DNA from: Aphanomyces cochlioides
Taxonomy: Eukaryota; Oomycota; Saprolegniomycetes; Saprolegniales; Verrucalvaceae
NCBI GenBank assembly: GCA_019828595.1
Contig: JAHQRK010000004.1
Location: forward strand, 310,001-374,000
Direction of reading: 5' to 3'
Length of the DNA stretch: 64,000 nt
Shown here: positions 1-64,000 of the stretch, piece by piece
Layout of the letters: each line of letters opens with the position of its first letter
Position numbering within the stretch: position 1 is the stretch's first letter
Position numbers and translations under genes: made by a program
Notes under the pieces: generated by a model
The model's database searches: none
Seen by the model: the letters and a program-made list of their open reading frames with translations, nothing else
What the model was told of the DNA's origin: nothing

Positions 1-11
1 AACTATTATAG

Positions 12-947
12 GTGAAGTTGACGCCGACTGAAACCCACGAAGTAATTGTGGCTGGTGCTTTGATGCACTTGAAGAGCCATGCCAAGATGACCACCTCTGG
101 TGTCGACGTCGTCGTCCTCGAATTGAACGACCAACCAATTATTCAATTGGCTGAATTGTTCCAAGGAGGTACAACTTTGCATCGCTTTGGGAGAAGAGAT
201 TTCATTTCATGTGGTAGTCGTTGCTCTTCAAATCCCTGGCTCTGTTGATGACGCCTTGCGCAAATTGCCAGACACCGTTGGTATGCTATTGTGTTGCATA
301 TAATGCTAATTCTGCGATTTAGGATCGCAAGTGTTTGTCAGCCCTGATGGCCCTTTCGGTAAGGCGCACAGTGTGCGCGCTGTTGCGATTCGCAACACAA
401 TTTATGCCAGCGTGGATGGTGAAGAATGGATCCCAGTCGATAATTTTTCGTGGTCGCCAAAGAAGCCCTTGTTCACGGCCGATTTCTCGACTCAAGAACG
501 AGCTCTTCAAGTGCTTGAGAAGCTTCCTGAAGGATTCCGCCTCCAACACCACGGTGCAATTCACAATGTGATCATTCGCTCGCCACGTGAACATTCTTTG
601 GCACAATACATGAAGCCAAAGCCCAAGATCGATCTTTCCCGATTTGTCCAATGTCCCATGCCTGGTAGCGAACTCGCATCATACATTCAACTGAGGCGAG
701 ATGTCGTAATAGGTTTGCTCGTGTCGGTGGCTGTCCAACCTGGCGACGAAGTCCAAATCGGTCAAGAAGTTGCCGTTGTCGAAGCCATGAAGATGCAAAA
801 CGTCATCCGAGCGACCAAGCGAGGTAGGCCACACTCATTAGCCGTCACCAAAATTCACGACATCATATTTTAGGTACAGTCAAGTCTGTGCTGCATCAAG
901 CGGGTGCATCCCTCAAAGTCGACGAAGTCATTGTCGAATTCGAATAG
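12..947 (+). CDS. PCCA: Propionyl-CoA carboxylase alpha subunit, C-terminal part (partial)
   Basis: This is the C-terminal end of a biotin-dependent acyl-CoA carboxylase alpha subunit. That enzyme carboxylates propionyl-CoA to methylmalonyl-CoA in the mitochondrion. Exons are 12-168, 218-280, 323-664, 713-823 and 874-947; they join to 249 codons including the stop. Bases 1-11 are the end of an upstream intron, so the gene enters from outside the window. The last ~75 residues form the biotinyl carrier domain with MPGLLVSVAVQPGDEV and the biotinylation motif EAMKMQN, whose Lys is the biotin attachment site. The residues before it fit the BT (subunit-contact) region of PCCA better than the matching part of 3-methylcrotonyl-CoA carboxylase. 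The 48-nt intron 665-712 is a multiple of three without a stop, so an unspliced reading stays open and would wrongly insert 16 residues inside the carrier domain. The PCCA assignment is fairly sure; other alpha subunits of this family are the alternative. Confidence 0.88.
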
Positions 948-1180
948 TCTTGTATCCTGAGAAAGTTTCGAGCATATACACCCATTCTCAACCTTGAGTT
1001 TTGTACTTATTGAAATCTCAATCAAAGTGACCTTTGTTGACATGTCTTCAAGAATGAGGGGGCTTGCATTTCATTGATATCAAGCTCTGCAAGGTCCAAA
1101 CTCCATCAATGTGTTGAGCACAATAAAATGATGAAGCACTAAAGTGTGGGTAAGACGAGTGGAACACTTATAAGTCCATG

Positions 1181-2859
1181 TTATCGCAAGAGTCGATTCA
1201 CATAAAGAACTTGAGCAATCCCAATCGCAATCAAAATCGCATCGACCACCACTGTGCTAACGAAAAGTCTTGGCTGGGTGCTCACTGCCGCTACGACGAA
1301 CGTCAAGAACTATTCTTTAGTCGATGCTATTCGGATTACCTTGATGGCTCACACGTTCATGATGTCGCAAGAGTGATAACTGACCTACTCATTCATCGTC
1401 AATTGGTTTCAAAGTCTAGAATTCAATCAACCTCGCAGAACCCACAGCTTCGACTGAAATGTTCGCAATTCATACTCGACGCCTTGATCCACCGCTACAA
1501 GTCGAGAAATCAATGCCAGTGAAGTTAAAAGGGGCCGTACCTTCGACAGTCAAGAGCGGCCAGTGATCAGGAGCAACTGTTGCCATGGAAAACGCTCGCG
1601 TATGGCCACCATTGCAGTGAAGGAGGAATGCCACAGACGATGCTTCTTTGAGTAATGCCTCTGTACCAGAGAAGGTCGACTTGGTGATGGAAAGATGCAT
1701 CAAAGAAAGTTTTACCTCGCACAAATGCGCTCACGTCAAAGACAGCAACGCTCTGGGGTTGTGCCACGTCATGTTGTTGCCACTAGAATCGTCATACAAT
1801 GAGAAACCGTTTGGAGGAAAGAGTACCTCGACTTGCTGCATTGCATCGAGCCAACGCCATCTACAAACAGATAAAGTCTCCTCCAGTTGTCAACAACCAA
1901 ACCCACTCGAATGGTCGCGAAGGGACTGACAACAACGGCGTCAAGAAAACTTGCGAGGCTGTCGTCGTGTCGATAGAAATACAGACTAAATGTCTACAGA
2001 AACATCACACTGAACAATGAGAGCCAACAAGTACCGCATGGTAGCATTGTTGGCCAAAAGTGCCAATGACATGCCTTGGATGGAAAAGATGATCAATCCT
2101 TTCGATGGAACGCTGATCTGTTGCGCCACTGACGTGAACAAAGTGGTCGAAACGAAGCAAAATACGTACGTCCAAGTCAAGGCGATCAAATTTATTCCCA
2201 AGTGGCGTCACTGTCAATGCAGTGGTCGGGTAAATCTAAGAGGCAATTTAAATGTGAATTTTTGACGAAGAATGAGACTTCATACCGTCAAGCTGCGATC
2301 GGTGGCGGTCAAGAACTCAATATTGACAAACACGGCTAGCTTCGACGACGTGCCTACAGAATCCACGTCAATCTGTCAGCCAAGCTCTTGATAGAATGCA
2401 CATTACCGCGGTGGACGAAGCAAAACTTGTATAATCCACTATTGTAGTCAAGATCCCAAAGGAGCATCAATGGAACAGACGCACCTCTCTCGCTCAGCAT
2501 GACTCCAATACCCAGTCGTCGTCTCTGTCCATGAAGCTACCGTACGTCCTGTTGGTGTTTCAATCCGGACGTCCATCGCATCTATGGCATAGAGCTCAGT
2601 TTGTGAGGTTGAGACATCCAAAACCTGCTGCAGACGTGCCATCGACGACTTCAAATCGCACGAGGAGACGATTTGATGTCGTCCGTGTGTCCAAGAGCTC
2701 ATAGAAACAATCCTACAGCCATGATAATATAACGAAAAATATAGATAGATGAGATTCTACTGTAGAATGGGCTTGAAGGCTAAAGAGGAAGCGAGATCCG
2801 CCTGAGACGGAGACCGCCACGAGGAGCACCACGAGCAGCCATGCCGTGATGTATGTCAT
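1181..2859 (-). CDS. p24/TMED (GOLD-domain) cargo receptor-like protein with extra luminal region
   Basis: Thirteen exons on the minus strand splice to 349 residues: 2761-2859, 2485-2712 (with one internal intron, about 2575-2626), 2407-2438, 2286-2353, 2170-2235, 2035-2117, 1907-1993, 1827-1860, 1716-1782, 1541-1660, 1432-1494, 1340-1384 and 1181-1290. Introns are 41-55 nt. The protein starts with a signal peptide (MTYITAWLLVVLLVAVSVSG). A GOLD-like beta domain follows, with MDVRIETPTGRTVASW and SGLYKFCFVHRG. About 150 residues of mainly beta-type sequence come next, and I recognise no family there. The C-terminus is a helical stretch (YELRTFQSKLWVLRGQLSLL), one transmembrane helix (VVVDAILIAIGIAQVLYVN) and a short basic tail NRLLR. 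This order is that of p24 proteins, which cycle cargo between ER and Golgi. Usual p24 proteins have about 200-230 residues, so this one is long. The exact junction of the intron inside exon 2 is uncertain. Confidence 0.72.
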
Positions 2860-3077
2860 GTTTGTCAATCTGTGTCGATAATCCGGATAACCTTGTTGAT
2901 ATTTTTTTAGTCTAGCATGCGGATAAACGTATATTTGCGCCGACTCCTTGATCGACAACTCTCACGTCAATGGCCCAAGAGGATGTGCACAGCTCATTCA
3001 CTATGCAGGGGTGTTACAATATAGATTGTATTATTGATTGTACCCCCAGTCTTCGGACAATCAATCATTGACAATAT

Positions 3078-3737
3078 TCAATCTATTGTTGTCGTGAAAG
3101 AGCTTTGCGACGTCAAAGCAGTCGGACTATCCTTTTCTGTAGCTTTGGACAACTTGATGGCTTGTGAGACGTTGCCCAGACTCAAGAGGTCCCAGTTCAA
3201 CTTTAAGGACATGATCACCTCGAACGTGGTGCTGTCCATATTCTTCCGCAAGTAGCCGATCATGCACTTCACACCAGAGAAGAATCGCTCGACAACAACA
3301 GAGGTTGGAGGGATCCAACTCACGTCATCATACGGCTGTGTAGTATTGACGCGACTGCGAGCACGCTTCTTGATTTCGTTGACAAGGTCTATTGCAGCAC
3401 GCTTCCTGCCATTCAAAACTACATCAGACGCAGTCTCAATAATTTTCACGGGATCCGAATTTCGACGCAAACGACGAGCAGCTTCCTTTTCAACAGAATT
3501 CAAGGTTGAGCCCGTCTCTAGTTTGACCAAAGCACTTTCAAAAGCTGGATCTGCGACGATCTTCCCATTCGGGCCGATGTAGTTCTTCAAAGAGTCGTCC
3601 ATGGCGAAATCAAACATGTCGCGAATGTGTGGTATGATCTGCCCATTCTGATTAAGGGAAATTAGAAAGCACGCGTGATGATTGGCGTGCAAGACGCAAG
3701 GAGCATACAAAACGGTCGGAAGAAGCATTCCTTGCAC
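3078..3737 (-). pseudogene. hAT transposase C-terminal remnant
   Basis: A 219-codon open stretch holds the C-terminal end of a hAT-superfamily transposase. The diagnostic part is the dimerisation region IPPTSVVVERFFSGVKCMIG followed by FEVIMSLKLNWDLL, which matches the pattern of other hAT remnants here (LPTSNICERF near 27.6 kb and IPPTSNLVERLF near 40.5 kb). No BED zinc finger and no upstream catalytic core lies next to it, so the copy is truncated. I found no terminal repeats around it. It separates the p24 gene from the LINE-derived sequence that follows. It is probably a dead fragment. Confidence 0.7.
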
Positions 3738-3829
3738 TCATATCGTGCACGGTCGTCAATCTATTGAAGTCCAAGATATTGGAACAATATGTTCAATCTC
3801 GGGGAAAGATTGTGTCCCCGCCACAATCA

Positions 3830-4572
3830 ATGATTGCCGGGCAGCACTTCGCACAAAATCGGCGAGCTTTTTCGTGTCGACTTGGAGTTTTTGAGCAGCT
3901 TCGCTTGAAAGAAAACAAGCTAAGCACAAAAGTCAAGCAAAAAGACAAAGAAACAACGTACCGAAATTGGTCAACGGACCGCAGATGGCTGGCCCGGCGT
4001 AGTCAAGTCCCACCTTCTTGGACGCGCAGACGACAAATCATCGGCGCAAAAATGGGCGACCGGTCGCAATCAATCGCTCGTTCGCTCAAAAGTTCCAAAC
4101 ATGTCAAACAAGGAAGCATGTGATACAAACCAAGACAAATCGCTAAAGTCTTCCTTGAAGCCCCGGGGCATCCCCTTGAGACAAAGTCCCAGGGGTTGAA
4201 AGTCGCGGCCAAATCGACGACTCAACGGTGGCAATGTAAAAAAACAACGCGCCAACAAGAGATATCCGGTACTACAAACTGGCCTAGGAGCGATCGGAGG
4301 TATCCCCCCATCACACCCCACGGCCAGCTTTTTTCGGCACCTCAGGAGACACGCTGCCGACTCCACAAAAGCAGAGCCGACTTGGTAAAGAATCTCCTCG
4401 CCTTCTTCCTTGAATGCCTTGGACGCTTTCTTCACCAAGATCCAGCCTAAGCGAATCGCGAGTCGAAAGACGTGTGAGGCCCTGTGTCCCGACACCCACA
4501 AAGGGACAGAGATTTGACTCCTCGTGTTTCGCTCTGGCAGCTCATGGGTCTTGCAATGCCTTGAAACTTGTT
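3830..4572 (+). repeat. LINE 3' untranslated-region fragment
   Basis: This stretch resembles parts of the 3' untranslated region of the full LINE at 16.9-18.5 kb. Bases about 3840-3960 match about 17,075-17,165 (the phrase beginning GCAGC.CTTCGCA.AAAATC), and 4395-4480 matches about 17,645-17,725. There is no coding sequence I can support in it. It appears to be an older piece of the same LINE family, into whose downstream end another 5'-truncated copy (from about 4576) has been joined. Confidence 0.6.
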
Positions 4573-4575
4573 TTC

Positions 4576-6669
4576 CTTGAACGATGTTGCCTTGACGTTT
4601 TGGGCGTCTAATGTTCGCCGATGGCTTCGAAGCAATCAAGACCAAGACACCAGTCAACAAGCCATGGTGATTCTTGGATTACTGAGATATCGAGGTTCGT
4701 ACCGCCGATTTTTGACTGACCATCCTGCAATCTTCAAGTTCAAGTTGACATGATTATTTTGGTTTGATCAGTCAACTAGAAGGATCTTCAAGTTGAAGTG
4801 AGAACTTTGATTGAATTGATGACAACTCACTTGAATGAGCGCCAAAGTTTTGAAGCCAAGTCCAATTGAGTTGAAAATCAACTACAAACATTAAGAAATA
4901 TCAATAATACCAAGGTGAATTGCGAAATTAAAAAATTGGGCGCCCTCAAAGATATCGCGTTCACGTATTGAAGTCAAATGTCCGAAGATGGCTTGGTCAA
5001 AATGATGACGAGCAAGTGCACATAACAATCAACCGCATTGTCGTTGTCCTATGGCGACAAACTCACTACAAGGCATATTTCAAGCGACATACCAAGGCAT
5101 TTGCATTTCATGTATGACGAGGTAACACTCCTCAAATCGACTAGCATTCTTCAGTCAACAGCCAAGCCACTTCAAACTTCCGAAATGGATTTGAACTTGA
5201 GCAAACCAACACAAACCAAGTTAGAAGAATTTCTAGCTCGCCGACTTACTTGCAGCCAAGACAATCTTGGAATCAAACTACAAAACACATGACAATTGGT
5301 AATTCGAGGGCTGAATTACAAAATTAAGAATTTGAGCAGCGCTTCGCGTGAAATCGGCGAGAAATTTCTTGAAGGCTTCGCGATTTTGAGAGTTTCGTCG
5401 CAAATCAAAAAGCAGTTAAGCAAAAAGTCAAGCTACGAAGACAAAGAAGAAACTTACCGAAAGTTGGTGAACGGGCTACCCATAGATGCGCTCGTGTGCT
5501 AACTCCCACGATTCTTCGCGCTTTCTTGAAGTAAAAAAATCGCCAAACATGATCGCCAAACTCGCCAACAAACGCCAAAAACAAAAACAAAAATCGCTTG
5601 CTCGCCACCCCACACAAACAAGTCATAAAAGCCAAAATCGACAAACCTTCTTTTCCGACGAAGTCTTGGCTTGATCGCTACCCCCGGGGGCTCTAGCGAA
5701 GGAGTTCAGTAAATAAGGGACACCCAAAATCACAGGCGAAAGGCCATATCAAAAGGCATAAAGCCATAAAGAGGCAAACCCAAAAAAGAGACAAACCCAA
5801 AGCACTCAATCCACTTCCACGGACTCGAACTGACCAGGTTCTTAGCCCTGCATCCATACATGGCCGGGCAACATACACTTCCGCAGAACTGTCCGTCTCC
5901 ATGAATTGCGGCGAAAAAGGCATGACGAAGCAAGTCAAACACTACCCTCAGACCGGGGTCATCGCGAGAAGACGTCCATATGCGTGGAGAGTCCTCCAGG
6001 AAGGCTCCCATCGCTGGCAGTTCAGATTCCTTCTACCACCCCTTCCCCGACAAGTGAATTACGCGGGATGGTCGTCGTTCGGAGCCATAGCTTCATTAAA
6101 TCAAGTCTTGAACGCCTTGGATTTTTTTCATCGCCTTGAAAGTCTTCCTTGAAAGCCTCACGCGACATCACGGTGGCCAATGAACGCAACGAAAGCCAAG
6201 TAGACCCACAGCGACAGCACAGACGACGCAACAGAAACACGGCAAGCCAAGGACAAACCCAACAGAGGCACAGCAAGCCAAGAGGTCAAAAAACATTTGG
6301 ACATTCCTATGGCACTGGTCCCGCCCAAGATTATTCCAGCCAACATGTGGGTGTTCTCCAGATGATGGCCCCGTCCAAGATTATTCCACAGCCATCTGAT
6401 ATAGAAGATAAGACAGATCTGTCACATGTCTACATCACCCAAGACCAGCCACCTTGTTACGAAACATGAACGACCCTCACCCAGTCTAAGATTCGACGTG
6501 TCAAGTGTCAATATTGCACTGTATCAAATAATACTACCAATATCAAGTTTCAAGAGGTAAAACTTCATGCGTACAATTCTCACTGATGCCATATTTACTC
6601 AATCAAGAGGAATTAATGACGGATATTATAATTTAGAGTATAATTAAATTTAATATACGGGATTGTACA
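4576..6669 (+). mobile_element. 5'-truncated LINE copy (ORF2 tail plus 3' UTR)
   Basis: From about 4576 the sequence follows the last ~55 codons of the LINE ORF2 at 16,725-16,892 (VALTFWASNVRRWLR, then a tail ending in HPAIFKFKLT). It then continues through a 3' UTR that parallels 16,893-18,471. The last 130 bases are nearly the same as 18,345-18,471: AAGTTTCAAGAGGTAAAAC, then an AT-rich stretch, then GATTGTACA. At 6670-6684 it runs into CTGATCTACAACCCC, a one-base variant of the 15-bp motif that follows the full-length copy. Truncation at the 5' end with an intact 3' end is the normal signature of target-primed reverse transcription. No gene of the host is visible in this interval. Confidence 0.75.
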
Positions 6670-6764
6670 CTGATCTACAACCCCTATTAACAGAGGTCGA
6701 CAGTATCGAAAAGCCAAATCAGATTTGTGATAATCTTACACAGTCTTCAATGCGATAACTCCCG

Positions 6765-7715
6765 CTAAAGTTTATGATAGGGGTTTTTGAATATGCGGAA
6801 GGTATTTTTCCACAGACCAAACGCTCGTTCGACAACAATGCGTGTTCTACTGTGTAGCAAGTTGAAATGAGCTTCGTCTTCAGGCATATTGGGTCGGATT
6901 GGATAGGGAGTGATGATATGTCCATAAAGCTTGTAGCCAGCATCTGCCAAGAAACAGCCACCGACTGGGAGTATAGAATGACTTGTCTTGCCAAATGTAG
7001 AGTTCTTGAACAAAGCTCGATCGTTTTGTGAACCCGATCTCAACGAGTATGACCGAAAACGTAACTTTGAATCAACGACGGCTTGCAAATTAAACGCTGG
7101 AAAGCCTTTGCGGCAATACCAGCCTTCAAAATCACAAAAGCATTTGACAGGAATCAAACAGCCGTCGATAGCTCCATAAACATTGGGAATTCCAGCCTTG
7201 GATTCAAAACTTTCACGTTCTACCTCCCAATCCTTTTCGGATGAAGGCAACACAACTGCAGATTTTAGCAAGCAGTCATTTAAGATAGAAATCACCTCAT
7301 GAGTGTAACTGTGGGCACGAGTCTTACTAGTGCCGAATATGGCAGCAGTTTGATCAAAGCCGTCGGCGTGAGTCAAGTAGTGAAGTGCCAGAGCAACTCT
7401 ATCACATACATCAAATGTTGACTTGTAGTGCATTGGGCCGTTCAGAGCGTCCCATTTCGTCTCGACCAGAGATACAATCTTGTTGAATACACCCCGACTG
7501 CAACGAAGATGGCGTTTGAACCAACCAGAGGAATCACTGCTGTGCTTCACCTGCTGCCACGTGTCACTACGAGTAGTATAGGTGTTCGAGCGAGGGGCTG
7601 GGTTGCTACGACCATCGAGTGTAGCTACGGATGCTGCAGCAAAGGCTGCTGCGGTGAGAACAATGGACGTCTTCATGCTGTCAGTCCTTTTTGCAACAAT
7701 GCCAGTGCATTTCAC
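6765..7715 (-). pseudogene. PIF/Harbinger-type DDE transposase, C-terminally truncated
   Basis: A 316-codon open frame resembles the DDE_Tnp_4/HARBI1 nuclease family of cut-and-paste transposases. The catalytic residues can be placed: the first Asp in YGAIDGCLIPVKCF, the second in LADAGYKLYGHI, and the Glu in VVERAFGLWKNTF. The sequence then stops at IFKNPYHKL, where family members normally continue for some 50-70 residues to a conserved helical end, so the gene is broken. The N-terminal 40 residues look like a signal peptide (SIVLTAAAFAAASVA), which is odd for a nuclear transposase and may be chance or a start chosen too far upstream. No Myb-like partner gene and no terminal inverted repeats were found beside it, unlike the complete Harbinger element at 28.6-30.9 kb. 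Confidence 0.75.
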
Positions 7716-7798
7716 ACATACTCAATGACCAATCAATTGCTGCCCTTTCCATCTGTTGTCAGAAAATGAGGTAGAATGACCTCCACGAGCTCATGAAA

Positions 7799-10109
7799 CT
7801 AAAAGTAATATTTCATGAGGTAGGGGGAATTCGATTGGTCGAAGGTCATTTTATTTCTGTTCGGAACAGGCCCTAAACGTATAATTCCTCTCGAGGCAAT
7901 TAGATTGGATGCGATTTTGCGAGATTTTGGGTCCATATAGATATGTCCAATAAAGCCAGGTTGGTTGAGGGTTTCATCATGAAATGCCAATGGGTTGGTG
8001 GATTCATTCAGTTTTTTCTTCAGCTCTGTGATTTGAGCCTTCACTTTGGCTCCTGCTGGTTTCGTAGAGGCTGGAATTTTTTTGGGTATCGTTGATTTTG
8101 GGGACGAAGCAGGACGTTTTTTGGGCGTGTCGGTAGGAACGATATCGAGATGGAATCGAGGAACCGTTGTGCCTGGTGTTGTCACGTCAGAATCGTCTGA
8201 ACTGAGGATAGCGAATCGATTTTGTGTTGGAATCGAGGTAGCTGATATTTTGTATTGGGGACCTTGAATAAAACCGGCTCGAGTTGGTTTAAATTCGTCC
8301 TGGGATAAATTGGGTTTGTCTGTGAGAATAATATTATTCTCGCTCGAGCCCTTGGGTGATTGTGGAGGATTTAATATCTTCTTGGGTTGAGCCACCATTT
8401 CTTCCTCTTCGATATTTGATTTCTCCTCTTGTTCCATGTCCACATCGCTTGACAGGTCGACAAAGTTTTCCTTGTCATTTTGATTTTCCTTGGGATCGGC
8501 ATTAGGGGATTCGGAGTTTCCAGTTGTGCCAGTATTTTCCTTTGGGGTATTGGGTGGTTGGTTTTCTGTCGATGGATTTTCGGGAGCATCAAGTTTTTCC
8601 TCTGTAGCGTTTTCCTCGACTTGGTCTGTATTCTTTTTAGCGTCGTCTTTGTGTTTGGCTTTTTCCAGTCTAGCTTGAACGCTGGGAGGGACCGTTTGAT
8701 TGAGGGATCGAATTTTATGTTGAAAGACATAAAATTGGTTTTGGATTTCAATTTCTCTCAGAGGCTCGCCTCCATCATCTGGTACCAATGCCAAAGGAGG
8801 AGTTTCGGAGTCAAAAAGGACTCCAAATTGGGTCGAGCGTAATAAATTGTCAGTACTGGGGTTAAAACCAACAATGACGCAGTGAGTGAGCTCTTCCAAC
8901 TTTTTCAAGATCGCTTTGTGAATATCGTGATCCACCAGGTTGTTGAAAGTAATTAAATAAAGTTTCGAGTGGGGAGAATATTCAGGCACAGTAAATTCTT
9001 GTTTTCCCAGACGAAGAGAGGCTCCACAGGTTTTGCGCAATAGATCATCGTCATAAAACGTCAAAGAGAGAGTAGTCGGGTTTTTCTTGTGGAACAGAAT
9101 TTCCTTGAATTTCGATTACCAAAGCGTACCCGGGTTTTGGGTAATTAAATTCGCTCGGATTTGGTAGTCCTTGACTTGACGGAAAGCTTCTCCCAGAGGA
9201 ATGTCCACAGTGCAAGCCTTCGAGGATGGAGTTTTCAAGATGTCTTCAATGAATTCATCCATAGCAGTAGGGTTTTGGCGGAATTCTCGAGCTTGTCGAA
9301 TTAATTCTTCCAATTCAGAGTCGTCAATGCGGGTCAAAAAGCCCCACTTTTGTGATAGCGCTCACTTTTGGCAAAAGTCCACCTCCTGGGCTTCTCCCCT
9401 ATGAATGAAAGTGGATCGCAGACTGCCTCTGCCCACAAAGACTACTTCGACTCTTTATGGAAAATCATGGAGCAATGTGGTTGCCCTTATTGGTGATAAT
9501 TGTGCCACGAATCTTTCATTTGCTCGGTCTTGTGGAATTCCTGTCATTGGGATGCCCACCAGTGTTGCGAACCAATTGGGTTTTCACATGACGGGCTCCT
9601 TCCCATACATTATTTTTCTTCCAGTTGGTTTTTTTGCCTTCGTTGTTGGACGAAGCTTGTTTTTTGGGGTTGGAGGGTTTGGCAGGAGAGTTTGTCCCAT
9701 CTTTGGAGGGATTTTTCGAATTAGGTAAAACTCGTCCATGAGGGGTGCCGTCAGGATGGGTAATATTCTCCCCAGGCTTGTCAGAATCCTTGGGTAATTT
9801 GCCACCATTGGCGTCAGAGGCAGGTTTTTCGTTGGAACCATTAATATCCATACCCATTCCTGCATCATCGGGTCCATTTTTTTTGTCCATATTTGGATCA
9901 GTGTCACCACCTAAGTCAACACCATCTTGGTTGGAAACATTTTCCCTACGAAGAGAGTCGGACGCAGCGGCGCTGTTCCTAGAGGAAGGAGGTTTTTCAG
10001 CGGCTTCTCGGCTCGGACCGGGCGTCGCTTGGCTAGGGTCAGGCGTCGATTCACGTTGAGCGAATCGAGACACCGTCGAAAGGATGATTTTTTTCGCGCT
10101 AGAGGCCAT
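7799..10109 (-). pseudogene. LINE ORF1 of a second lineage (broken)
   Basis: This is a decayed first open reading frame of an L1/Tx1-like LINE, read right to left. The start is the ATG at 10,109 (MASSAKKIILSTVSRFAQ). A Ser/Pro/Asn-rich segment runs to about 9590. The frame is then interrupted, and resumes at 9337-9116 (SELEELIRQAREFRQNPT) and 9064-7799. The order of parts is low-complexity head, acidic helix, RNA-binding-like middle (KLYLITFNNLVDHDIHKAIL), then a long acidic and Lys-rich tail. This order parallels ORF1 of the LINEs at 10.3 and 18.7 kb, but the sequence is far from them, so it is another lineage. Lesions are a foreign hAT piece near 9.4-9.6 kb and a stop with frame change near 9116. 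No ORF2 follows, because a Harbinger remnant lies just downstream. The assignment to ORF1 is by layout and position, not by a diagnostic domain. Confidence 0.55.
9400..9590 (+). pseudogene. hAT transposase fragment inside the LINE ORF1
   Basis: On the plus strand, YGKSWSNVVALIGDNCATN followed by LSFARSCGIPVIG matches the hAT transposase at 28.2 kb (YGKDWSNVVALVGDNCTVN, ALARKSGVPLIG). About 50 residues are recognisable. It sits exactly where the minus-strand LINE ORF1 is interrupted, so it is either an insertion remnant or template-switched sequence. It is too short to be functional. Confidence 0.65.
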
Positions 10110-10189
10110 GACGTTGTCGAAAGCACCTAAAAAGCAAGATTTTCCGTTGGGGGGCTGTGGTAGTTTAACCTACAAAGCAAAAACGAAAG

Positions 10190-10233
10190 TCCCGCATGCG
10201 AAGCGGGCGCTCTACCATCTGAGCTACAACCCC
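10190..10233 (-). pseudogene. tRNA-Ala(CGC) 5' half, truncated
   Basis: Read on the minus strand from 10,233, the bases fold as the first 44 positions of a tRNA. They are acceptor strand GGGGTTG, TA, D-stem GCTC/GAGC around AGATGGTA, then anticodon stem CCCGC/GCGGG closing the loop TTCGCAT, with anticodon CGC (Ala). The variable loop, T-arm and 3' acceptor strand are missing. After position 44 the sequence becomes the 5' flank of the minus-strand LINE ORF1. On the other side of the tRNA 5' end the plus-strand LINE starts. The tRNA gene is therefore sandwiched between two LINEs pointing away from each other. The internal A-box-like TAGCTCAGATGG is intact, the B-box is lost. Confidence 0.8.
10219..10233 (+). 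repeat. 15-bp LINE-flanking repeat, left copy (tRNA-Ala 5' end)
   Basis: CTGAGCTACAACCCC, the complement of the first 15 nt of the tRNA-Ala, stands immediately before the plus-strand LINE. The identical 15 bp recurs at 18,472-18,486, right after that LINE, and a one-base variant lies at 6670-6684 after the truncated copy. It is either a target-site duplication or the preserved target. Confidence 0.8.
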
Positions 10234-10294
10234 CACTTTTACTTTTGCCGTCAACCACTCAAGTCAACTGCCAAAGTAAGGTACCCCGCGCACC

Positions 10295-12865
10295 ATGTCG
10301 TCCGCCGCCGCTTCCGTTCCCGCTTCCGTTCCCGCCACCGATCTCGAATCCGCCAAGCAAGTTGTCCTGCCTCCTGCTGAGAACCTCTCTCCCAAGGAAA
10401 GTTTCGAAAGCGCTGTCGACCCGCCGTTGCAATCGCTCCATCCTGGTGAGGATGAGGATGTTGCACTTGGCCCAGTCGACGCCGACGCCGCGAATGCCGC
10501 CGATCCTTCTCCTCCCGAAGAACACGAAGATATGTCAAGCAAGACTAATGCGAAAGTTTCCGTCGATCGCCAAGAAGGTTTGTACGAGCGCGTCGAAGAT
10601 ACCACCAAGCCCCAGGATAGCCCTCCAACCGACCAAGCCGGCGATCCCGCATCCCGTCGAGTTCTCATTGATCTCTCCGACCCACTTGACACTCCCCCAC
10701 GCGAGATAACGCCGCAACAACAACCCAAGAAAATGTCCTACGCCGATCTCCTCAAGAGCGGCCAAGGAAATACACCTCCAAAAAAAGTCAAGACAGTTGT
10801 CACTCGTCCCAAGTCCGAGTACCTCGACAAGCTCATCGAACTTGCAAGCCAAGAAGACGCAAGCGAGGAAGACTTGCTTGAAGCCATCTCCAAGGCAACG
10901 CCGGTCAAGACCAAGAGGGCCACCACGACGATGTGGATTGAAACTGGTGGAGCCTTCGCAGACAAGCAGTACTCTAACGAGAAGATCATCGATGCGCTCT
11001 TCAAAGAGTACCAAGACGCCGACTGGGCGGATCTCCTATTGGATTTCGTTCAGCTCAACAAAACACGCACCGGTGACATCGTTGTGTCCATTACCTCGAA
11101 AGACGTGAAGGACCAGCTCGTTGGCAAACCCATCTCGATCTTCGGTAAGACTTTTACCATTCCAGCGCCTACTGCCAAAATCAGTGGATCAATGAAAGAC
11201 TCGACCGACACCATGGACAAGTTCTTCTTCATGGACATTGTTGGCATCCGCTTGCTACGTCGTCTGAAGATGAAGCCGATCTTTCAAGCATATCGACAAT
11301 ACATACCCAATGTCTCCTGTCAATCCAATGTGTGGCGCGTCTACTTCTTGGAAGCAGAAGTCCCCAAACAACTTGTAGTCAATGGACACCCCGCCGATCA
11401 GCTGAAACTTGACGGCGTGGCCTACAACGTGTTCGTCAAGAACTTTGAACGCTCCACTGCTCGCACCACTGGCGTTTCGCCTCATTGCTTGGAATTGGAT
11501 CACGCTGCTGCGGTGATGCAAAGCCAAGGGAAGCAAGCGCCCGAACCACAACAAGAACAAAATGACGAAGACCAAGAAGCCCAACAAGCTAAACGAGCAA
11601 AAACGGACCAAGAACAAAAGCCCGACGAACCTACAACCCAACGTGAAATTGAAGAGTCAAAAGATATGGAAATAACACCTCCCGAACCCGAAACAATTGC
11701 CCCGGTTGATGCTCCGCCGTTGAGTGGTGACATGGAGGTTGATCCAAAATCAGCTAAACGTGCCACGATTCAGTCAACTGATGAAGACGGATTTGTTGTA
11801 CCTCGCTCAAAGAAGAGAGTTGTCGCTGAGCAAGCGTCGCCATCGGCAGTCTCGTGGGCCTCCGACAACATCTTTGATGTCCTCGCAACGATTGAGATTA
11901 CCACTATGCCAGTGGACTCTCAGCATGAAACTCCAACTCGAGTGTACTTACCCACGATCACGAAGATCCCCGAAGGTGTAGTCACCACTCGCGACGCCTT
12001 CGTCAAGAAACAACAGGTTGTCGAAAACAAGCTTCGCTGGCATCCTGACAACCTCACAATGGACGAGCTAGTCCAGGTGCTCCGTACCAGTGTCGAGGAA
12101 GGGGCCGCTTTTCAACACCACGACCAAGTCAACACAGCCGATATCTCCGGGACGGAGCTCGATGTGGTCGACTACATCCGTCGATACAACGTCGACGGCC
12201 TCTGGAAGGTGGTGCACTCACACACCCAAAACATGAACGTAGTCCTGACCAAGTTAGCCACGCATGTGTACAGTGATTACCTCAAGGTCGTCCGTATGCA
12301 CGCTTGGCAACGATGGATGTCGGCGACACAGCTACCAGTGGTTGATTCATTCACCAATGGCTTCAAATTTGCCTTCCAAGAACACCCCAAGTGGACCAGA
12401 CTCGAAGCAATATCGAGCGTCGGAGAGTTCTTCGAAGCTGCGCCAAAACACCCTGCCTTCTCAACGGAACAAGTGGAAGATGCACTCGCCGCGTTCGAAA
12501 CCCCCAAACCCCCAAACCCCCAAACCCCCAAACCCCCAAACCCCCAAACCCCCAAACCCCCAAACCCCCAAACCCCCAAACCCCCAAACCCCCAAACCCC
12601 CAAACCCCCAAACCCCCAAACCCCCAAACCCCCAAACCCCCAAACCCCCAAACCCCCAAACCCCCAAACCCCCAAACCCCCAAACCCCCAAACCCCCCCC
12701 CCCCCAAACCCCCAAACCCCCAAACCCCCAAACCCCCAAACCCCCAAACCCCCAAACCCCCAAACCCCCAAACCCCCAAACCCCCAAACCCCCAAACCCC
12801 CAAACCCCCAAACCCCTCTACAACATCCATCAGCCACGTTTCCCAACTCAAAACTTACCAACTAG
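10295..12865 (+). CDS. LINE copy A ORF1 protein, with microsatellite-encoded tail
   Basis: ORF1 of the LINE is expected to encode the RNA-binding partner that packages the element's RNA. The ATG at 10,295 lies about 60 nt inside the 5' end. Residues 1-145 are Pro/Glu/Ser-rich. The motif KKMSYADLLKSGQ follows, then a conserved core to about residue 400 (MWIETGGAFADKQYSNEKII, FVQLNKTRTGDIVVS, KFFFMDIVGIRLLRRLKMKP). An acidic Gln-rich linker comes next and a second conserved block (LRWHPDNLTMDELVQ, MHAWQRWMSATQ). Copy B shares all these blocks. At residue about 735 the real protein ends at QVEDALAAFE. The remaining ~105 residues are TPKPPNPQ repeats translated from the (CCCCCAAA)n tract, and about 125 native C-terminal residues seen in copy B are missing. 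No zinc knuckle is evident. Confidence 0.75.
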   Translation: MSSAAASVPASVPATDLESAKQVVLPPAENLSPKESFESAVDPPLQSLHPGEDEDVALGPVDADAANAADPSPPEEHEDMSSKTNAKVSVDRQEGLYERVEDTTKPQDSPPTDQAGDPASRRVLIDLSDPLDTPPREITPQQQPKKMSYADLLKSGQGNTPPKKVKTVVTRPKSEYLDKLIELASQEDASEEDLLEAISKATPVKTKRATTTMWIETGGAFADKQYSNEKIIDALFKEYQDADWADLLLDFVQLNKTRTGDIVVSITSKDVKDQLVGKPISIFGKTFTIPAPTAKISGSMKDSTDTMDKFFFMDIVGIRLLRRLKMKPIFQAYRQYIPNVSCQSNVWRVYFLEAEVPKQLVVNGHPADQLKLDGVAYNVFVKNFERSTARTTGVSPHCLELDHAAAVMQSQGKQAPEPQQEQNDEDQEAQQAKRAKTDQEQKPDEPTTQREIEESKDMEITPPEPETIAPVDAPPLSGDMEVDPKSAKRATIQSTDEDGFVVPRSKKRVVAEQASPSAVSWASDNIFDVLATIEITTMPVDSQHETPTRVYLPTITKIPEGVVTTRDAFVKKQQVVENKLRWHPDNLTMDELVQVLRTSVEEGAAFQHHDQVNTADISGTELDVVDYIRRYNVDGLWKVVHSHTQNMNVVLTKLATHVYSDYLKVVRMHAWQRWMSATQLPVVDSFTNGFKFAFQEHPKWTRLEAISSVGEFFEAAPKHPAFSTEQVEDALAAFETPKPPNPQTPKPPNPQTPKPPNPQTPKPPNPQTPKPPNPQTPKPPNPQTPKPPNPQTPKPPNPQTPPPPNPQTPKPPNPQTPKPPNPQTPKPPNPQTPKPPNPQTPLQHPSATFPNSKLTN
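12498..12816. repeat. (CCCCCAAA)n microsatellite, about 40 units
   Basis: An almost perfect array of the 8-bp unit CCCCCAAA (TTTGGGGG on the other strand) fills 319 bp. One unit near 12,693-12,705 has AAA changed to CCC, giving a run of 13 C. Because 24 nt is three units, the array is open in all plus-strand frames and encodes Pro-rich octapeptides. It replaces about 400 bp that in copy B encode the end of ORF1 and the start of ORF2. The unit resembles a telomeric repeat but is not the TTTAGGG type expected for oomycetes. Confidence 0.97.
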
Positions 12866-15800
12866 TCTATCGTCACCGCCAACATCAACGGACTGGCGAG
12901 AGACAACGAAAACCAACTCGTCAACTCGATGATCTCAAGGCACGAGATTATTGCCCTACAAGAAACAAAATTTGCCAGTGAGAAGATGTTCTCCACGTTC
13001 AAGTTTCACCTTGATCATGCGCTTGGCCACAAGAACTACTTTATCGCTGCCAACGACCATCGGCTGCATGGAGAAGAACTTGAGCAATACAGATCCGGTG
13101 GCGTCGCCATGGTCTTCCATCATACGATTCCTGGCTTCGACTCACTTCAACACGAACGCCAATACGACGTCGAAGATCGCTACATGGTTGTCAGTTCAAT
13201 GTGGGGAGAAGACCCCATCTACTACTACAATGTTTACGCACCTGTTGTCGACAGCGAGCGCGACGCTTTCTTCGAGGCTTTGCCACGAAACTTTCCCATG
13301 GGATCCAAACACGTCGTCATGGGAGACTTCAACCTTCCAATGGATCGAACATTGGATTCCAGAGGCTCCACCAACTCGAACCACCAAGTCAACAGGCAGT
13401 CTTGCTTCGCTTGGCTTCAAGAGCTTGATGTCGTTGACGCTTGGAGATCCTTCAACCCTACAAAATGTGTTTACTCTTCACCCAAGCGGCTCAATCGTCT
13501 TGATTACATCTTCCTGAACTCCGCCTTGTGCCGAATGTATTCCACTGGCGAATACTTTGAACCTACAGCAAACACGGATCACATGTGGCATAAAGTGGAG
13601 CTCCAACCGGTGCAAACAACGCGGGTTAAAAGCTATTGGAAGCTGCCAAAAGAACTTCTGACGATCCAAGAAGTCCGAGAAGCAATCGTGTCTGAGGCAA
13701 GAGACCTCCTCGAGCACTTGAAAGTTTCGGACCGCCCAGGAGTCTTGTGGACGCAATGGCAACGCCGCACCAAGCGCTTTCTTCAAAAGTACCATGCTCG
13801 GATAATCACAAGTCAAAGGAATGCACTCCAGGAATCAAAAATCCTATGGTTACAAGCTCAGTTAAAGCATCATCGAGGACGACTCACCGAAGCAGCTCTC
13901 AATACTGCAAAGGCACAGTATGAGACGAAGACGCGAGACTTGAAACAACACCAAGCAGACTTGAGTTTCGACTTCCACGCAACCAAAAAAGAAGCTCCGA
14001 CAAGTCACTTCTTTCGAAAACCCCGGGCAAGGCAGTTCTCCATTCCTATCGTTGATTGTTATGATGAACATGGGAATGTCACTGCCATACCCGAAGAAAT
14101 CCACGCTGCATTCACTCGTCATTGGTCTGCAGTGATGAGCGAAGGCGACATTCAACCTACAAGCCAACATGCCAAAGACCAATTCTTAACTGTGCTCGAA
14201 AGACACCTACCCCAAGACGACTCGGACATGTTGGACGCCCCATTAACGACTGAAGAACTGGCGCAATCCATCAAGACGATGAATCCTCACAAGTCGCCTG
14301 GAATTGACGGGTTCTCAGCTGGATTCTATCAATTGCATCCTACCTTGTTTGGCGAAATTTTGTCGATAGTCTTCAATCATCAGCTTCAGCAAGGCATCAT
14401 GTTAGAATCGCAGAGATGGTCGGCGATATCATTGCTGTTCAAAGGTGGTGACCGCCGCAACCCTGCGAACTACAGACCCATAGCCTTGATTCCGGTCGAA
14501 GTCAAAGTCCTATCACGCGCTTTAGCGTACAGAATGTCTCAAGTCCTACCAGCGATCATTCAACCTGAGCAAAATGGCTTTGTCAAGGGCAGACGCATCC
14601 ATGACCATGTTATCTTCCTTCAAGATCTTCAACACCACTGCACGACCTTCAACCAAGAAGCCTATGCAATGTTCTTGGACTTTGAAAAGGCCTATGATCG
14701 TGTGAATCATGAATTCATGTTTGCCGTTCTCAAGAAGTTCAATGTCGGAGATCAGTTCATTGACTGGGTTAAGTTACTCTACAACCAAACCCAAGTCAGC
14801 TTGAACATCAATGGCAGACTTACCGATCCATTCTACCCGTCTCGAGGTGTCAAGCAAGGCGATCCATTGTCTTCGATGCTCTTTGTATTGGCGATCGAAC
14901 CACTCGCTCAAATGCTTCGCAACCACCCCGAATACGGCTACGCTTTCTCGGACTCGGGATCGCATCGGTTCTTCTCTTCGCGGACGATACCACGCTGATC
15001 TCAAGCTCGGTTGGAGACTTGGAAGCGCAACTGGAGCTCGTCGATGAATTCTGTCGGCATTCCGGCGCCAAGCTCAATCGCAACAAAAGCAAGGTCTTGA
15101 CCCTAGACAATACTCAATCAGTTTTTGAACACCCAAGATTGACCATGGTACCAAGTGGAAGGCCAATCAAGTACCTTGGGATCGAGTTGGGACACAAGTT
15201 GGACCCTATGCTTCAAATCAATGCCATCACCGACAAGTTTTACAAGTCATTTACCACTTGGGCGTGTCGAGCAAGAACCCTCAAAGGCAGACGATTGCTT
15301 GTGAGCACAATGATCCTATCTCAACTTTGGCATTACACCATGGTTCTTCCAATTCCAAACCATACCGTGCAAAAATGGCAGTCGATGGTGAACAAGTTTG
15401 TCTTGAGTCGGCGCACACATGCCCAAGACAAGTATCTGGCCTTGGCCCCAAGTGGCTTGCTTCATGACTCAAAGACAGGCTTCAAAGTGCCGCATATCGC
15501 TTCGGTGATTCGAAAGCAACGCATCACACGTCTTCAACTTCTAGTCCAAACCAATCAGGACAATCCTGAATTGTGGGCACTCTTACCAGCAGATCGATTG
15601 AAGCGCTGTATGTACCCATACTCGCGGGCAACAACTTGGGACTTCATGCTGTACAATCCTAGCGCAAACAATAAGCTTGTGCAGCGGGACTTGATCTCAC
15701 CTCTTTGGAATGATATTTGGAAGCATTGGAGTCAAATTCCGCTCACAAACAAGACGCCACATGAACCTACGTTGAATCAGATGACGCAAATGCCATTGTG

Positions 15801-16892
15801 GCTGTCATCGCACCCGCTTTTCCAAGTCCCGGATCGAGATGGGATGTCATCGCTTGCAGTCACGCTTCAAAACCATCGCGACTGGTACAGACACCTTGCT
15901 TGGAGGGGCGTACATTGCTTGGAAGACTTCTTGACGCCAGCAAGAACGTGGCCAACCTACGAAGAGTTTCGCGAGTCAATGGAGGATCATTTGGACCATT
16001 TTGTCGAGAAATTACCCGTGCCGATGTCCTTCAGATACTTCTACAAGTTGGTGACACTAATTGCAACGAATGTTTGGACTCAGGCCAACAAGCAGCTCGA
16101 CGCACCGGTTGATAACGACCTTACGCCTCAAATGGTGATTTTAGGTCGACAAGGAGACACCGACGTACCATTCAACTCATGGACAACCAAAGTAATCAAG
16201 CGAGTGAGTTTTCACGCTCCCTTGTTGACGCGACCTCATCCCTTTCGTTCCAACACACGTGAGAATCATACCAAAGTCGCCAATTACCTTTCAACCTTCG
16301 TGAAGCCCTTTTCAAGTCTTGTGACGCTGGTCCAAGCAGACCTTTGGACAAGAATTCTCTACGATATGATCCCAGTGGGTGATAAGTTCAAGTACAAAGA
16401 GGCCACTGACCCGAGTGCACTCCGATGTGGTGGTATCCCAACTGCTTTGCGCGTGAAACCCGCGAGCACTTGTTCTTGGACTGCCCAGTTACTTGTCGTG
16501 TGTGGCTACAGCATCGTGAGGCATGGAGTATATTTGGCGTTCGCTTTACCTGGGACTGGATTACCAACATCGATGCCTTCCAAGTTGCTCAGCGGTGGCA
16601 ACGATATCGAAACGTTCTCCATCGACTTTGGTTTATGCTGGTTTGCAGCATTCTTCATCTCCTATGGACACATCGCAACAAAGTTAAATTTGATACAACC
16701 AAGCCACCTTACTTGCCTGGGTTGAACGATGTTGCCTTGACATTTTGGGCGTCCAATGTTCGCCGATGGCTTCGAATGAATCAAGACCCAGCAACCTCTC
16801 AACAAGCCATGGCGACTCTTGGTTTGCTGAGCCAACGCAGTTCGTACTGGAGATTCTTGGACAAACATCCAGCCATCTTCAAGTTGACTTGA
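12862..16892 (+). pseudogene. LINE copy A ORF2 (endonuclease-reverse transcriptase), broken
   Basis: ORF2 nicks the target and copies the element RNA. The APE-type endonuclease starts at about 12,862 (TANINGLARDN) and has IIALQET, VVMGDFNLPM and NRLDYIF. The reverse transcriptase has HKSPGIDGFSAGFY, NYRPIALIPVE, MFLDFEKAYDRV, GVKQGDPLSSML and the catalytic LLFADDTTL. Near the end is a zinc-binding-like ETREHLFLDCPV region. Lesions: the first in-frame ATG is only at 12,929, with a stop just upstream of the endonuclease start because the microsatellite removed the real N-terminus. A one-base frameshift near 14,960 lies just before FADD, and a second is near 16,425. The frame parts are 12,929-14,998, 15,019-about 16,425 and 16,425-16,892. 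Confidence 0.88.
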
Positions 16893-18471
16893 TGTTGAGT
16901 ACTGTCCTGGACAAGTCATCTACAAGACAAGTTAGAAACATGTATGACTTGTTGACAACTTACTTGAAAGTGACTCCAAATTTTGAAGTCAAATGCGGCC
17001 AAGTTTGAAAGTCAACTACAAAAAACAAGAAACATCGGCAATTCAAGTGTGAATTACGGAATTAAAGTTTTGGGCAGCGCTTCGCATAAAATCAGCGAGC
17101 TTTTTTGCGGCGACTTGGAGATTTCAAGCGACCTTCGCGAAATCCAAGTGCCAACGGCGGCAAAGTCAAGCAAAAAACCGCCCGTAGCTGCGCTCGTGGG
17201 CTGACTTCCACGTTTCTTCACGCTTTTCTTCAACGACAACATTGCCAACAAACGCAACGCCAAAATTCGCCGCCATGGCCAACGAACGCAACGCAAAAAA
17301 ATCGCTCGATCGCTCGCCAACCTACGCAAACAAGTCATCAAAGCAACAAGAGCCCAACAGCCTTTTTCGAAGAAGTCTTCACTTGGACGCTCCCCCCGGA
17401 GGCTCCATCAAAGGAGTTCAGGAAAAAGGGACACCCAGATCGAAAGGCCAAAGGCCACATGAAAGGCATAAGTGCCACAAAAGGGACAACCAAGAGACAA
17501 CCCAAGAGACAAACCCAAAGCACTCGACTCATATCCACGGACACGGACTGACCAGGTCCTTCGCCCCGCGTCAGTGCATGAAAAGGGTCAGCCAACAATG
17601 CACCTTCGCGGAACGGTCCGTCTCAACAAGCCAAGGCTGTCAAAGTCTTCGCGTTTTCTTCCTTGAACGCCTTGGACGCCGTCTTCACCAAGAGCAAGCC
17701 GAATCAAAACGCGAGTCGAAAGACACAGCACAGCACGCACACACGACACAGCAAGCGGCAACGAAGACAGCACAGCCACAGCAAGGCCACAGCAGACACG
17801 GACAACAACGGTAGCCACGACACGACAACAGAGTGACAGCAGCACGGCAGCGAGGAAATCGAAAAATGACTCCAAACCAAACCTCAAATCCACAATGAAG
17901 TTCTCTGCCACTCAAAATTTTCAAGTCCGACAAGAAAAAATCCAGTGAAATTTCTCAACCAAGACCATACAAAGACCAAGATACGATCGTCGACTCAACA
18001 ACATGCGACATCAATGCACCCATGACGACTGCACAATCGACGGTGAAGCGCCAACAATCAACGACGATGTCACGCTGCGACAAGAAAAATCCAGTGGAAG
18101 ATTAGTTCACACATCATCTGGTGCCCATGGCCCCGTCCAAGATTACTCAAAGACAACATGTGGACGTTCTGAAGCCAGTCCAAGATTACTCCACACCCAT
18201 CTGACGTCGAAGACAAGACAAGTCTGTCCCATGTCCACATCACCCAAGACCATCCATGTTGTTACACGACATGAAGACCACGATCGACAGCACATGCGAC
18301 GTGTCAAGATGCCAACTTCTACCTGTATCAACTGATACAACAGAAATCAAGTTTCAAGAGGTAAAACTACCTGCGCTCAAATCTCAAACACCAATATTAT
18401 TCACTCAAGAGTGATTAATGACGGTCATTATTATTTAGCGTATAATTAAATTTAATATACGCGATTGTACA
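16893..18471 (+). repeat. LINE copy A 3' untranslated region
   Basis: About 1.6 kb without a credible gene follows ORF2. It contains short Gln/Arg/Thr-coding open stretches that I regard as chance. Parts recur at 3830-4572 and 4750-6669. It ends in an AT-rich segment (ATAATTAAATTTAATATACG) and GATTGTACA, with no poly(A) tail. That is compatible with a LINE whose reverse transcriptase recognises a defined 3' end. Confidence 0.7.
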
Positions 18472-18486
18472 CTGAGCTACAACCCC
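18472..18486 (+). repeat. 15-bp LINE-flanking repeat, right copy / A-B junction
   Basis: CTGAGCTACAACCCC is identical to 10,219-10,233. It forms the junction between the 3' end of LINE copy A and the 5' end of LINE copy B. Copy B begins TACTTTTGAATTTGCCG, comparable to ACTTTTACTTTTGCCG at the start of copy A. Confidence 0.8.
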
Positions 18487-18664
18487 TACTTTTGAATTTG
18501 CCGCGTACACCACAAGTGGATTCTGGACCAACTAGAAGCTTCGACTCTTTCACAAGAACCCTTTCTCACGCGTGACCTACGTTGCTTACGTCTTGCCTGT
18601 CCCGCACCCACCGCACCCATCGAATTTTTTCAAGATTTGTAACGTTTCGTCGACTTTGCAAGCC

Positions 18665-21318
18665 ATGACGAACCCAACTCATTTGAAGAATAGCGACCAA
18701 GAACCCATTACTGCCGCTGAGCACGCCCACCGTGACATGATCGACGGAGTTGAAGTCTCTGCTGGAGGGGGATCATGTATTAGAGTTGGCGCTGATACAC
18801 CATCCCTCGTTGCCTCCCTTGGTGTTGGCACTAGTGAGACTTCCTTGACTGAAAAGGTTGCCGATCCATCGAGCCCATTGACACTCCCTCAGGATGGGAA
18901 GGTTCACTTAGTCGACTTTTGTCGGCTGGGAGATGAGCCTGAGGCAGCTGTTGATGACGTTCAAGGCCCTGACTTTGCCCCGCACGGTGCTTTCACTGGA
19001 TTGCATGGAGACCATCTCAGTACTCCGGGAAAAGATGTGTCTCGCAGTTCTCGAAACGTTAGCACTGGGCCTGGGAATGTTCAGCGGCGGATCAGTTCTG
19101 AGAAAGAAATTTCTCAAGAACAAGGTGATAGCATTACTCTCGACCAACCACGCGAAAATGCACCCACTACAACTGGCGATGGCGACACGCACCCATCGAA
19201 GACAAATCCTGCACCCAATCAATCGACTTGGACCTTTGCCGATGCTGTCAAGAACGCGAAGGCTGCGAACGGCAAAGCGAAAATCCAAACTGTTTTCGCT
19301 CGACCCTCACGTGAGAAACTTCTCAAGCTCATTGAAATGGCCGACGATGATACGTGCGATGACGATGCTATGCTTGAAGCCATGGATGACGCCATTCCGT
19401 ACCCCCAGAAGACTGCTGTTACACACTTTTGGGTTGAGACGGGATCTGATTTGGCTGCACAATCGAACGACAAGATCATTTCATCCATTTTCTCGGAAAA
19501 TGATTCAGCCACCTGGAGCGAAATTTTACCCGATTTCGTCCAAGTGAACAAGGCCAGAGGCGGCGACCTGGTGATACATGTTGCTACAGAATCTGCGAAG
19601 ACTGCGATGTCGGAACAAAAGATTACCATATTTGGGAATCAATATGGTGTTGCGCCTCCCCGCGCTCCTCGTTCCTCTCGAGGTGGTGGTTTTCAAGGTC
19701 CATCGAACTCCATCCACGACCACTATTTCATCGACATCATTGGAATACGCTCGACTTTTGATTCCAAGAAATTGATCCGTTTGCTTCGACGATTCAAGAC
19801 GAGTCCAATTTTTCAAGGCTACAAGACCACTGTTCGAGGAGGTGCTTGTCACGGAAACATTTGGCGTGTCTATTTTCGAGCAAGTGATATGCCTGTCCCA
19901 TTTACGATCAACGGACATCCTGTGGACCAAATCAAACTGGATGATGTCTACTACGCTGTGTTCGCAAAAAATTACGTCAAGTCATCGGTTGCGCGTGAGA
20001 ACAACCGCTGCGCGCATTGCCTTGATTTGGATTGGATCGAAGAATCTGCACAAGGTCCGCCTGAAGCAAATGCCGATTTAAATACAACCAACATGAAGAA
20101 GGCCAAAACGGGCAAAGTTATTGACCTGAGCGAAGTCAATCCTGGCACAAATGAGCAGCAAAATGAACAACAATCAGTGGAGCAGCCTTTGCAAGACGAT
20201 CCCATGGGAGCACTGTTTGACTCATCCAAGACCAACAACAATCTCATTCAAAACGAACCACCAAGTGAACAGGCGAGAGCCTCGAACTCATTTTTGAAGC
20301 CCAAGAAGACTAGCAAGCGCAAACAAGAGGATTTGGCCAAGTCTTGGGCGTCTGACAACTTGTTCGATCACTTGAGAGACCTTCAACTCAAAATACTTCT
20401 CGTCAAGTTCAGCGATCCCCAACGCCAAGCATATCACGTGACGATTGGCGATATCCCTCATTTGACGTCAAGTGATCTCTCCACGTCTATCAAGAGAACT
20501 CAAACCAAGGACGGACGACTGGATTGGCACCCGGACAACCTTTCTCTCAAAGAGATTGTGGATCTTTTGGCGCAGCATGCTGTCCAAAGCGATGACCTCG
20601 TGGACAATGTGACACGACGCGAAAGATATGCGGCGAGACCACTTGCAGAGCCTCTCGAAGCTTGGCTAAACGAAGGCAAAATCAATGACTCTGGCAATGG
20701 GTTTCTGTGAACACATTGACGGCGAATTTTCATATCACCGATCTCAACACCACCAAGCCAGCAGCCTTTCAAACGTTTGTACGGCTCCATACTTGGCATC
20801 GGTGGATTTCGGCGACTACAGCACCAGAGGCAATGTCATTTGCTGAAGGTTTCAAGCACGTTTTTGGTTGTTTACCCACAGTCGAGGACCTAAACAACTT
20901 TCCGATGGATGCAGCTTTTGCCGAAACATTGGAGTTGCCCGAAGGCCTCTCTTTCCTTGGAGTTGAAGACGCATTATCAGCACTGGAAGTCTGGCTATCC
21001 TTGCAAGCGAGAGACATGCTGGACAAAGATGATTGGTTGATCAGCATCACGGAACGCCCTGTCATCCCGCTTCCCACACATGCTGGCTCACGGCTCTTCT
21101 CGGCGGACACCCTGTGGAATGTTTTACACTCAACATTTGGCCATGTCATGATGGCTAACCTGGCACACGCCCTCCCTGGCCTCACTACGTCCGTGTTGCT
21201 CGAGTTGCAGAAGCTTGGGTTTCGCTACTCTGAACAACGCACGGCTATGTTCAAGCAATACTTGATCGAAGACAAGCCACACTGCCAACTGCAGCTAGGC
21301 TTGACCCTCCACTATTAA
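18665..21318 (+). pseudogene. LINE copy B ORF1 (one frameshift)
   Basis: This is homologous to ORF1 of copy A along its length: KIQTVFARPSREKLLKLIEM, FWVETGSDLAAQSNDKIISS, FVQVNKARGGDLVIH, IDIIGIRSTFDSKKLIRLL, LDWHPDNLSLKEIVDLL and LHTWHRWISATTAPE. I take the ATG at 18,665 as the start; an upstream in-frame ATG at 18,572 is possible. A frame change near 20,690-20,700 separates 18,665-20,710 from 20,707-21,318. Unlike copy A, the C-terminal block is present (EDALSALEVWLSLQARD through LQLGLTLHY), which shows what the microsatellite removed there. ORF2 starts 11 nt after the ORF1 stop. Confidence 0.75.
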
Positions 21319-21329
21319 CCAAGTTCTCC

Positions 21330-24300
21330 ATGGTTACCCCTGCAGCTCGTTCACGAAGCCCACCTCTGTCTGGTGTTTCTCGCAGTACCTTCCCTGGCTC
21401 CGACACTCAAGAATTGCAAATCTTGACAGCCAACATCAACGGCTTGAAAGATAACTGCCACAAACTTGCCGAAGGCTTGCTCAAGCATCACAACGTTGTG
21501 GCACTCCAAGAAACGAAGATAGCTCATCGCTTCCAATACGACACCTTTCGTTTCCATCTTGATCATACCCTGGGAGTTGGCAACTACTTCTTGGCTACCA
21601 ACGATCAACGGCACACTCAAGGCTCCTCTGAGCAACATCGCAGCAGTGGCGTCATGATGTTATTTCACAAGGAGACCCCTGGCTTTGCGCGTCTCGTACA
21701 CAACAAGGCTCTGGATATCCCCAACAAGTACATGGTTGTTCACACTTGGTGGGAAGATACTCCTGTGTTTTTTCACAACGTATATGCGCCTGTTCAAGAT
21801 CAAGAGCGAGAAGCCTTTTTTGATGCACTGCCTCGAGATTTCCCAGTCAACGCGCAACACATCGTTATGGGCGACTTCAACCTACCACTCCAGCGTGAAT
21901 TGGATGCGATGGATCCATCCTCATGTCATCACACTGGCCGATCCCAATGCTCTCAATGGCTCGAGGCCATGCATGTCGTGGATGCTTGGCGTCTACACAA
22001 TCCATCAGCCCGAGTATTCTCCTCTCCACATGGACGAAATCGCCTCGACTATATCTTTATGGATGAAGACCTTATGCGCACGGCATATCATCAATCGACG
22101 TACTTTCGTTCCCCGGAAATTGTCGAGCACATGTGCCACAGAGTTATTCTGCAACCGGTGTCTCAACCCAAGCGCCGTGCCTATTGGAAACTACCGAAGG
22201 AGCTTCTCCAAGTACCCGAAGTGGTCGAAACCATTGTCGCTGAAGCGAAACAACTTCTTCCAGTGCTCCGTCAGGCCAACAATCCTGGGGTTGTCTGGGC
22301 TGGATGGAAAAAGCGAGCCAAAAAGTTTTTCCAAGAGTATCATGTGGAGCATCTATTGGCAAAGACACGCGTTTCAGACTTGGCCAAACGAGAACTGTTA
22401 CGTGCACAGCAAGCGTTCAATGCGGGACGTTTGCCGCTTCAAGCCTTGGAACAAGCTCAAGCCAAGTATGACGAGACGATGTCCGAGTGGAAGTCATACC
22501 AAAATGACATCAACTTCGATTTTCACGCGACCAAGAATGAAACTTCTACAGCGCACTTCTTTCGTCCTCCAAAGAAAGTTCTGTACAACGTGCCCATCGT
22601 GGAAGTTCAAGACGCTGACGGCACAGTCTCGACATGTCCTCAAGTCATCCATGATGTGTCCATGCAAAATGGTCTGCCGTGATGTGCGAAACGACTTTCA
22701 AGCGCCGAACCGTGCCAGTCGTCGCCGATTCTTACGGCTATTGCAAAAACGTTTGACGGACGAACAACGCGATTCCCTTGACAGCCCAATCACAACCTAT
22801 GAACTTGCACAAGCCATCAAGACCATGGCTCCACACAAGTCTCCAGGAATGGATGGATTCCCTGCGGCCTTTTACCAATTGGAGGCGGATCTATTTGCCG
22901 AGATACTTTGCTTGGTCTTCAAGTATCAACTTTCACGTGGCGAGTTGCTTGGCATTCAACGACGTTCTGCCGTGTCCTTGCTCTTCAAAGGGGGTGGCAG
23001 AAGCAACCCTGGGAATTATCGACCAATTGCTTTGATCCCAGTTGAAGTCAAAATTCTCACAAGGGCACTTGCTTATCGTTTGCGTGATCTGCTGCCTGCC
23101 CTGATCCATCCGATTCAAACAGGATTCGTGGCTGGCAGGCGCATTCATGACCACATCATCTTTCTCAAGGACCTTCAACACAAGTGTACTCTGGACAACA
23201 TCGAAGGATACGCTATGTTTCTGGACTTTGAAAAAGCGTATGATCGCGTCAATTGGGATTTCATGTACGACGTTTTGGAAGCATTCAACTTCGGTCCTGT
23301 GTTCATCAGCTGGATCAAGTTGATGTACCATAGTCCCATCATCCACTTGGTCATCAACGGCGAGCTCAGTCGAGCCATTTACCCCACGCGTGGAGTCAAG
23401 CAAGGGGATCCTTTGTCGGCGCTGTTGTTTGTCCTCTCAGTGGAACCTCTGAGTCAGCTACTGCGCAATCACGAAGAATACAGCCTTCCTTTCTCTGAGG
23501 AGCTCTTTGCCATGGCAATGTTCTTTGCTGATGACACAACATTGGTTTCGTCCTCCCTTGAAGACTTGGAACGACAACTGGAGCTTGTCCAAGAATTTTG
23601 TACTCAGTCAGGTGCAAAACTTAACGTGGGCAAGTGCAACGTTCTCACGCTGAATGGAAACCAAGACGTACCTCGACATCCAAGACTCTCCATGGTTGCC
23701 TCGGGTACTCCGACAAAGTACTTGGGGATATTGTTTGGCCACCGTTTATCCGACCAAGTACAAATCAATGCGCTTTCCGACTCGTTCTATCAGTCTTTCA
23801 TCACGTGGGGCTGTCGAGCAAGAACGCTGCGAGGTCGACGGCTACTTGCCAACACCATGATGTTGTCCAAGCTCTGGCACTACACAGCTGTCATCCACAT
23901 CCCTGAAGACACGGTCGCCAAGTGGCAGTCCATGGTGTACAAGTTCATCTTGACAAGAAAGCGACACAAGGAAGACAAACACATGTCCTTGATCAACTCT
24001 GGCGAGGCGTATCATCCCAGCCTGGGTCTCAGGATTCCGCATATTGCGTCAAGAATTCGTGCTCAACGTGTTCAGCGACTTCAATTCCTTGTTCAGACCG
24101 ACAACGAAGAACCATCGTTATGGTCTGTTCTCCCGAAGCAGCTCTTTCGAAGGTGCATGGAGCCGTTCGCAAGATACTCGTCGTGGGACTGCCTCATGTA
24201 TCATCCCAACCACAACACAAATCACATGCGACTTGAAGTACTCCCTTTGTTGTGGCGGAAAATCTGGGCCAACTGGCATCGTATCCCCATTACGCGCAAA

Positions 24301-25060
24301 TGTCCTGAAACGCCGACACAATCTCAGCTCCTTACCATGTCTGTTTGGCTGCAAATTCATCCGCTGTTTTTGGTTCCTGGTTCCAATGGACCAACCTCGC
24401 TTGCTGTCGCCCTCAAACATCATCGTCCCTTCTACAAGTTCCTCGCCCAAGAAGGCTTGCATTGCTTGGACGATTTCGTCACCACACAACGCCTGTGGCC
24501 CTCCTATGAAGAATTCAAGTTGCACATGGAGCCTTACGTTTGGCGGTTCCCTGGCGATGATTTTCCACACGTGTTTCGCCATGTGTACTCCCTGCTTTCA
24601 CTCATAGCGACCACTGTATGGCAAGTACTGGGTATCCCTCTCGTGGAAGCTGTGCCTCCCAATCATGAAGTTCAAATCCCCGTCGGACAAGTTTGGAAGA
24701 ATGTCTTTGTTCCTTTTCAACAATGGCCGCGCAAGTACATCCGATCGATTTGCTTTTGCGCGCCACTACTCACCAAACAGCACCCCTTGTCGAGCAATTC
24801 AAGAAACAATGATTTGGCGATCAAGAAATACATGAACAAGACTGTGAAACCTTTGATGCGATATCCAACTCCTGTTCAAGCCGATGTGTGGTGGCGAATC
24901 TTGTTTCGGATGCTACCCGTCAACTCTCGCTTCTTTTTCAAGACACCAACCCTAGCATTATCGAATGCTCCTTTCCTGGTTGCTCAGCCGTCGAAACGAT
25001 ACCCGAAAATATGATGCATTTTTGCATCGAATCAGTCGCCCTCGAAGGGATAAAACAACT
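21330..25060 (+). pseudogene. LINE copy B ORF2 (endonuclease-reverse transcriptase), frameshifted
   Basis: The intact N-terminus begins MVTPAARSRSPPLSGVSRST and leads into the APE endonuclease (LTANINGLKDNCHKLAEGLL, VVALQETKIAHRF, IVMGDFNLPL, GRNRLDYIFMDE). The frame breaks near 22,670, and another change follows near 22,715. The reverse transcriptase then runs open to 25,014: HKSPGMDGFPAAFYQL, MFLDFEKAYDRVNWDF, GVKQGDPLSALLF, and MFFADDTTLVSS with the catalytic Asp pair. The C-terminal Cys/His segment (CSFPGCSAVETI) appears in another frame at 24,970-25,040, so a third frameshift lies near 24,940. The truncation follows. The polymerase core residues are intact. Confidence 0.85.
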
Positions 25061-25301
25061 TACTCATTGCATGTTCCAGAAGACTCCAGAAGACAAACGA
25101 AGACCACAGAATTCACACTAGGCCTAGCTAGCTTTCATGTTAACCACCTATTTCACTTTCCAAATTCCCTTCTGGGGAAACAACTCACAATCACCCACCA
25201 ACGACAACTCCCTCCTCCCACCCTGTGCATTGCAGGGCAGATCGTGATATATTTGTTATTGGTGCAATCAAAAGATACACCCTGCATTGCGTCTCACTGC
25301 G

Positions 25302-25860
25302 AGAGACATATACAACGAGCGTCAACGTAGCTTACGAGTCAAATTGAATGGGCGATCTCGCATTGATCAACATTTGCACCTTTTGAACAGCTCTGAATAC
25401 ACTAGTGCTTTCCAGCATGACGATCTTGGTCACATTACTCATCTCTTCTTTGCGTTCAATGAAAATCTGGAGATCTTTTCCAGTTTTGTTATGCATCTGG
25501 CATATCATGAAAGACGTCGAAAAGCATGCTCGACCCCACTCTTTCCCACAGGAGATTGATCCTGATAAGTCAACCCCACGAGCTCCAAAATGGCGAGACA
25601 CGGCTCTTAATAGAGCGTACTGTGAGCCCTTCCTTCAGTTATTGCAGTCTGCGACAGTAGATATCTACGAGCAAAGACACCAGGAACTACAACTACTGTC
25701 ACCTTCTGAGGATGCCTACATTGATGATGTGTGGATGGACATTTGGAAAGAGCGTACAATGTGCATATTATGCACTGTGGAATGCAAACAACTTTCCGAG
25801 TTGAAGACTCCCATTCAACTCTTAAAACGTGAATCACGTCGTCTACAAGCGATTTGCTGA
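25302..25860 (+). pseudogene. MULE-like transposase remnant
   Basis: Two overlapping frames carry parts of what looks like a Mutator-like (MULE) transposase. One has HDDLGHITHLFFAF. The other has FPVLLCIWHIMKDVEKHARP, and the CIWH motif after an FP is typical of the MULE catalytic domain around its second conserved block. The rest, to the stop at 25,860, has no feature I can name. At least one frame change (near 25,470) is needed. It lies just behind the truncated LINE. Confidence 0.4.
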
Positions 25861-26816
25861 TGATTCATACACGTCTGGTATACTGGTGGAGATCCAGGAT
25901 ATCAAGGTATCACACTGCTGTCTCCGATGTGCAAGTGAAAGTGAAATCTCAGCTCACTGACGCAACTTCATCAAAGCCGTTCGTGTTATTCGTCATTATG
26001 CTCTTCTACAATGCTTGAGCTATCTCAGAGTCAGAGTCGAAATATAGAAACCTCTACTTACATGGTTGACACTACTTGGCCAAGTGCGTCGCGACATTCA
26101 CTGCCGAATTTGGGTGAGGTGCTAGCAAGGGGTGTCGGAAATCCATCTAGCTTCCCACCCTATTCACAGAATTGATATATACTACATAAAAGTCAGCAAA
26201 TGCATTTGAAAATTTACTCTCTGGTTATTCGGGTTGTAGTGGTGGCACTAGGACGTGCGGCTTGCTCTGGATGGATGCTTGTCATGGAAATGTAAATCAT
26301 CGTGAGTCGCAATCGAGTAGGATAGACGTACGTGGAGGCGCTACGACATGCAAGACATAGGAGCGGCTTCATGAAACAGCTTCATTGAACGGCTTCAGCA
26401 GACACAGCCAGCCAGACACTTGCTGTCCACAGTCTTGCGCTGAGGTGAGTTTACCCTATCCCTTGCCTTATGTAAGTACCAGGGTGGTGCGGCGAACCTC
26501 CAGGGGTGGTGCCTTTAACACTCCCCAGAATCATCCCAGCCTTTCAGAAATTGAGTTATCAGAGATATCATCTTATCACTTCTCTCGGAAGATTTTTGTC
26601 TAATGTGTAAAGGTTGGAGGATTTCCCCTAGTCATGACGCCTGATCTAGTCAGATGATTGGTAGAAAATTTGAGAAATTGTCCAATTCTTTCAAATTGTT
26701 TTACTTAGAAGCTCACTATTGGCTGAAATTATGATGCTCCAGTGGACATTTGTGAAGTCGCCACAAACCCGCGAAAAACCAACGTCGACTGGGAATACAA
26801 GGCGACGCGGATCAAA
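25861..26816. other. Interval without recognisable gene
   Basis: About 950 bp of mixed composition. I see no open frame with a recognisable domain, no tRNA, and no clear terminal repeats. It may contain the original promoter and 5' region of the ankyrin/kinase gene that follows. Confidence 0.5.
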
Positions 26817-27255
26817 TGAACGATCGCAGCCTGGTATGCTTTGGACTGAGAGACCATTGCTGTATGTTGTGAGTAGAGCATCGAGCTTCACTGCATGATG
26901 CTGCATACACTGGAGATGTAAATGCTATCAAGAAACTGGTGCCGATGTTAATGCAGCCAACGAGGTACAACAATCTGACTTTGCGCCTCTATTGATATCA
27001 TGAGAGTAGGAGAGTCGTACGCCGCTGCATGTGGCGTCAAATGAGGGTCATTTAGACGTCGTAAAGCATCTTCTTGTCCAAGGCGCCGATGTCAATACAG
27101 CTGACAAGGTGCAACAATCCAAAATAGCGACTCGATTGATATCATGAGAGAAGACTTTCGGCCTTACGCCGTTGCATTTGGCGTCAGATAGTGGTCACTT
27201 AGACGTCGTAAATCATCTTCTTGTCCATGGCGCCGATGTTGGTACAGCTGATAAG
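26817..27255 (+). pseudogene. Ankyrin/kinase gene, 5' part, cut off by hAT insertion
   Basis: These are three exons, each coding for one ankyrin repeat, separated by 45-nt introns. The first, ending at 26,964, is HDAAYTGDVNAIKKL joined to GADVNAANE after a small deletion. The second, 27,010-27,108, includes RTPLHVASNEGHLDVVKHLL. The third, 27,154-27,255, includes [20 protein letters not shown]. Introns are 26,965-27,009 and 27,109-27,153. The third exon ends exactly at the 8-bp CTGATAAG that is duplicated by the hAT element. Its splice donor now lies 4.76 kb downstream, at 32,014. A possible leader exon starts with the ATG at 26,817 and a 43-nt intron. The gene resumes at 32,014 and ends in a kinase domain. 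Confidence 0.75.
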
Positions 27256-27390
27256 CAGAGACTTTCAAAATAATATTTATAATTTATTCTATTATTCGCA
27301 TATTGAAAATAGGTTATTTGTCAGTGACAACACACGAAAATAGATTATCTGAATATTTAAATAATCTATCAATCCTGAACATGCACAGTA

Positions 27391-28592
27391 TTATTGATCA
27401 GATTCGATATTTCCACCCATGGCCTTCCAGACATCCTTCTCATCCCACATTTTGTCGTTCATGCTCAAAAACATTTGAGCCTCGAAGCGCATTGGGGACA
27501 GGTTACCTCTCTTGTCCGTCATAGCGTGATTCGAGCGGGAGATGAACCTTTCGCATATGTTTGACGTTGGCAACAGGAAGCGACAATCTTTGAAGTTGAG
27601 CTTGTTACTTTCTGTTGCCAACCGCTTCGCTGCACGCTCGGCCAATGAAAGTGATGCGTCGTCTCTGGTGGTCTCTTGAACAGTCGCATCTTGAGCTAGG
27701 CGTCGAACACACTGCAGTTCGCTTTCAGAAAGGTCATCAACGTCGCGACGCATCACTTTCACAATCGCAGACTCAAAATCTGGATAATGTGCAATAGTCG
27801 CATTTTTAGCCAATCGTGAGGCCATATTCGGATTGAATGCAATTGATTCGTCAAAATAGTTGCGCACCAATAACATTGTCACATAGTTGTACTGCTCAAG
27901 TTCTGCCAAAATCGAGTTGATTTGGCGATCATTTGCAGGGGAAGGGAGTAAAGAGACCACCTCATCGTGTTGCAAATTCGCTAGGAAGGGGCGCAACTCA
28001 ACATATCTCATTAATATCGTGTAAGACGACGACCACCGTGTCAAATTTCTTGGCTTTGGCCTCAGTGGTGTCAAATGTCGTAACTTGGCAGCTGGAACCA
28101 GATGTTTCAACTTAACCATAAGACGATGGGCAAGTGTGAGAAGCTCTTCATGCTCACCGAGGACATCTTGTACAGCAAGATTAAACCGATGAGACGCACA
28201 GCCAATTAGTGGAACACCTGACTTCCGTGCTAGCGCCACATTTACTGTGCAATTGTCGCCCACCAAGGCCACCACATTCGACCAGTCTTTGCCATATGTT
28301 TCTAAAGTAAATTCCAAAAATTGTTTCAATTCGTCGGAGCCAAGAGATGACTCATCCTCCATGGGTGAAAATGCAAGTAAAGTGGTAGCATAGCCAATTG
28401 GAGTGGACGACGTAAAAGACGCAAAGACCGCAATGTAATGGGTGCTACAATGTGTCCAACATCAAACACAATTGCAAACTGATTGGGCAAAAGTTTGCAA
28501 ATCTTCTTCTCGACAATAACAGTCGTTGCATCCAAATATTTCATGAAAGTATTCAATGATATACCAGCCAGCCGTGTGTACTCAATAGTCAA
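27391..28592 (-). pseudogene. hAT transposase, catalytic and dimerisation parts
   Basis: Two overlapping frames encode most of a hAT transposase. The upstream one (28,592 to about 28,460) reads NPLTIEYTRLAGISLNTFMK and PNQFAIVFD. A one-base deletion then shifts the frame, because DGWTHCSTHYIAVFAS would follow naturally. The main frame has LLAFSPMEDESS, YGKDWSNVVALVGDNCTVN, GVPLIGCASHRFNLAVQD, RWSSSYTILMRY and the C-terminal dimerisation motif FLLPTSNICERFISRSN. The N-terminal BED-type zinc finger is not visible, probably because the Harbinger insertion at 28,617 lies just upstream. Together with the frameshift this makes the copy non-autonomous. Confidence 0.82.
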
Positions 28593-28795
28593 AGGGTTCG
28601 TAATGAAGGAAAAGGGTAATAGTAGAGACGTTTAGCAAGTCGTGAAATTAACAGAATTCACGACTTCCACTTCGACTAGACAGCTTCGAGTCAAGTCGTG
28701 ATTTTGATGATACTGCTTTGCTGGATAACGAGCGTGATACGGATAGATGAACTGAGTCGCAAGCACATCACTTTTCATTTTGCCGAGCACTTTTT

Positions 28796-29861
28796 ATGGA
28801 GAAAAGGTTGACCTTAGCGGCAAGCACCCCTGCCACGCAAGCATCACGACTCATTAGACTCTTCATTGCTTTACAAAATTCAAAACACCAACAACCCCGT
28901 CTGGTTATTCCAACAGTCTCATTTACACTTGACAATTTCAACGACACTGAGTGCTTAGCAAAATTCAGGTTTACAAAGCCAGACATCCTGCAAAAGGTAA
29001 AATGCTTTGATCTCCCGAGTACAATTCAAACAAAAGAGCGAACCAAGTGTAGCTCAGTTGAGGCTGTTTGCATTGTTTTACGCCGATTGGCTTTACCCGA
29101 CCGATGGATCGATATGGTTGGATTATTCGGACGCTCTCCAAGTGGTCTCTCCAACATTTTTCTATTCACAATTGATCACTTGCACTCCAAATACAAAAAC
29201 ATTATATACCTGGACCGTGACCGCCTCGCCAATAAACTGCAGACGTTTTGTTCCGCTATACAACGAAAGGGAGCCGAGATCGAAAACGTTTGGGCGTTCA
29301 TCGACGGCACAGTAAGAGCATGTTGTAGACCAACTGGTGGAATTCGACAACGTGCCCTCTACAACGGGCCATAAACGACGCCATGCACTAAAATTTCAGA
29401 CTCTTGTCACGCCCGATGGAATTATTGCTCATGTCTTTGGGCCAGTGGAAGGCAGAAGACATGACTTGACAATTCTTCGCCGATCCAAATTAGAACAAGT
29501 TCTTGACACTGACAGACGTTTTGATCCCTATATTATCTATGGTGACCCAGCATATGGGAGATCAAGACAATTTGCTTCCCCCTTTATTGGATCGAGAGTG
29601 AACGAGGCGCAAAAAATTGTCAATCGCAGCATGAGCAGCGTTCGAGTTAGTGTGGAATGGTCATATGGCCAAATTATCAAGTACTGGTCACACGTGGACA
29701 ACAAAAACAAATTGCGCATTGGATGTGTACCTGTCTCCAAACTGTACAAAGTGGCAGTACTGTTGACAAATTGTCTGACATGTGTGCGCGGAGGAAATAT
29801 GAACAGCGACTACTTTGCACTAAGACCGCCATCCCTTGAAGACTATCTCAATGCAGACTGA
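28796..29861 (+). pseudogene. Harbinger DDE transposase with a single-base frameshift
   Basis: The N-terminal frame 28,796-29,374 carries a helical domain (RFTKPDILQKVKCF) and the first catalytic Asp in VWAFIDGTVRACCRPTGG. It ends in RQRALYNGP followed by a stop. The second frame continues with HKRRHALKFQTLVTPDGIIA, the second Asp in YIIYGDPAYGRS, and the Glu in VSVEWSYGQI, ending at 29,861. One extra G in the run near 29,368 explains the break, since the family motif is YNGHKR.HALK. Everything else is open, so the lesion looks recent. The product would be the nuclease that cuts at TWA sites. Confidence 0.85.
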
Positions 29862-30003
29862 GTGGAAAAATAAATCATGATATATTTTATTAAAATAAAC
29901 ATTTTTAACTATAATAATTAATTCATACTAGTATATTACTAAATTGTAGAATAACTTTAAACAATCCATAAATAATTGATTCACTTGTTTGATATTTTTG
30001 AAA

Positions 30004-30642
30004 TTAACTCAAAAAGATGCGAGAAAGCTCTTGCTGTTGCTTTTGGGCTTGCTCTTGTTCTTGTCGGCGAACTTCGAGAGAGGCTTTCTCGAATTCTAGT
30101 CGTTCCATGCGGTAAGCATGGTCGTCCTGGTGCTTTGATTTTTCGAACTCGATCAATCGGTCAATGGGATCGTTGGCAAGCTCTGCAGTCAACTTGGAAG
30201 GGTAATCGCGTGGGGTCTTCAACCTCTTAGCCACTCTCTCTTCTGCTTCTTGGCACAACGCCTCGCCGGTGGCTACAAGTTCATCCATCTTTTCTTCACT
30301 CTTTCTTTTCTTTGACGCCTTTTCAGCCACAGCGGCTTCGCGTCGGTCGATGACATCTTGCTTGAGCTTGACGAGGTCTGACTCGTCCTCTTCAATCCCG
30401 GATCCTCTTTGTAGCATTCGACTGTCCTTCGCAAACTCGTTTAGGATCTTTTCACAGTGATCTTGGCACGCTCTTCCAGAAATGGACGCATCGAACTCGT
30501 GCAGACTCTGAGCGATGAGACTCCATGCAACGGCTACCTTGCCATGGGGAGATTCATAAGGACACATTCGCACAATCTCTTTGAGCATAAGCTCATCCAT
30601 TTCCTCGGTCCATTGGACCTGCTTTGCGTCTCGTTTCCCCAT
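30004..30642 (-). CDS. Harbinger Myb/SANT-like accessory protein
   Basis: A 212-residue open frame starts MGKRDAKQVQWTEEMDELML and shows the trihelix/Myb-SANT pattern with spaced Trp and Leu residues (WTEEMDELML, AWSLIAQSLHEF, GRACQDHCEKIL). The rest is a strongly charged coiled coil (EKASKKRKSEEKMDELVATG to RRQEQEQAQKQQQE). In Harbinger elements such a protein helps bring the transposase to the nucleus and to the element ends. It converges on the transposase gene within the same terminal repeats, which supports this role. It is intact, unlike its partner. Confidence 0.7.
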   Translation of the reverse strand: MGKRDAKQVQWTEEMDELMLKEIVRMCPYESPHGKVAVAWSLIAQSLHEFDASISGRACQDHCEKILNEFAKDSRMLQRGSGIEEDESDLVKLKQDVIDRREAAVAEKASKKRKSEEKMDELVATGEALCQEAEERVAKRLKTPRDYPSKLTAELANDPIDRLIEFEKSKHQDDHAYRMERLEFEKASLEVRRQEQEQAQKQQQELSRIFLS

Positions 30643-30981
30643 GACGGAAAAGAAAACTCAATGCATATCAATCTCGGATCTGCTTGTTCAAACCGTACAT
30701 ATCTCTTACCTTATTGGCTAATTAAGTCGTAAAAGTATCTACGACTCTGATGTGAGAAGTCGTTGGTGGAGCTCAAAATTTCGACTTGACATCCGTCTTT
30801 TGACGACTTGGTCGAATTTCGAAGAGTAGCCCAACCGAAGAAAAAAGTCGTAAAACATGAATTTACGACTTGCTAAAAGTCTCTATTAATCTGGCCAGAA
30901 GTTATCGTGCATCATTTTTTTATTTTTAGTCACGCCTTCATACAAACACAGAATGAAAGATTAAGCTTTTGAATTTAATGA

Positions 30982-31428
30982 ATGCAATATTCTCCTGACA
31001 TTCACCTTTCTGTGACTTCACACCATTTCAAAATCGGCCAAGAAATGGCTGAGATACAAAAGGTGAAACATCGGCTTCCCCAGGCCAAGAAGATGATGGT
31101 TGTGCGCGTTCACGCGTATTTCCTTAGCGAAGTGGCAAAACCGTCGCGTGAAAAGAAAAAGAAAGTGCGGACTCTTGTAGCTGAAGTCTGTGGCATTGCA
31201 GAGAGCACGGCATCTCTTATTATTGCGCAGTATAGCAGAATTGGCGCGATGTTGGCTGAGGAGACTGATGATATGCTCGACATGCATGATCCCGATGACA
31301 CGAATGCGGACGAGTCCGAATCGGACACGAAGGGGTGTTTGTTTGGATATAATATTATCATGATTCGTGTATTGATTATTCAAGTCGTTTTTATACGAAG
31401 AATTAATTCTGCAATAAAAATAAAATAA
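30982..31428 (+). pseudogene. Possible Tc1/mariner-like helix-turn-helix fragment
   Basis: A 148-codon frame inside the hAT element but outside the Harbinger holds a basic segment (SREKKKKVRTLVAEVCG) leading into IAESTASLIIAQYSRIG, which looks like a helix-turn-helix of the kind at the N-terminus of Tc1/mariner-type transposases. It then turns acidic (DDMLDMHDPDDTNADES) and hydrophobic, with no catalytic domain. It is a guess at a captured or truncated transposase head, and could equally be a hAT accessory sequence. Confidence 0.35.
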
Positions 31429-32013
31429 AACAATGCGCACGAAATAAAAATGATTTCACACGAGAAATCCCGGTATTTAATTAAACCCTAACCCAGATAG
31501 CGCGATTCCAAAACCATGCGGCCGTTTCATGGAGGTCTATCTGCATGAATATGCCTTTACAAGTCTTTCGACAAACTTAACTCTTACCAGAAATTGTTTC
31601 TTCTAGATGATGAAGTCGTCATATGGACTTTTATCACCAAGTTCGACGTTTGAAAAGGAGTCATTTGGTACACGATAAATGTTGTCCACATTAATAGTGT
31701 TCCAGTCACCCATGTGGCTCTGGGGGCGTAAAGTATAGCAAGGCCAAGTTCTTGCCGCTTAGTTCATCGTCGTCTTGTTTGGTCTTCAGCGACTTAACCA
31801 TGAGATTCCAAAATGAAATTACGTGATGCAATTATAATCTATCTTCCATAATAGAATATTAGTGTTGTTCGAGAAAATGGAGGCTGGAAGTGATTTTAAA
31901 TTATTCAATAAATTTAAATAAATTATTGTATTGTTTTCTTCCAAAAAATAATTGTTTGAAGTATTTATTTAAATTATTTTTGTTAAATATATTTTTGATA
32001 GTCTGCTGATAAG

Positions 32014-35000
32014 GTACAGAATATCAATCCAACACAGTGCCTCTATTGATATGTTGAGAGTAGACTTATGGTCTTACGCCGTTGCATGCAGCGTCAAATA
32101 AAGGACATTTAGATGTCGTCAAGCATCTTCTTGACAATGGCGCCGATGTTAATTCAACTAACGAGGTACACCAATCCGATTGTGAGACCGAATAGATGTC
32201 ATGAGAGTAGATGAATGGTCTTACGCCGTTGCATTTGGCGTCAAAGGTTGGGCATTTAGACATCGTCAAGCATCTTCTTGACAAAGGCGCCAATGTTAAT
32301 ACAGCTGACAAGGTACATCAATCCAATACAGCGACTCTCTTGATATCAGTGAGAGTAGATCAATGGTCTTACGTCGTTACATGCTGCGTCAAATGAAGTT
32401 CATTTAGACGTCGTCAAGAAACTTCTTGACAATGGCGCCGATGCTAATTCAACTAACGAGGTACACCAATCCGATTTTATGACAGAATAGATATCATGAG
32501 AGTAGTTGAATGGTCTTACGCCGTTGCATTTGGCGTGCATTTAGACATCGTCAAGCATCTTCTTGACAAAGGCGCCAATGTTAATACAGCTGACAAGGTT
32601 CGTCAATCCAATACAGCGACTCTCTTGATATCAGTGAGAGTAGATGAATGGTCTTACGCCATTACATTTGTCGTTAAGTGAGGGTCATTTGTACGTCGTC
32701 AAGCATCTTCTTAACAAGGGCGCCGATGTTAATACAGCTGACAAGGTACACCAATCCGATTGTTGGACAATTAGATTTCACGAGAGTAGACTAATGGTCT
32801 TACGGCGTTGCATGCAGCTTCAAATAATGGTCATTTAGACGTCGTCAAGCATCTTCTTGACAAAGGCGTCAATGTTAATACAGCTGACAAGGTACGCCAA
32901 TCCAATACAGCGACAATCTTGATAGCATGAGAGTAGATGAATGGTCTTACGCCATTACATTTGGCGTTAAGTGAGGGTCATTTGTACGTCGTCAAGCATC
33001 TTCTTGACAAAGGTGCTGATGTTAATGCAGCTGACAAGGTGGAGAATCCAACATAATTGAGGTCGCAATTGATTTGCTGAGATTAGATTGGTTGGACCTC
33101 TCTCCATTTGCTGCTTATTGTAGACACGAAGATATAGTGATGTCGCTAATGGATGCTGGCGCTGACATGAATATTCAGTCAAATGTTTTTCTGCAATGTT
33201 TCATTGATTCTAATCATGACTTTCTAGGATGGCGAAAAACCATGCGACGTTTGCAAGGACGAAAATCTTAAGGCAATCTTGAAGCTTGACCATATTCGTC
33301 GATGCTTTGGGAAAGACATGGTGCCTATTCTCGCCAAAAATCCCAAAACTGTCCCATTTCTTGCGGATTCAATTCTCTATGCCACAATGCGAATTATTCA
33401 GCAAAACCCTTCCAAGTTTTTTCAACATAGGAGCGACCCACGCATTCTCGTTGCCTTCACCGAGTTGGATAAAGTGACGAGTTCAGATACTGTGAATAAA
33501 TCACACTCCACTCAAGATTTTCTGGCAACCAGAGACTCTTCAGGCATTATTTTCTCATGCAATAATTAGCTCACAATCTTTGACAGGGGTTTACTCAATG
33601 CGGTCAGCGATTAAACTCATCCACCAAACCATTCACCAACTCAAAGACACTGGCTCAGAAGTTATGCTCACTGTGAGGATCATTCTGTCGTTGATTTTGG
33701 AGTTTCAGACGAATCGATTAAGCGTTATTACCACAAGAAGTATGGTCGCACGTATCGTGTACTACATGATACAGCAGGGCATTCCAGCAGAAGATTCCAA
33801 CCTCCTCCAAGTCTTGAAAGATATCCAATGTTACTTGGAGTTAGCACTCCAAAAAACTCAGACATGGAAGTTAATGATCCACGACATTCATCGATTGGCA
33901 GCCATTCAAGCTATTACTAGCTATTACTACCAAAATTGTTCGCCTTCAAGATCGCCTTTGTTTGGCGAGGCGTAATTGTTCAAGTCGTGTGTGATGTCTA
34001 TGATTCGACGTTCGGAATTGGAAATATGATGAAGACTATGCGTCGTATTGACGAGTGTTTGGCATCGATCCTGAAAAAATCAAATGCACGCAAACAAGCG
34101 GATAAGTTTCAGGAATTGACAATCCAAATGAAACGAGGATTGGAATACTACATGGGCCAAGTGGAAGTCGGAAATATTTCAAGAAATGAAGAGTTTGAAT
34201 ATGAAGTCAAGAAATGTCAAAGCAAAATTGAAGAGACTGTCAGAGCTATGAACCAAACCAGCAAAATCGATATAGTATTGACAAAATTGAGTCGTAGATG
34301 TTGTCGTCCGACGATGTTGATTTCAATCCATATGACATCAAGTCTGCTTTGGGGCGAGGTGGGTTCGGCACCGTTTTCCGAGGAAAGTATCGCGAACAAG
34401 AAGTGGCTGTGAAACGATTTGACCAAGTTTTGATGACCGATTCGGCAGATTTGGAGGAGTTAATTGTCAAGGAAGTCAAGGCATGGAAAGAAATATCTCA
34501 TGAACAATACATTTTGACCCTCATTGGAGTCTGTACCAAGATTCCAGTGCCGATTCTCGTATGCGAATTGTGTGACACAACCATCCGTCGAAAAGTTCGA
34601 GATAGACCCGAGATGCATCTCCCAATGGTGTATCAATTTGCGTGTGGTTTGTTGTCACTCCATAAAGCGGGAATTATCCACCGTAACCTCAAAGGCGATA
34701 ATGTGTTGATCACTTTTCAAAACACTGTGGCGATTGCCGATTTCGGACTCAGTCGGACCGCCGTGAGTTTGGACAACACCAAGACTGGAGCCAAGATAGC
34801 TGGGACTCTGAATTGGATGAGTCCAGAGCAGTATTCGTCACCACAAAAGGTGACGACTCAATCAGATATATGGTCGTTTGGCATGACTGTGTGGGAAATC
34901 TTGTGCAATGATACACCGTACAGAGACTATTGTGTATATGAATTTCGCGAAGTATTCAAATCAGAAGATGATCGACCAGAGAAGCCTGAGAAATTGGAGT

Positions 35001-35125
35001 CTCATCTCGAGCCACTTTGGACTTTAATCCCGGTGTGCTGGAAAATTGATCCGACTGTCCGTCCATCAGCGACTGATATTGTCAACTTTTTGGAAAAGCA
35101 CTACAGCTCCGAGTTAGAGTTGTAA
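32014..35125 (+). pseudogene. Ankyrin-repeat/TKL-kinase gene, 3' part (decayed)
   Basis: The continuation of the gene cut at 27,255. Ankyrin exons are 32,064-32,165, 32,211-32,312, 32,359-32,460, 32,506-32,597, 32,644-32,745, 32,790-32,891, 32,937-33,038 and 33,087-about 33,184, divided by 44-50-nt introns. All but two are exactly 102 nt, that is one repeat per exon ([20 protein letters not shown] type). The exon at 32,506 has lost 10 bp and reads into a stop. The exon at 33,087 needs a one-base correction. A Cys pair (EKPCDVCKDE) and an alpha-helical linker follow from 33,229, with further frame changes near 33,540 and 33,960. The kinase domain comes last. The order ankyrin array, linker, TKL kinase is common among oomycete kinases. 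With the hAT insertion and these lesions the gene cannot make the full protein. Confidence 0.75.
34298..35125 (+). CDS. TKL-type protein kinase domain with HRN instead of HRD
   Basis: This is the intact kinase end of the ankyrin/kinase gene. Visible are the glycine loop GRGGFGTVFRGKY, the ATP-binding Lys in EVAVKRF, the catalytic loop IIHRNLKGDNVLI, the metal-binding DFG in IADFGLSR, an APE-equivalent SPE in LNWMSPEQYSS, and SDIWSFGMTVWEIL. The order and spacing fit tyrosine-kinase-like Ser/Thr kinases. The catalytic-loop Asp (HRD) is Asn here, so phosphotransfer should be poor or absent although ATP binding looks possible. The frame is open from the upstream linker to TAA at 35,125. It could be transcribed on its own as a remnant, but no separate promoter is evident. 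Confidence 0.85.
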   Translation: MLSSDDVDFNPYDIKSALGRGGFGTVFRGKYREQEVAVKRFDQVLMTDSADLEELIVKEVKAWKEISHEQYILTLIGVCTKIPVPILVCELCDTTIRRKVRDRPEMHLPMVYQFACGLLSLHKAGIIHRNLKGDNVLITFQNTVAIADFGLSRTAVSLDNTKTGAKIAGTLNWMSPEQYSSPQKVTTQSDIWSFGMTVWEILCNDTPYRDYCVYEFREVFKSEDDRPEKPEKLESHLEPLWTLIPVCWKIDPTVRPSATDIVNFLEKHYSSELEL

Positions 35126-35188
35126 TTCGTTTCCACGGGGAGTTCTTCGAAGAAATGCTTTCAACGAAACTAATATTTTTGCTTTGAT

Positions 35189-35461
35189 TTACTCGATAAG
35201 AAAATGGTAAGCCACATATGCGAGCATTTTCGACTTGGCAAGCTTCCTGCCTTCAGTGTTTGCATTTTGAACTGCGAATTTCTTCGCTTGGTCAAAACAA
35301 AAATTCTGGAATCTTTTGGTGCTAATTAGGTTTGAAACTAGCAACTTACTCCGAGCGTATGGCATTGAGTCAATGATCTTCTTCATCCTGTGGAGATTTT
35401 GCAGCACGGAGGGGGTATACCGAATCACTGAGCTTGAATTCGTGCTCGGATTAATTTCCAA
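35189..35461 (-). CDS. Unrecognised small open reading frame
   Basis: Ninety codons, starting MEINPSTNSSSVIRYTPSVL, basic and without a transmembrane segment or motif I know. It lies between the end of the kinase and the left end of a pogo-like element. It may be chance, or an exon of a decayed gene. Confidence 0.2.
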   Translation of the reverse strand: MEINPSTNSSSVIRYTPSVLQNLHRMKKIIDSMPYARSKLLVSNLISTKRFQNFCFDQAKKFAVQNANTEGRKLAKSKMLAYVAYHFLIE

Positions 35462-35556
35462 GATTCATTCACACGAGGTTCACATTCAAAGTTAAATACA
35501 CGTAAGTGGAAACTGATCCTCGGAAGTATGAAAAATACATGGCACGTGTTTAGCTA

Positions 35557-37657
35557 CAGGGAACGACCATCCACTTGGCCTATCGAACTTTTGATATGGT
35601 ACTACTATAAAATTAACCAATCAAAAAAATTAATTGAAATTTTGCTCTCCGATTGGCGGGATTTTTATTCGCGCCAAAGAGCAATTTAAATTACACGTTG
35701 CCTCAATTTTAATGCCATAAATCATCCCATGAAGAAGTACTCATCACACACGATTGAGGAGCGTCGTCGTGCCCTTGAGTTGTTGAAGACAATGTCGTCC
35801 TATGCGGTTGCACAGGAGATGGACATACCGCGACGCACGATACGAAATTGGGCTTCCAACAGTGATGCCATAGAAGCCTTCAAGGGCAGCAAAATGCGTA
35901 AGAAGCTAAAGTCTGTAGGAAGAGCAGAGATTCTCCCCGACCCTAATGGCTTAAAAGAATATATGACACTCATGCGGGCAAAGGAGCGCGCTCTAACATG
36001 CACTCACGTAATCAAGTGGATCAAGAAGAACCACTGGGAGTGGCTTCGGTCATATCTGAGCGACAAGTCCAACGGATACAAGTCTCTACTGCGGCTACTC
36101 CAGCGTTTTTCGCATCGTCATGGATTTTCTCGTCAGAGGCCTGGCAAATTGAAGCTCAAGCAAGATGTACTGATGTCGATTCGCGACGAATTTGCGGCCG
36201 ACTTCCATCGACAGTATGAAACGTACGACGACTGCTACAGGTACAATGTTGATGAAACTGGAATTTATTATGAAATGCCACCTCGTTTCATTTGGTCGAT
36301 ACGAGGTGGCGATGCCAAGATATCTGCTGGTGAGAAGAATGCCTTCCGCATGACTGCAGTGTTGACGATACGCGGCGATGGCAAGAAACTACCACTCATG
36401 TTCATCATCCGAGGAAAGCCCGGCGGCAGGATCGCGACGAATGAGATTCCCATGATCCTGTTGGCCATTCCTACGCAGTACAAGAGTAGGCGTGGATGGA
36501 TGGTGTCGTTTGGAAACAATACCTTGTTGACGTCCTCGAGCAAGATATCGAAGGGCCCTCAGTCGTGATGCTTGACAATTTCGAGCTCCATGTCAGTGTG
36601 TCGTCCTACAAGGCAATCAACGATATGGGGTGTCATGTCTGTGCCTTACCACCCAACTCGACGTCGGTCTGTCAGCCCTTGGACGTTGGAATAATGGCGC
36701 CGTTCAAGCGCCACATGCGGGACATTTGGCTTGATGACGACGACATCGAAAATGATGAAACTGAGGATCTTGAGTCACCAACTGCCGCCAGGAAGAGACT
36801 TGCCCTGATCAACCGCTCCATTTTGTCCTGGGGACGCATCACGGAAGATGAAATTTGCCGCAGTTTTGAAAAAGTTTTGCAGCAGTAAAGTTATCTTGTT
36901 TTTTGTATTGAATTTGTGTGTTTGGGGGTTCAGGGTTAAGGGGGGGGGTTGGGGTTATTTTGTCTAATTTTTTTCGCTCAATATTTTGTTCTTCATAATG
37001 AATACAAGTTATTTTATTGATATAATTTAAATTTTATATTAAAAAGGTGGGGGCGCACTGCCATCCAATTGGATGGCCCCATGCTAATCTTTCACCCCTC
37101 ACATCATGTGTAAAGTAACATGTGCTACAAGAACAGGTCAGCTCACATTTCGCATGCTTACCCTATTCACCAGACAATATGCCCGGAGGTATCCTCAGAC
37201 TGATTTTTGAATCCCAAAATATCATACCAGTCATTTGTTGATTCGCCCTCGGTTCAATTCCGGTTGGGTAGATACTTTTTCAAAATTTGAGTATGGCATC
37301 TATATTGGCGCAACAGACAAGGCAAAATACAATCAATTCAAAGGTGAAACATACTTTCCTATGGATTTTTCGGTATCGCTGGCATCCACTCAAAGCTGAC
37401 AAAACAATGAATTCTTTGATATTTGAACCACTTTCATTCTGTATACTGCTCTGTAATGAAATTCGACATTAATAAATGCAAACTTGATCTGAATTTAAAT
37501 ACACTGTCATAAAATATGTTTTCCTGAATAAAATTTCCTACATTGCATCTAATTGGACAAAAGAAAAGACGAATTTCGAAGTATACTGACCAATCCGAGG
37601 CGACTATTCGTGAGTATTCGAAGTAATTCTGTAGGCCAAGTGGATAGTCGTTCCCTG
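35557..37657 (+). mobile_element. Pogo-like element 1 (TIRs, TA duplication)
   Basis: The left end CAGGGAACGACCATCCACTT (from 35,557) matches the right end read inward, CAGGGAACGACTATCCACTT (from 37,657), and the similarity continues through GGCCTA. The dinucleotide TA flanks it at 35,555-35,556 and 37,658-37,659, as expected for Tc1/mariner/pogo elements. Length is 2101 bp. One transposase gene occupies 35,729-36,888. The downstream 0.75 kb has no gene and includes a G-rich telomere-like tract at about 36,915-36,965. Confidence 0.87.
35729..36888 (+). pseudogene. Pogo/CENP-B-like transposase of element 1, frameshifted
   Basis: The N-terminus has a helix-turn-helix (EERRRALELLK, then YAVAQEMDIPRRTIRNW) and the CENP-B-type DNA-binding half. 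The catalytic triad is DDD-like: Asp in YRYNVDETGIYYEMPPRF, Asp in SVVMLDNFELHVS and Asp in VCQPLDVGIMAPFKRHM. The first frame (35,729-36,568) runs into noise after about 36,450. The proper continuation (GHSYAVQE, then a stop, then AWMDGVVWKQYL) is in the next frame to 36,888. So there is one frameshift near 36,450 and one nonsense codon near 36,497. It sits 170 bp inside the left terminal repeat. Confidence 0.85.
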
Positions 37658-37768
37658 TAGTAGTGTGTGTCTGTATCTTCTCTGTGAAGTCGGTGGTCCT
37701 CAAGCCTGCAGCACTGCACCCAGGATTGAAAGTTATGACAGGAGATATCAAAACTGAGCTCGAAAGTA

Positions 37769-39704
37769 CCGCATTCCTCTTATCGTTTCGGACAGGTGAT
37801 ATACACGAATCACATGACAGACAAACAGCCGTATTTATTATTTCCTTTCGGACATACAAATAACAAGTTCAAATTTCCTAGAGCAAGAAACCTCAAATTA
37901 TAAATAATAATAGAATATTATATTAGAAAGAATTATAGAATTTGAGGAGTTGATATCATATACAAACAATGAATTGATTTTACATGTCAAATCTATCGAT
38001 ATCATGCACTGGGTCAATGGTATCGTCCACTGCACAATTGTTCATCAAGGTGGCCAAAGTGTCATCGTCGACATATTGGTCCTGCTCTGCTTCATCGTCC
38101 TCACAACGGTCAATGAGTTTACACTTCGCAAATCCCTTCACAATTGTCGTTGAGGGCAAATCAGACCACGCATTTGAAATCCATGATACGAGAGTGCTTC
38201 GACTTGGTCCCATCAACTTTAAGCTTGATCCTTGAGTCTTTTGAACATGCACTTGGCGTCTTATTTTTCAGCCAACATTGCCGCAGTGTATTCTTCAGCG
38301 GTTTAATCCACGCTACATCCGCGGGTTGGCATATCCACGTATACCGCGGTGGAACTTTCTCTAGAATAACATTCAACTCATCAGCTAGCTTCATCACATC
38401 CTGTGTAAAATGGGCTGAAAAGTCATCCCACAACAACAAAACTTTCTTCCAAGCTCGGTCAGGCCGGTCTCCAAAGTGATAATGCAAAAAATCCATTGAT
38501 ATCTGCGAATTCCACCACGCAGTTGGATTTCCGTAGATAACACATCTATGGCGTTCTTGCAAAACTTTGACTTCTCTCCATACTTGAAGTCCAAATCCAT
38601 TTCGTACAATGAGGTTCGCTTGAACCATTTCTGGGCTTCTTGACTTCGTGGTCTTCAAAACCAAAAAGAGCGGATGCTTGCCGCCATTTGAGTCACCCAA
38701 AAGCATGGCAGTGGTACGATCCTTTGTCTTCCCAGAGCACTTTATCCACACCGTCTTGTCAGCTGTACTGTGGATTGACTTCGTCGGAAGGTACTCATAG
38801 TTGACCCCTGTTTGATCAGCGTTGTAGACCACATCGATGTCGTGCATTTCCACAAGTTCACGTACACGTCGAGAGAATTTGGCAAGTGCTTCTTGTCCGT
38901 CTTGAGGACTCTCTTGACCAGCCCTTGTTCGGCTCCGCACGGAGAGTCGATGGCGCCTCATGAATCCCTTGGACCAGCTCCAACCAGCATAAAATTCGTT
39001 TGCTTTGAGATCTGCGTCCGTGGCAGCCTCAAGGGCCATACACCGCAGAATTTGTTCGGTCACGGGCACGCCGTCCTTTCGCATTGACAAGACCCATCGA
39101 GCCAACTGCTCCTCTTGCATAGGTGGGAGAGTCGTCCCCTGACCAAGTTGACGTGAGCATTTCATTCTGGCTGTATGCGGATCGGCAGCCTTGGCTGCTA
39201 TTTGGTTTCTCTGTCGTAGCCACGAGTATATCTTTTTTCTTGTCGTCTCGCGCGACTCACGAGGCAGGTGACCGAAGTGTACGTCTAGCGTCTTGGCCAT
39301 TCCGTGCTGGTCGAACGTATCGATCACTTTTTGCTTCATTCGGTAATCCACATGATGGTTCTTGAACTTGTTGGAGGGCTTCTTGGGCCAATTCTTGAAC
39401 ACAGGTCGCCCATTTTCAGCACGGGTCATATTCTCGAATGGTTTTGCAAGTGCAAGAGACTTAAAATGGCGCCAAATCGACGTCAATCGATAGTAGCCAA
39501 TGAAATCCCACGAAAACCTCTCCAAATTAATGTTACCTCTTTAAATGAATATTTTATCAAGATATCGAGGTAAATATAATATATTGGAGGTTTTTTGGCT
39601 TGGAGGTTTACCTTATTAACTTAATATTTTACAGGATGGATAAGTATTATATTTTACAGGAGTCCGAAAGGAATAGTCTGTCCGAAACGATAAGAGGAAT
39701 ACGG
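37769..39704 (-). mobile_element. Pogo-like element 2 (TIRs, TA duplication)
   Basis: The left end CCGCATTCCTCTTATCGTTT and the right end read inward, CCGTATTCCTCTTATCGTTT, agree over 27 bp with one mismatch (continuing CGGACAG). TA flanks both sides, at 37,767-37,768 and 39,705-39,706. Length is 1936 bp. Its transposase is on the minus strand. The terminal repeats are unlike those of element 1, so these are different families that landed 110 bp apart. Confidence 0.87.
37980..39525 (-). pseudogene. Pogo/CENP-B-like transposase of element 2, frameshifted near its end
   Basis: The main frame, 39,525 down to 38,161, holds a CENP-B-type DNA-binding domain (EEQLARWVLSMRKDG, GWSWSKGFMRRHRLSVRSRT) and the catalytic Asp residues in VVYNADQTGVNYEYLPTK, VLLLWDDFSAHFTQD and WICQPADVAWIKPLKNTL. 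Close to 38,200 the frame changes. The true C-terminal part (LVSWISNAWSDLPSTTIVKG, then a Cys/Asp-rich tail) is read from 38,252 to 37,980. A single indel explains it. The tail pattern W..NAW..I...TI.KGF is typical of pogo/jerky-type transposases. Confidence 0.83.
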
Positions 39705-39795
39705 TACCAAAAGAACTCTATATTTGGATGATTATATTTGGATGATGCACTTGATAAGTGCCACTACTTCATCACAAGAAGGTCTTGATTTGTGC

Positions 39796-40132
39796 TTTGG
39801 CTTTGATGACTGCTTTGAAGTCGCCATCGAGCGAGAGAAATACGCCTAGAATATCCCATTCCGTCTCACGCGCCTGTTCGTCCAGGCACCGCCTTGTCAT
39901 TTATCGTACTGATGATCTCCTACGCGATGGGAGTGGCATCGAAGCAACGTTCAGCCACACATACGAAGCCAGTGTGCGCGTCCTCCGTGGAAATCGAGAC
40001 AATCTCATGGCTATCTTGGAAGCATTCCTCCACGATCCTCCCATCATATGGAGGTTGCTGGCACCACACGCCAGTGATTGGGAAAATATAAAGAACGGCA
40101 ATGGAACAATTAGAGCTGCGTGGCCATACTGA
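39796..40132 (+). pseudogene. TOR-type PIKK kinase fragment (activation-segment region)
   Basis: The sequence reads FGFDDCFEVAIEREKYA, a stop, then NIPFRLTRL, and in another frame SGIEATFSHTYEASVRVLRG and NRDNLMAILEAFLHDP. This is the order found after the DFG motif in the target-of-rapamycin kinase (DFGDCFEVA.., PFRLTR.., SGIEG.FR, D..MA.LEAF..DP). The normal DFGD has become FGFDD, one stop interrupts it, and a frame change lies near 39,890. Nothing of the N-lobe is recognisable upstream, where a pogo element ends at 39,704. The matching C-terminal FATC end is 0.9 kb downstream. Confidence 0.75.
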
Positions 40133-40334
40133 AGTTGCTGCAAGTGTTACACTGCCGTACCTAGGGGCGTTTGAAGTGTATTGTCCATAACCAGTTGCGA
40201 AGGACTGCTTTGTCGGAGTGTATCAAAATACCTAGCGAGATTGCCATGCATAATTGACGTATGGGATTGCTGTATTTTCAACAAAAATCATGCATTATGT
40301 AGCTTATGCAGTCGTTAGGTGTACTAGGGACATG

Positions 40335-40545
40335 CTAATCATTCATTTCCATGGCTTGTTCCTCTCGGTCAAGTCCCCAAAAACGCTTGTTGCACGAGAG
40401 AAAGGTTAGCATCTCCAAATGAAGAGGCAACATACGCATGCGACGATGACTATTCACCAACTTCGCACGAGAAAACAAGCGTTCGACAAGATTGGAAGTT
40501 GGCGGGATGAATTTCAAATCAGCGAGCTTTCTTCAATGCGGCGTC
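40335..40545 (-). pseudogene. hAT transposase C-terminal remnant
   Basis: The frame reads LKFIPPTSNLVERLFSRAKL, then NSHRRMRMLPLHLEMLTFL, ending at 40,335. This is the hAT dimerisation motif, as at 3.3 and 27.6 kb. It lies between the two TOR fragments and is probably part of what split them. Only about 65 residues remain. Confidence 0.75.
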
Positions 40546-41055
40546 GTTTATCCATCAATAAACCATCGGCATAGCTGCGACGGTCAACCACTTCCACGTT
40601 CGACCTCGAAACATCTTGCATGCCACAGCTGCCTTTTCGGCATCACTCATTCACTCACTATTAATAGTATGGATTTGAAGCTCAACGACTTACGAATGTT
40701 TTTGTTGCACTTCCATTGATATACAACTTGTAAGGCCGTGATCTCAACATTAAAAGAGGCCATATTATGGCCTCTTTTAACCGTTGGTTTCGCCATAAGC
40801 CATTATTGCCTTGTCCCGACACCATCAGTCCATACTTAGGAGTGGGCCATGTGAAACACAACACCCCTAGGGGATCGTACGAACAATTGATTCCGGCTCA
40901 GGGATAGTCCGATATGGAAAAAATATGGAAATACCATAATGGTTTCCCCACCACTGCCACACGCTGCACCATCCCGTGCTTATGAAGAAGACAAGGAGAA
41001 AGAGGAAGTTCGTTCAAGTGTGTCGCTCATCAGTGGACGATGATGGGCCTTCACT

Positions 41056-41280
41056 TTGACAACGAAAACTGAAATGAGCGCAGCATTGAAAGAAGATGAG
41101 CTCGTGCTGCAGCCCGAGCAACTCAACGCTAGAGCTGTCAAAGTAATCGATTACGTCAAGAAGGAATTTCGCGGACGGAAGGTACTGAGCGTCATTGAAC
41201 AAGTCGAGCGACTCGTCGAACAGGCAACTTCGCATGAAAATATGTATCAATTGTACTGTGGCCGGTGTCCATTCTGGTAA
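41056..41280 (+). pseudogene. TOR kinase C-terminus with FATC domain
   Basis: This open frame contains LNARAVKVIDYVKKEF, then VLSVIEQVERLVEQATSHEN, and ends in MYQLYCGRCPFW. It is the C-terminal tail of a PIK-related kinase: the FATC domain, whose last residues are CxFW or CPFW in TOR proteins. Upstream, Glu/Lys codons (EEDKEKEEVRSS) extend the likeness to the TOR insertion before FATC. The preceding kinase core is 0.9 kb away and broken, so this is the end of a decayed TOR copy, not a gene. The functional TOR locus must be elsewhere. Confidence 0.8.
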
Positions 41281-41899
41281 ATATACGAGTCTTGCATGAG
41301 TCGTAGCTTGAACTCACCAATGTATTTGTCAGGATGATCAAGTTTTGTTTCAATCTTGGTCCATCAGTTGACATGTCTTAGTCTGAAACAGGACTTCTTG
41401 AATGTGTCAATACAAGAACTACGCTTCCGTCTCGCACTCGGCGAGCTCATACATCTAAAATGTGTGATTCTCTGTTGCACAATTTTGCCAGAGACACGAT
41501 CAAGCATCAAGTTAGCAGGATGTCAATCTCCCAAACCATGGATACAACCAGTCATACTCATCACAGCCAAACTGCTTGTGTATGGCATGGTCGGTCGAGC
41601 CACAATTCTGTGTTGAACGACTTGAGCCTGAGTGCTATGTTTAAATCTTGGATTGTGTATTCATTCAGTGCGTTTTCAAAGGCTTGATAATCTTATACGC
41701 GATCGGCAGTGTAGATTGGGGCCAACTGAACCATGAGACGGTATTCGATATTCAATGGATCACCAGGCAAACATGGGGTCAAAGGCACTTGCTTTTAAGA
41801 TCAGGAAGACCATACAGGAAAGCATTGCCCCATACGAATCAAATTTCTCGTAACGAAGAAAGCAAGTAGTGGGATTGAGCTGAAAACTTGATTGGAAAA
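41281..41899. other. Interval without recognisable gene
   Basis: About 620 bp between the TOR remnant and the first C1q-like gene. Short open frames exist, but none has codon use or motifs I can support. Confidence 0.5.
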
Positions 41900-42994
41900 T
41901 TAATCACTTTCACTTTCCGTGTCGTCGTCGTCGTCGTCTTGACTGATTCCGAGCGAATGCACCGAGAGAGTCGCCTTTTCGCTGATTTTGACTTTCTTGC
42001 ACCTGCCGGCTGCGCATTTTGGGTGGTCGCACGGGTTGACGGCTGACGCTGAGACTTTCAACTTTGAGCCTGATACGAGCAATGCTGTGTGGGACAAATG
42101 GACTTGATATTTTCCAGATTGTTCGTTGTCTTGCTGTACAGCACCAATCTGAGCGATGATGAGGTTATTGATCTTGATCACGACGATGCCAGAGCTTGAA
42201 TTACATTGCCCTGACACTTGAATAATGTACAAACCACTTTGCTTGATCTTGATCTCTGTTGAATCTCCATTGAGCGTGGCAAAGCTGGGTAGAGGAAATT
42301 TCTTCTTCGCCCATTCGAAATCATTGTAGCTCTTTGTGGCTTGCACTGTGGACAGATGAAGAGCTTGAGTAGTTGACCCTTCCTGGGAGCATTTGATTTC
42401 GTCAGTGCGAGCCTTGATCTCATCGACGGACTCACGAATAGCATACACTTGGGAGCACAATGCATCAATTGGTCCTGTCGTCTTTGGAACCATATCGAAC
42501 GTATATTCAGCGCGAAAGCCCACGAAAGCCATCAGTGCTAATTGCAGTGACAACTGATTGTTTGGTCCTGCCTTCACTGATATCTGAAAATGCTCGCTTG
42601 GGTTGTTTTCGTCAGAATTTTGTCGTTTGGTGCAGCTAGTCAATGCATTCTGCTAATTTGAGGTTACGATACGACGGCAATACCTTTAGCGAGGATAGAA
42701 CCATTGGTGAAGGGAGAGAATATCCAGCAGTGAGTGGTTTATGGTCGTCAAAGCACGTGACTTCTGTTTCCCTAGACAGCTCGGATATAAACATCACTTC
42801 CAACCTCAGGAGTTTACCATTGCAGGTTTGACTGTTTCGACGACATCCAAATGGAAATAGGGACATCGTCGCCTTTGGCAGAGATACGAATGCGAAATGT
42901 GTCGGTATGAGCGGGGAATTTGACGCTTGACAGCGACAGAATCACGTTGGATTCGCTTCCTGGAACTGCTGAGCCTGTCATGTTGAATGCAAAC
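41900..42994 (-). CDS. C1q/TNF-like domain protein, paralogue 1
   Basis: The last exons are 42,818-42,994, 42,684-42,771 and 41,900-42,649, with introns of 46 and 34 nt. The first exon is not found, so the N-terminus is open. The parts are: a beta-rich segment (FRIRISAKGDDVPISIWMSS), a short linker with FDDHKP, a Cys-containing part (LTSCTKRQNSDEN), a helical stretch (IDALCSQVYAIRESVDEI), and about 130 residues of beta type (TEIKIKQSGLYIIQVSGQCN, SGIVVIKINNLIIAQI, HLSHTALLVSGSKLKVSASA) ending in a Cys cluster and an acidic tail DDDDDDTESESD. The G-x-Y-x-I-Q-V pattern and strand spacing resemble the C1q/TNF jelly roll, by pattern only. The next gene upstream is a paralogue with the same exon plan. 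The role is unknown. Confidence 0.6.
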
Positions 42995-43050
42995 CTGCGG
43001 CCATTGGATATGTTCCATATTAGTTGGTAGTGTATTACGAGCAAAATATT

Positions 43051-43106
43051 TAGGGGTGCAGGGGTTTTATCGACACCCTTTGGGGGTTAAGGGGTTTGGG
43101 GGGTTA
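43051..43106 (-). repeat. Telomere-like tract upstream of paralogue 1
   Basis: A degenerate G/T-rich tract includes TTAGGGGTGCAGGGGTTTTA and GGGTTAAGGGGTTTGGGG. It lies just 5' of the first identified exon of the C1q-like paralogue 1. A comparable tract stands 5' of paralogue 2 at about 44,422-44,460. Confidence 0.6.
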
Positions 43107-43188
43107 GCAGGATTGCAGCGCAATTTCACGATGCCTAGCTTCTGTTGTTCACGGTTATAAAGTCTGATCTCTTTGGGATCTCTAGGGC

Positions 43189-44402
43189 TCAATGTTCACG
43201 TTTGACTGGAATGTTATCGCCATCATCGTCGCTGTCGTCGCCGTTTTCGACTATGGACTTGGGGCCATTTGACTTTGTTGAGCGATCTTGTGAAGCTTCG
43301 GTGACGGGCGACAACTCGAGCGCATGTATAAATAACTTTGTGTTCTTGGACAGCTTGGACTTGGTGCATTTGCCATTGGGACATTGAGAGTGGCCGCAAG
43401 GATGCTTGGCAACGTAGCAGACTTCAATCGTGGAGTCGACGGCAAAGCGCATCACGAGTGACAACACAAGCAAGTACTTTGTGCTTGCGCCTTCGTCTTG
43501 TTTGATCGCTGAGGCAATTGCAACTTTGCTGTCGTTGTGGTAAAGCAGCAGCATGCCACTGCTGGTGGAGCAGCTGCCTGTGATTTGAATGTGAAAGAGG
43601 CCTTCTCGATGGAACGTTAGCACATCAAAGTCTCTGTTGACAGAGACGACAGTGGGCAGCAGTCGCGCTTGGTTGTTCCATTCGATGTGGTCGTAGCTCT
43701 CGGTTTCGTGGGCCGACCCAACCTCGAGCCTTTGAAACTTTGGAGTCGACCCTGACTTCTTCAGTTGCGAATTTTCTTCCTTGAGTTGGTTCACTTCGTC
43801 TTCTAGATCGCGGATCTTTGCGTGGAGCACATCCAGTTGGCCGACTTCACGAGGTGTCAAGATGAACATAAATTCAGCCTGAAGTCTTCCTTCAAATGCT
43901 TCCAGAGTCAAGTGCAGGGACAATCGCCGGTTCGAGATGGGTTTCAGATCAATGTTGTAGTGCTCGCATCCTTCCGAGCACGTCTCATCGTTTCGCTTGG
44001 TGGTGCAGGTCAATACAGCCTGTCCAACTTGAGATTAAGATGTGTATCACGATTGTACCATCAAGGCGGTGAGGATCAATTTGGGGGGTAACGAGTACGC
44101 CGTGCCAGCGGGTTTATGTTCGTCAAAGTTCTTCACTGTACATTCCCTGCATTTAAGATGATCTACACAAGCTGATGATCGCTGTATGTCTTACCACTGG
44201 TTCTTGGACCGCCTGGACTCCATCCAAATGCGGATCGGGAGCTCGCCACCCACAGTGTAGATCTCAACCCGGAAGAGATCCGTGTGCGACGCGTATGTTG
44301 TTCTGGATAGGGAAAAAACCAAGTCTGAAGGCGCGGTGGTAGTCGACGGTGCCATTGAGTTGCTTGATCGAATTGGTTTGGTCCAGTCAAGCTTATTGCA
44401 TC
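43189..44402 (-). CDS. C1q/TNF-like domain protein, paralogue 2
   Basis: Exons 44,195-44,402, 44,059-44,146 and 43,189-44,019, with introns of 48 and 39 nt. The middle exon is 88 nt in both paralogues, showing a tandem duplication. An acceptor-like TATACAG just before 44,402 implies one more 5' exon. Parts in order are: DLFRVEIYTVGGELPIRIWM, the linker FDEHKP, LTCTTKRNDETCSEGCEHYN, a coiled coil (KIRDLEDEVNQLKEENSQLK) that is longer than in paralogue 1, the C1q/TNF-like region (FDVLTFHREGLFHIQITGSC, MLLLYHNDSKVAIASAI, FAVDSTIEVCYVAKHPCGHS), and a charged Asp-rich tail ending PVKREH. Coiled coil followed by C1q-like head suggests a trimer, which is inference. No signal peptide is visible because the first exon is unknown. 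Confidence 0.6.
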
Positions 44403-44754
44403 CTGTATAAATTGATATTTCGGTTACTAAACCCCTACACCCCACAACCCCAGAACCTTCAGCCTATGAAAATAACAGCTTCAGCATACTCCTTCCAGCA
44501 TATCTGAGTGCATTTAATAAACATATATATGAGCAGCTTTCAACACCCAATAGCTGGTAAATCTGGTCATGTAGCAGCTGTAAAAGACCCTTTAGGAGAA
44601 TGAATGAGGGGGTGCGTTTTCCTAAGATATGGTGCACTTTAAAGTTTCAGTTTGAAATTTGACAAAGTATAAAATTTGACAGTATTGTCATTCAAATCAG
44701 CAAGTCGAACCATGGCGCTGGCCGCCCGCAACACCGGCGGAATGCCGGGAGAGC
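44403..44754. other. Divergent intergenic region with telomere-like tract
   Basis: About 350 bp between C1q-like paralogue 2 (minus) and CPAP (plus). It holds a C-rich tract (AAACCCCTACACCCCACAAC) at about 44,422-44,460 and AT-rich sequence. The missing first exon of paralogue 2 and both promoters should lie here. I cannot place them. Confidence 0.45.
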
Positions 44755-47449
44755 ATGGCATGTGCATTGAATGCGTGAAAAATACTCACTCTAGACCATG
44801 TAGTCTCGTTTGAAGAACTTCTCGAGCGCGAATGGAGATCTTCAGAGTCCGTTGCAGCCAATTCAGCAGCGCCGAAGAAAGATGTCCAGAAGAAACCTTT
44901 CTTGAAGAGAGGTGCAAGAGGTTGGTGGAAGAGTAGCGACAAGGCAAAAGCGACGGCTTATACCTTGTCAAGCACTGACGAAGCGTCTTCAACAGACTCA
45001 AAGACACCGGCGCAGATATCTCATTTTGCCGTCCAGACAGAGGAGCAAAAGCCGTCCCGTTTCATGCGAAGTACTGAAACGACGACCTCAAGAAACAACA
45101 GCACAATTCTGCCAGCCAGGATACAGAGTCCAAAAGATGAAGTGGCGAAAAGCCTCGTGGCGAAACCCAATCAACGGGATAGATTGCCTCTGGATTGGTC
45201 CTTCACCAAAGCCAGCGCCTTGGAACAGCTTGGGCTATCGTACGAATGGAAAGCTCAGCAAGATACAGAGGAACTTGAAGAGTTTGAGCATCTCGAACAA
45301 GCCATATACCACGAAGAAAACCAGCATTTACGGAAGGATACACTGTCGCCGAGGCACGACTTGCTGGCCGAGCTAGATGAGTGGAAGTCGGAGGAATTGA
45401 ATGCGTCGCCATTGCCAGAGGACTTGGGTGACAGCGAAGAGGAACTGGGCTTTTCTTCCATGCAGTATTTCCCTGATACTCAAGTAACAAAACCCAAAGA
45501 CGATCTTCTGGAGAGCCTCAACCTGAGTTTCGCCGACTCGGAGCCATGGGAAGACTATTCTGCGATGCTTAAACCTCCGCCACCGCCTCCTCTTCCAGAA
45601 ACCACACAGGAAGATCGTATTGGCAGTGTCGGCAGCACTTTATCAGCGCCAGACGTGCGAGTTGCTCCACCGAGCAGCTCTTCATCTCAGCCAAGGAATC
45701 AAGCAATTCAACAGCCTCCGCCGCTCTCGTCGCTTCAAACATTAAAAATGAAGCTGCAGCAGAAATCAGCCCCGAAGTCAACCTCCCAGAAACCCAAGTC
45801 CATCATAAAGCCCATTGCAAAGCACAAACCAGAACCATCACCAAAGCAACCTTCCCCACCAAAGCCGACAAGCAGTCATCGTGAATTCCCGTCGGCAATC
45901 AACGACAAGGTACAAGCCTCTCGACGCACTAAGATAAATTTCATGTCGTAGCTCAATGAGCTGGAGCAAGAAGTAAAGCATTACAAGCAGGAGACATTAA
46001 AACTCCAGAAACGACGAGAGGCACTCGAGTTAGAACAGAGGAAGCTCGACCACTGTCGTCAAGAATGGCTGGAAGAGAAGAGGAAAGCGCAAGAGGCGAT
46101 CGATGCCGAGTGGAAGATTATTCGCAAGGAGAAGCGAGCTCTCGAGCAAACGCTCAAGATCGGCCAAGGCGTTCTGCCCGATCGCAAGTAGACTTCCATG
46201 TTGTTTCAACAGTCGATTGACCGCGTGGCGTGTAGAGAACGCAATGAAATCGAAGCTCTGAAGGCTCAAATCGTCAAGATGAAGGTACTGCATCCAAATA
46301 GCGAGGACATGATGAAGTGAATGGCGTAGATGGACGACAAGACAAGGACAAACAAGCACAAAGCAGCGACAGATTTCTTTCGCCACCGCATTGCGGTACA
46401 TTGTTCATGCTTGCTTTGGTTCTAACTAGCCTTGCGCAGGAGCTCGAACTCCGCAATCAAGAATTACGAGATGAAATCAAGTTTATGGAGCAGGAGAGGC
46501 TGGCAAATTGGAACTGGGCCGCCGAAAACGACACGCGACCGAATTCAGCGTCAGAGCCGTTTTTATCGCATGCTCACGACGACGAAGATTATAATCCAAC
46601 GAGATACCAAGAACAACCTGATGAGCTCTTTGAGCATGGCCAGGATGCGCACATAGAGCATGAAGATGTCAGCAGGAAGACGACAGCTCAAGCCACCGTC
46701 ACCGCCGTGGAGCAAGACGGGGACCAGGAAGTCGCAAGTTCCACTCCGATCGAAGACGCACGCAGGAATCAAGTCTCGCTTGACGAGGTATGATGCAACT
46801 TCCATTGCAATCTTGATTCATCTGTTGTCTACTAGAGCAAGGATGCCAAGCCGTCGGAGATTCATCATCCTGGAGGAAAGATCGAGAGGCGGTACCAAAG
46901 CGGACCCATCTCCAAGTCGTTCGTCTTTGCAAACGGCACGGAGAAGGATGTCTACGTCGATGGCCACTCCATTGTGCGCTTCTCCAACGGAGATGTCAAG
47001 GAGGTACAGTCCAATGACGGACTTAGTTCGCTCATTCTTTGGCTGTAGGCATATCCAAACGATGGAAAGACCGTCTACTACTATGCCGCCGCCGAGACAC
47101 GGCACACGACGTATGCCGATCAGACCCAAGTGTTTGAGTTCCCAAATGGCCAGGTTCGTTGAACGTTGGAGGAGTGACGAGCTCACCGTAGCGTTCTCTG
47201 CAGGTTGAGAAGCATTATGCCAATGGTATGAAGGAGATCACGTTTGTCGACGGCACGTCCAAGCGAATAGAAGTCAACGGCGACGAGTATAGCACATTTC
47301 CCGACGGCACGCGCATGGTCGAGAAGAAATCAGGATTCCGCGAAGTGATCAACCCGGATGGAAGCAAAGCGCGCGACTATCCTGACGGTCGAACGGTCTG
47401 GGTCACAGCGAGTGGCGTCGAGCAGCCTGTTCAGTACAAAAGGCCTTAA
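44755..47449 (+). CDS. Centriole assembly protein CPAP/SAS-4 (T-complex 10 C-terminal domain)
   Basis: Nine exons: 44,755-44,761, 44,795-45,909, 45,952-46,187, 46,236-46,284, 46,330-46,395, 46,440-46,787, 46,836-47,003, 47,049-47,153 and 47,204-47,449. They give 779 residues. The start is inferred from a 7-nt first exon and a 33-nt intron, which put MAYHVVSFEELLEREW at the N-terminus; an acidic FEEL-type motif near the N-terminus is known in CPAP proteins. Residues 40-370 are low-complexity with Pro runs. A coiled coil of about 130 residues follows (LEQEVKHYKQETLKLQKRRE). The C-terminus is the TCP10/G-box beta sheet of repeated Gly/Asn-Gly hairpins (YQSGPISKSFVFANGT, VYVDGHSIVRFSNGDVKE, FPDGTRMVEKKSG). 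CPAP/SAS-4 builds centriolar microtubule walls, needed for the flagella of zoospores. Confidence 0.85.
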
Positions 47450-47519
47450 TACAACGACTTGTGCGACCACGACAGTGTCTCCATGTTGCTCCTCCACCGC
47501 GCCTGGACTTGCTGCACGT

Positions 47520-47585
47520 CGAGGGGTGAAGGGGTTAGGGTTTTATAACCACAAGGGTGTAGGGTTTAGGGGCTTAGGGGTTCAT
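47520..47585 (+). repeat. Degenerate telomere-like tract
   Basis: G/T-rich sequence made of irregular GGGTTTAGGG-like units (GGGGTTAGGGTTTTATAACC, then GTGTAGGGTTTAGGGGCTTA). It lies in the 170-bp gap between CPAP and the pseudouridine synthase gene. It resembles the oomycete telomere repeat TTTAGGG but is internal and imperfect. Confidence 0.65.
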
Positions 47586-47620
47586 ATTGAACACCGTCAA
47601 TAATCCAAAGGTTGTCCATC

Positions 47621-48708
47621 ATGGGAAGGAAACGGAAGCGCGAAGGAGGCTCTGGCGACGCTCTCATCGAGCATCTCCTTCGTCATTCCCTTGATAAAGT
47701 GAGCAAACAGGTATGCAATGTCTCTATCCGTTGACATCTTGGTTCATACGCCGACAGCATGACGTCGATCTGACAACCTTCAAGTACGGGATTTACCAAG
47801 TCCAGTCGTCTGGCAAAGCAAAAGTGTCCCATGCGACTGGATCGACTATGCATACGAGCGACGTGGCGATTCGTCTCTTCTACTCCAAGCTTCTCTCGGA
47901 CTTTGCGTCGGCGACAGAGCTCGCGACGTGGTTTCTGTCGCTGCTTCCAGATGCTCCGATGGACATGGGCTTTGAACTCGTCCATGCTGAAGTGGAGGAG
48001 AAGACAAACCGCCTTGTCTTTTATACGAGAGAGATGCGAGAATCCCGCGACGACGTGACGCTGCCACTGGATGTTCTCTACGAAGACAGCGCTGTGGTGG
48101 TCGTGAACAAGCCGTACAACCTTCCGAGCGTCGATGGCGTCGATCATTCCACGTCGTTGCATCAAATTCTCAAGACAAAGTACCCTCACGTGCGTCTTCC
48201 TCCATGATATTCCTCATCCTCCTGGCATTAGGTGCGCATGGTGCATCGTCTCGACATGGAAACGTCCGGGATCATGGTCGCCGCGCTGACTTTGGAAGCG
48301 GCGCAGCATTTAAACCGGCAATTCCGCGACAAGACCGTCCAGAAGACGTACGAAGCGGTGATTTCCGGGACGTTGTCGCCGTCTGAAGGCGTTGTGGAGC
48401 TTCCTCTCGCGGCCGATCCAACGCATCGCGTCAAGCAACGCGTGGATATGGAGCAAGGCAAGCCGAGCAAGACGCTCTACACCGTCAAACAAGTCGCAGA
48501 CGGTCGGTCTCGAGTCCAGCTCACTCCAGTCACAGGACGGACGCACCAACTGCGCGTCCATATGCACGCTCTAGGCCATCCCATGGTCGGTGATTCCTTG
48601 TACGCTGAAGACACGACCATTCGCCTGCATCTCCACGCCATCAAACTCGAATTTGACCATCCCGTGAGCTGCCGCCGCGTGCATTTCGACTGTCCATGTC
48701 CATTCTGA
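47621..48708 (+). CDS. RluA-family RNA pseudouridine synthase
   Basis: Three exons (47,621-47,710, 47,758-48,189, 48,232-48,708) give 332 residues. The enzyme turns uridine into pseudouridine in RNA. The N-terminal basic stretch MGRKRKREGG could direct it to nucleus or nucleolus. The catalytic domain has YEDSAVVVVNKPYNLPSVDG, the signature MVHRLDMETSGIMVAAL with the catalytic Asp of HRLD, KTYEAVISGTL, and VTGRTHQLRVHMHALGHPMV, ending in ADTT-type RLHLHAIKLEF. Both introns are of the usual 42-47 nt size and fall in phase 0. No S4 RNA-binding domain is evident. The target RNA cannot be told from sequence. Confidence 0.9.
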
Positions 48709-48764
48709 CTCAAACTGCCGCGACGAAGACGGACATGCAATCTTTCAGGGGTTAAATAGAGTTT

Positions 48765-51700
48765 TCAATGCGAGTCGATGGTCGAAATGACCGCGTCAAT
48801 GTCGACTTGTTCCTCTTCGAGTCGAGGACTTGGCTGCCAATTGTTGCGGAAGCTGAAGTTCTGTCCTTCCGCGTTGTACACTGGAAAGACTTTGCTCGTC
48901 GGGATCGGCGCGTCCACGCTGAGTCTTCCAAGGGGCGACGCATGCGTCGATGAGGGTCCAATGTGGAAAATCTCATCGAGCTTTTTATGGAAGCGATCCC
49001 TGAGTGATCCAAGTCAATTCTAGCCATGGAGCGCGCCAACTTGTCATACCTGTACGGCTTTGGCGGCATGGCGGAGATGCCCGCGGCGTCTTTGCGCATG
49101 AAGAACGTCTTGATGAATCGCTCGAGGCGCTTTTCCAGCGTCCACGTTTGCAGGATATCAATCATGCCAATGTAGAAATAGCCAGGACCGACGACGACTT
49201 CGGCCGCGCGCATGGCCGCGACTGACTGCTTCGCGACGGGTTTCGGCGCGGCAAATGATTCCTCAGCATCTGGCGCTGTCTTGGTCACGTGGAAGCGCAC
49301 TTCGACGATGCCAAGGAGCAAACTGTAGTCCATGATGCCTTGGTCGCAGAGGAAGTCGCTGTCTTTCTTGAGTTGCTCCAGCGTGCCTTGGTAGTCGCTC
49401 AGTCGCACCTTGGTCGTCAAGTCCATGTCCTTCAGAACGATGTTGGGCTCATGAAAACCGCCGCGACTTGGACACATATCGCGGCCGCCGCTTCGGAATG
49501 TCATGTTGCAATAGCTAAAGCAGCATGTGATGATGGAGGAGAGAGAGAGGATTGCATACCGGCATGTACATTCCTGGCCAGGCCGCGCTTTCTCGGCGTT
49601 GCGGTCGATCCAGGAGCCTTTGATGTCGTAGCGTTGATGGACAGCGTGCTGCTTGTCAAAGACGTTCTCCATCACGACAAAGAACGATTCCTACGACATG
49701 GTCATCGTCAATTCCTGCCGCTACTTGATCGCCTACTCGGCCGTAGAGATCCATGGAATAGCTGCCGAGGATCCGCGTGAGGAACGTCGCGGGGTTGGCG
49801 CCGATGTACGCGGCATACTTGTCGACGATGGAATTCAGGAAATGGCTCTCCCGCGCCGTCAAGCTCTTGACGATGTATGCGCCGTTGGACGTGAAGAACA
49901 TGAAGGAGCCGCTCGCGCCTTCACTGAGCTTCGGGATGCTGCAGTCGGTGAACGCGCGGATGAACTCGCGCTCGTCGACGCCAAAGAATTCGCGGATTTG
50001 GCAAAAGATGTCCGGCCGGAAGTCCATGAACTTGCAAGCTTGGCATGAGAAGAGCGAGTGCTCATTCTGCGGCGGATGCACCGTGAAGATGGACACTTCC
50101 GTGAGTTCCAGCGTTTGTCTAGATGGAGAAATGAGCGATCTACGTACGGCCAAAGAGCGCGACGCACCGCTTGTTGGCCACTTGGACCGCTTTCGTGATG
50201 CCGCGCGTCGTATAAAAGACGAGTTCCTTCAAGAGCGCGTAGTTTGTCTGCGCGCGGATCGCATCGTCGCGGTCATGGATCGTCTAGGAAGAAAGATCGT
50301 GAGGAAGAAGAGCGCGAGAGAGCATCATACGCGCGCCGACTGCTTGGAATCCTGGCCGGAAGCGCTGTATAAGATCCACAGGAAGAAGACGATGCTGCCG
50401 CGGAACGAAAGCAAGAAGCCAAAGAGTTCCTTCAGCACTTCGTCGTAGTCGGCAAGCCAGTACGTGACGTAGATGCCCCAGAGGAGCAGCCAGTAGACGC
50501 AGAAAGCGACGGCCGTGACGAATCCTTCCCGGAGTAAAGCGCGTCGATGTTCCAGCGTCGCTTCAATGCCGACGCGGAAGCGTTGCGCCGACACTGCGCA
50601 GACGTAAATGTTGGTACTGAGGAACAAGACGACGGGAGCGACGATGAAGATCCAAATGCCAGCGTCAAAGACAAAGAACTCGCCCGTCGCGAGTCCGCTG
50701 CACTTGACCCAGCAGAAGTCGCCGACGGAAACGCCGTAGAACGACGAACTGCTGAGCATGACTCCGCCCGCGACAAGGCCCAAGCCATGGGAGAACAATT
50801 GGTACTTGCTCCGATTCCGCCGCGGCGATGTGAATGGATCGTTGAGCTAGAGGAGAGCGAGATGAGAGAGAGGATGGACGAGGACGCACCAGCGCAAAGA
50901 GATCGATCGCCATGCAGAATTCCCACGTCACGGACGTCATGATGCAGTATTCCCGCGCCGCCGAGATCTACAGGATGACAACGTGAGGCGGAGATTGATC
51001 GATGGAGAACGAACGAATTGGCAGGACGTGTTGAGCTCCGAGCCGATGGTCCAGTCGTTCCAGAGCGGCTCGAGCAGGAAGGAGATCGCGAGGAGCAAGT
51101 CCATGATGCTACACAAAAGTCGATCGTGCGGTGGAGAGAGCGCGCGTACCTGCGATTCAAGAGGAGAATGTTGGAGTGCCGGCGACATCCAGGGCTGGAA
51201 ATGTACGAGATGGAGACGACGCACGACATGACGAGTGTCCCGAGAGAGCCGAGGAGAACGCCCGATGGGATCTTGACGACCTGCCGCGTTTTATGGCGCA
51301 GCGCCACGGCGCAGACGACCAACGCGACGGAGAAGAGCGCCGCAGAGACGGCAATGACAGTCTTCCCGCCAAAGAGACGACCGTTGTCGAAGAGAAGCAA
51401 GTAAAACTCTTTCATGCCGCGGGAAGGCGGTCGCCGGGTCGCGGGAATCGTCTGAATATTACCTTCGAGCTTCCCGAGCGCCGCAGAGGATTCGTCGTTC
51501 GTTAGACGATGCACGGCCGTCGCTATCGGCGAGTCTGACGATCTTTCAGAACAGTCGTCAGTCGCTGGGAAGAGCACGTTGATGTCCTCGACAGACGCTG
51601 CTCTTGGCGTGGTTGTACCATTGACGCGGCGTTCGGAATCCACGTCACTGATGGCGACGAGAGAGCTCGACTTGCCCCAGAGGTCGGTGAGTGTCGATTG

Positions 51701-51838
51701 CATTGGGTTTGACGGGTCGCCGTTGGAATCCTTGGGAGATGTTGTCGATTTGGCGGGAAGAGTTGAATCTCCAGTCATGTCTGGACCATTCCCGTCGTCT
51801 CCTTGTGCATCTGTCGCCATGGCCACGAGGATGCACAA
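48765..51838 (-). CDS. GPCR-phosphatidylinositol phosphate kinase fusion (GPCR-PIPK)
   Basis: Nine exons on the minus strand: 51,150-51,838, 51,015-51,108, 50,890-50,967, 50,331-50,846, 50,168-50,283, 49,737-50,118, 49,560-49,690, 49,050-49,514 and 48,765-48,999. They give 901 residues. Residues 1-140 are Ser/Thr-rich. A seven-helix region follows to about residue 455 (TVIAVSAALFSVALVVCAVA, IMDLLLAISFLLEPLW, WEFCMAIDLFAL, GIWIFIVAPVVLFLSTNIYV, VAFCVYWLLLWGIYVTYW). The PIP-kinase domain fills the rest: FRPDIFCQIREFFGVD, the ATP-binding Lys in AYIVKSLTARESHFL, FFVVMENVFD, RYDIKGSWIDRNA, FLCDQGIMDYSLLLGIVEV and, at the end, PYRDRFHKKLDEIF. A receptor joined to a PIP kinase is known from oomycetes and Dictyostelium RpkA. 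It would make PIP2 at the membrane in answer to a signal. The last exon pair uses the 50-nt intron 49,000-49,049, because without it the kinase tail is lost. Confidence 0.92.
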
Positions 51839-52207
51839 TCCACACTTCTGTATATAGCCTCGAGGGGATCGCAGGGAGCAGTTTCACGGCAAAACCGTCG
51901 ATGATTCATCCAACGAATGACTTCCAATGCGCCACGACGACACGAAGATCGATGGAAGATGCTCCAACGCTCAAGAAGAGATGCGTTCTTGCAGGGAGAC
52001 CTTGGACATCTCATGGGAATTGCGTCGTTTGGTCTCTGCGCGCCGTTCTTCCAACGTAGAGCAGTTTGAAGTATCGTCACGGTCGCTAGCTGTCTTCTCT
52101 GCATGAGTCTCCCAATGATGGATGTCCGGACTTGCCGCTCTTTCTCCCTGCCGGTGCGGCGCATCTGAGTTGGGAGAGCGCCTTTTCATTCGTCGAATTT
52201 TTGGAAA
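51839..52207. promoter_or_regulatory. Divergent intergenic region between GPCR-PIPK and subtilisin
   Basis: About 370 bp separates the start codons of two divergent genes and must hold both promoters. I see no clear core elements. Open frames crossing it are antisense noise. Confidence 0.4.
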
Positions 52208-53802
52208 GTGATGGGATCTTCCAACAAGATGACGACTGTCTTGGGACTTCTCGCGCTCTTTCTCGGCGCTGCGACCTCCAAGACGCTGCTTGTGCATCTT
52301 AAAGACCCCGTGCTGCACGTTGAGCTCTATGCTGACCTTCCAGAAGAGTCGCATCTCGCAGTGCGGACGCATCTAGCGAGCCGCTTTGAGTCGACGCAGA
52401 AGGAGTTCCATGAAGAATTGGCGACGTTCCTTGAAGATGCAGACCTCTTGATGCCCCGCTCGGTCTCTTTATGGATCCAGAACACTGTCGTCCTCTACGA
52501 CGTCCCAGACACGATCGAGGAGATGCTTTCTGCGCTTGATACTGTCGAGAGCGTTGAAGAAGACGGCACTGTGACTCTCTCAAGCGCCCATGACGTCCAA
52601 AGTGCAGCGGACGACGGAGAAGCAGCAGAGTACTCGTCCTCTGTGCAAGGCAACATTCAAGATCTCCACGCCGACGAGGTACTCTGGCGCTCGACACTTG
52701 TCTTCTTAGGACTCCCATGTAGGCTTGGAAACTAGGCTGGTCAGGAAGCGGCATCGTCGTCGCGAGCATCGATTCCGGCGTGCGATTCACGCATGACACT
52801 CTCCGCGCGACTTACCGAGGTACCTTGAGCGCCTCCCCTCCATTCCTGACAGTTTGTAGGCTTCCAGGACGATGCAAAGGAGGCCAAGCACGACTATTCC
52901 TTCTGGATTCCAGCATCGCAGAACCAAACGCTCACGGCCGACAACGCCGATCTCGTTGGACATGGAACGCACACGATGGGGACGGCGGTCGGTCGCGACG
53001 GCATTGGCGTCGCCCCCAATGCGACTTGGATTGCCGCGCGGCCGTTCAATTGGGACGGCAGTGCCGCCCAGAGCGACGTTCTCCTTGCCGCTCAATGGGT
53101 ACTTCCCGCCTCTCGACTGTATGTATCATGGCTTTGTAGGTCATGTGTCCGACGAAATGGGGCGGCAGCGGCGAGGATTGTTCCCGCGGCGCTCACATCG
53201 TATCGAATTCCTTTGGCGCCAACAGTTCCGTCCATTGGATGGACCGCATCGTCGCAGCGTGGCGCCATGCCGGCATGCTTCCTGTCTTTGCGAGCGGCAA
53301 CGTGAACGGCTTTGAGTGCGGCTCGGTGCTTTGTCCAGGCTGTCTCGCCGACGCTGTTGCCGTGGGCGCTCTCGTCGGGAGCAAGACACTCTGGGGCGGC
53401 AGCGGCAAAGGTCCAAGCACGACGGGCGTCCTAAAGCCCGACTTTGTCGCGCCAGGCGTCGCGATCCGCTCGGCGTCGAGTTTGGGCGACGCCAAGTTTA
53501 TGCGGCTCACGGGGACGTCCATGGCGACGCCGCACGTCTCTGGCGCGGCGGCGATTGTCCTCCAGGAATGCCGGCAGACGCAACGCTCCTGCAAGGTCGA
53601 AGATGTCGTCAAGAAACTCCAAAGCACCGCGACGCAAGCGCTCCATAAGCCTATTCTAGTGCCGTCAAGCTGCGGCGGCACGGCGTACAACACGTTCCCC
53701 AACAACATTTACGGCTACGGACTTCCCAACGTGCTCCATGCTGTCCATCCATCCAAGAAAGTGCCGCTGGAGGTCGTGGAAGCGCTCATGGCCGTGGAAT
53801 GA
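52208..53802 (+). CDS. Secreted subtilisin-like serine protease (S8 family)
   Basis: Four exons (52,208 or 52,211-52,678, 52,723-52,819, 52,860-53,098, 53,140-53,802) give about 488 residues. It has a signal peptide (KMTTVLGLLALFLGAATS) and a propeptide-like region of about 130 residues (DTIEEMLSALDTVESVEEDG, an inhibitor-I9-like pattern). The protease domain starts at ADEAWKLGWSGSGIVVASID. The catalytic triad is visible: Asp in ASIDSGVRF, His in GHGTHTMGTAV, and Ser in TGTSMATPHVSGAA. The oxyanion Asn lies in PVFASGNVNG. The 130-residue propeptide and secretion signal fit an enzyme activated after export. Oomycetes secrete many such proteases. No C-terminal extra domain is present. Confidence 0.93.
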
Positions 53803-53834
53803 CGGCATTTGATTGTCAACATGGAATGGTCTCT

Positions 53835-54520
53835 CTATGAAAGCGCTGGCTGTCGTCGTCGGGACTGTCCAAGCCGTGGTGTTTCTTGGTATTCTCGCTG
53901 GAGTTTCTCGCGGGCTTGGACGAGCGCGGTGTCTTTTTCACGGCCCGTGACGGACGCAGCGCTCATGCGTCGGCCGCCCATCCGCCGCAAAATTGGAGAA
54001 ATGCAGCCTTGGTAGAGCAAGAAGAGGACGCCAATGGCCGCCGCAGCTTGGACTTTGGTGAATTCCGACAGCGCGGCGGCGATGTAAGCGTAGGATTGCA
54101 GCCAGAGCACTTGCCATCGCGGTGGCTGAGACGCTTGGACGCGCAGTTGAGCGTCGTACTCACGTCTCGAAGCGTCGTTCGACAGCACATTGTATGCTTC
54201 TACAAGGCGTTAGAAGTCGATTCCAAGGCGGAAATCACCGGAAATGCGATGGAACTGCTTGGTCGCTGCCTCTCGAGCTTGTAGATCCATGCCGTGGGTC
54301 TTGTCGGGATGGAACTTCAACGACAGCGCGCGATATGCCGCGGCAATTTCATGCGACTTGGCCTCCGTGCCGATCTGGAGGACCTAAAATGCATCAGAAA
54401 AAGCTCTCCAAGGCGAATTGATACATCGTAATGCGTGGAATCGATAGCTTGCATCACGTAGATAAGCCCAGCAAGCAGTAGAAGCGCCACGACCGCCGCA
54501 ATCCATCGAAGCACCGGCAT
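53835..54520 (-). CDS. J-domain (DnaJ/HSP40) membrane protein
   Basis: Three exons (54,425-54,520, 54,239-54,383, 53,835-54,199) give 201 residues. The order is: an N-terminal hydrophobic helix (VLRWIAAVVALLLLAGLIYV), a J domain (THYDVLQIGTEAKSHEIAAA, YRALSLKFHPDKTHG, FHRISEAYNVLSNDASRREY) with the HPD motif that stimulates Hsp70, and then a second hydrophobic stretch (KVQAAAAIGVLFLLYQGCIS) with a basic tail. This topology suggests an endoplasmic-reticulum or other membrane co-chaperone. An in-frame ATG at 54,556 would add 12 residues; I prefer 54,520, which places the hydrophobic helix at the very start. It is convergent with the subtilisin gene, with only 32 bp between stops. Confidence 0.88.
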
Positions 54521-54611
54521 TGAAATCTCCCCGCGATTTCCCCAAAATCCACGCACCCTTTATACTTGATTAAAGTATACCGATTGTCTCTCTCGTGTAT
54601 ATATTTCAAAG

Positions 54612-55394
54612 TCAACTTGGCCTTTTTGTCGTCGAATAGATGAAAGATCGCCGGGAAAGATGAAATATCGAAGCGGTGGATTTCCTCCATGGAGCAGCGA
54701 CACGTTTGCTGGTCGAGCAGTCTTCAGAGCACGTCCAGAGCACGTCCATTCCTACAGTGTAGTCGCCTCTCAGCGTTTTTGCGCATTGACAGGAATCCCC
54801 CCACGCTCTCTCTGCGGCGTCCACAATCGATAAAATTGCCAAATTTCGACTTGAATCCATCGAAAAACTAGCGCACCTTTCACCGGACGAAGGAGTCGGC
54901 GTGGCTTTAAATGCAGGCAGTCCAAGAGTGTCTAGAGGAAGGGCCAGAGCATGCAAAAAGGCGCCATGCATCGCATCCAGAAATGTCGCCAAGTGCCATC
55001 TTGGAATGAGGATTTTCACGAAAAAAGATTCGTCGGTCGTGGATTTCTGAAAGGATTCGAGCAGAGAGTCGAGCAGAGCGCAGTGATGCTGGACGGCAGC
55101 AGCAAAACGCTGAAACCGCTTTGAAACCTCAGCGCGGGTTTGATTAGTTTGGCATGGTGTGATTGGCGAGAGGGGGTGGCCGTGGATAGTTGAAACCGTC
55201 GATCGTAACGGAAAATAAATGAAGAAAAGAAGAAAGCTCGCATATCGAATCTGTCCAAGAGGATCCAAGGAGAGGACTGCTGAGGACATGCCGCAAGAAG
55301 TCCGAGCGCAGAGCTCAGCGTCGTCTCGCCATGATCGAAATGGAGCGGCGCCGGTTGGGATTACAGGTGGATGGACGGTCAACCAGCGTGTCAT
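54612..55394 (-). CDS. Hypothetical protein, uncertain
   Basis: A 260-codon frame reaches back to the start of the PP2A gene on the other strand. The middle (FVKILIPRWHLATFLDAMHG, FLHALALPLDTLGLPAF) looks protein-like and alpha-helical. The N-terminal 60 residues overlap the probable promoter of PP2A-B, so the true start may be an internal ATG. No motif or family is recognised, and introns cannot be excluded. Confidence 0.25.
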   Translation of the reverse strand: MTRWLTVHPPVIPTGAAPFRSWRDDAELCARTSCGMSSAVLSLDPLGQIRYASFLLFFIYFPLRSTVSTIHGHPLSPITPCQTNQTRAEVSKRFQRFAAAVQHHCALLDSLLESFQKSTTDESFFVKILIPRWHLATFLDAMHGAFLHALALPLDTLGLPAFKATPTPSSGERCASFSMDSSRNLAILSIVDAAERAWGDSCQCAKTLRGDYTVGMDVLWTCSEDCSTSKRVAAPWRKSTASIFHLSRRSFIYSTTKRPS

Positions 55395-56962
55395 GGCCCC
55401 TCAGCCGGACAACTCGGTGCGATCCGACTGCAAAGAACGTAAGTTTGGCGCTCGATTTTAGCATCTCATGCGTGTGTTCGATCGATACTAGCGGACATTA
55501 TCACGGCGGTCGAGTATGACCGATCTGGAGAGTATTTGGCGACGGGAATGAAAGGAGGGCATGTCGTTGTCTACTCCAAAGATGGAAGCTCCCACCAGGT
55601 ACTCTCTCACGCATGCCAGAGTCCAACGATTGATGCAATCGACTAGAGAGAGAGGCTGCGGCGGTCTTTTCAGTCGCAAGATAGTCGCTACACGCCGTAC
55701 AAGAATTTCCAGAGCCACAATCCAGAGTTTGACTACCTCAAGAGTCTTGAGATCGAGGAGAAAATCAACCAGATCAAGTGGTGTCGGCCGTCCAACAACG
55801 CCTTGTATCTCCTCTCGACAAACGACAAGACCATCAAGCTCTGGAAGCTCCATGACCGCGACGTCCGATCCGTTTCGCAGTATGCGCACAGCCCGACGCA
55901 TGGCGAGAGGATTCGGTTTCCAACTGTCAACGTCACGGACACGGTGGCCGTCGCGACGACCAAGAAGGTCTTTGCCAATGCTCACACGTACCATATCAAC
56001 TCGATTGCGCTCAACAGCGACGGTGAAACGTTCATGTCGGCTGACGACTTGCGCATTAATCTGTGGCACTTGGGCATTTCCGACCAAAGTTTCAGTACGC
56101 GCGCCGTGATTCCTCCCATGATTCTCATCGTCTTCACATAGATATCGTCGACATCAAGCCCAACAACATGGAGGAGTTGACGGAAGTCATCACGTCGGCA
56201 GACTTTCACCCGACGCACTGCAACATTATGATGTACAGCACAAGTCGAGGGTCCGTGAAACTTGGTGACATGCGCATGTCGGCGCTGTGTGATAACCACT
56301 CGAGAAGTAAGTCCTTGTCGGAGTCGCAGCAGCTGACGGTGGACGTAGTCTTTGAAGACCAAGAGGACCCTGCAGCGCGCAGTTTCTTCTCTGAAATCAT
56401 TGCGTCCATCTCGGACATTAAATTCTCTCCCGACGGCCGCTATATCATCTCGCGCGACTACTTGACGCTCAAGATTTGGGATATCAACATGGAAGCACGC
56501 CCTGTACAAACGATCAATGTCCGCGAGTGCTCGATGGACTGCACTCATGGTTTCTTTGGCTAGATCCATGAACATTTGCGACCAAAGTTGTGTGAATTGT
56601 ACGACACGGATTGCATTTTCGACAAGTTTGAATGCGCCGTCAGCGGCGACGGCAACAATTTCATCACGGGGTCGTACAACAGTGAATTCCATATCTACGA
56701 CCGCTATGGACGCACCGACTATTGTCTCAATCCGCTGTCGAATGCTGGCCGCCGACGATTTTCAGCGCCGCACCATGCTATTTCAGGAGCAATTGCAAAT
56801 GGAGGCGAGTCGGAACCGCTCGATTACAAGTCCAAAGTGCTCCAGACAACGTGGCATCCGACCAATAATGAAGTTGCCGTCGCCATCCGCAACAATTTGT
56901 ACGTATACTCGACAAAGCCCGACGCGCCGACCCCGATGAGGAGCAGTAAAGTGATGAAGTGA
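55393..56962 (+). CDS. Protein phosphatase 2A regulatory subunit B (PR55/B55)
   Basis: Exons 55,393-55,438, 55,492-55,598, 55,647-56,094, 56,142-56,306, 56,349-56,518 and 56,564-56,962 give 444 residues if the ATG at 55,393 is used; an open frame continues upstream to 55,219, so the start is open to doubt. The WD40 propeller of the B55 family is plain: ADIITA-type [106 protein letters not shown] and [18 protein letters not shown]. The 42-nt intron 56,307-56,348 is a multiple of three and open, so it can be missed and would insert 14 foreign residues. The subunit guides PP2A to mitotic and signalling substrates. Confidence 0.93.
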
Positions 56963-57053
56963 CCATCAAACAACTTTGCGTCGTAGGCTACATGTAAAAG
57001 TAATTGCATTGTTCGTTGGAAGACAGGCAACACGCATTTTGTTTGTCAAATCT

Positions 57054-57713
57054 TTATGTCAAGATGGCCTTGAATTCTTCAAATTCGATCTCGCCGCTCT
57101 GGTCGACATCCAACTTGTTTATCATTTCCTACTTGGATTGTCCGTGGACGCGCTCCATAAAGTCGACTTGCCTCAATATTGATGGTCAATCCAAAGTCCA
57201 CTTTGATGATTTTCACAAGAGTGTCGCGCTTGACGACGCCAGTTTTATCAGGCTTGCCGCCGCACGCCACGAACGCGTCAACTGCAGACAGCATGAAGAA
57301 TTCAATCCAACCGCAACTTACTCATGTCGCTTTCGTCGTTGTACAACGCGGCTCTGTCTTTTTGGTTGTCAATGACTTGTAGGAATTCCGCAAAGTCTAC
57401 AACCTGAATTAAAGATAAAAGACGATGGTCGTACCGATAGCACCGCTCATATCTTCGTCGACTTCACTGATCATCTGGAACAGCTCTTCTTCCGTGGGTT
57501 GTTGACCCATCGCTGTCGAAAATGGATGAGATGTTTACGAGATGCTGAAAATACCTTCCAGAACTTGGCGTAGCTCCCACACGTCAATGGTTCCGCTTCT
57601 GTACGCTGCCATGACGATCTCTCTTGACCATTCTCATTGTACCTGTCTTTATCAAAGGCAAGGAATGCTTCCCGGCACGCGTCGATTTCATCTTGAGCTA
57701 ATACCATGTTCAA
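57054..57713 (-). CDS. Calmodulin-like EF-hand protein
   Basis: Six exons (57,643-57,713, 57,555-57,598, 57,435-57,512, 57,322-57,396, 57,172-57,281, 57,054-57,128) give 148 or 150 residues, depending on whether the ATG at 57,707 or 57,713 is used. Length and layout are those of calmodulin. EF-hand loops 1 (FDKDRSGTIDVWEL), 2 (VDEDMSGAIDFAEF) and 4 (LDVDQSGEIEFEEF) have the Asp/Glu ligands for calcium. Loop 3 (CGGKPDKTGVVKRDTL) lacks them. It is too different from true calmodulin to be that, and centrin-like or axonemal light-chain roles are possible. The fifth intron (57,129-57,171) has a GC donor instead of GT, while splicing it as GC..AG restores the fourth EF-hand exactly. Confidence 0.85.
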
Positions 57714-57811
57714 ACGAAAAGAGGCGACGTTTCAAGTCTTCTGGGTTCCAAGTATGATTCTAGTCCAAATATAGATTTATTGAAACAAAATGAAGTTAGC
57801 ATGCTTTTCTG

Positions 57812-60800
57812 CTAGTCTAGTTTATGCTTTGGTGGAGGAATATGAATCGCATTAGATCCTGTAAGCTTGATCAACGTCTCTGGCGAGCGCAGCATTCGAA
57901 CCAAAGTTTCGTACAGGCGACCCTCATCCTAAATTCATACAATTAATATCAACCGCGCAGTTTTGATCGATTACCTTCAAATGGCCGATATATTCTTCCT
58001 TTCGAGCGATGTAAATACCCTACGAGAGGAAAGACTTTAGTTGCAGTGATGTGGACGAGCATACCTCGACTAGATCCAAGAGATCGTTTGGGTTGGGCAA
58101 TTCATTGTACAAAACTTTGTACATTTCACCTCGGAGCATTTCTTTAAAGAAAGCCCCAACTGTGAAAACCACGAAAATGTACGCAGCAGTCAAACCATAC
58201 GAGCCGATACCAAGTTTAGTCAAGCCAGAAACGATATTGTCCGAGACAGTGATCAAACAGAACCCATCCTTGTCTTCAGGGCTTTCCTGACAGTTGACTG
58301 GAAGTCCATCATTTTCGCCCGGACGATTGGAAGCATCAGTTGAATTGATAACCCACCAACTCACGCCGTTTTCGATATTTCGCTGGATTGACATATCTCT
58401 CTTCGCATAGTTAGTTCGAGGGGTCACCGCAGATGAGGCAGGGACTTTTAACACAGGATTGAAAAAGTTTTTAATCCGAATTGCGTTCGGGGCGACAATA
58501 ATGTCATCAGAAGCAAGAGATACAGAAGTGAGGTTTGAGCCTAATGCAGTTGCCATCGACGCGTTTGAACCGAGGATAGAAGATGTGCTTGCTGGGGTCG
58601 CTGCAGCCACATTTGTGCCTTGCACTAAAGAAATCAAAGATGTTCGATCCAAAGCCGTCAGACTTTGTTCGAACGACTTTGTAACATCTTGATTTCCTTG
58701 AGGCCCATCTCTTGAGAACGAGACACGCAAGCTCCACTTGAGACTTTCATTTGATCGAAGGCGATTGACGAGTTCACGACGTAGTGGTGGGGAGCTAATC
58801 CAGAGGTCCTTGGAATACGACGAGAACGAATTCTTCTGGATGACTGTGTCGGTACTCTTGATTTTTAATCCACCATAACGTGGCCCATTAGAGTCCCCAT
58901 TGCTATAGAATTCCTGCAAAGTTCCATCTTCTTGAACCAAGCCAAATTTAACCGTGACAGTCTTGACGGCATTTTCCTGTGTCGAAGGATTCAAACTCGA
59001 AAACATTGCCAATGGAGCAATCACGCAGAATAACAGCACAAATAGAATGAACCCGCCAGTCAGGAATTTCTTGTAGACAGGATGACGCTTGTTTCCCTTC
59101 AAGTAGACGGCATCTCGAATACGCTCATCCATTTCATGGCGGACGAGAAATAAAGTGGCCGCAGTTTCTTCGAGCAACAGCCACATGTCCTTATTCAGCG
59201 CCGTCTTTGAGCACATCCAGTCAAGTAAACATCGGATTTCAAAGGCAAATGGAATAGCCATGAAGACTTTAAAGCCTTTACCATAAAGCTCATGAGTCCA
59301 TGACTGTTCTTCAATGGATTTCTTGTTATGGTGATTACTTCGGAACACCTGATAGCCAAACTTAATCTGGTATGAACTGATCCAAAGGTAAATGCAATGC
59401 AAGACATAAAATCCTTGTAAACCGACTCGAGATTGGAAATATGATTTGCTGGACAGAGGAAGCATCAACCAAAGGCCTAAATGCACTCCAATCAACACAG
59501 TGAAATGGAGAGCCACTTTAATTCGGAGCGAACTGCAGATGAAGGCAGCTCGATCCCATATAATTATGATCAGTTCAAAGAAGATAATCAAAACCATATA
59601 GCCATTCAGCATAGAATCACTCAAATTGATTGAAAAGGTTTCAGAATCGTCCACGGGTTCCCCAAAATATTTGAAAAAGAGGAATGCATAAATGATACAA
59701 ATGAAGGGAATTAATAGCATGGCAGCAAAGTAATCGCGACCAGGTTTCGAACACGTCATCGCTTCGCTGATGTCTTTATCCCAATGTTCAGGTACTGTAG
59801 GCCATAAACGAGCAAAGAAAGCCATTGTTGATGGAAAGGTACTCTCCAGCCAAATCATGACTTTGTTTGGTTTTTTGGGGATTGTCGGTACTTGGTCAAC
59901 AAACTCGAGCAATGGCTGGGTCTCATTTTGCTCTAATTGACCGCTAGATCCTTCTCGCAATGAACGTGGCGACTCTGACATCATAGAGGCTCGAGGGGAG
60001 GCAGACGTACGAGACTGTGCACGCAGTAACGCTTCACGAGGAGATATCGCTCTAGGATCGTTGACTTGTGTTTCTTCTTCGTCGCTATGAGCATTGTGAG
60101 TGGAATCATTCTGAGATCCGCTCCAATGTTGTTCTCTAGATAGCTGGGTCTGCAAGAGTGCTTCCCTGGGCGATGTAACTTGCCGGGGGTGATCGTCATC
60201 CCTGGCAACGTCGTCTGGTGTGCCTTCAAAAGCCACAGCTTTCGAAAGAGCAGCAGGGCGTGATTGTGCCATTTCTCGAACATGAAAATCACCAGGAGTG
60301 GCTTTAACTGTGTCGTCTTTGTGGCGTGCCAAAAAGGCAGCCACATCATACAATTCAGGATCGTCCAAGGAGTCTCTTGACATAACAGTGGTGCGCTGAC
60401 GGTCCAACAATTGAGAAGAATCTTCCTCTGTGTCAACATTTAGCCATAGACCACGCAATTGAAGTTCTCGACGGTGAAACAAGATACTCAAAATGACAAC
60501 AAAGTTCCAAGCAACACCTTTCCACATCGTATCCACCAGTGGATTTGCAATGCCGTCAAACTTGTACAAACCAAAGTACACCATGGGCTGAATTGGGTTT
60601 CGATTTTTCAGCCGAAATAATGTATCTGGGCACCAAGGTTGCATACTAGAAGACTTGAGGTCAAATATAAATTCATAATAAATACCTGGGGTATAAGACA
60701 CTATCACTGTTAATGTTTTGGCAGAAGACAGGAAGTTGGAAGAAATATCGAGCAAATACAACCCAAAATGACTACACATAAAGAAATGAGAATGCAACTT

Positions 60801-63800
60801 TGCTGAATAAACATACGTATCGCATGATTAAGTTCCAAGCGTAAGAGTGCGGACGTGGATTTTCCAGCAATAAGAAACCGAAGGCTGCAAACACGTATAC
60901 CATATTCAGAATATCCCCCTAGGACAAATTTATACCCAAATCAAATGTTAAAACATACTTGGGACACAAAGCTGCAAAAAAAGACGATGCAGCACAAATT
61001 ACGCGTGTGACTTCGAAGTGAATTCAACATCACAGTGAAAAGCTCGAACCACGATGGTAATTGCTCGTCATCCTCTTCATAAATTTGTTCTTCGTGACGC
61101 AAAGATATATCTTGCAACGTCTAGAATTTGAATAAGACTGTGTGACTATTTCAGTCGTCGACTTACGTAGAAAAAGTTGTAAAATGCAAGATATGCCAAT
61201 CCGACAAAATTCTTCGATTCACTCTGTTCTTCGTCTTCAGCATCATTCAGCCAGCTTTCATCGCCCGTAACACTGCTCCATTCACTTCTTGGTCCGTTAA
61301 AATTCTCGTCTTCGTCGTCAAACATAGATGATTCTGGGATCGGGGGAAGACTCATGCCATTGGCATCCAAGTATTCCTCCAGACGTAGCCCGATAGCATG
61401 ACGAGGAACCAATTGACTCAAGTCGGCAACCCATTGGTTAAATTGTTGTTGTGTTTCAAGCAGAACCGTGTAGCGCACTTGATGCGAATTACGCGCAGTG
61501 GCGACGATATGGAGTGCGTACATTTCGTCGGACATTTCGTTAGCTCGATAGGTTTGTTCCGATAAATCAAACACTGATACATCCATCGTGAGAAAAGATG
61601 TCTTCATGCGCTTGCGCTTCTTCATGCTTCGGTGTTTCAAAGCGAGAGCCTCATTTTTGTACCATACAAACGCATGACTGTCAACAACGGCATATCGAGG
61701 CAACTCCTTTGGCGTCCACAATTTCGAATACCACGGCTGTGGCCAGCGGCATTTTCTGTAATATACCCAACCAGCTACGCAGGTTCCTCCCCAGTTCAGA
61801 GGGAAAGTTTGAATTGGAACACTTGGGGCACTGAAAGGGCCTTCTCCCATTCTTGACGAAGCTGCAACTTTAAATTGATAAGTTGTACCAGGGCGCAATC
61901 CGTCGACAACAAATCTAGTTCCTAGAGAGGCTTTCACTTCGATTGGATACGAATAATCTCCAAGGAGTGTGGTCGGAGGGTAAACCTAAACGAAAGTATG
62001 AATGTTGAGACGAATGAAAAGCATCTTCTGACCTGGCGTGTGATAGTGTAACTACGAATGCGATGTAGAGGAGATTCAGGTGCACTCCAAACTAATGTGA
62101 CAGAATTTTGCGTCGTTTCTTCTGTAATAATTGTTGGAGGTTGAGGAGCCGACGGAGGCAAGCTGTAGTTGAGCCCCGAAGCAATATCCATCATTTCTTC
62201 CACTTTATTTACCATTCGAGATATAATAGACTTCAAACGCAAGATAGCTGCTTGTTTCTCTTGCTTCAGAGCTTGCCAGCGTTCAAGGCGATCCATTAAC
62301 ACCTAAGCAACATCAATGTTTGAAATTAGGTTCCCCTACCTCCTCGTGAAGGGCACGACAGCGCTTTTGACTTTGGTCACTTTCCCGACTGGTAAAAGCA
62401 CGGACATAATCGTACAATGGAGATTGATAGATCAACTCTTGGATGTTAATCATCCAAAATATGACGATTGACAACACGGGGACAGTTGCTCCCACGTCTG
62501 GAGCACTGGGATAATTCTTTGGGAATTTGTTGAGGTCCAAAACGGCGGGAGCTGAGAGGCAAACTTTTCCATTAACGTGCGTTCCGAGGGTGCAAAACTC
62601 TGTGGGATTACCAAACACTGGTATTTGGAAGAGTACAAGAAGAAACATGTAGCCCCACGAAAACTCCCGCAGTCTTGAAAGCATTTTACTCTCTGGCGAG
62701 TCAACGTCATTCACATAAACCAGCATATAAATTGCAAAGGCCAAATAAATGCCAGATGCAATGCCAGATCGAATGCATCCCGAGACAAATACCATAATCA
62801 ACAAAACAAAAACCCAGTAGTTCATGACCATAAAGACAAGAAGACGCCAGGGCATTTGGTTTTCTTTCGTATTTGTTGTGAAATCATTTGCATCCCCTGG
62901 CACAACAGATGCAGTCAAGGTGTCTCTGCAATTTTGACCCGAGTCAGTCTCACGAGCGGCAAATTCTGCAGCCATTGTTCGCTTTTCAATTTCCAGGTAG
63001 TACGGTTTTGCACCTGGGATCATGAAGACAAAAAGAATGCAACAATAGTCACTAAATAAGCCCATAGGGTGCTGAAAGTTTAGTGCCAAGTATTCAGCGT
63101 ATTCATCGTGATGTTCAAGCCATTTCCACGGCACCGTTGTGTTACGCGGCCAGTCAAGGAAGGGAGGAAACCAAAGCATGATAAAGTATTGGGTGACACA
63201 AACAAATAACAACATGATGGCCAAGTAATTCCAATTGCGGCAAACTGTAATAGGATGAGATACCATGATCCATCGAACCACCAACAAGTACATGACACTA
63301 ATGATGTTCAAGTGGATAAACGCAGAGATCAACAGCATAAGCATTGTCAGTGTCACTGAGCCTTCAGAAGCAAAGCGAATAAGGAAGTCTTGAACTGACT
63401 TCAGGAAAGGGGTGTCTTCGCTCATGTTGCTACTGCTGGCATGCCATTCGCTGGGCTTTCTTGGCCGTTGTTTCTTAGTATTTGGCTTTGCATCTTTTTC
63501 TGGATCCCAGAATTGCGATGCACGAGTTACTAGGCATAGTAACATGACAACCATGTGTTCCCACGTCATGGACCAAATAGATGAGTGATAATAGTTTCCA
63601 CCGTTTGCCGTATCGGTATTGTTAGATTTGCCCTCCATTAGTTCAGCCATTGTCTTGTTTACACGAGCTAGACCAATCCAACTAGCGCTGTCTTCAAATG
63701 ATTTCGCGTGTTCAGGGCCAAATAGCAATTCGAGCCTATCTGGTTGCAAAGAACGAAATTGGAAAGCATATAGACACAAAATAAAAAACGATGAGAGCCA

Positions 63801-64000
63801 AAAGAGAGATTTCCATGAGCCCGTCCACTTTGGTTTGAAGAGCGTCGTAATAAGAATGGTCAAGTAGGTTACATTGAAGGCGTTGATGTTTCTGCACACA
63901 ATTGCCATGTTGAAAACCAAGAGTACAATAGGGCTGTTCACAAAGACCATTCGTTTTAACTCATTCACAATGACGATAATTGCGTCGATAAATCGACTTC
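57812..64000 (-). CDS. Piezo mechanosensitive ion channel with inserted FN3 and PH-like domains (partial)
   Basis: The window holds nine exons: 62,340-64,000 (open at the window edge), 62,033-62,302, 61,167-61,985, 60,959-61,120, 60,817-60,918, 60,686-60,771, 58,065-60,645, 57,975-58,019 and 57,812-57,928. They add to 1,946 residues plus stop in one frame. Piezo proteins are large trimeric cation channels opened by membrane tension. The N-terminal part has many membrane helices. The C-terminal part has the Piezo pore module, including FWVVFARYFFQLPVFCQ, MVYFGLYKFDGIANP, a large extracellular cap, and the end RLYETLVRMLRSPETLIKLT, a Piezo hallmark. Between the two, at about residues 560-840, lie a helical segment, a fibronectin type III domain and a PH-like domain, which standard Piezos lack. 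The real N-terminus and perhaps several hundred residues lie beyond 64,000. Confidence 0.92.
61400..62157 (-). other. FN3 and PH-like domain insertion within Piezo
   Basis: FN3, about 61,805-62,157 with intron 61,986-62,032: PSAPQPPTIITEETTQNSVT, then LVWSAPESPLHRIRSYTITR, and LRPGTTYQFKVAASSRMGEG, PFSAPSVPIQTF. This is the complete strand pattern, with the core Trp and the Tyr-x-Phe-x-Val. PH-like, about 61,400-61,800: VAGWVYYRKCRWPQPWYSKL, WTPKELPRYAVVDSHAFVWY, FDLSEQTYRANEMSDEMYAL, and at the end LETQQQFNQWVADLSQL with the helix Trp typical of PH domains. Both sit in a region without membrane helices, so they should face the cytoplasm. Confidence 0.78.

Follow-up and report, generated by a model that had tools for sequence, protein, structure and literature searches.

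A Piezo gene of Aphanomyces cochlioides with predicted FN3 and PH domains in the linker between blade units THU7 and THU8

How the beam of a Piezo channel passes blade movement on to the pore is, to our knowledge, still debated. The DNA analyzed here, a stretch of 64,000 nucleotides that we call the window (positions 310001 to 374000 of contig C34, in a genome of 76.2 Mb and 94 contigs), raises a question that touches on this point: does its Piezo gene carry fibronectin type III (FN3) and PH domains next to a beam, and what could they do there? If a Piezo lineage found in nature has compact domains in this linker that can be separated, the contribution of the linker becomes open to direct testing. 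An oomycete FN3-PH Piezo would also give molecular access to how oomycetes sense force. Many of these organisms infect plants or fish, and mechanical stimuli have been called critical for their zoospore release and encystment (PMC4820453).

The gene model and its domains

Exons were joined on the basis of reading frame and GT-AG borders, the 5' exons being taken from the DNA adjoining the window and the start codon being picked by eye. This gave a minus-strand gene of 15 exons and 14 GT-AG introns (37 to 47 bp) with a single open frame of 2881 residues. In window numbering, the frame spans 67056 to 57812, its start lying 3,056 bp past the window end (locus L005); exons 1 to 6 are beyond that end, and exons 7 to 15 fall at least partly within the window (57812 to 64000). 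The initial annotation had read these nine visible exons as one continuous spliced frame, which the complete frame bears out. The database protein P0002 is collinear with the model across all 15 exons; it is without the model's first 46 residues, differs by one 4-residue indel far outside the module, and, over the module, has 97% identity to the window protein. Two neighboring frames were observed by eye. A small minus-strand frame that starts about 105 bp past the Piezo stop (approximately 57471 to 57705; MVLAQDEIDACREAFLAFDKD) appears EF-hand calcium-binding-like, and a plus-strand frame upstream of the gene (7487 to 8770 of L005) appears heat-shock-factor-type DNA-binding-like.

Profile searches identified the product as a Piezo. 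The cap and C-terminal pore end, interrupted by introns (57857 to 58847, minus strand, as are all features of the gene), matched PF12166 directly on the genomic DNA, with E values of 2.4e-34 (58065 to 58847) and 5.0e-4 (57857 to 57928), and P0002 matched the same family with an E value of 4.8e-51. Pfam scanning of P0002 further returned THU9/anchor (PF24874, 1.3e-55), THU8 (PF23188, 9.2e-21, residues 1842 to 1989), and TM1-24 (PF24871, 2.3e-13), the latter two representing the repeated transmembrane units of the blade. Transferred by alignment, THU9 and the anchor lie approximately at 58998 to 59738 and THU8 at 60444 to 61012 (residues ~1888 to 2035, with introns inside). By family membership, the protein is a putative mechanically gated trimeric cation channel.

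Upstream of THU8, the order along the protein is THU7, a predicted 65-residue helix, FN3, PH, and an acidic linker. The in-window part of exon 7 (62340 to 64000) codes for blade helices up to THU7 and for about the first 24 residues of the helix, which comprises residues 1465 to 1529 (62180 to 62411) and is split by the intron at 62339 to 62303. The FN3 domain (residues 1535 to 1641; 61797 to 62164) is split by the intron at 62032 to 61986, and the PH domain (residues 1644 to 1775; 61395 to 61790) is contained in a single exon, in good agreement with the initial annotation, which had placed an FN3-PH module at 61400 to 62157. The acidic linker (residues 1776 to 1836; 61212 to 61394) contains 18 D/E against 3 K/R residues and harbors the motif SEWSSVTGDES. 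No hydrophobic stretch was found in residues 1464 to 1836, and by analogy with animal Piezo the whole THU7-THU8 linker would be cytosolic.

What precedes the FN3 domain differs from the short coiled coil of the initial annotation. Structure prediction instead gave one single helix of 65 residues (residues 2 to 66 of the modeled P0002 fragment), in beam position and of about beam length: in human PIEZO1, the beam has 63 residues, and the order is THU7 (1117 to 1304), beam (1305 to 1367), plugs, latch, clasp (1515 to 1570), and THU8 from residue 1657 (PMC12308237). A profile of THU7 plus the helix, built from eight oomycete sequences, aligned with Drosophila Piezo in hhalign (E value of 2.9e-6, probability of 88%), the alignment reaching no further than some 28 residues into the helix. 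The profile of the helix matched 0 of the 102 listed Drosophila Piezo entries, and the THU7-helix profile retrieved no Piezo from the PDB at E ≤ 10, the only hit being VAMP2 (0.14). Judged by position, length, and this partial profile alignment, the helix is a candidate for the beam.

Both domain calls were examined by Pfam scanning and by structure prediction, two of the checks that the initial annotation had proposed, and both domains were matched and both folds predicted. All 13 module fragments scanned singly at E ≤ 1 matched fn3, the P0002 fragment scoring 50 bits for a cutoff of 25. The predicted structure is an FN3 beta-sandwich that starts about six residues past the helix end, and its structural matches include the intracellular FN3 domains of titin and myomesin. 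The PH family was likewise matched by 13/13 fragments scanned singly at E ≤ 1 and by 16/16 fragments in a further scan. Its scores lie close to the Pfam cutoff of 25.1 bits: the window's own PH scanned alone reached 25.2 bits, and in a longer P0002 fragment the score was 19.0 bits, under the cutoff. Whole-protein scans missed PH in P0002 and P0015 and placed it over the cutoff in P0010 and P0137. The fold predicted for the window's own exon shows seven strands and a C-terminal helix in the PH arrangement. Its best VIA-align match is a PH domain bound to inositol 1,3,4,5-tetrakisphosphate; the PH domains of kindlin and GRK2 also matched, as did a few PTB chains and a single CheF chain from a bacterium. 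Searched against PDB sequences, the PH profile gave a best E value of 0.064. Taken together, the fragment matches to both families, the score of the window's own PH, and the structural matches rule out that the FN3 and PH calls arose by chance.

Within the PH domain, we noted a conserved set of K/R residues and a basic stretch, KHRSMKKRKRMK (residues 1695 to 1706; 61602 to 61637). Of the 39 listed entries, 36 have a letter at the positions of R1675, R1697, and K1656; all 36 show arginine at the first two and lysine or arginine at the third (P0002 numbering: R1629, R1651, and K1610). The spacing K-xxx-R before strand 2 departs from the motif of lipid-binding PH domains, K-Xn-(K/R)-x-R.

Distribution and descent of the FN3-PH module

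The initial annotation had called for a survey of other oomycete Piezo proteins. Among the matches listed, we found 39 oomycete Piezo entries, some of them truncated models and several per species, from Aphanomyces, Achlya, Saprolegnia, Thraustotheca, Pythium, Globisporangium, Phytophthora, Nothophytophthora, Peronosclerospora, Plasmopara, Hyaloperonospora, and Bremia; P0002, P0009, and P0150 were counted among them by similarity. A Piezo search listed 120 of 208 proteins, comprising 18 oomycete and 102 Drosophila entries. Our own profiles detected FN3 in 37 and PH in all 39 of the listed oomycete entries at E < 1e-5, 13 of which match by construction since the profiles were built from fragments of these. 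Precomputed Pfam annotation gave fn3 in 37/39 and PH in 16/39. The two FN3 misses, which we kept as misses, are the Phytophthora kernoviae entries P0032 and P0151, whose models jump from mid-helix to mid-PH; an exon seems to have been skipped in these gene models. The module is thus not peculiar to one gene or genus, as both Piezo genes of this genome and the listed entries across oomycetes carry it. The initial annotation had further stated that no animal or plant Piezo is known with such domains. This holds for Drosophila, the only animals covered, where our FN3 and PH profiles matched 0 of the 102 listed entries at E < 0.01, many of these being isoforms of one gene per species. A first module search listed no Phytophthora and a later one did, indicating that these searches miss relatives. 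P0160, a Piezo of 4000 residues without fn3 or PH at E ≤ 1, is a possible outgroup.

The second Piezo gene of the genome (entry P0015) lies on contig C3 at ~724.6 to 734.3 kb (from ~4588 to the end of L007 and up to ~4400 of L008, the ends being approximate). It carries both FN3 and PH in the same domain order, with other exon borders around the module as judged by eye. We computed one tree for the module and one for the pore, each from 17 rows drawn from the 39 entries, with P0002 in place of the window protein. Both gave the same three clades, namely Peronosporales plus Pythium, Saprolegniales A, and Saprolegniales B, with small differences within clades; for the pore tree, a long branch was flagged, and its Saprolegniales A clade is supported by only 83/85. 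Module exchange between the paralogue clades is therefore not supported, as the two trees give the same clades, and the simplest account of the sequences would be one acquisition before these oomycete lineages split, followed by vertical descent. The SSVTG motif of the acidic linker is present in 30 of the 39 listed entries and absent in nine (P0013 to P0020 and P0150).

Database names already show the domains, e.g., "Fibronectin type-III domain-containing protein" for oomycete Piezo entries, and a Plasmopara entry is named "putative pleckstrin domain, fibronectin type III, immunoglobulin-like, Piezo family." The FN3-PH-Piezo pairing has thus been recorded by machine. It seems to have gone undiscussed in the literature: we came across no report of a Piezo with FN3 or PH in the literature searched, whose coverage leaves out most subscription journals. 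A review lists one Piezo homologue in Phytophthora infestans and three in Saprolegnia diclina; where it treats Piezo, it mentions no additional domains, and neither "fibronectin" nor "pleckstrin" appears in its text (PMC4820453).

A possible role in gating and lipid coupling

As a measure of conservation along the channel, we took the mean identity between pairs of rows in one alignment (A1). Of its 24 rows, 18 were used; the excluded ones are three from Drosophila, one from P. kernoviae, and two truncated rows from Aphanomyces. The pore-side half of the helix (P0002 residues 1456 to 1488) reached 79%, FN3 65%, and the F-G stretch of FN3 90%; PH and the acidic linker reached 42% and 32%. For comparison, THU9/anchor reached 50%, the cap 39%, and the C-terminal end 68%. 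This places the helix end and FN3 among the best-conserved parts of the aligned channel sequences, above THU9/anchor.

The THU7-THU8 linker, which here holds the helix, FN3, and PH, contains the beam, plug, latch, and clasp in human PIEZO1. Plug and latch gate the lateral portals of mammalian Piezo, and the beam is the lever that acts on them (PMC9256749). In the window protein, FN3 follows only about six residues past the helix, and both it and the helix end exceed THU9/anchor in conservation. FN3 is therefore a probable fixed element of the gating lever, at the end facing the pore, where it may replace plug and latch, whose loss is suggested by the sequences. Indeed, the helix-plus-module profile had no significant match in Drosophila Piezo, the best one (E value of 0.52) lying elsewhere in the protein. 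The PH domain has invariant basic residues, and its probable ligands are phosphoinositides of the inner leaflet, or else a protein; position and constraint would thus make it a lipid or protein tether, and its binding would set the strength with which blade movement reaches the pore. The model of the whole module (pTM of 0.50) does not fix the mutual arrangement of FN3, PH, and helix. Overall, we give an even chance to the reading that FN3 and PH, next to the predicted beam-like helix in the THU7-THU8 linker, couple the lever-like beam to the inner face of the membrane. A stronger version, in which oomycetes swapped plug and latch for an FN3-PH gate and the channel reads both tension and inner-leaflet phosphoinositides through a lipid sensor in its own lever arm, we consider doubtful. 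Steering of the channel by PIP2, raised in the initial annotation, is plausible; in mammals, PIP2 modulates Piezo1 with an effect whose direction varies among the studies cited (PMC12940486). The same annotation had speculated on a link to a PIP kinase encoded in the window. We found no support for it: the two stretches that match PF01504 (minus strand, within 49049 to 49931) are two of 31 PIP5K-matching stretches in the genome.

The module could also serve as a docking platform for cytosolic proteins, such as the cytoskeleton or signaling partners, without itself contributing directly to gating or lipid binding. Proteins are common ligands of PH domains, and the PH domains of kindlin and GRK2 are among the fold matches, as are the intracellular FN3 domains of titin and myomesin on the FN3 side. 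The lower identity of PH than of FN3 (42% versus 65%) equally fits a protein-binding or structural PH. However, the most conserved parts include the helix end and FN3, which are continuous with the lever, and the basic residues of PH are invariant, so that we regard docking alone as possible but rather unlikely. Coupling of the beam to the membrane is also to be weighed against a passive role, in which FN3-PH is an old insertion that fills the THU7-THU8 loop, with the plug-and-latch function residing elsewhere, e.g., in the acidic linker. FN3 may simply be a spacer: the distance from the beam end to THU8 is ~350 residues in Drosophila versus ~357 here, part of the human linker is an unstructured loop (PMC12308237), and the SSVTG motif is kept in most listed entries. 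A spacer would nevertheless not be expected to be conserved above THU9/anchor, nor to be retained in both paralogues, and we consider this reading improbable.

Finally, the architecture could be an artifact of annotation in which two adjoining genes were joined, a case to which we give next to no chance and which the initial annotation had also judged unlikely. A gene-fusion artifact is ruled out by the single frame across 15 exons, by the collinearity of P0002, and by the occurrence of FN3 within Piezo in 37 of the 39 listed entries, from many genomes. Moreover, the paralogue keeps the domain order despite its other exon borders. The data thus support a single Piezo gene with internal FN3 and PH domains.

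Compared to animal PIEZO1 and PIEZO2 and to Drosophila Piezo, the window protein has the THU9/anchor, cap, THU8, and TM1-24 families in common. With animal Piezo it further shares a long helix, here a predicted one, in beam position after THU7 and, going by the aligned beam end in Drosophila, the length of the linker; it differs in that the helix is followed by FN3 and PH, whereas plug, latch, and clasp are found in animals. Unlike the FN3 domains of titin, Robo3, and receptor phosphatases, its FN3 is present in a single copy, directly after a long helix in a predicted cytosolic channel loop. Similarly, its PH domain shares only 8 to 14% identity, in the aligned part, with the phosphoinositide-binding PH domains of DAPP1, beta-spectrin, ArhGAP9, and Btk, and, unlike these, sits within an ion channel. 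The other oomycete Piezo entries (among them those of Phytophthora, Pythium, Saprolegnia, Achlya, Plasmopara, and Bremia) show the same architecture, although Saprolegniales have two paralogue clades, and the clade B rows have a longer basic loop in PH and lack the acidic SSVTG motif.
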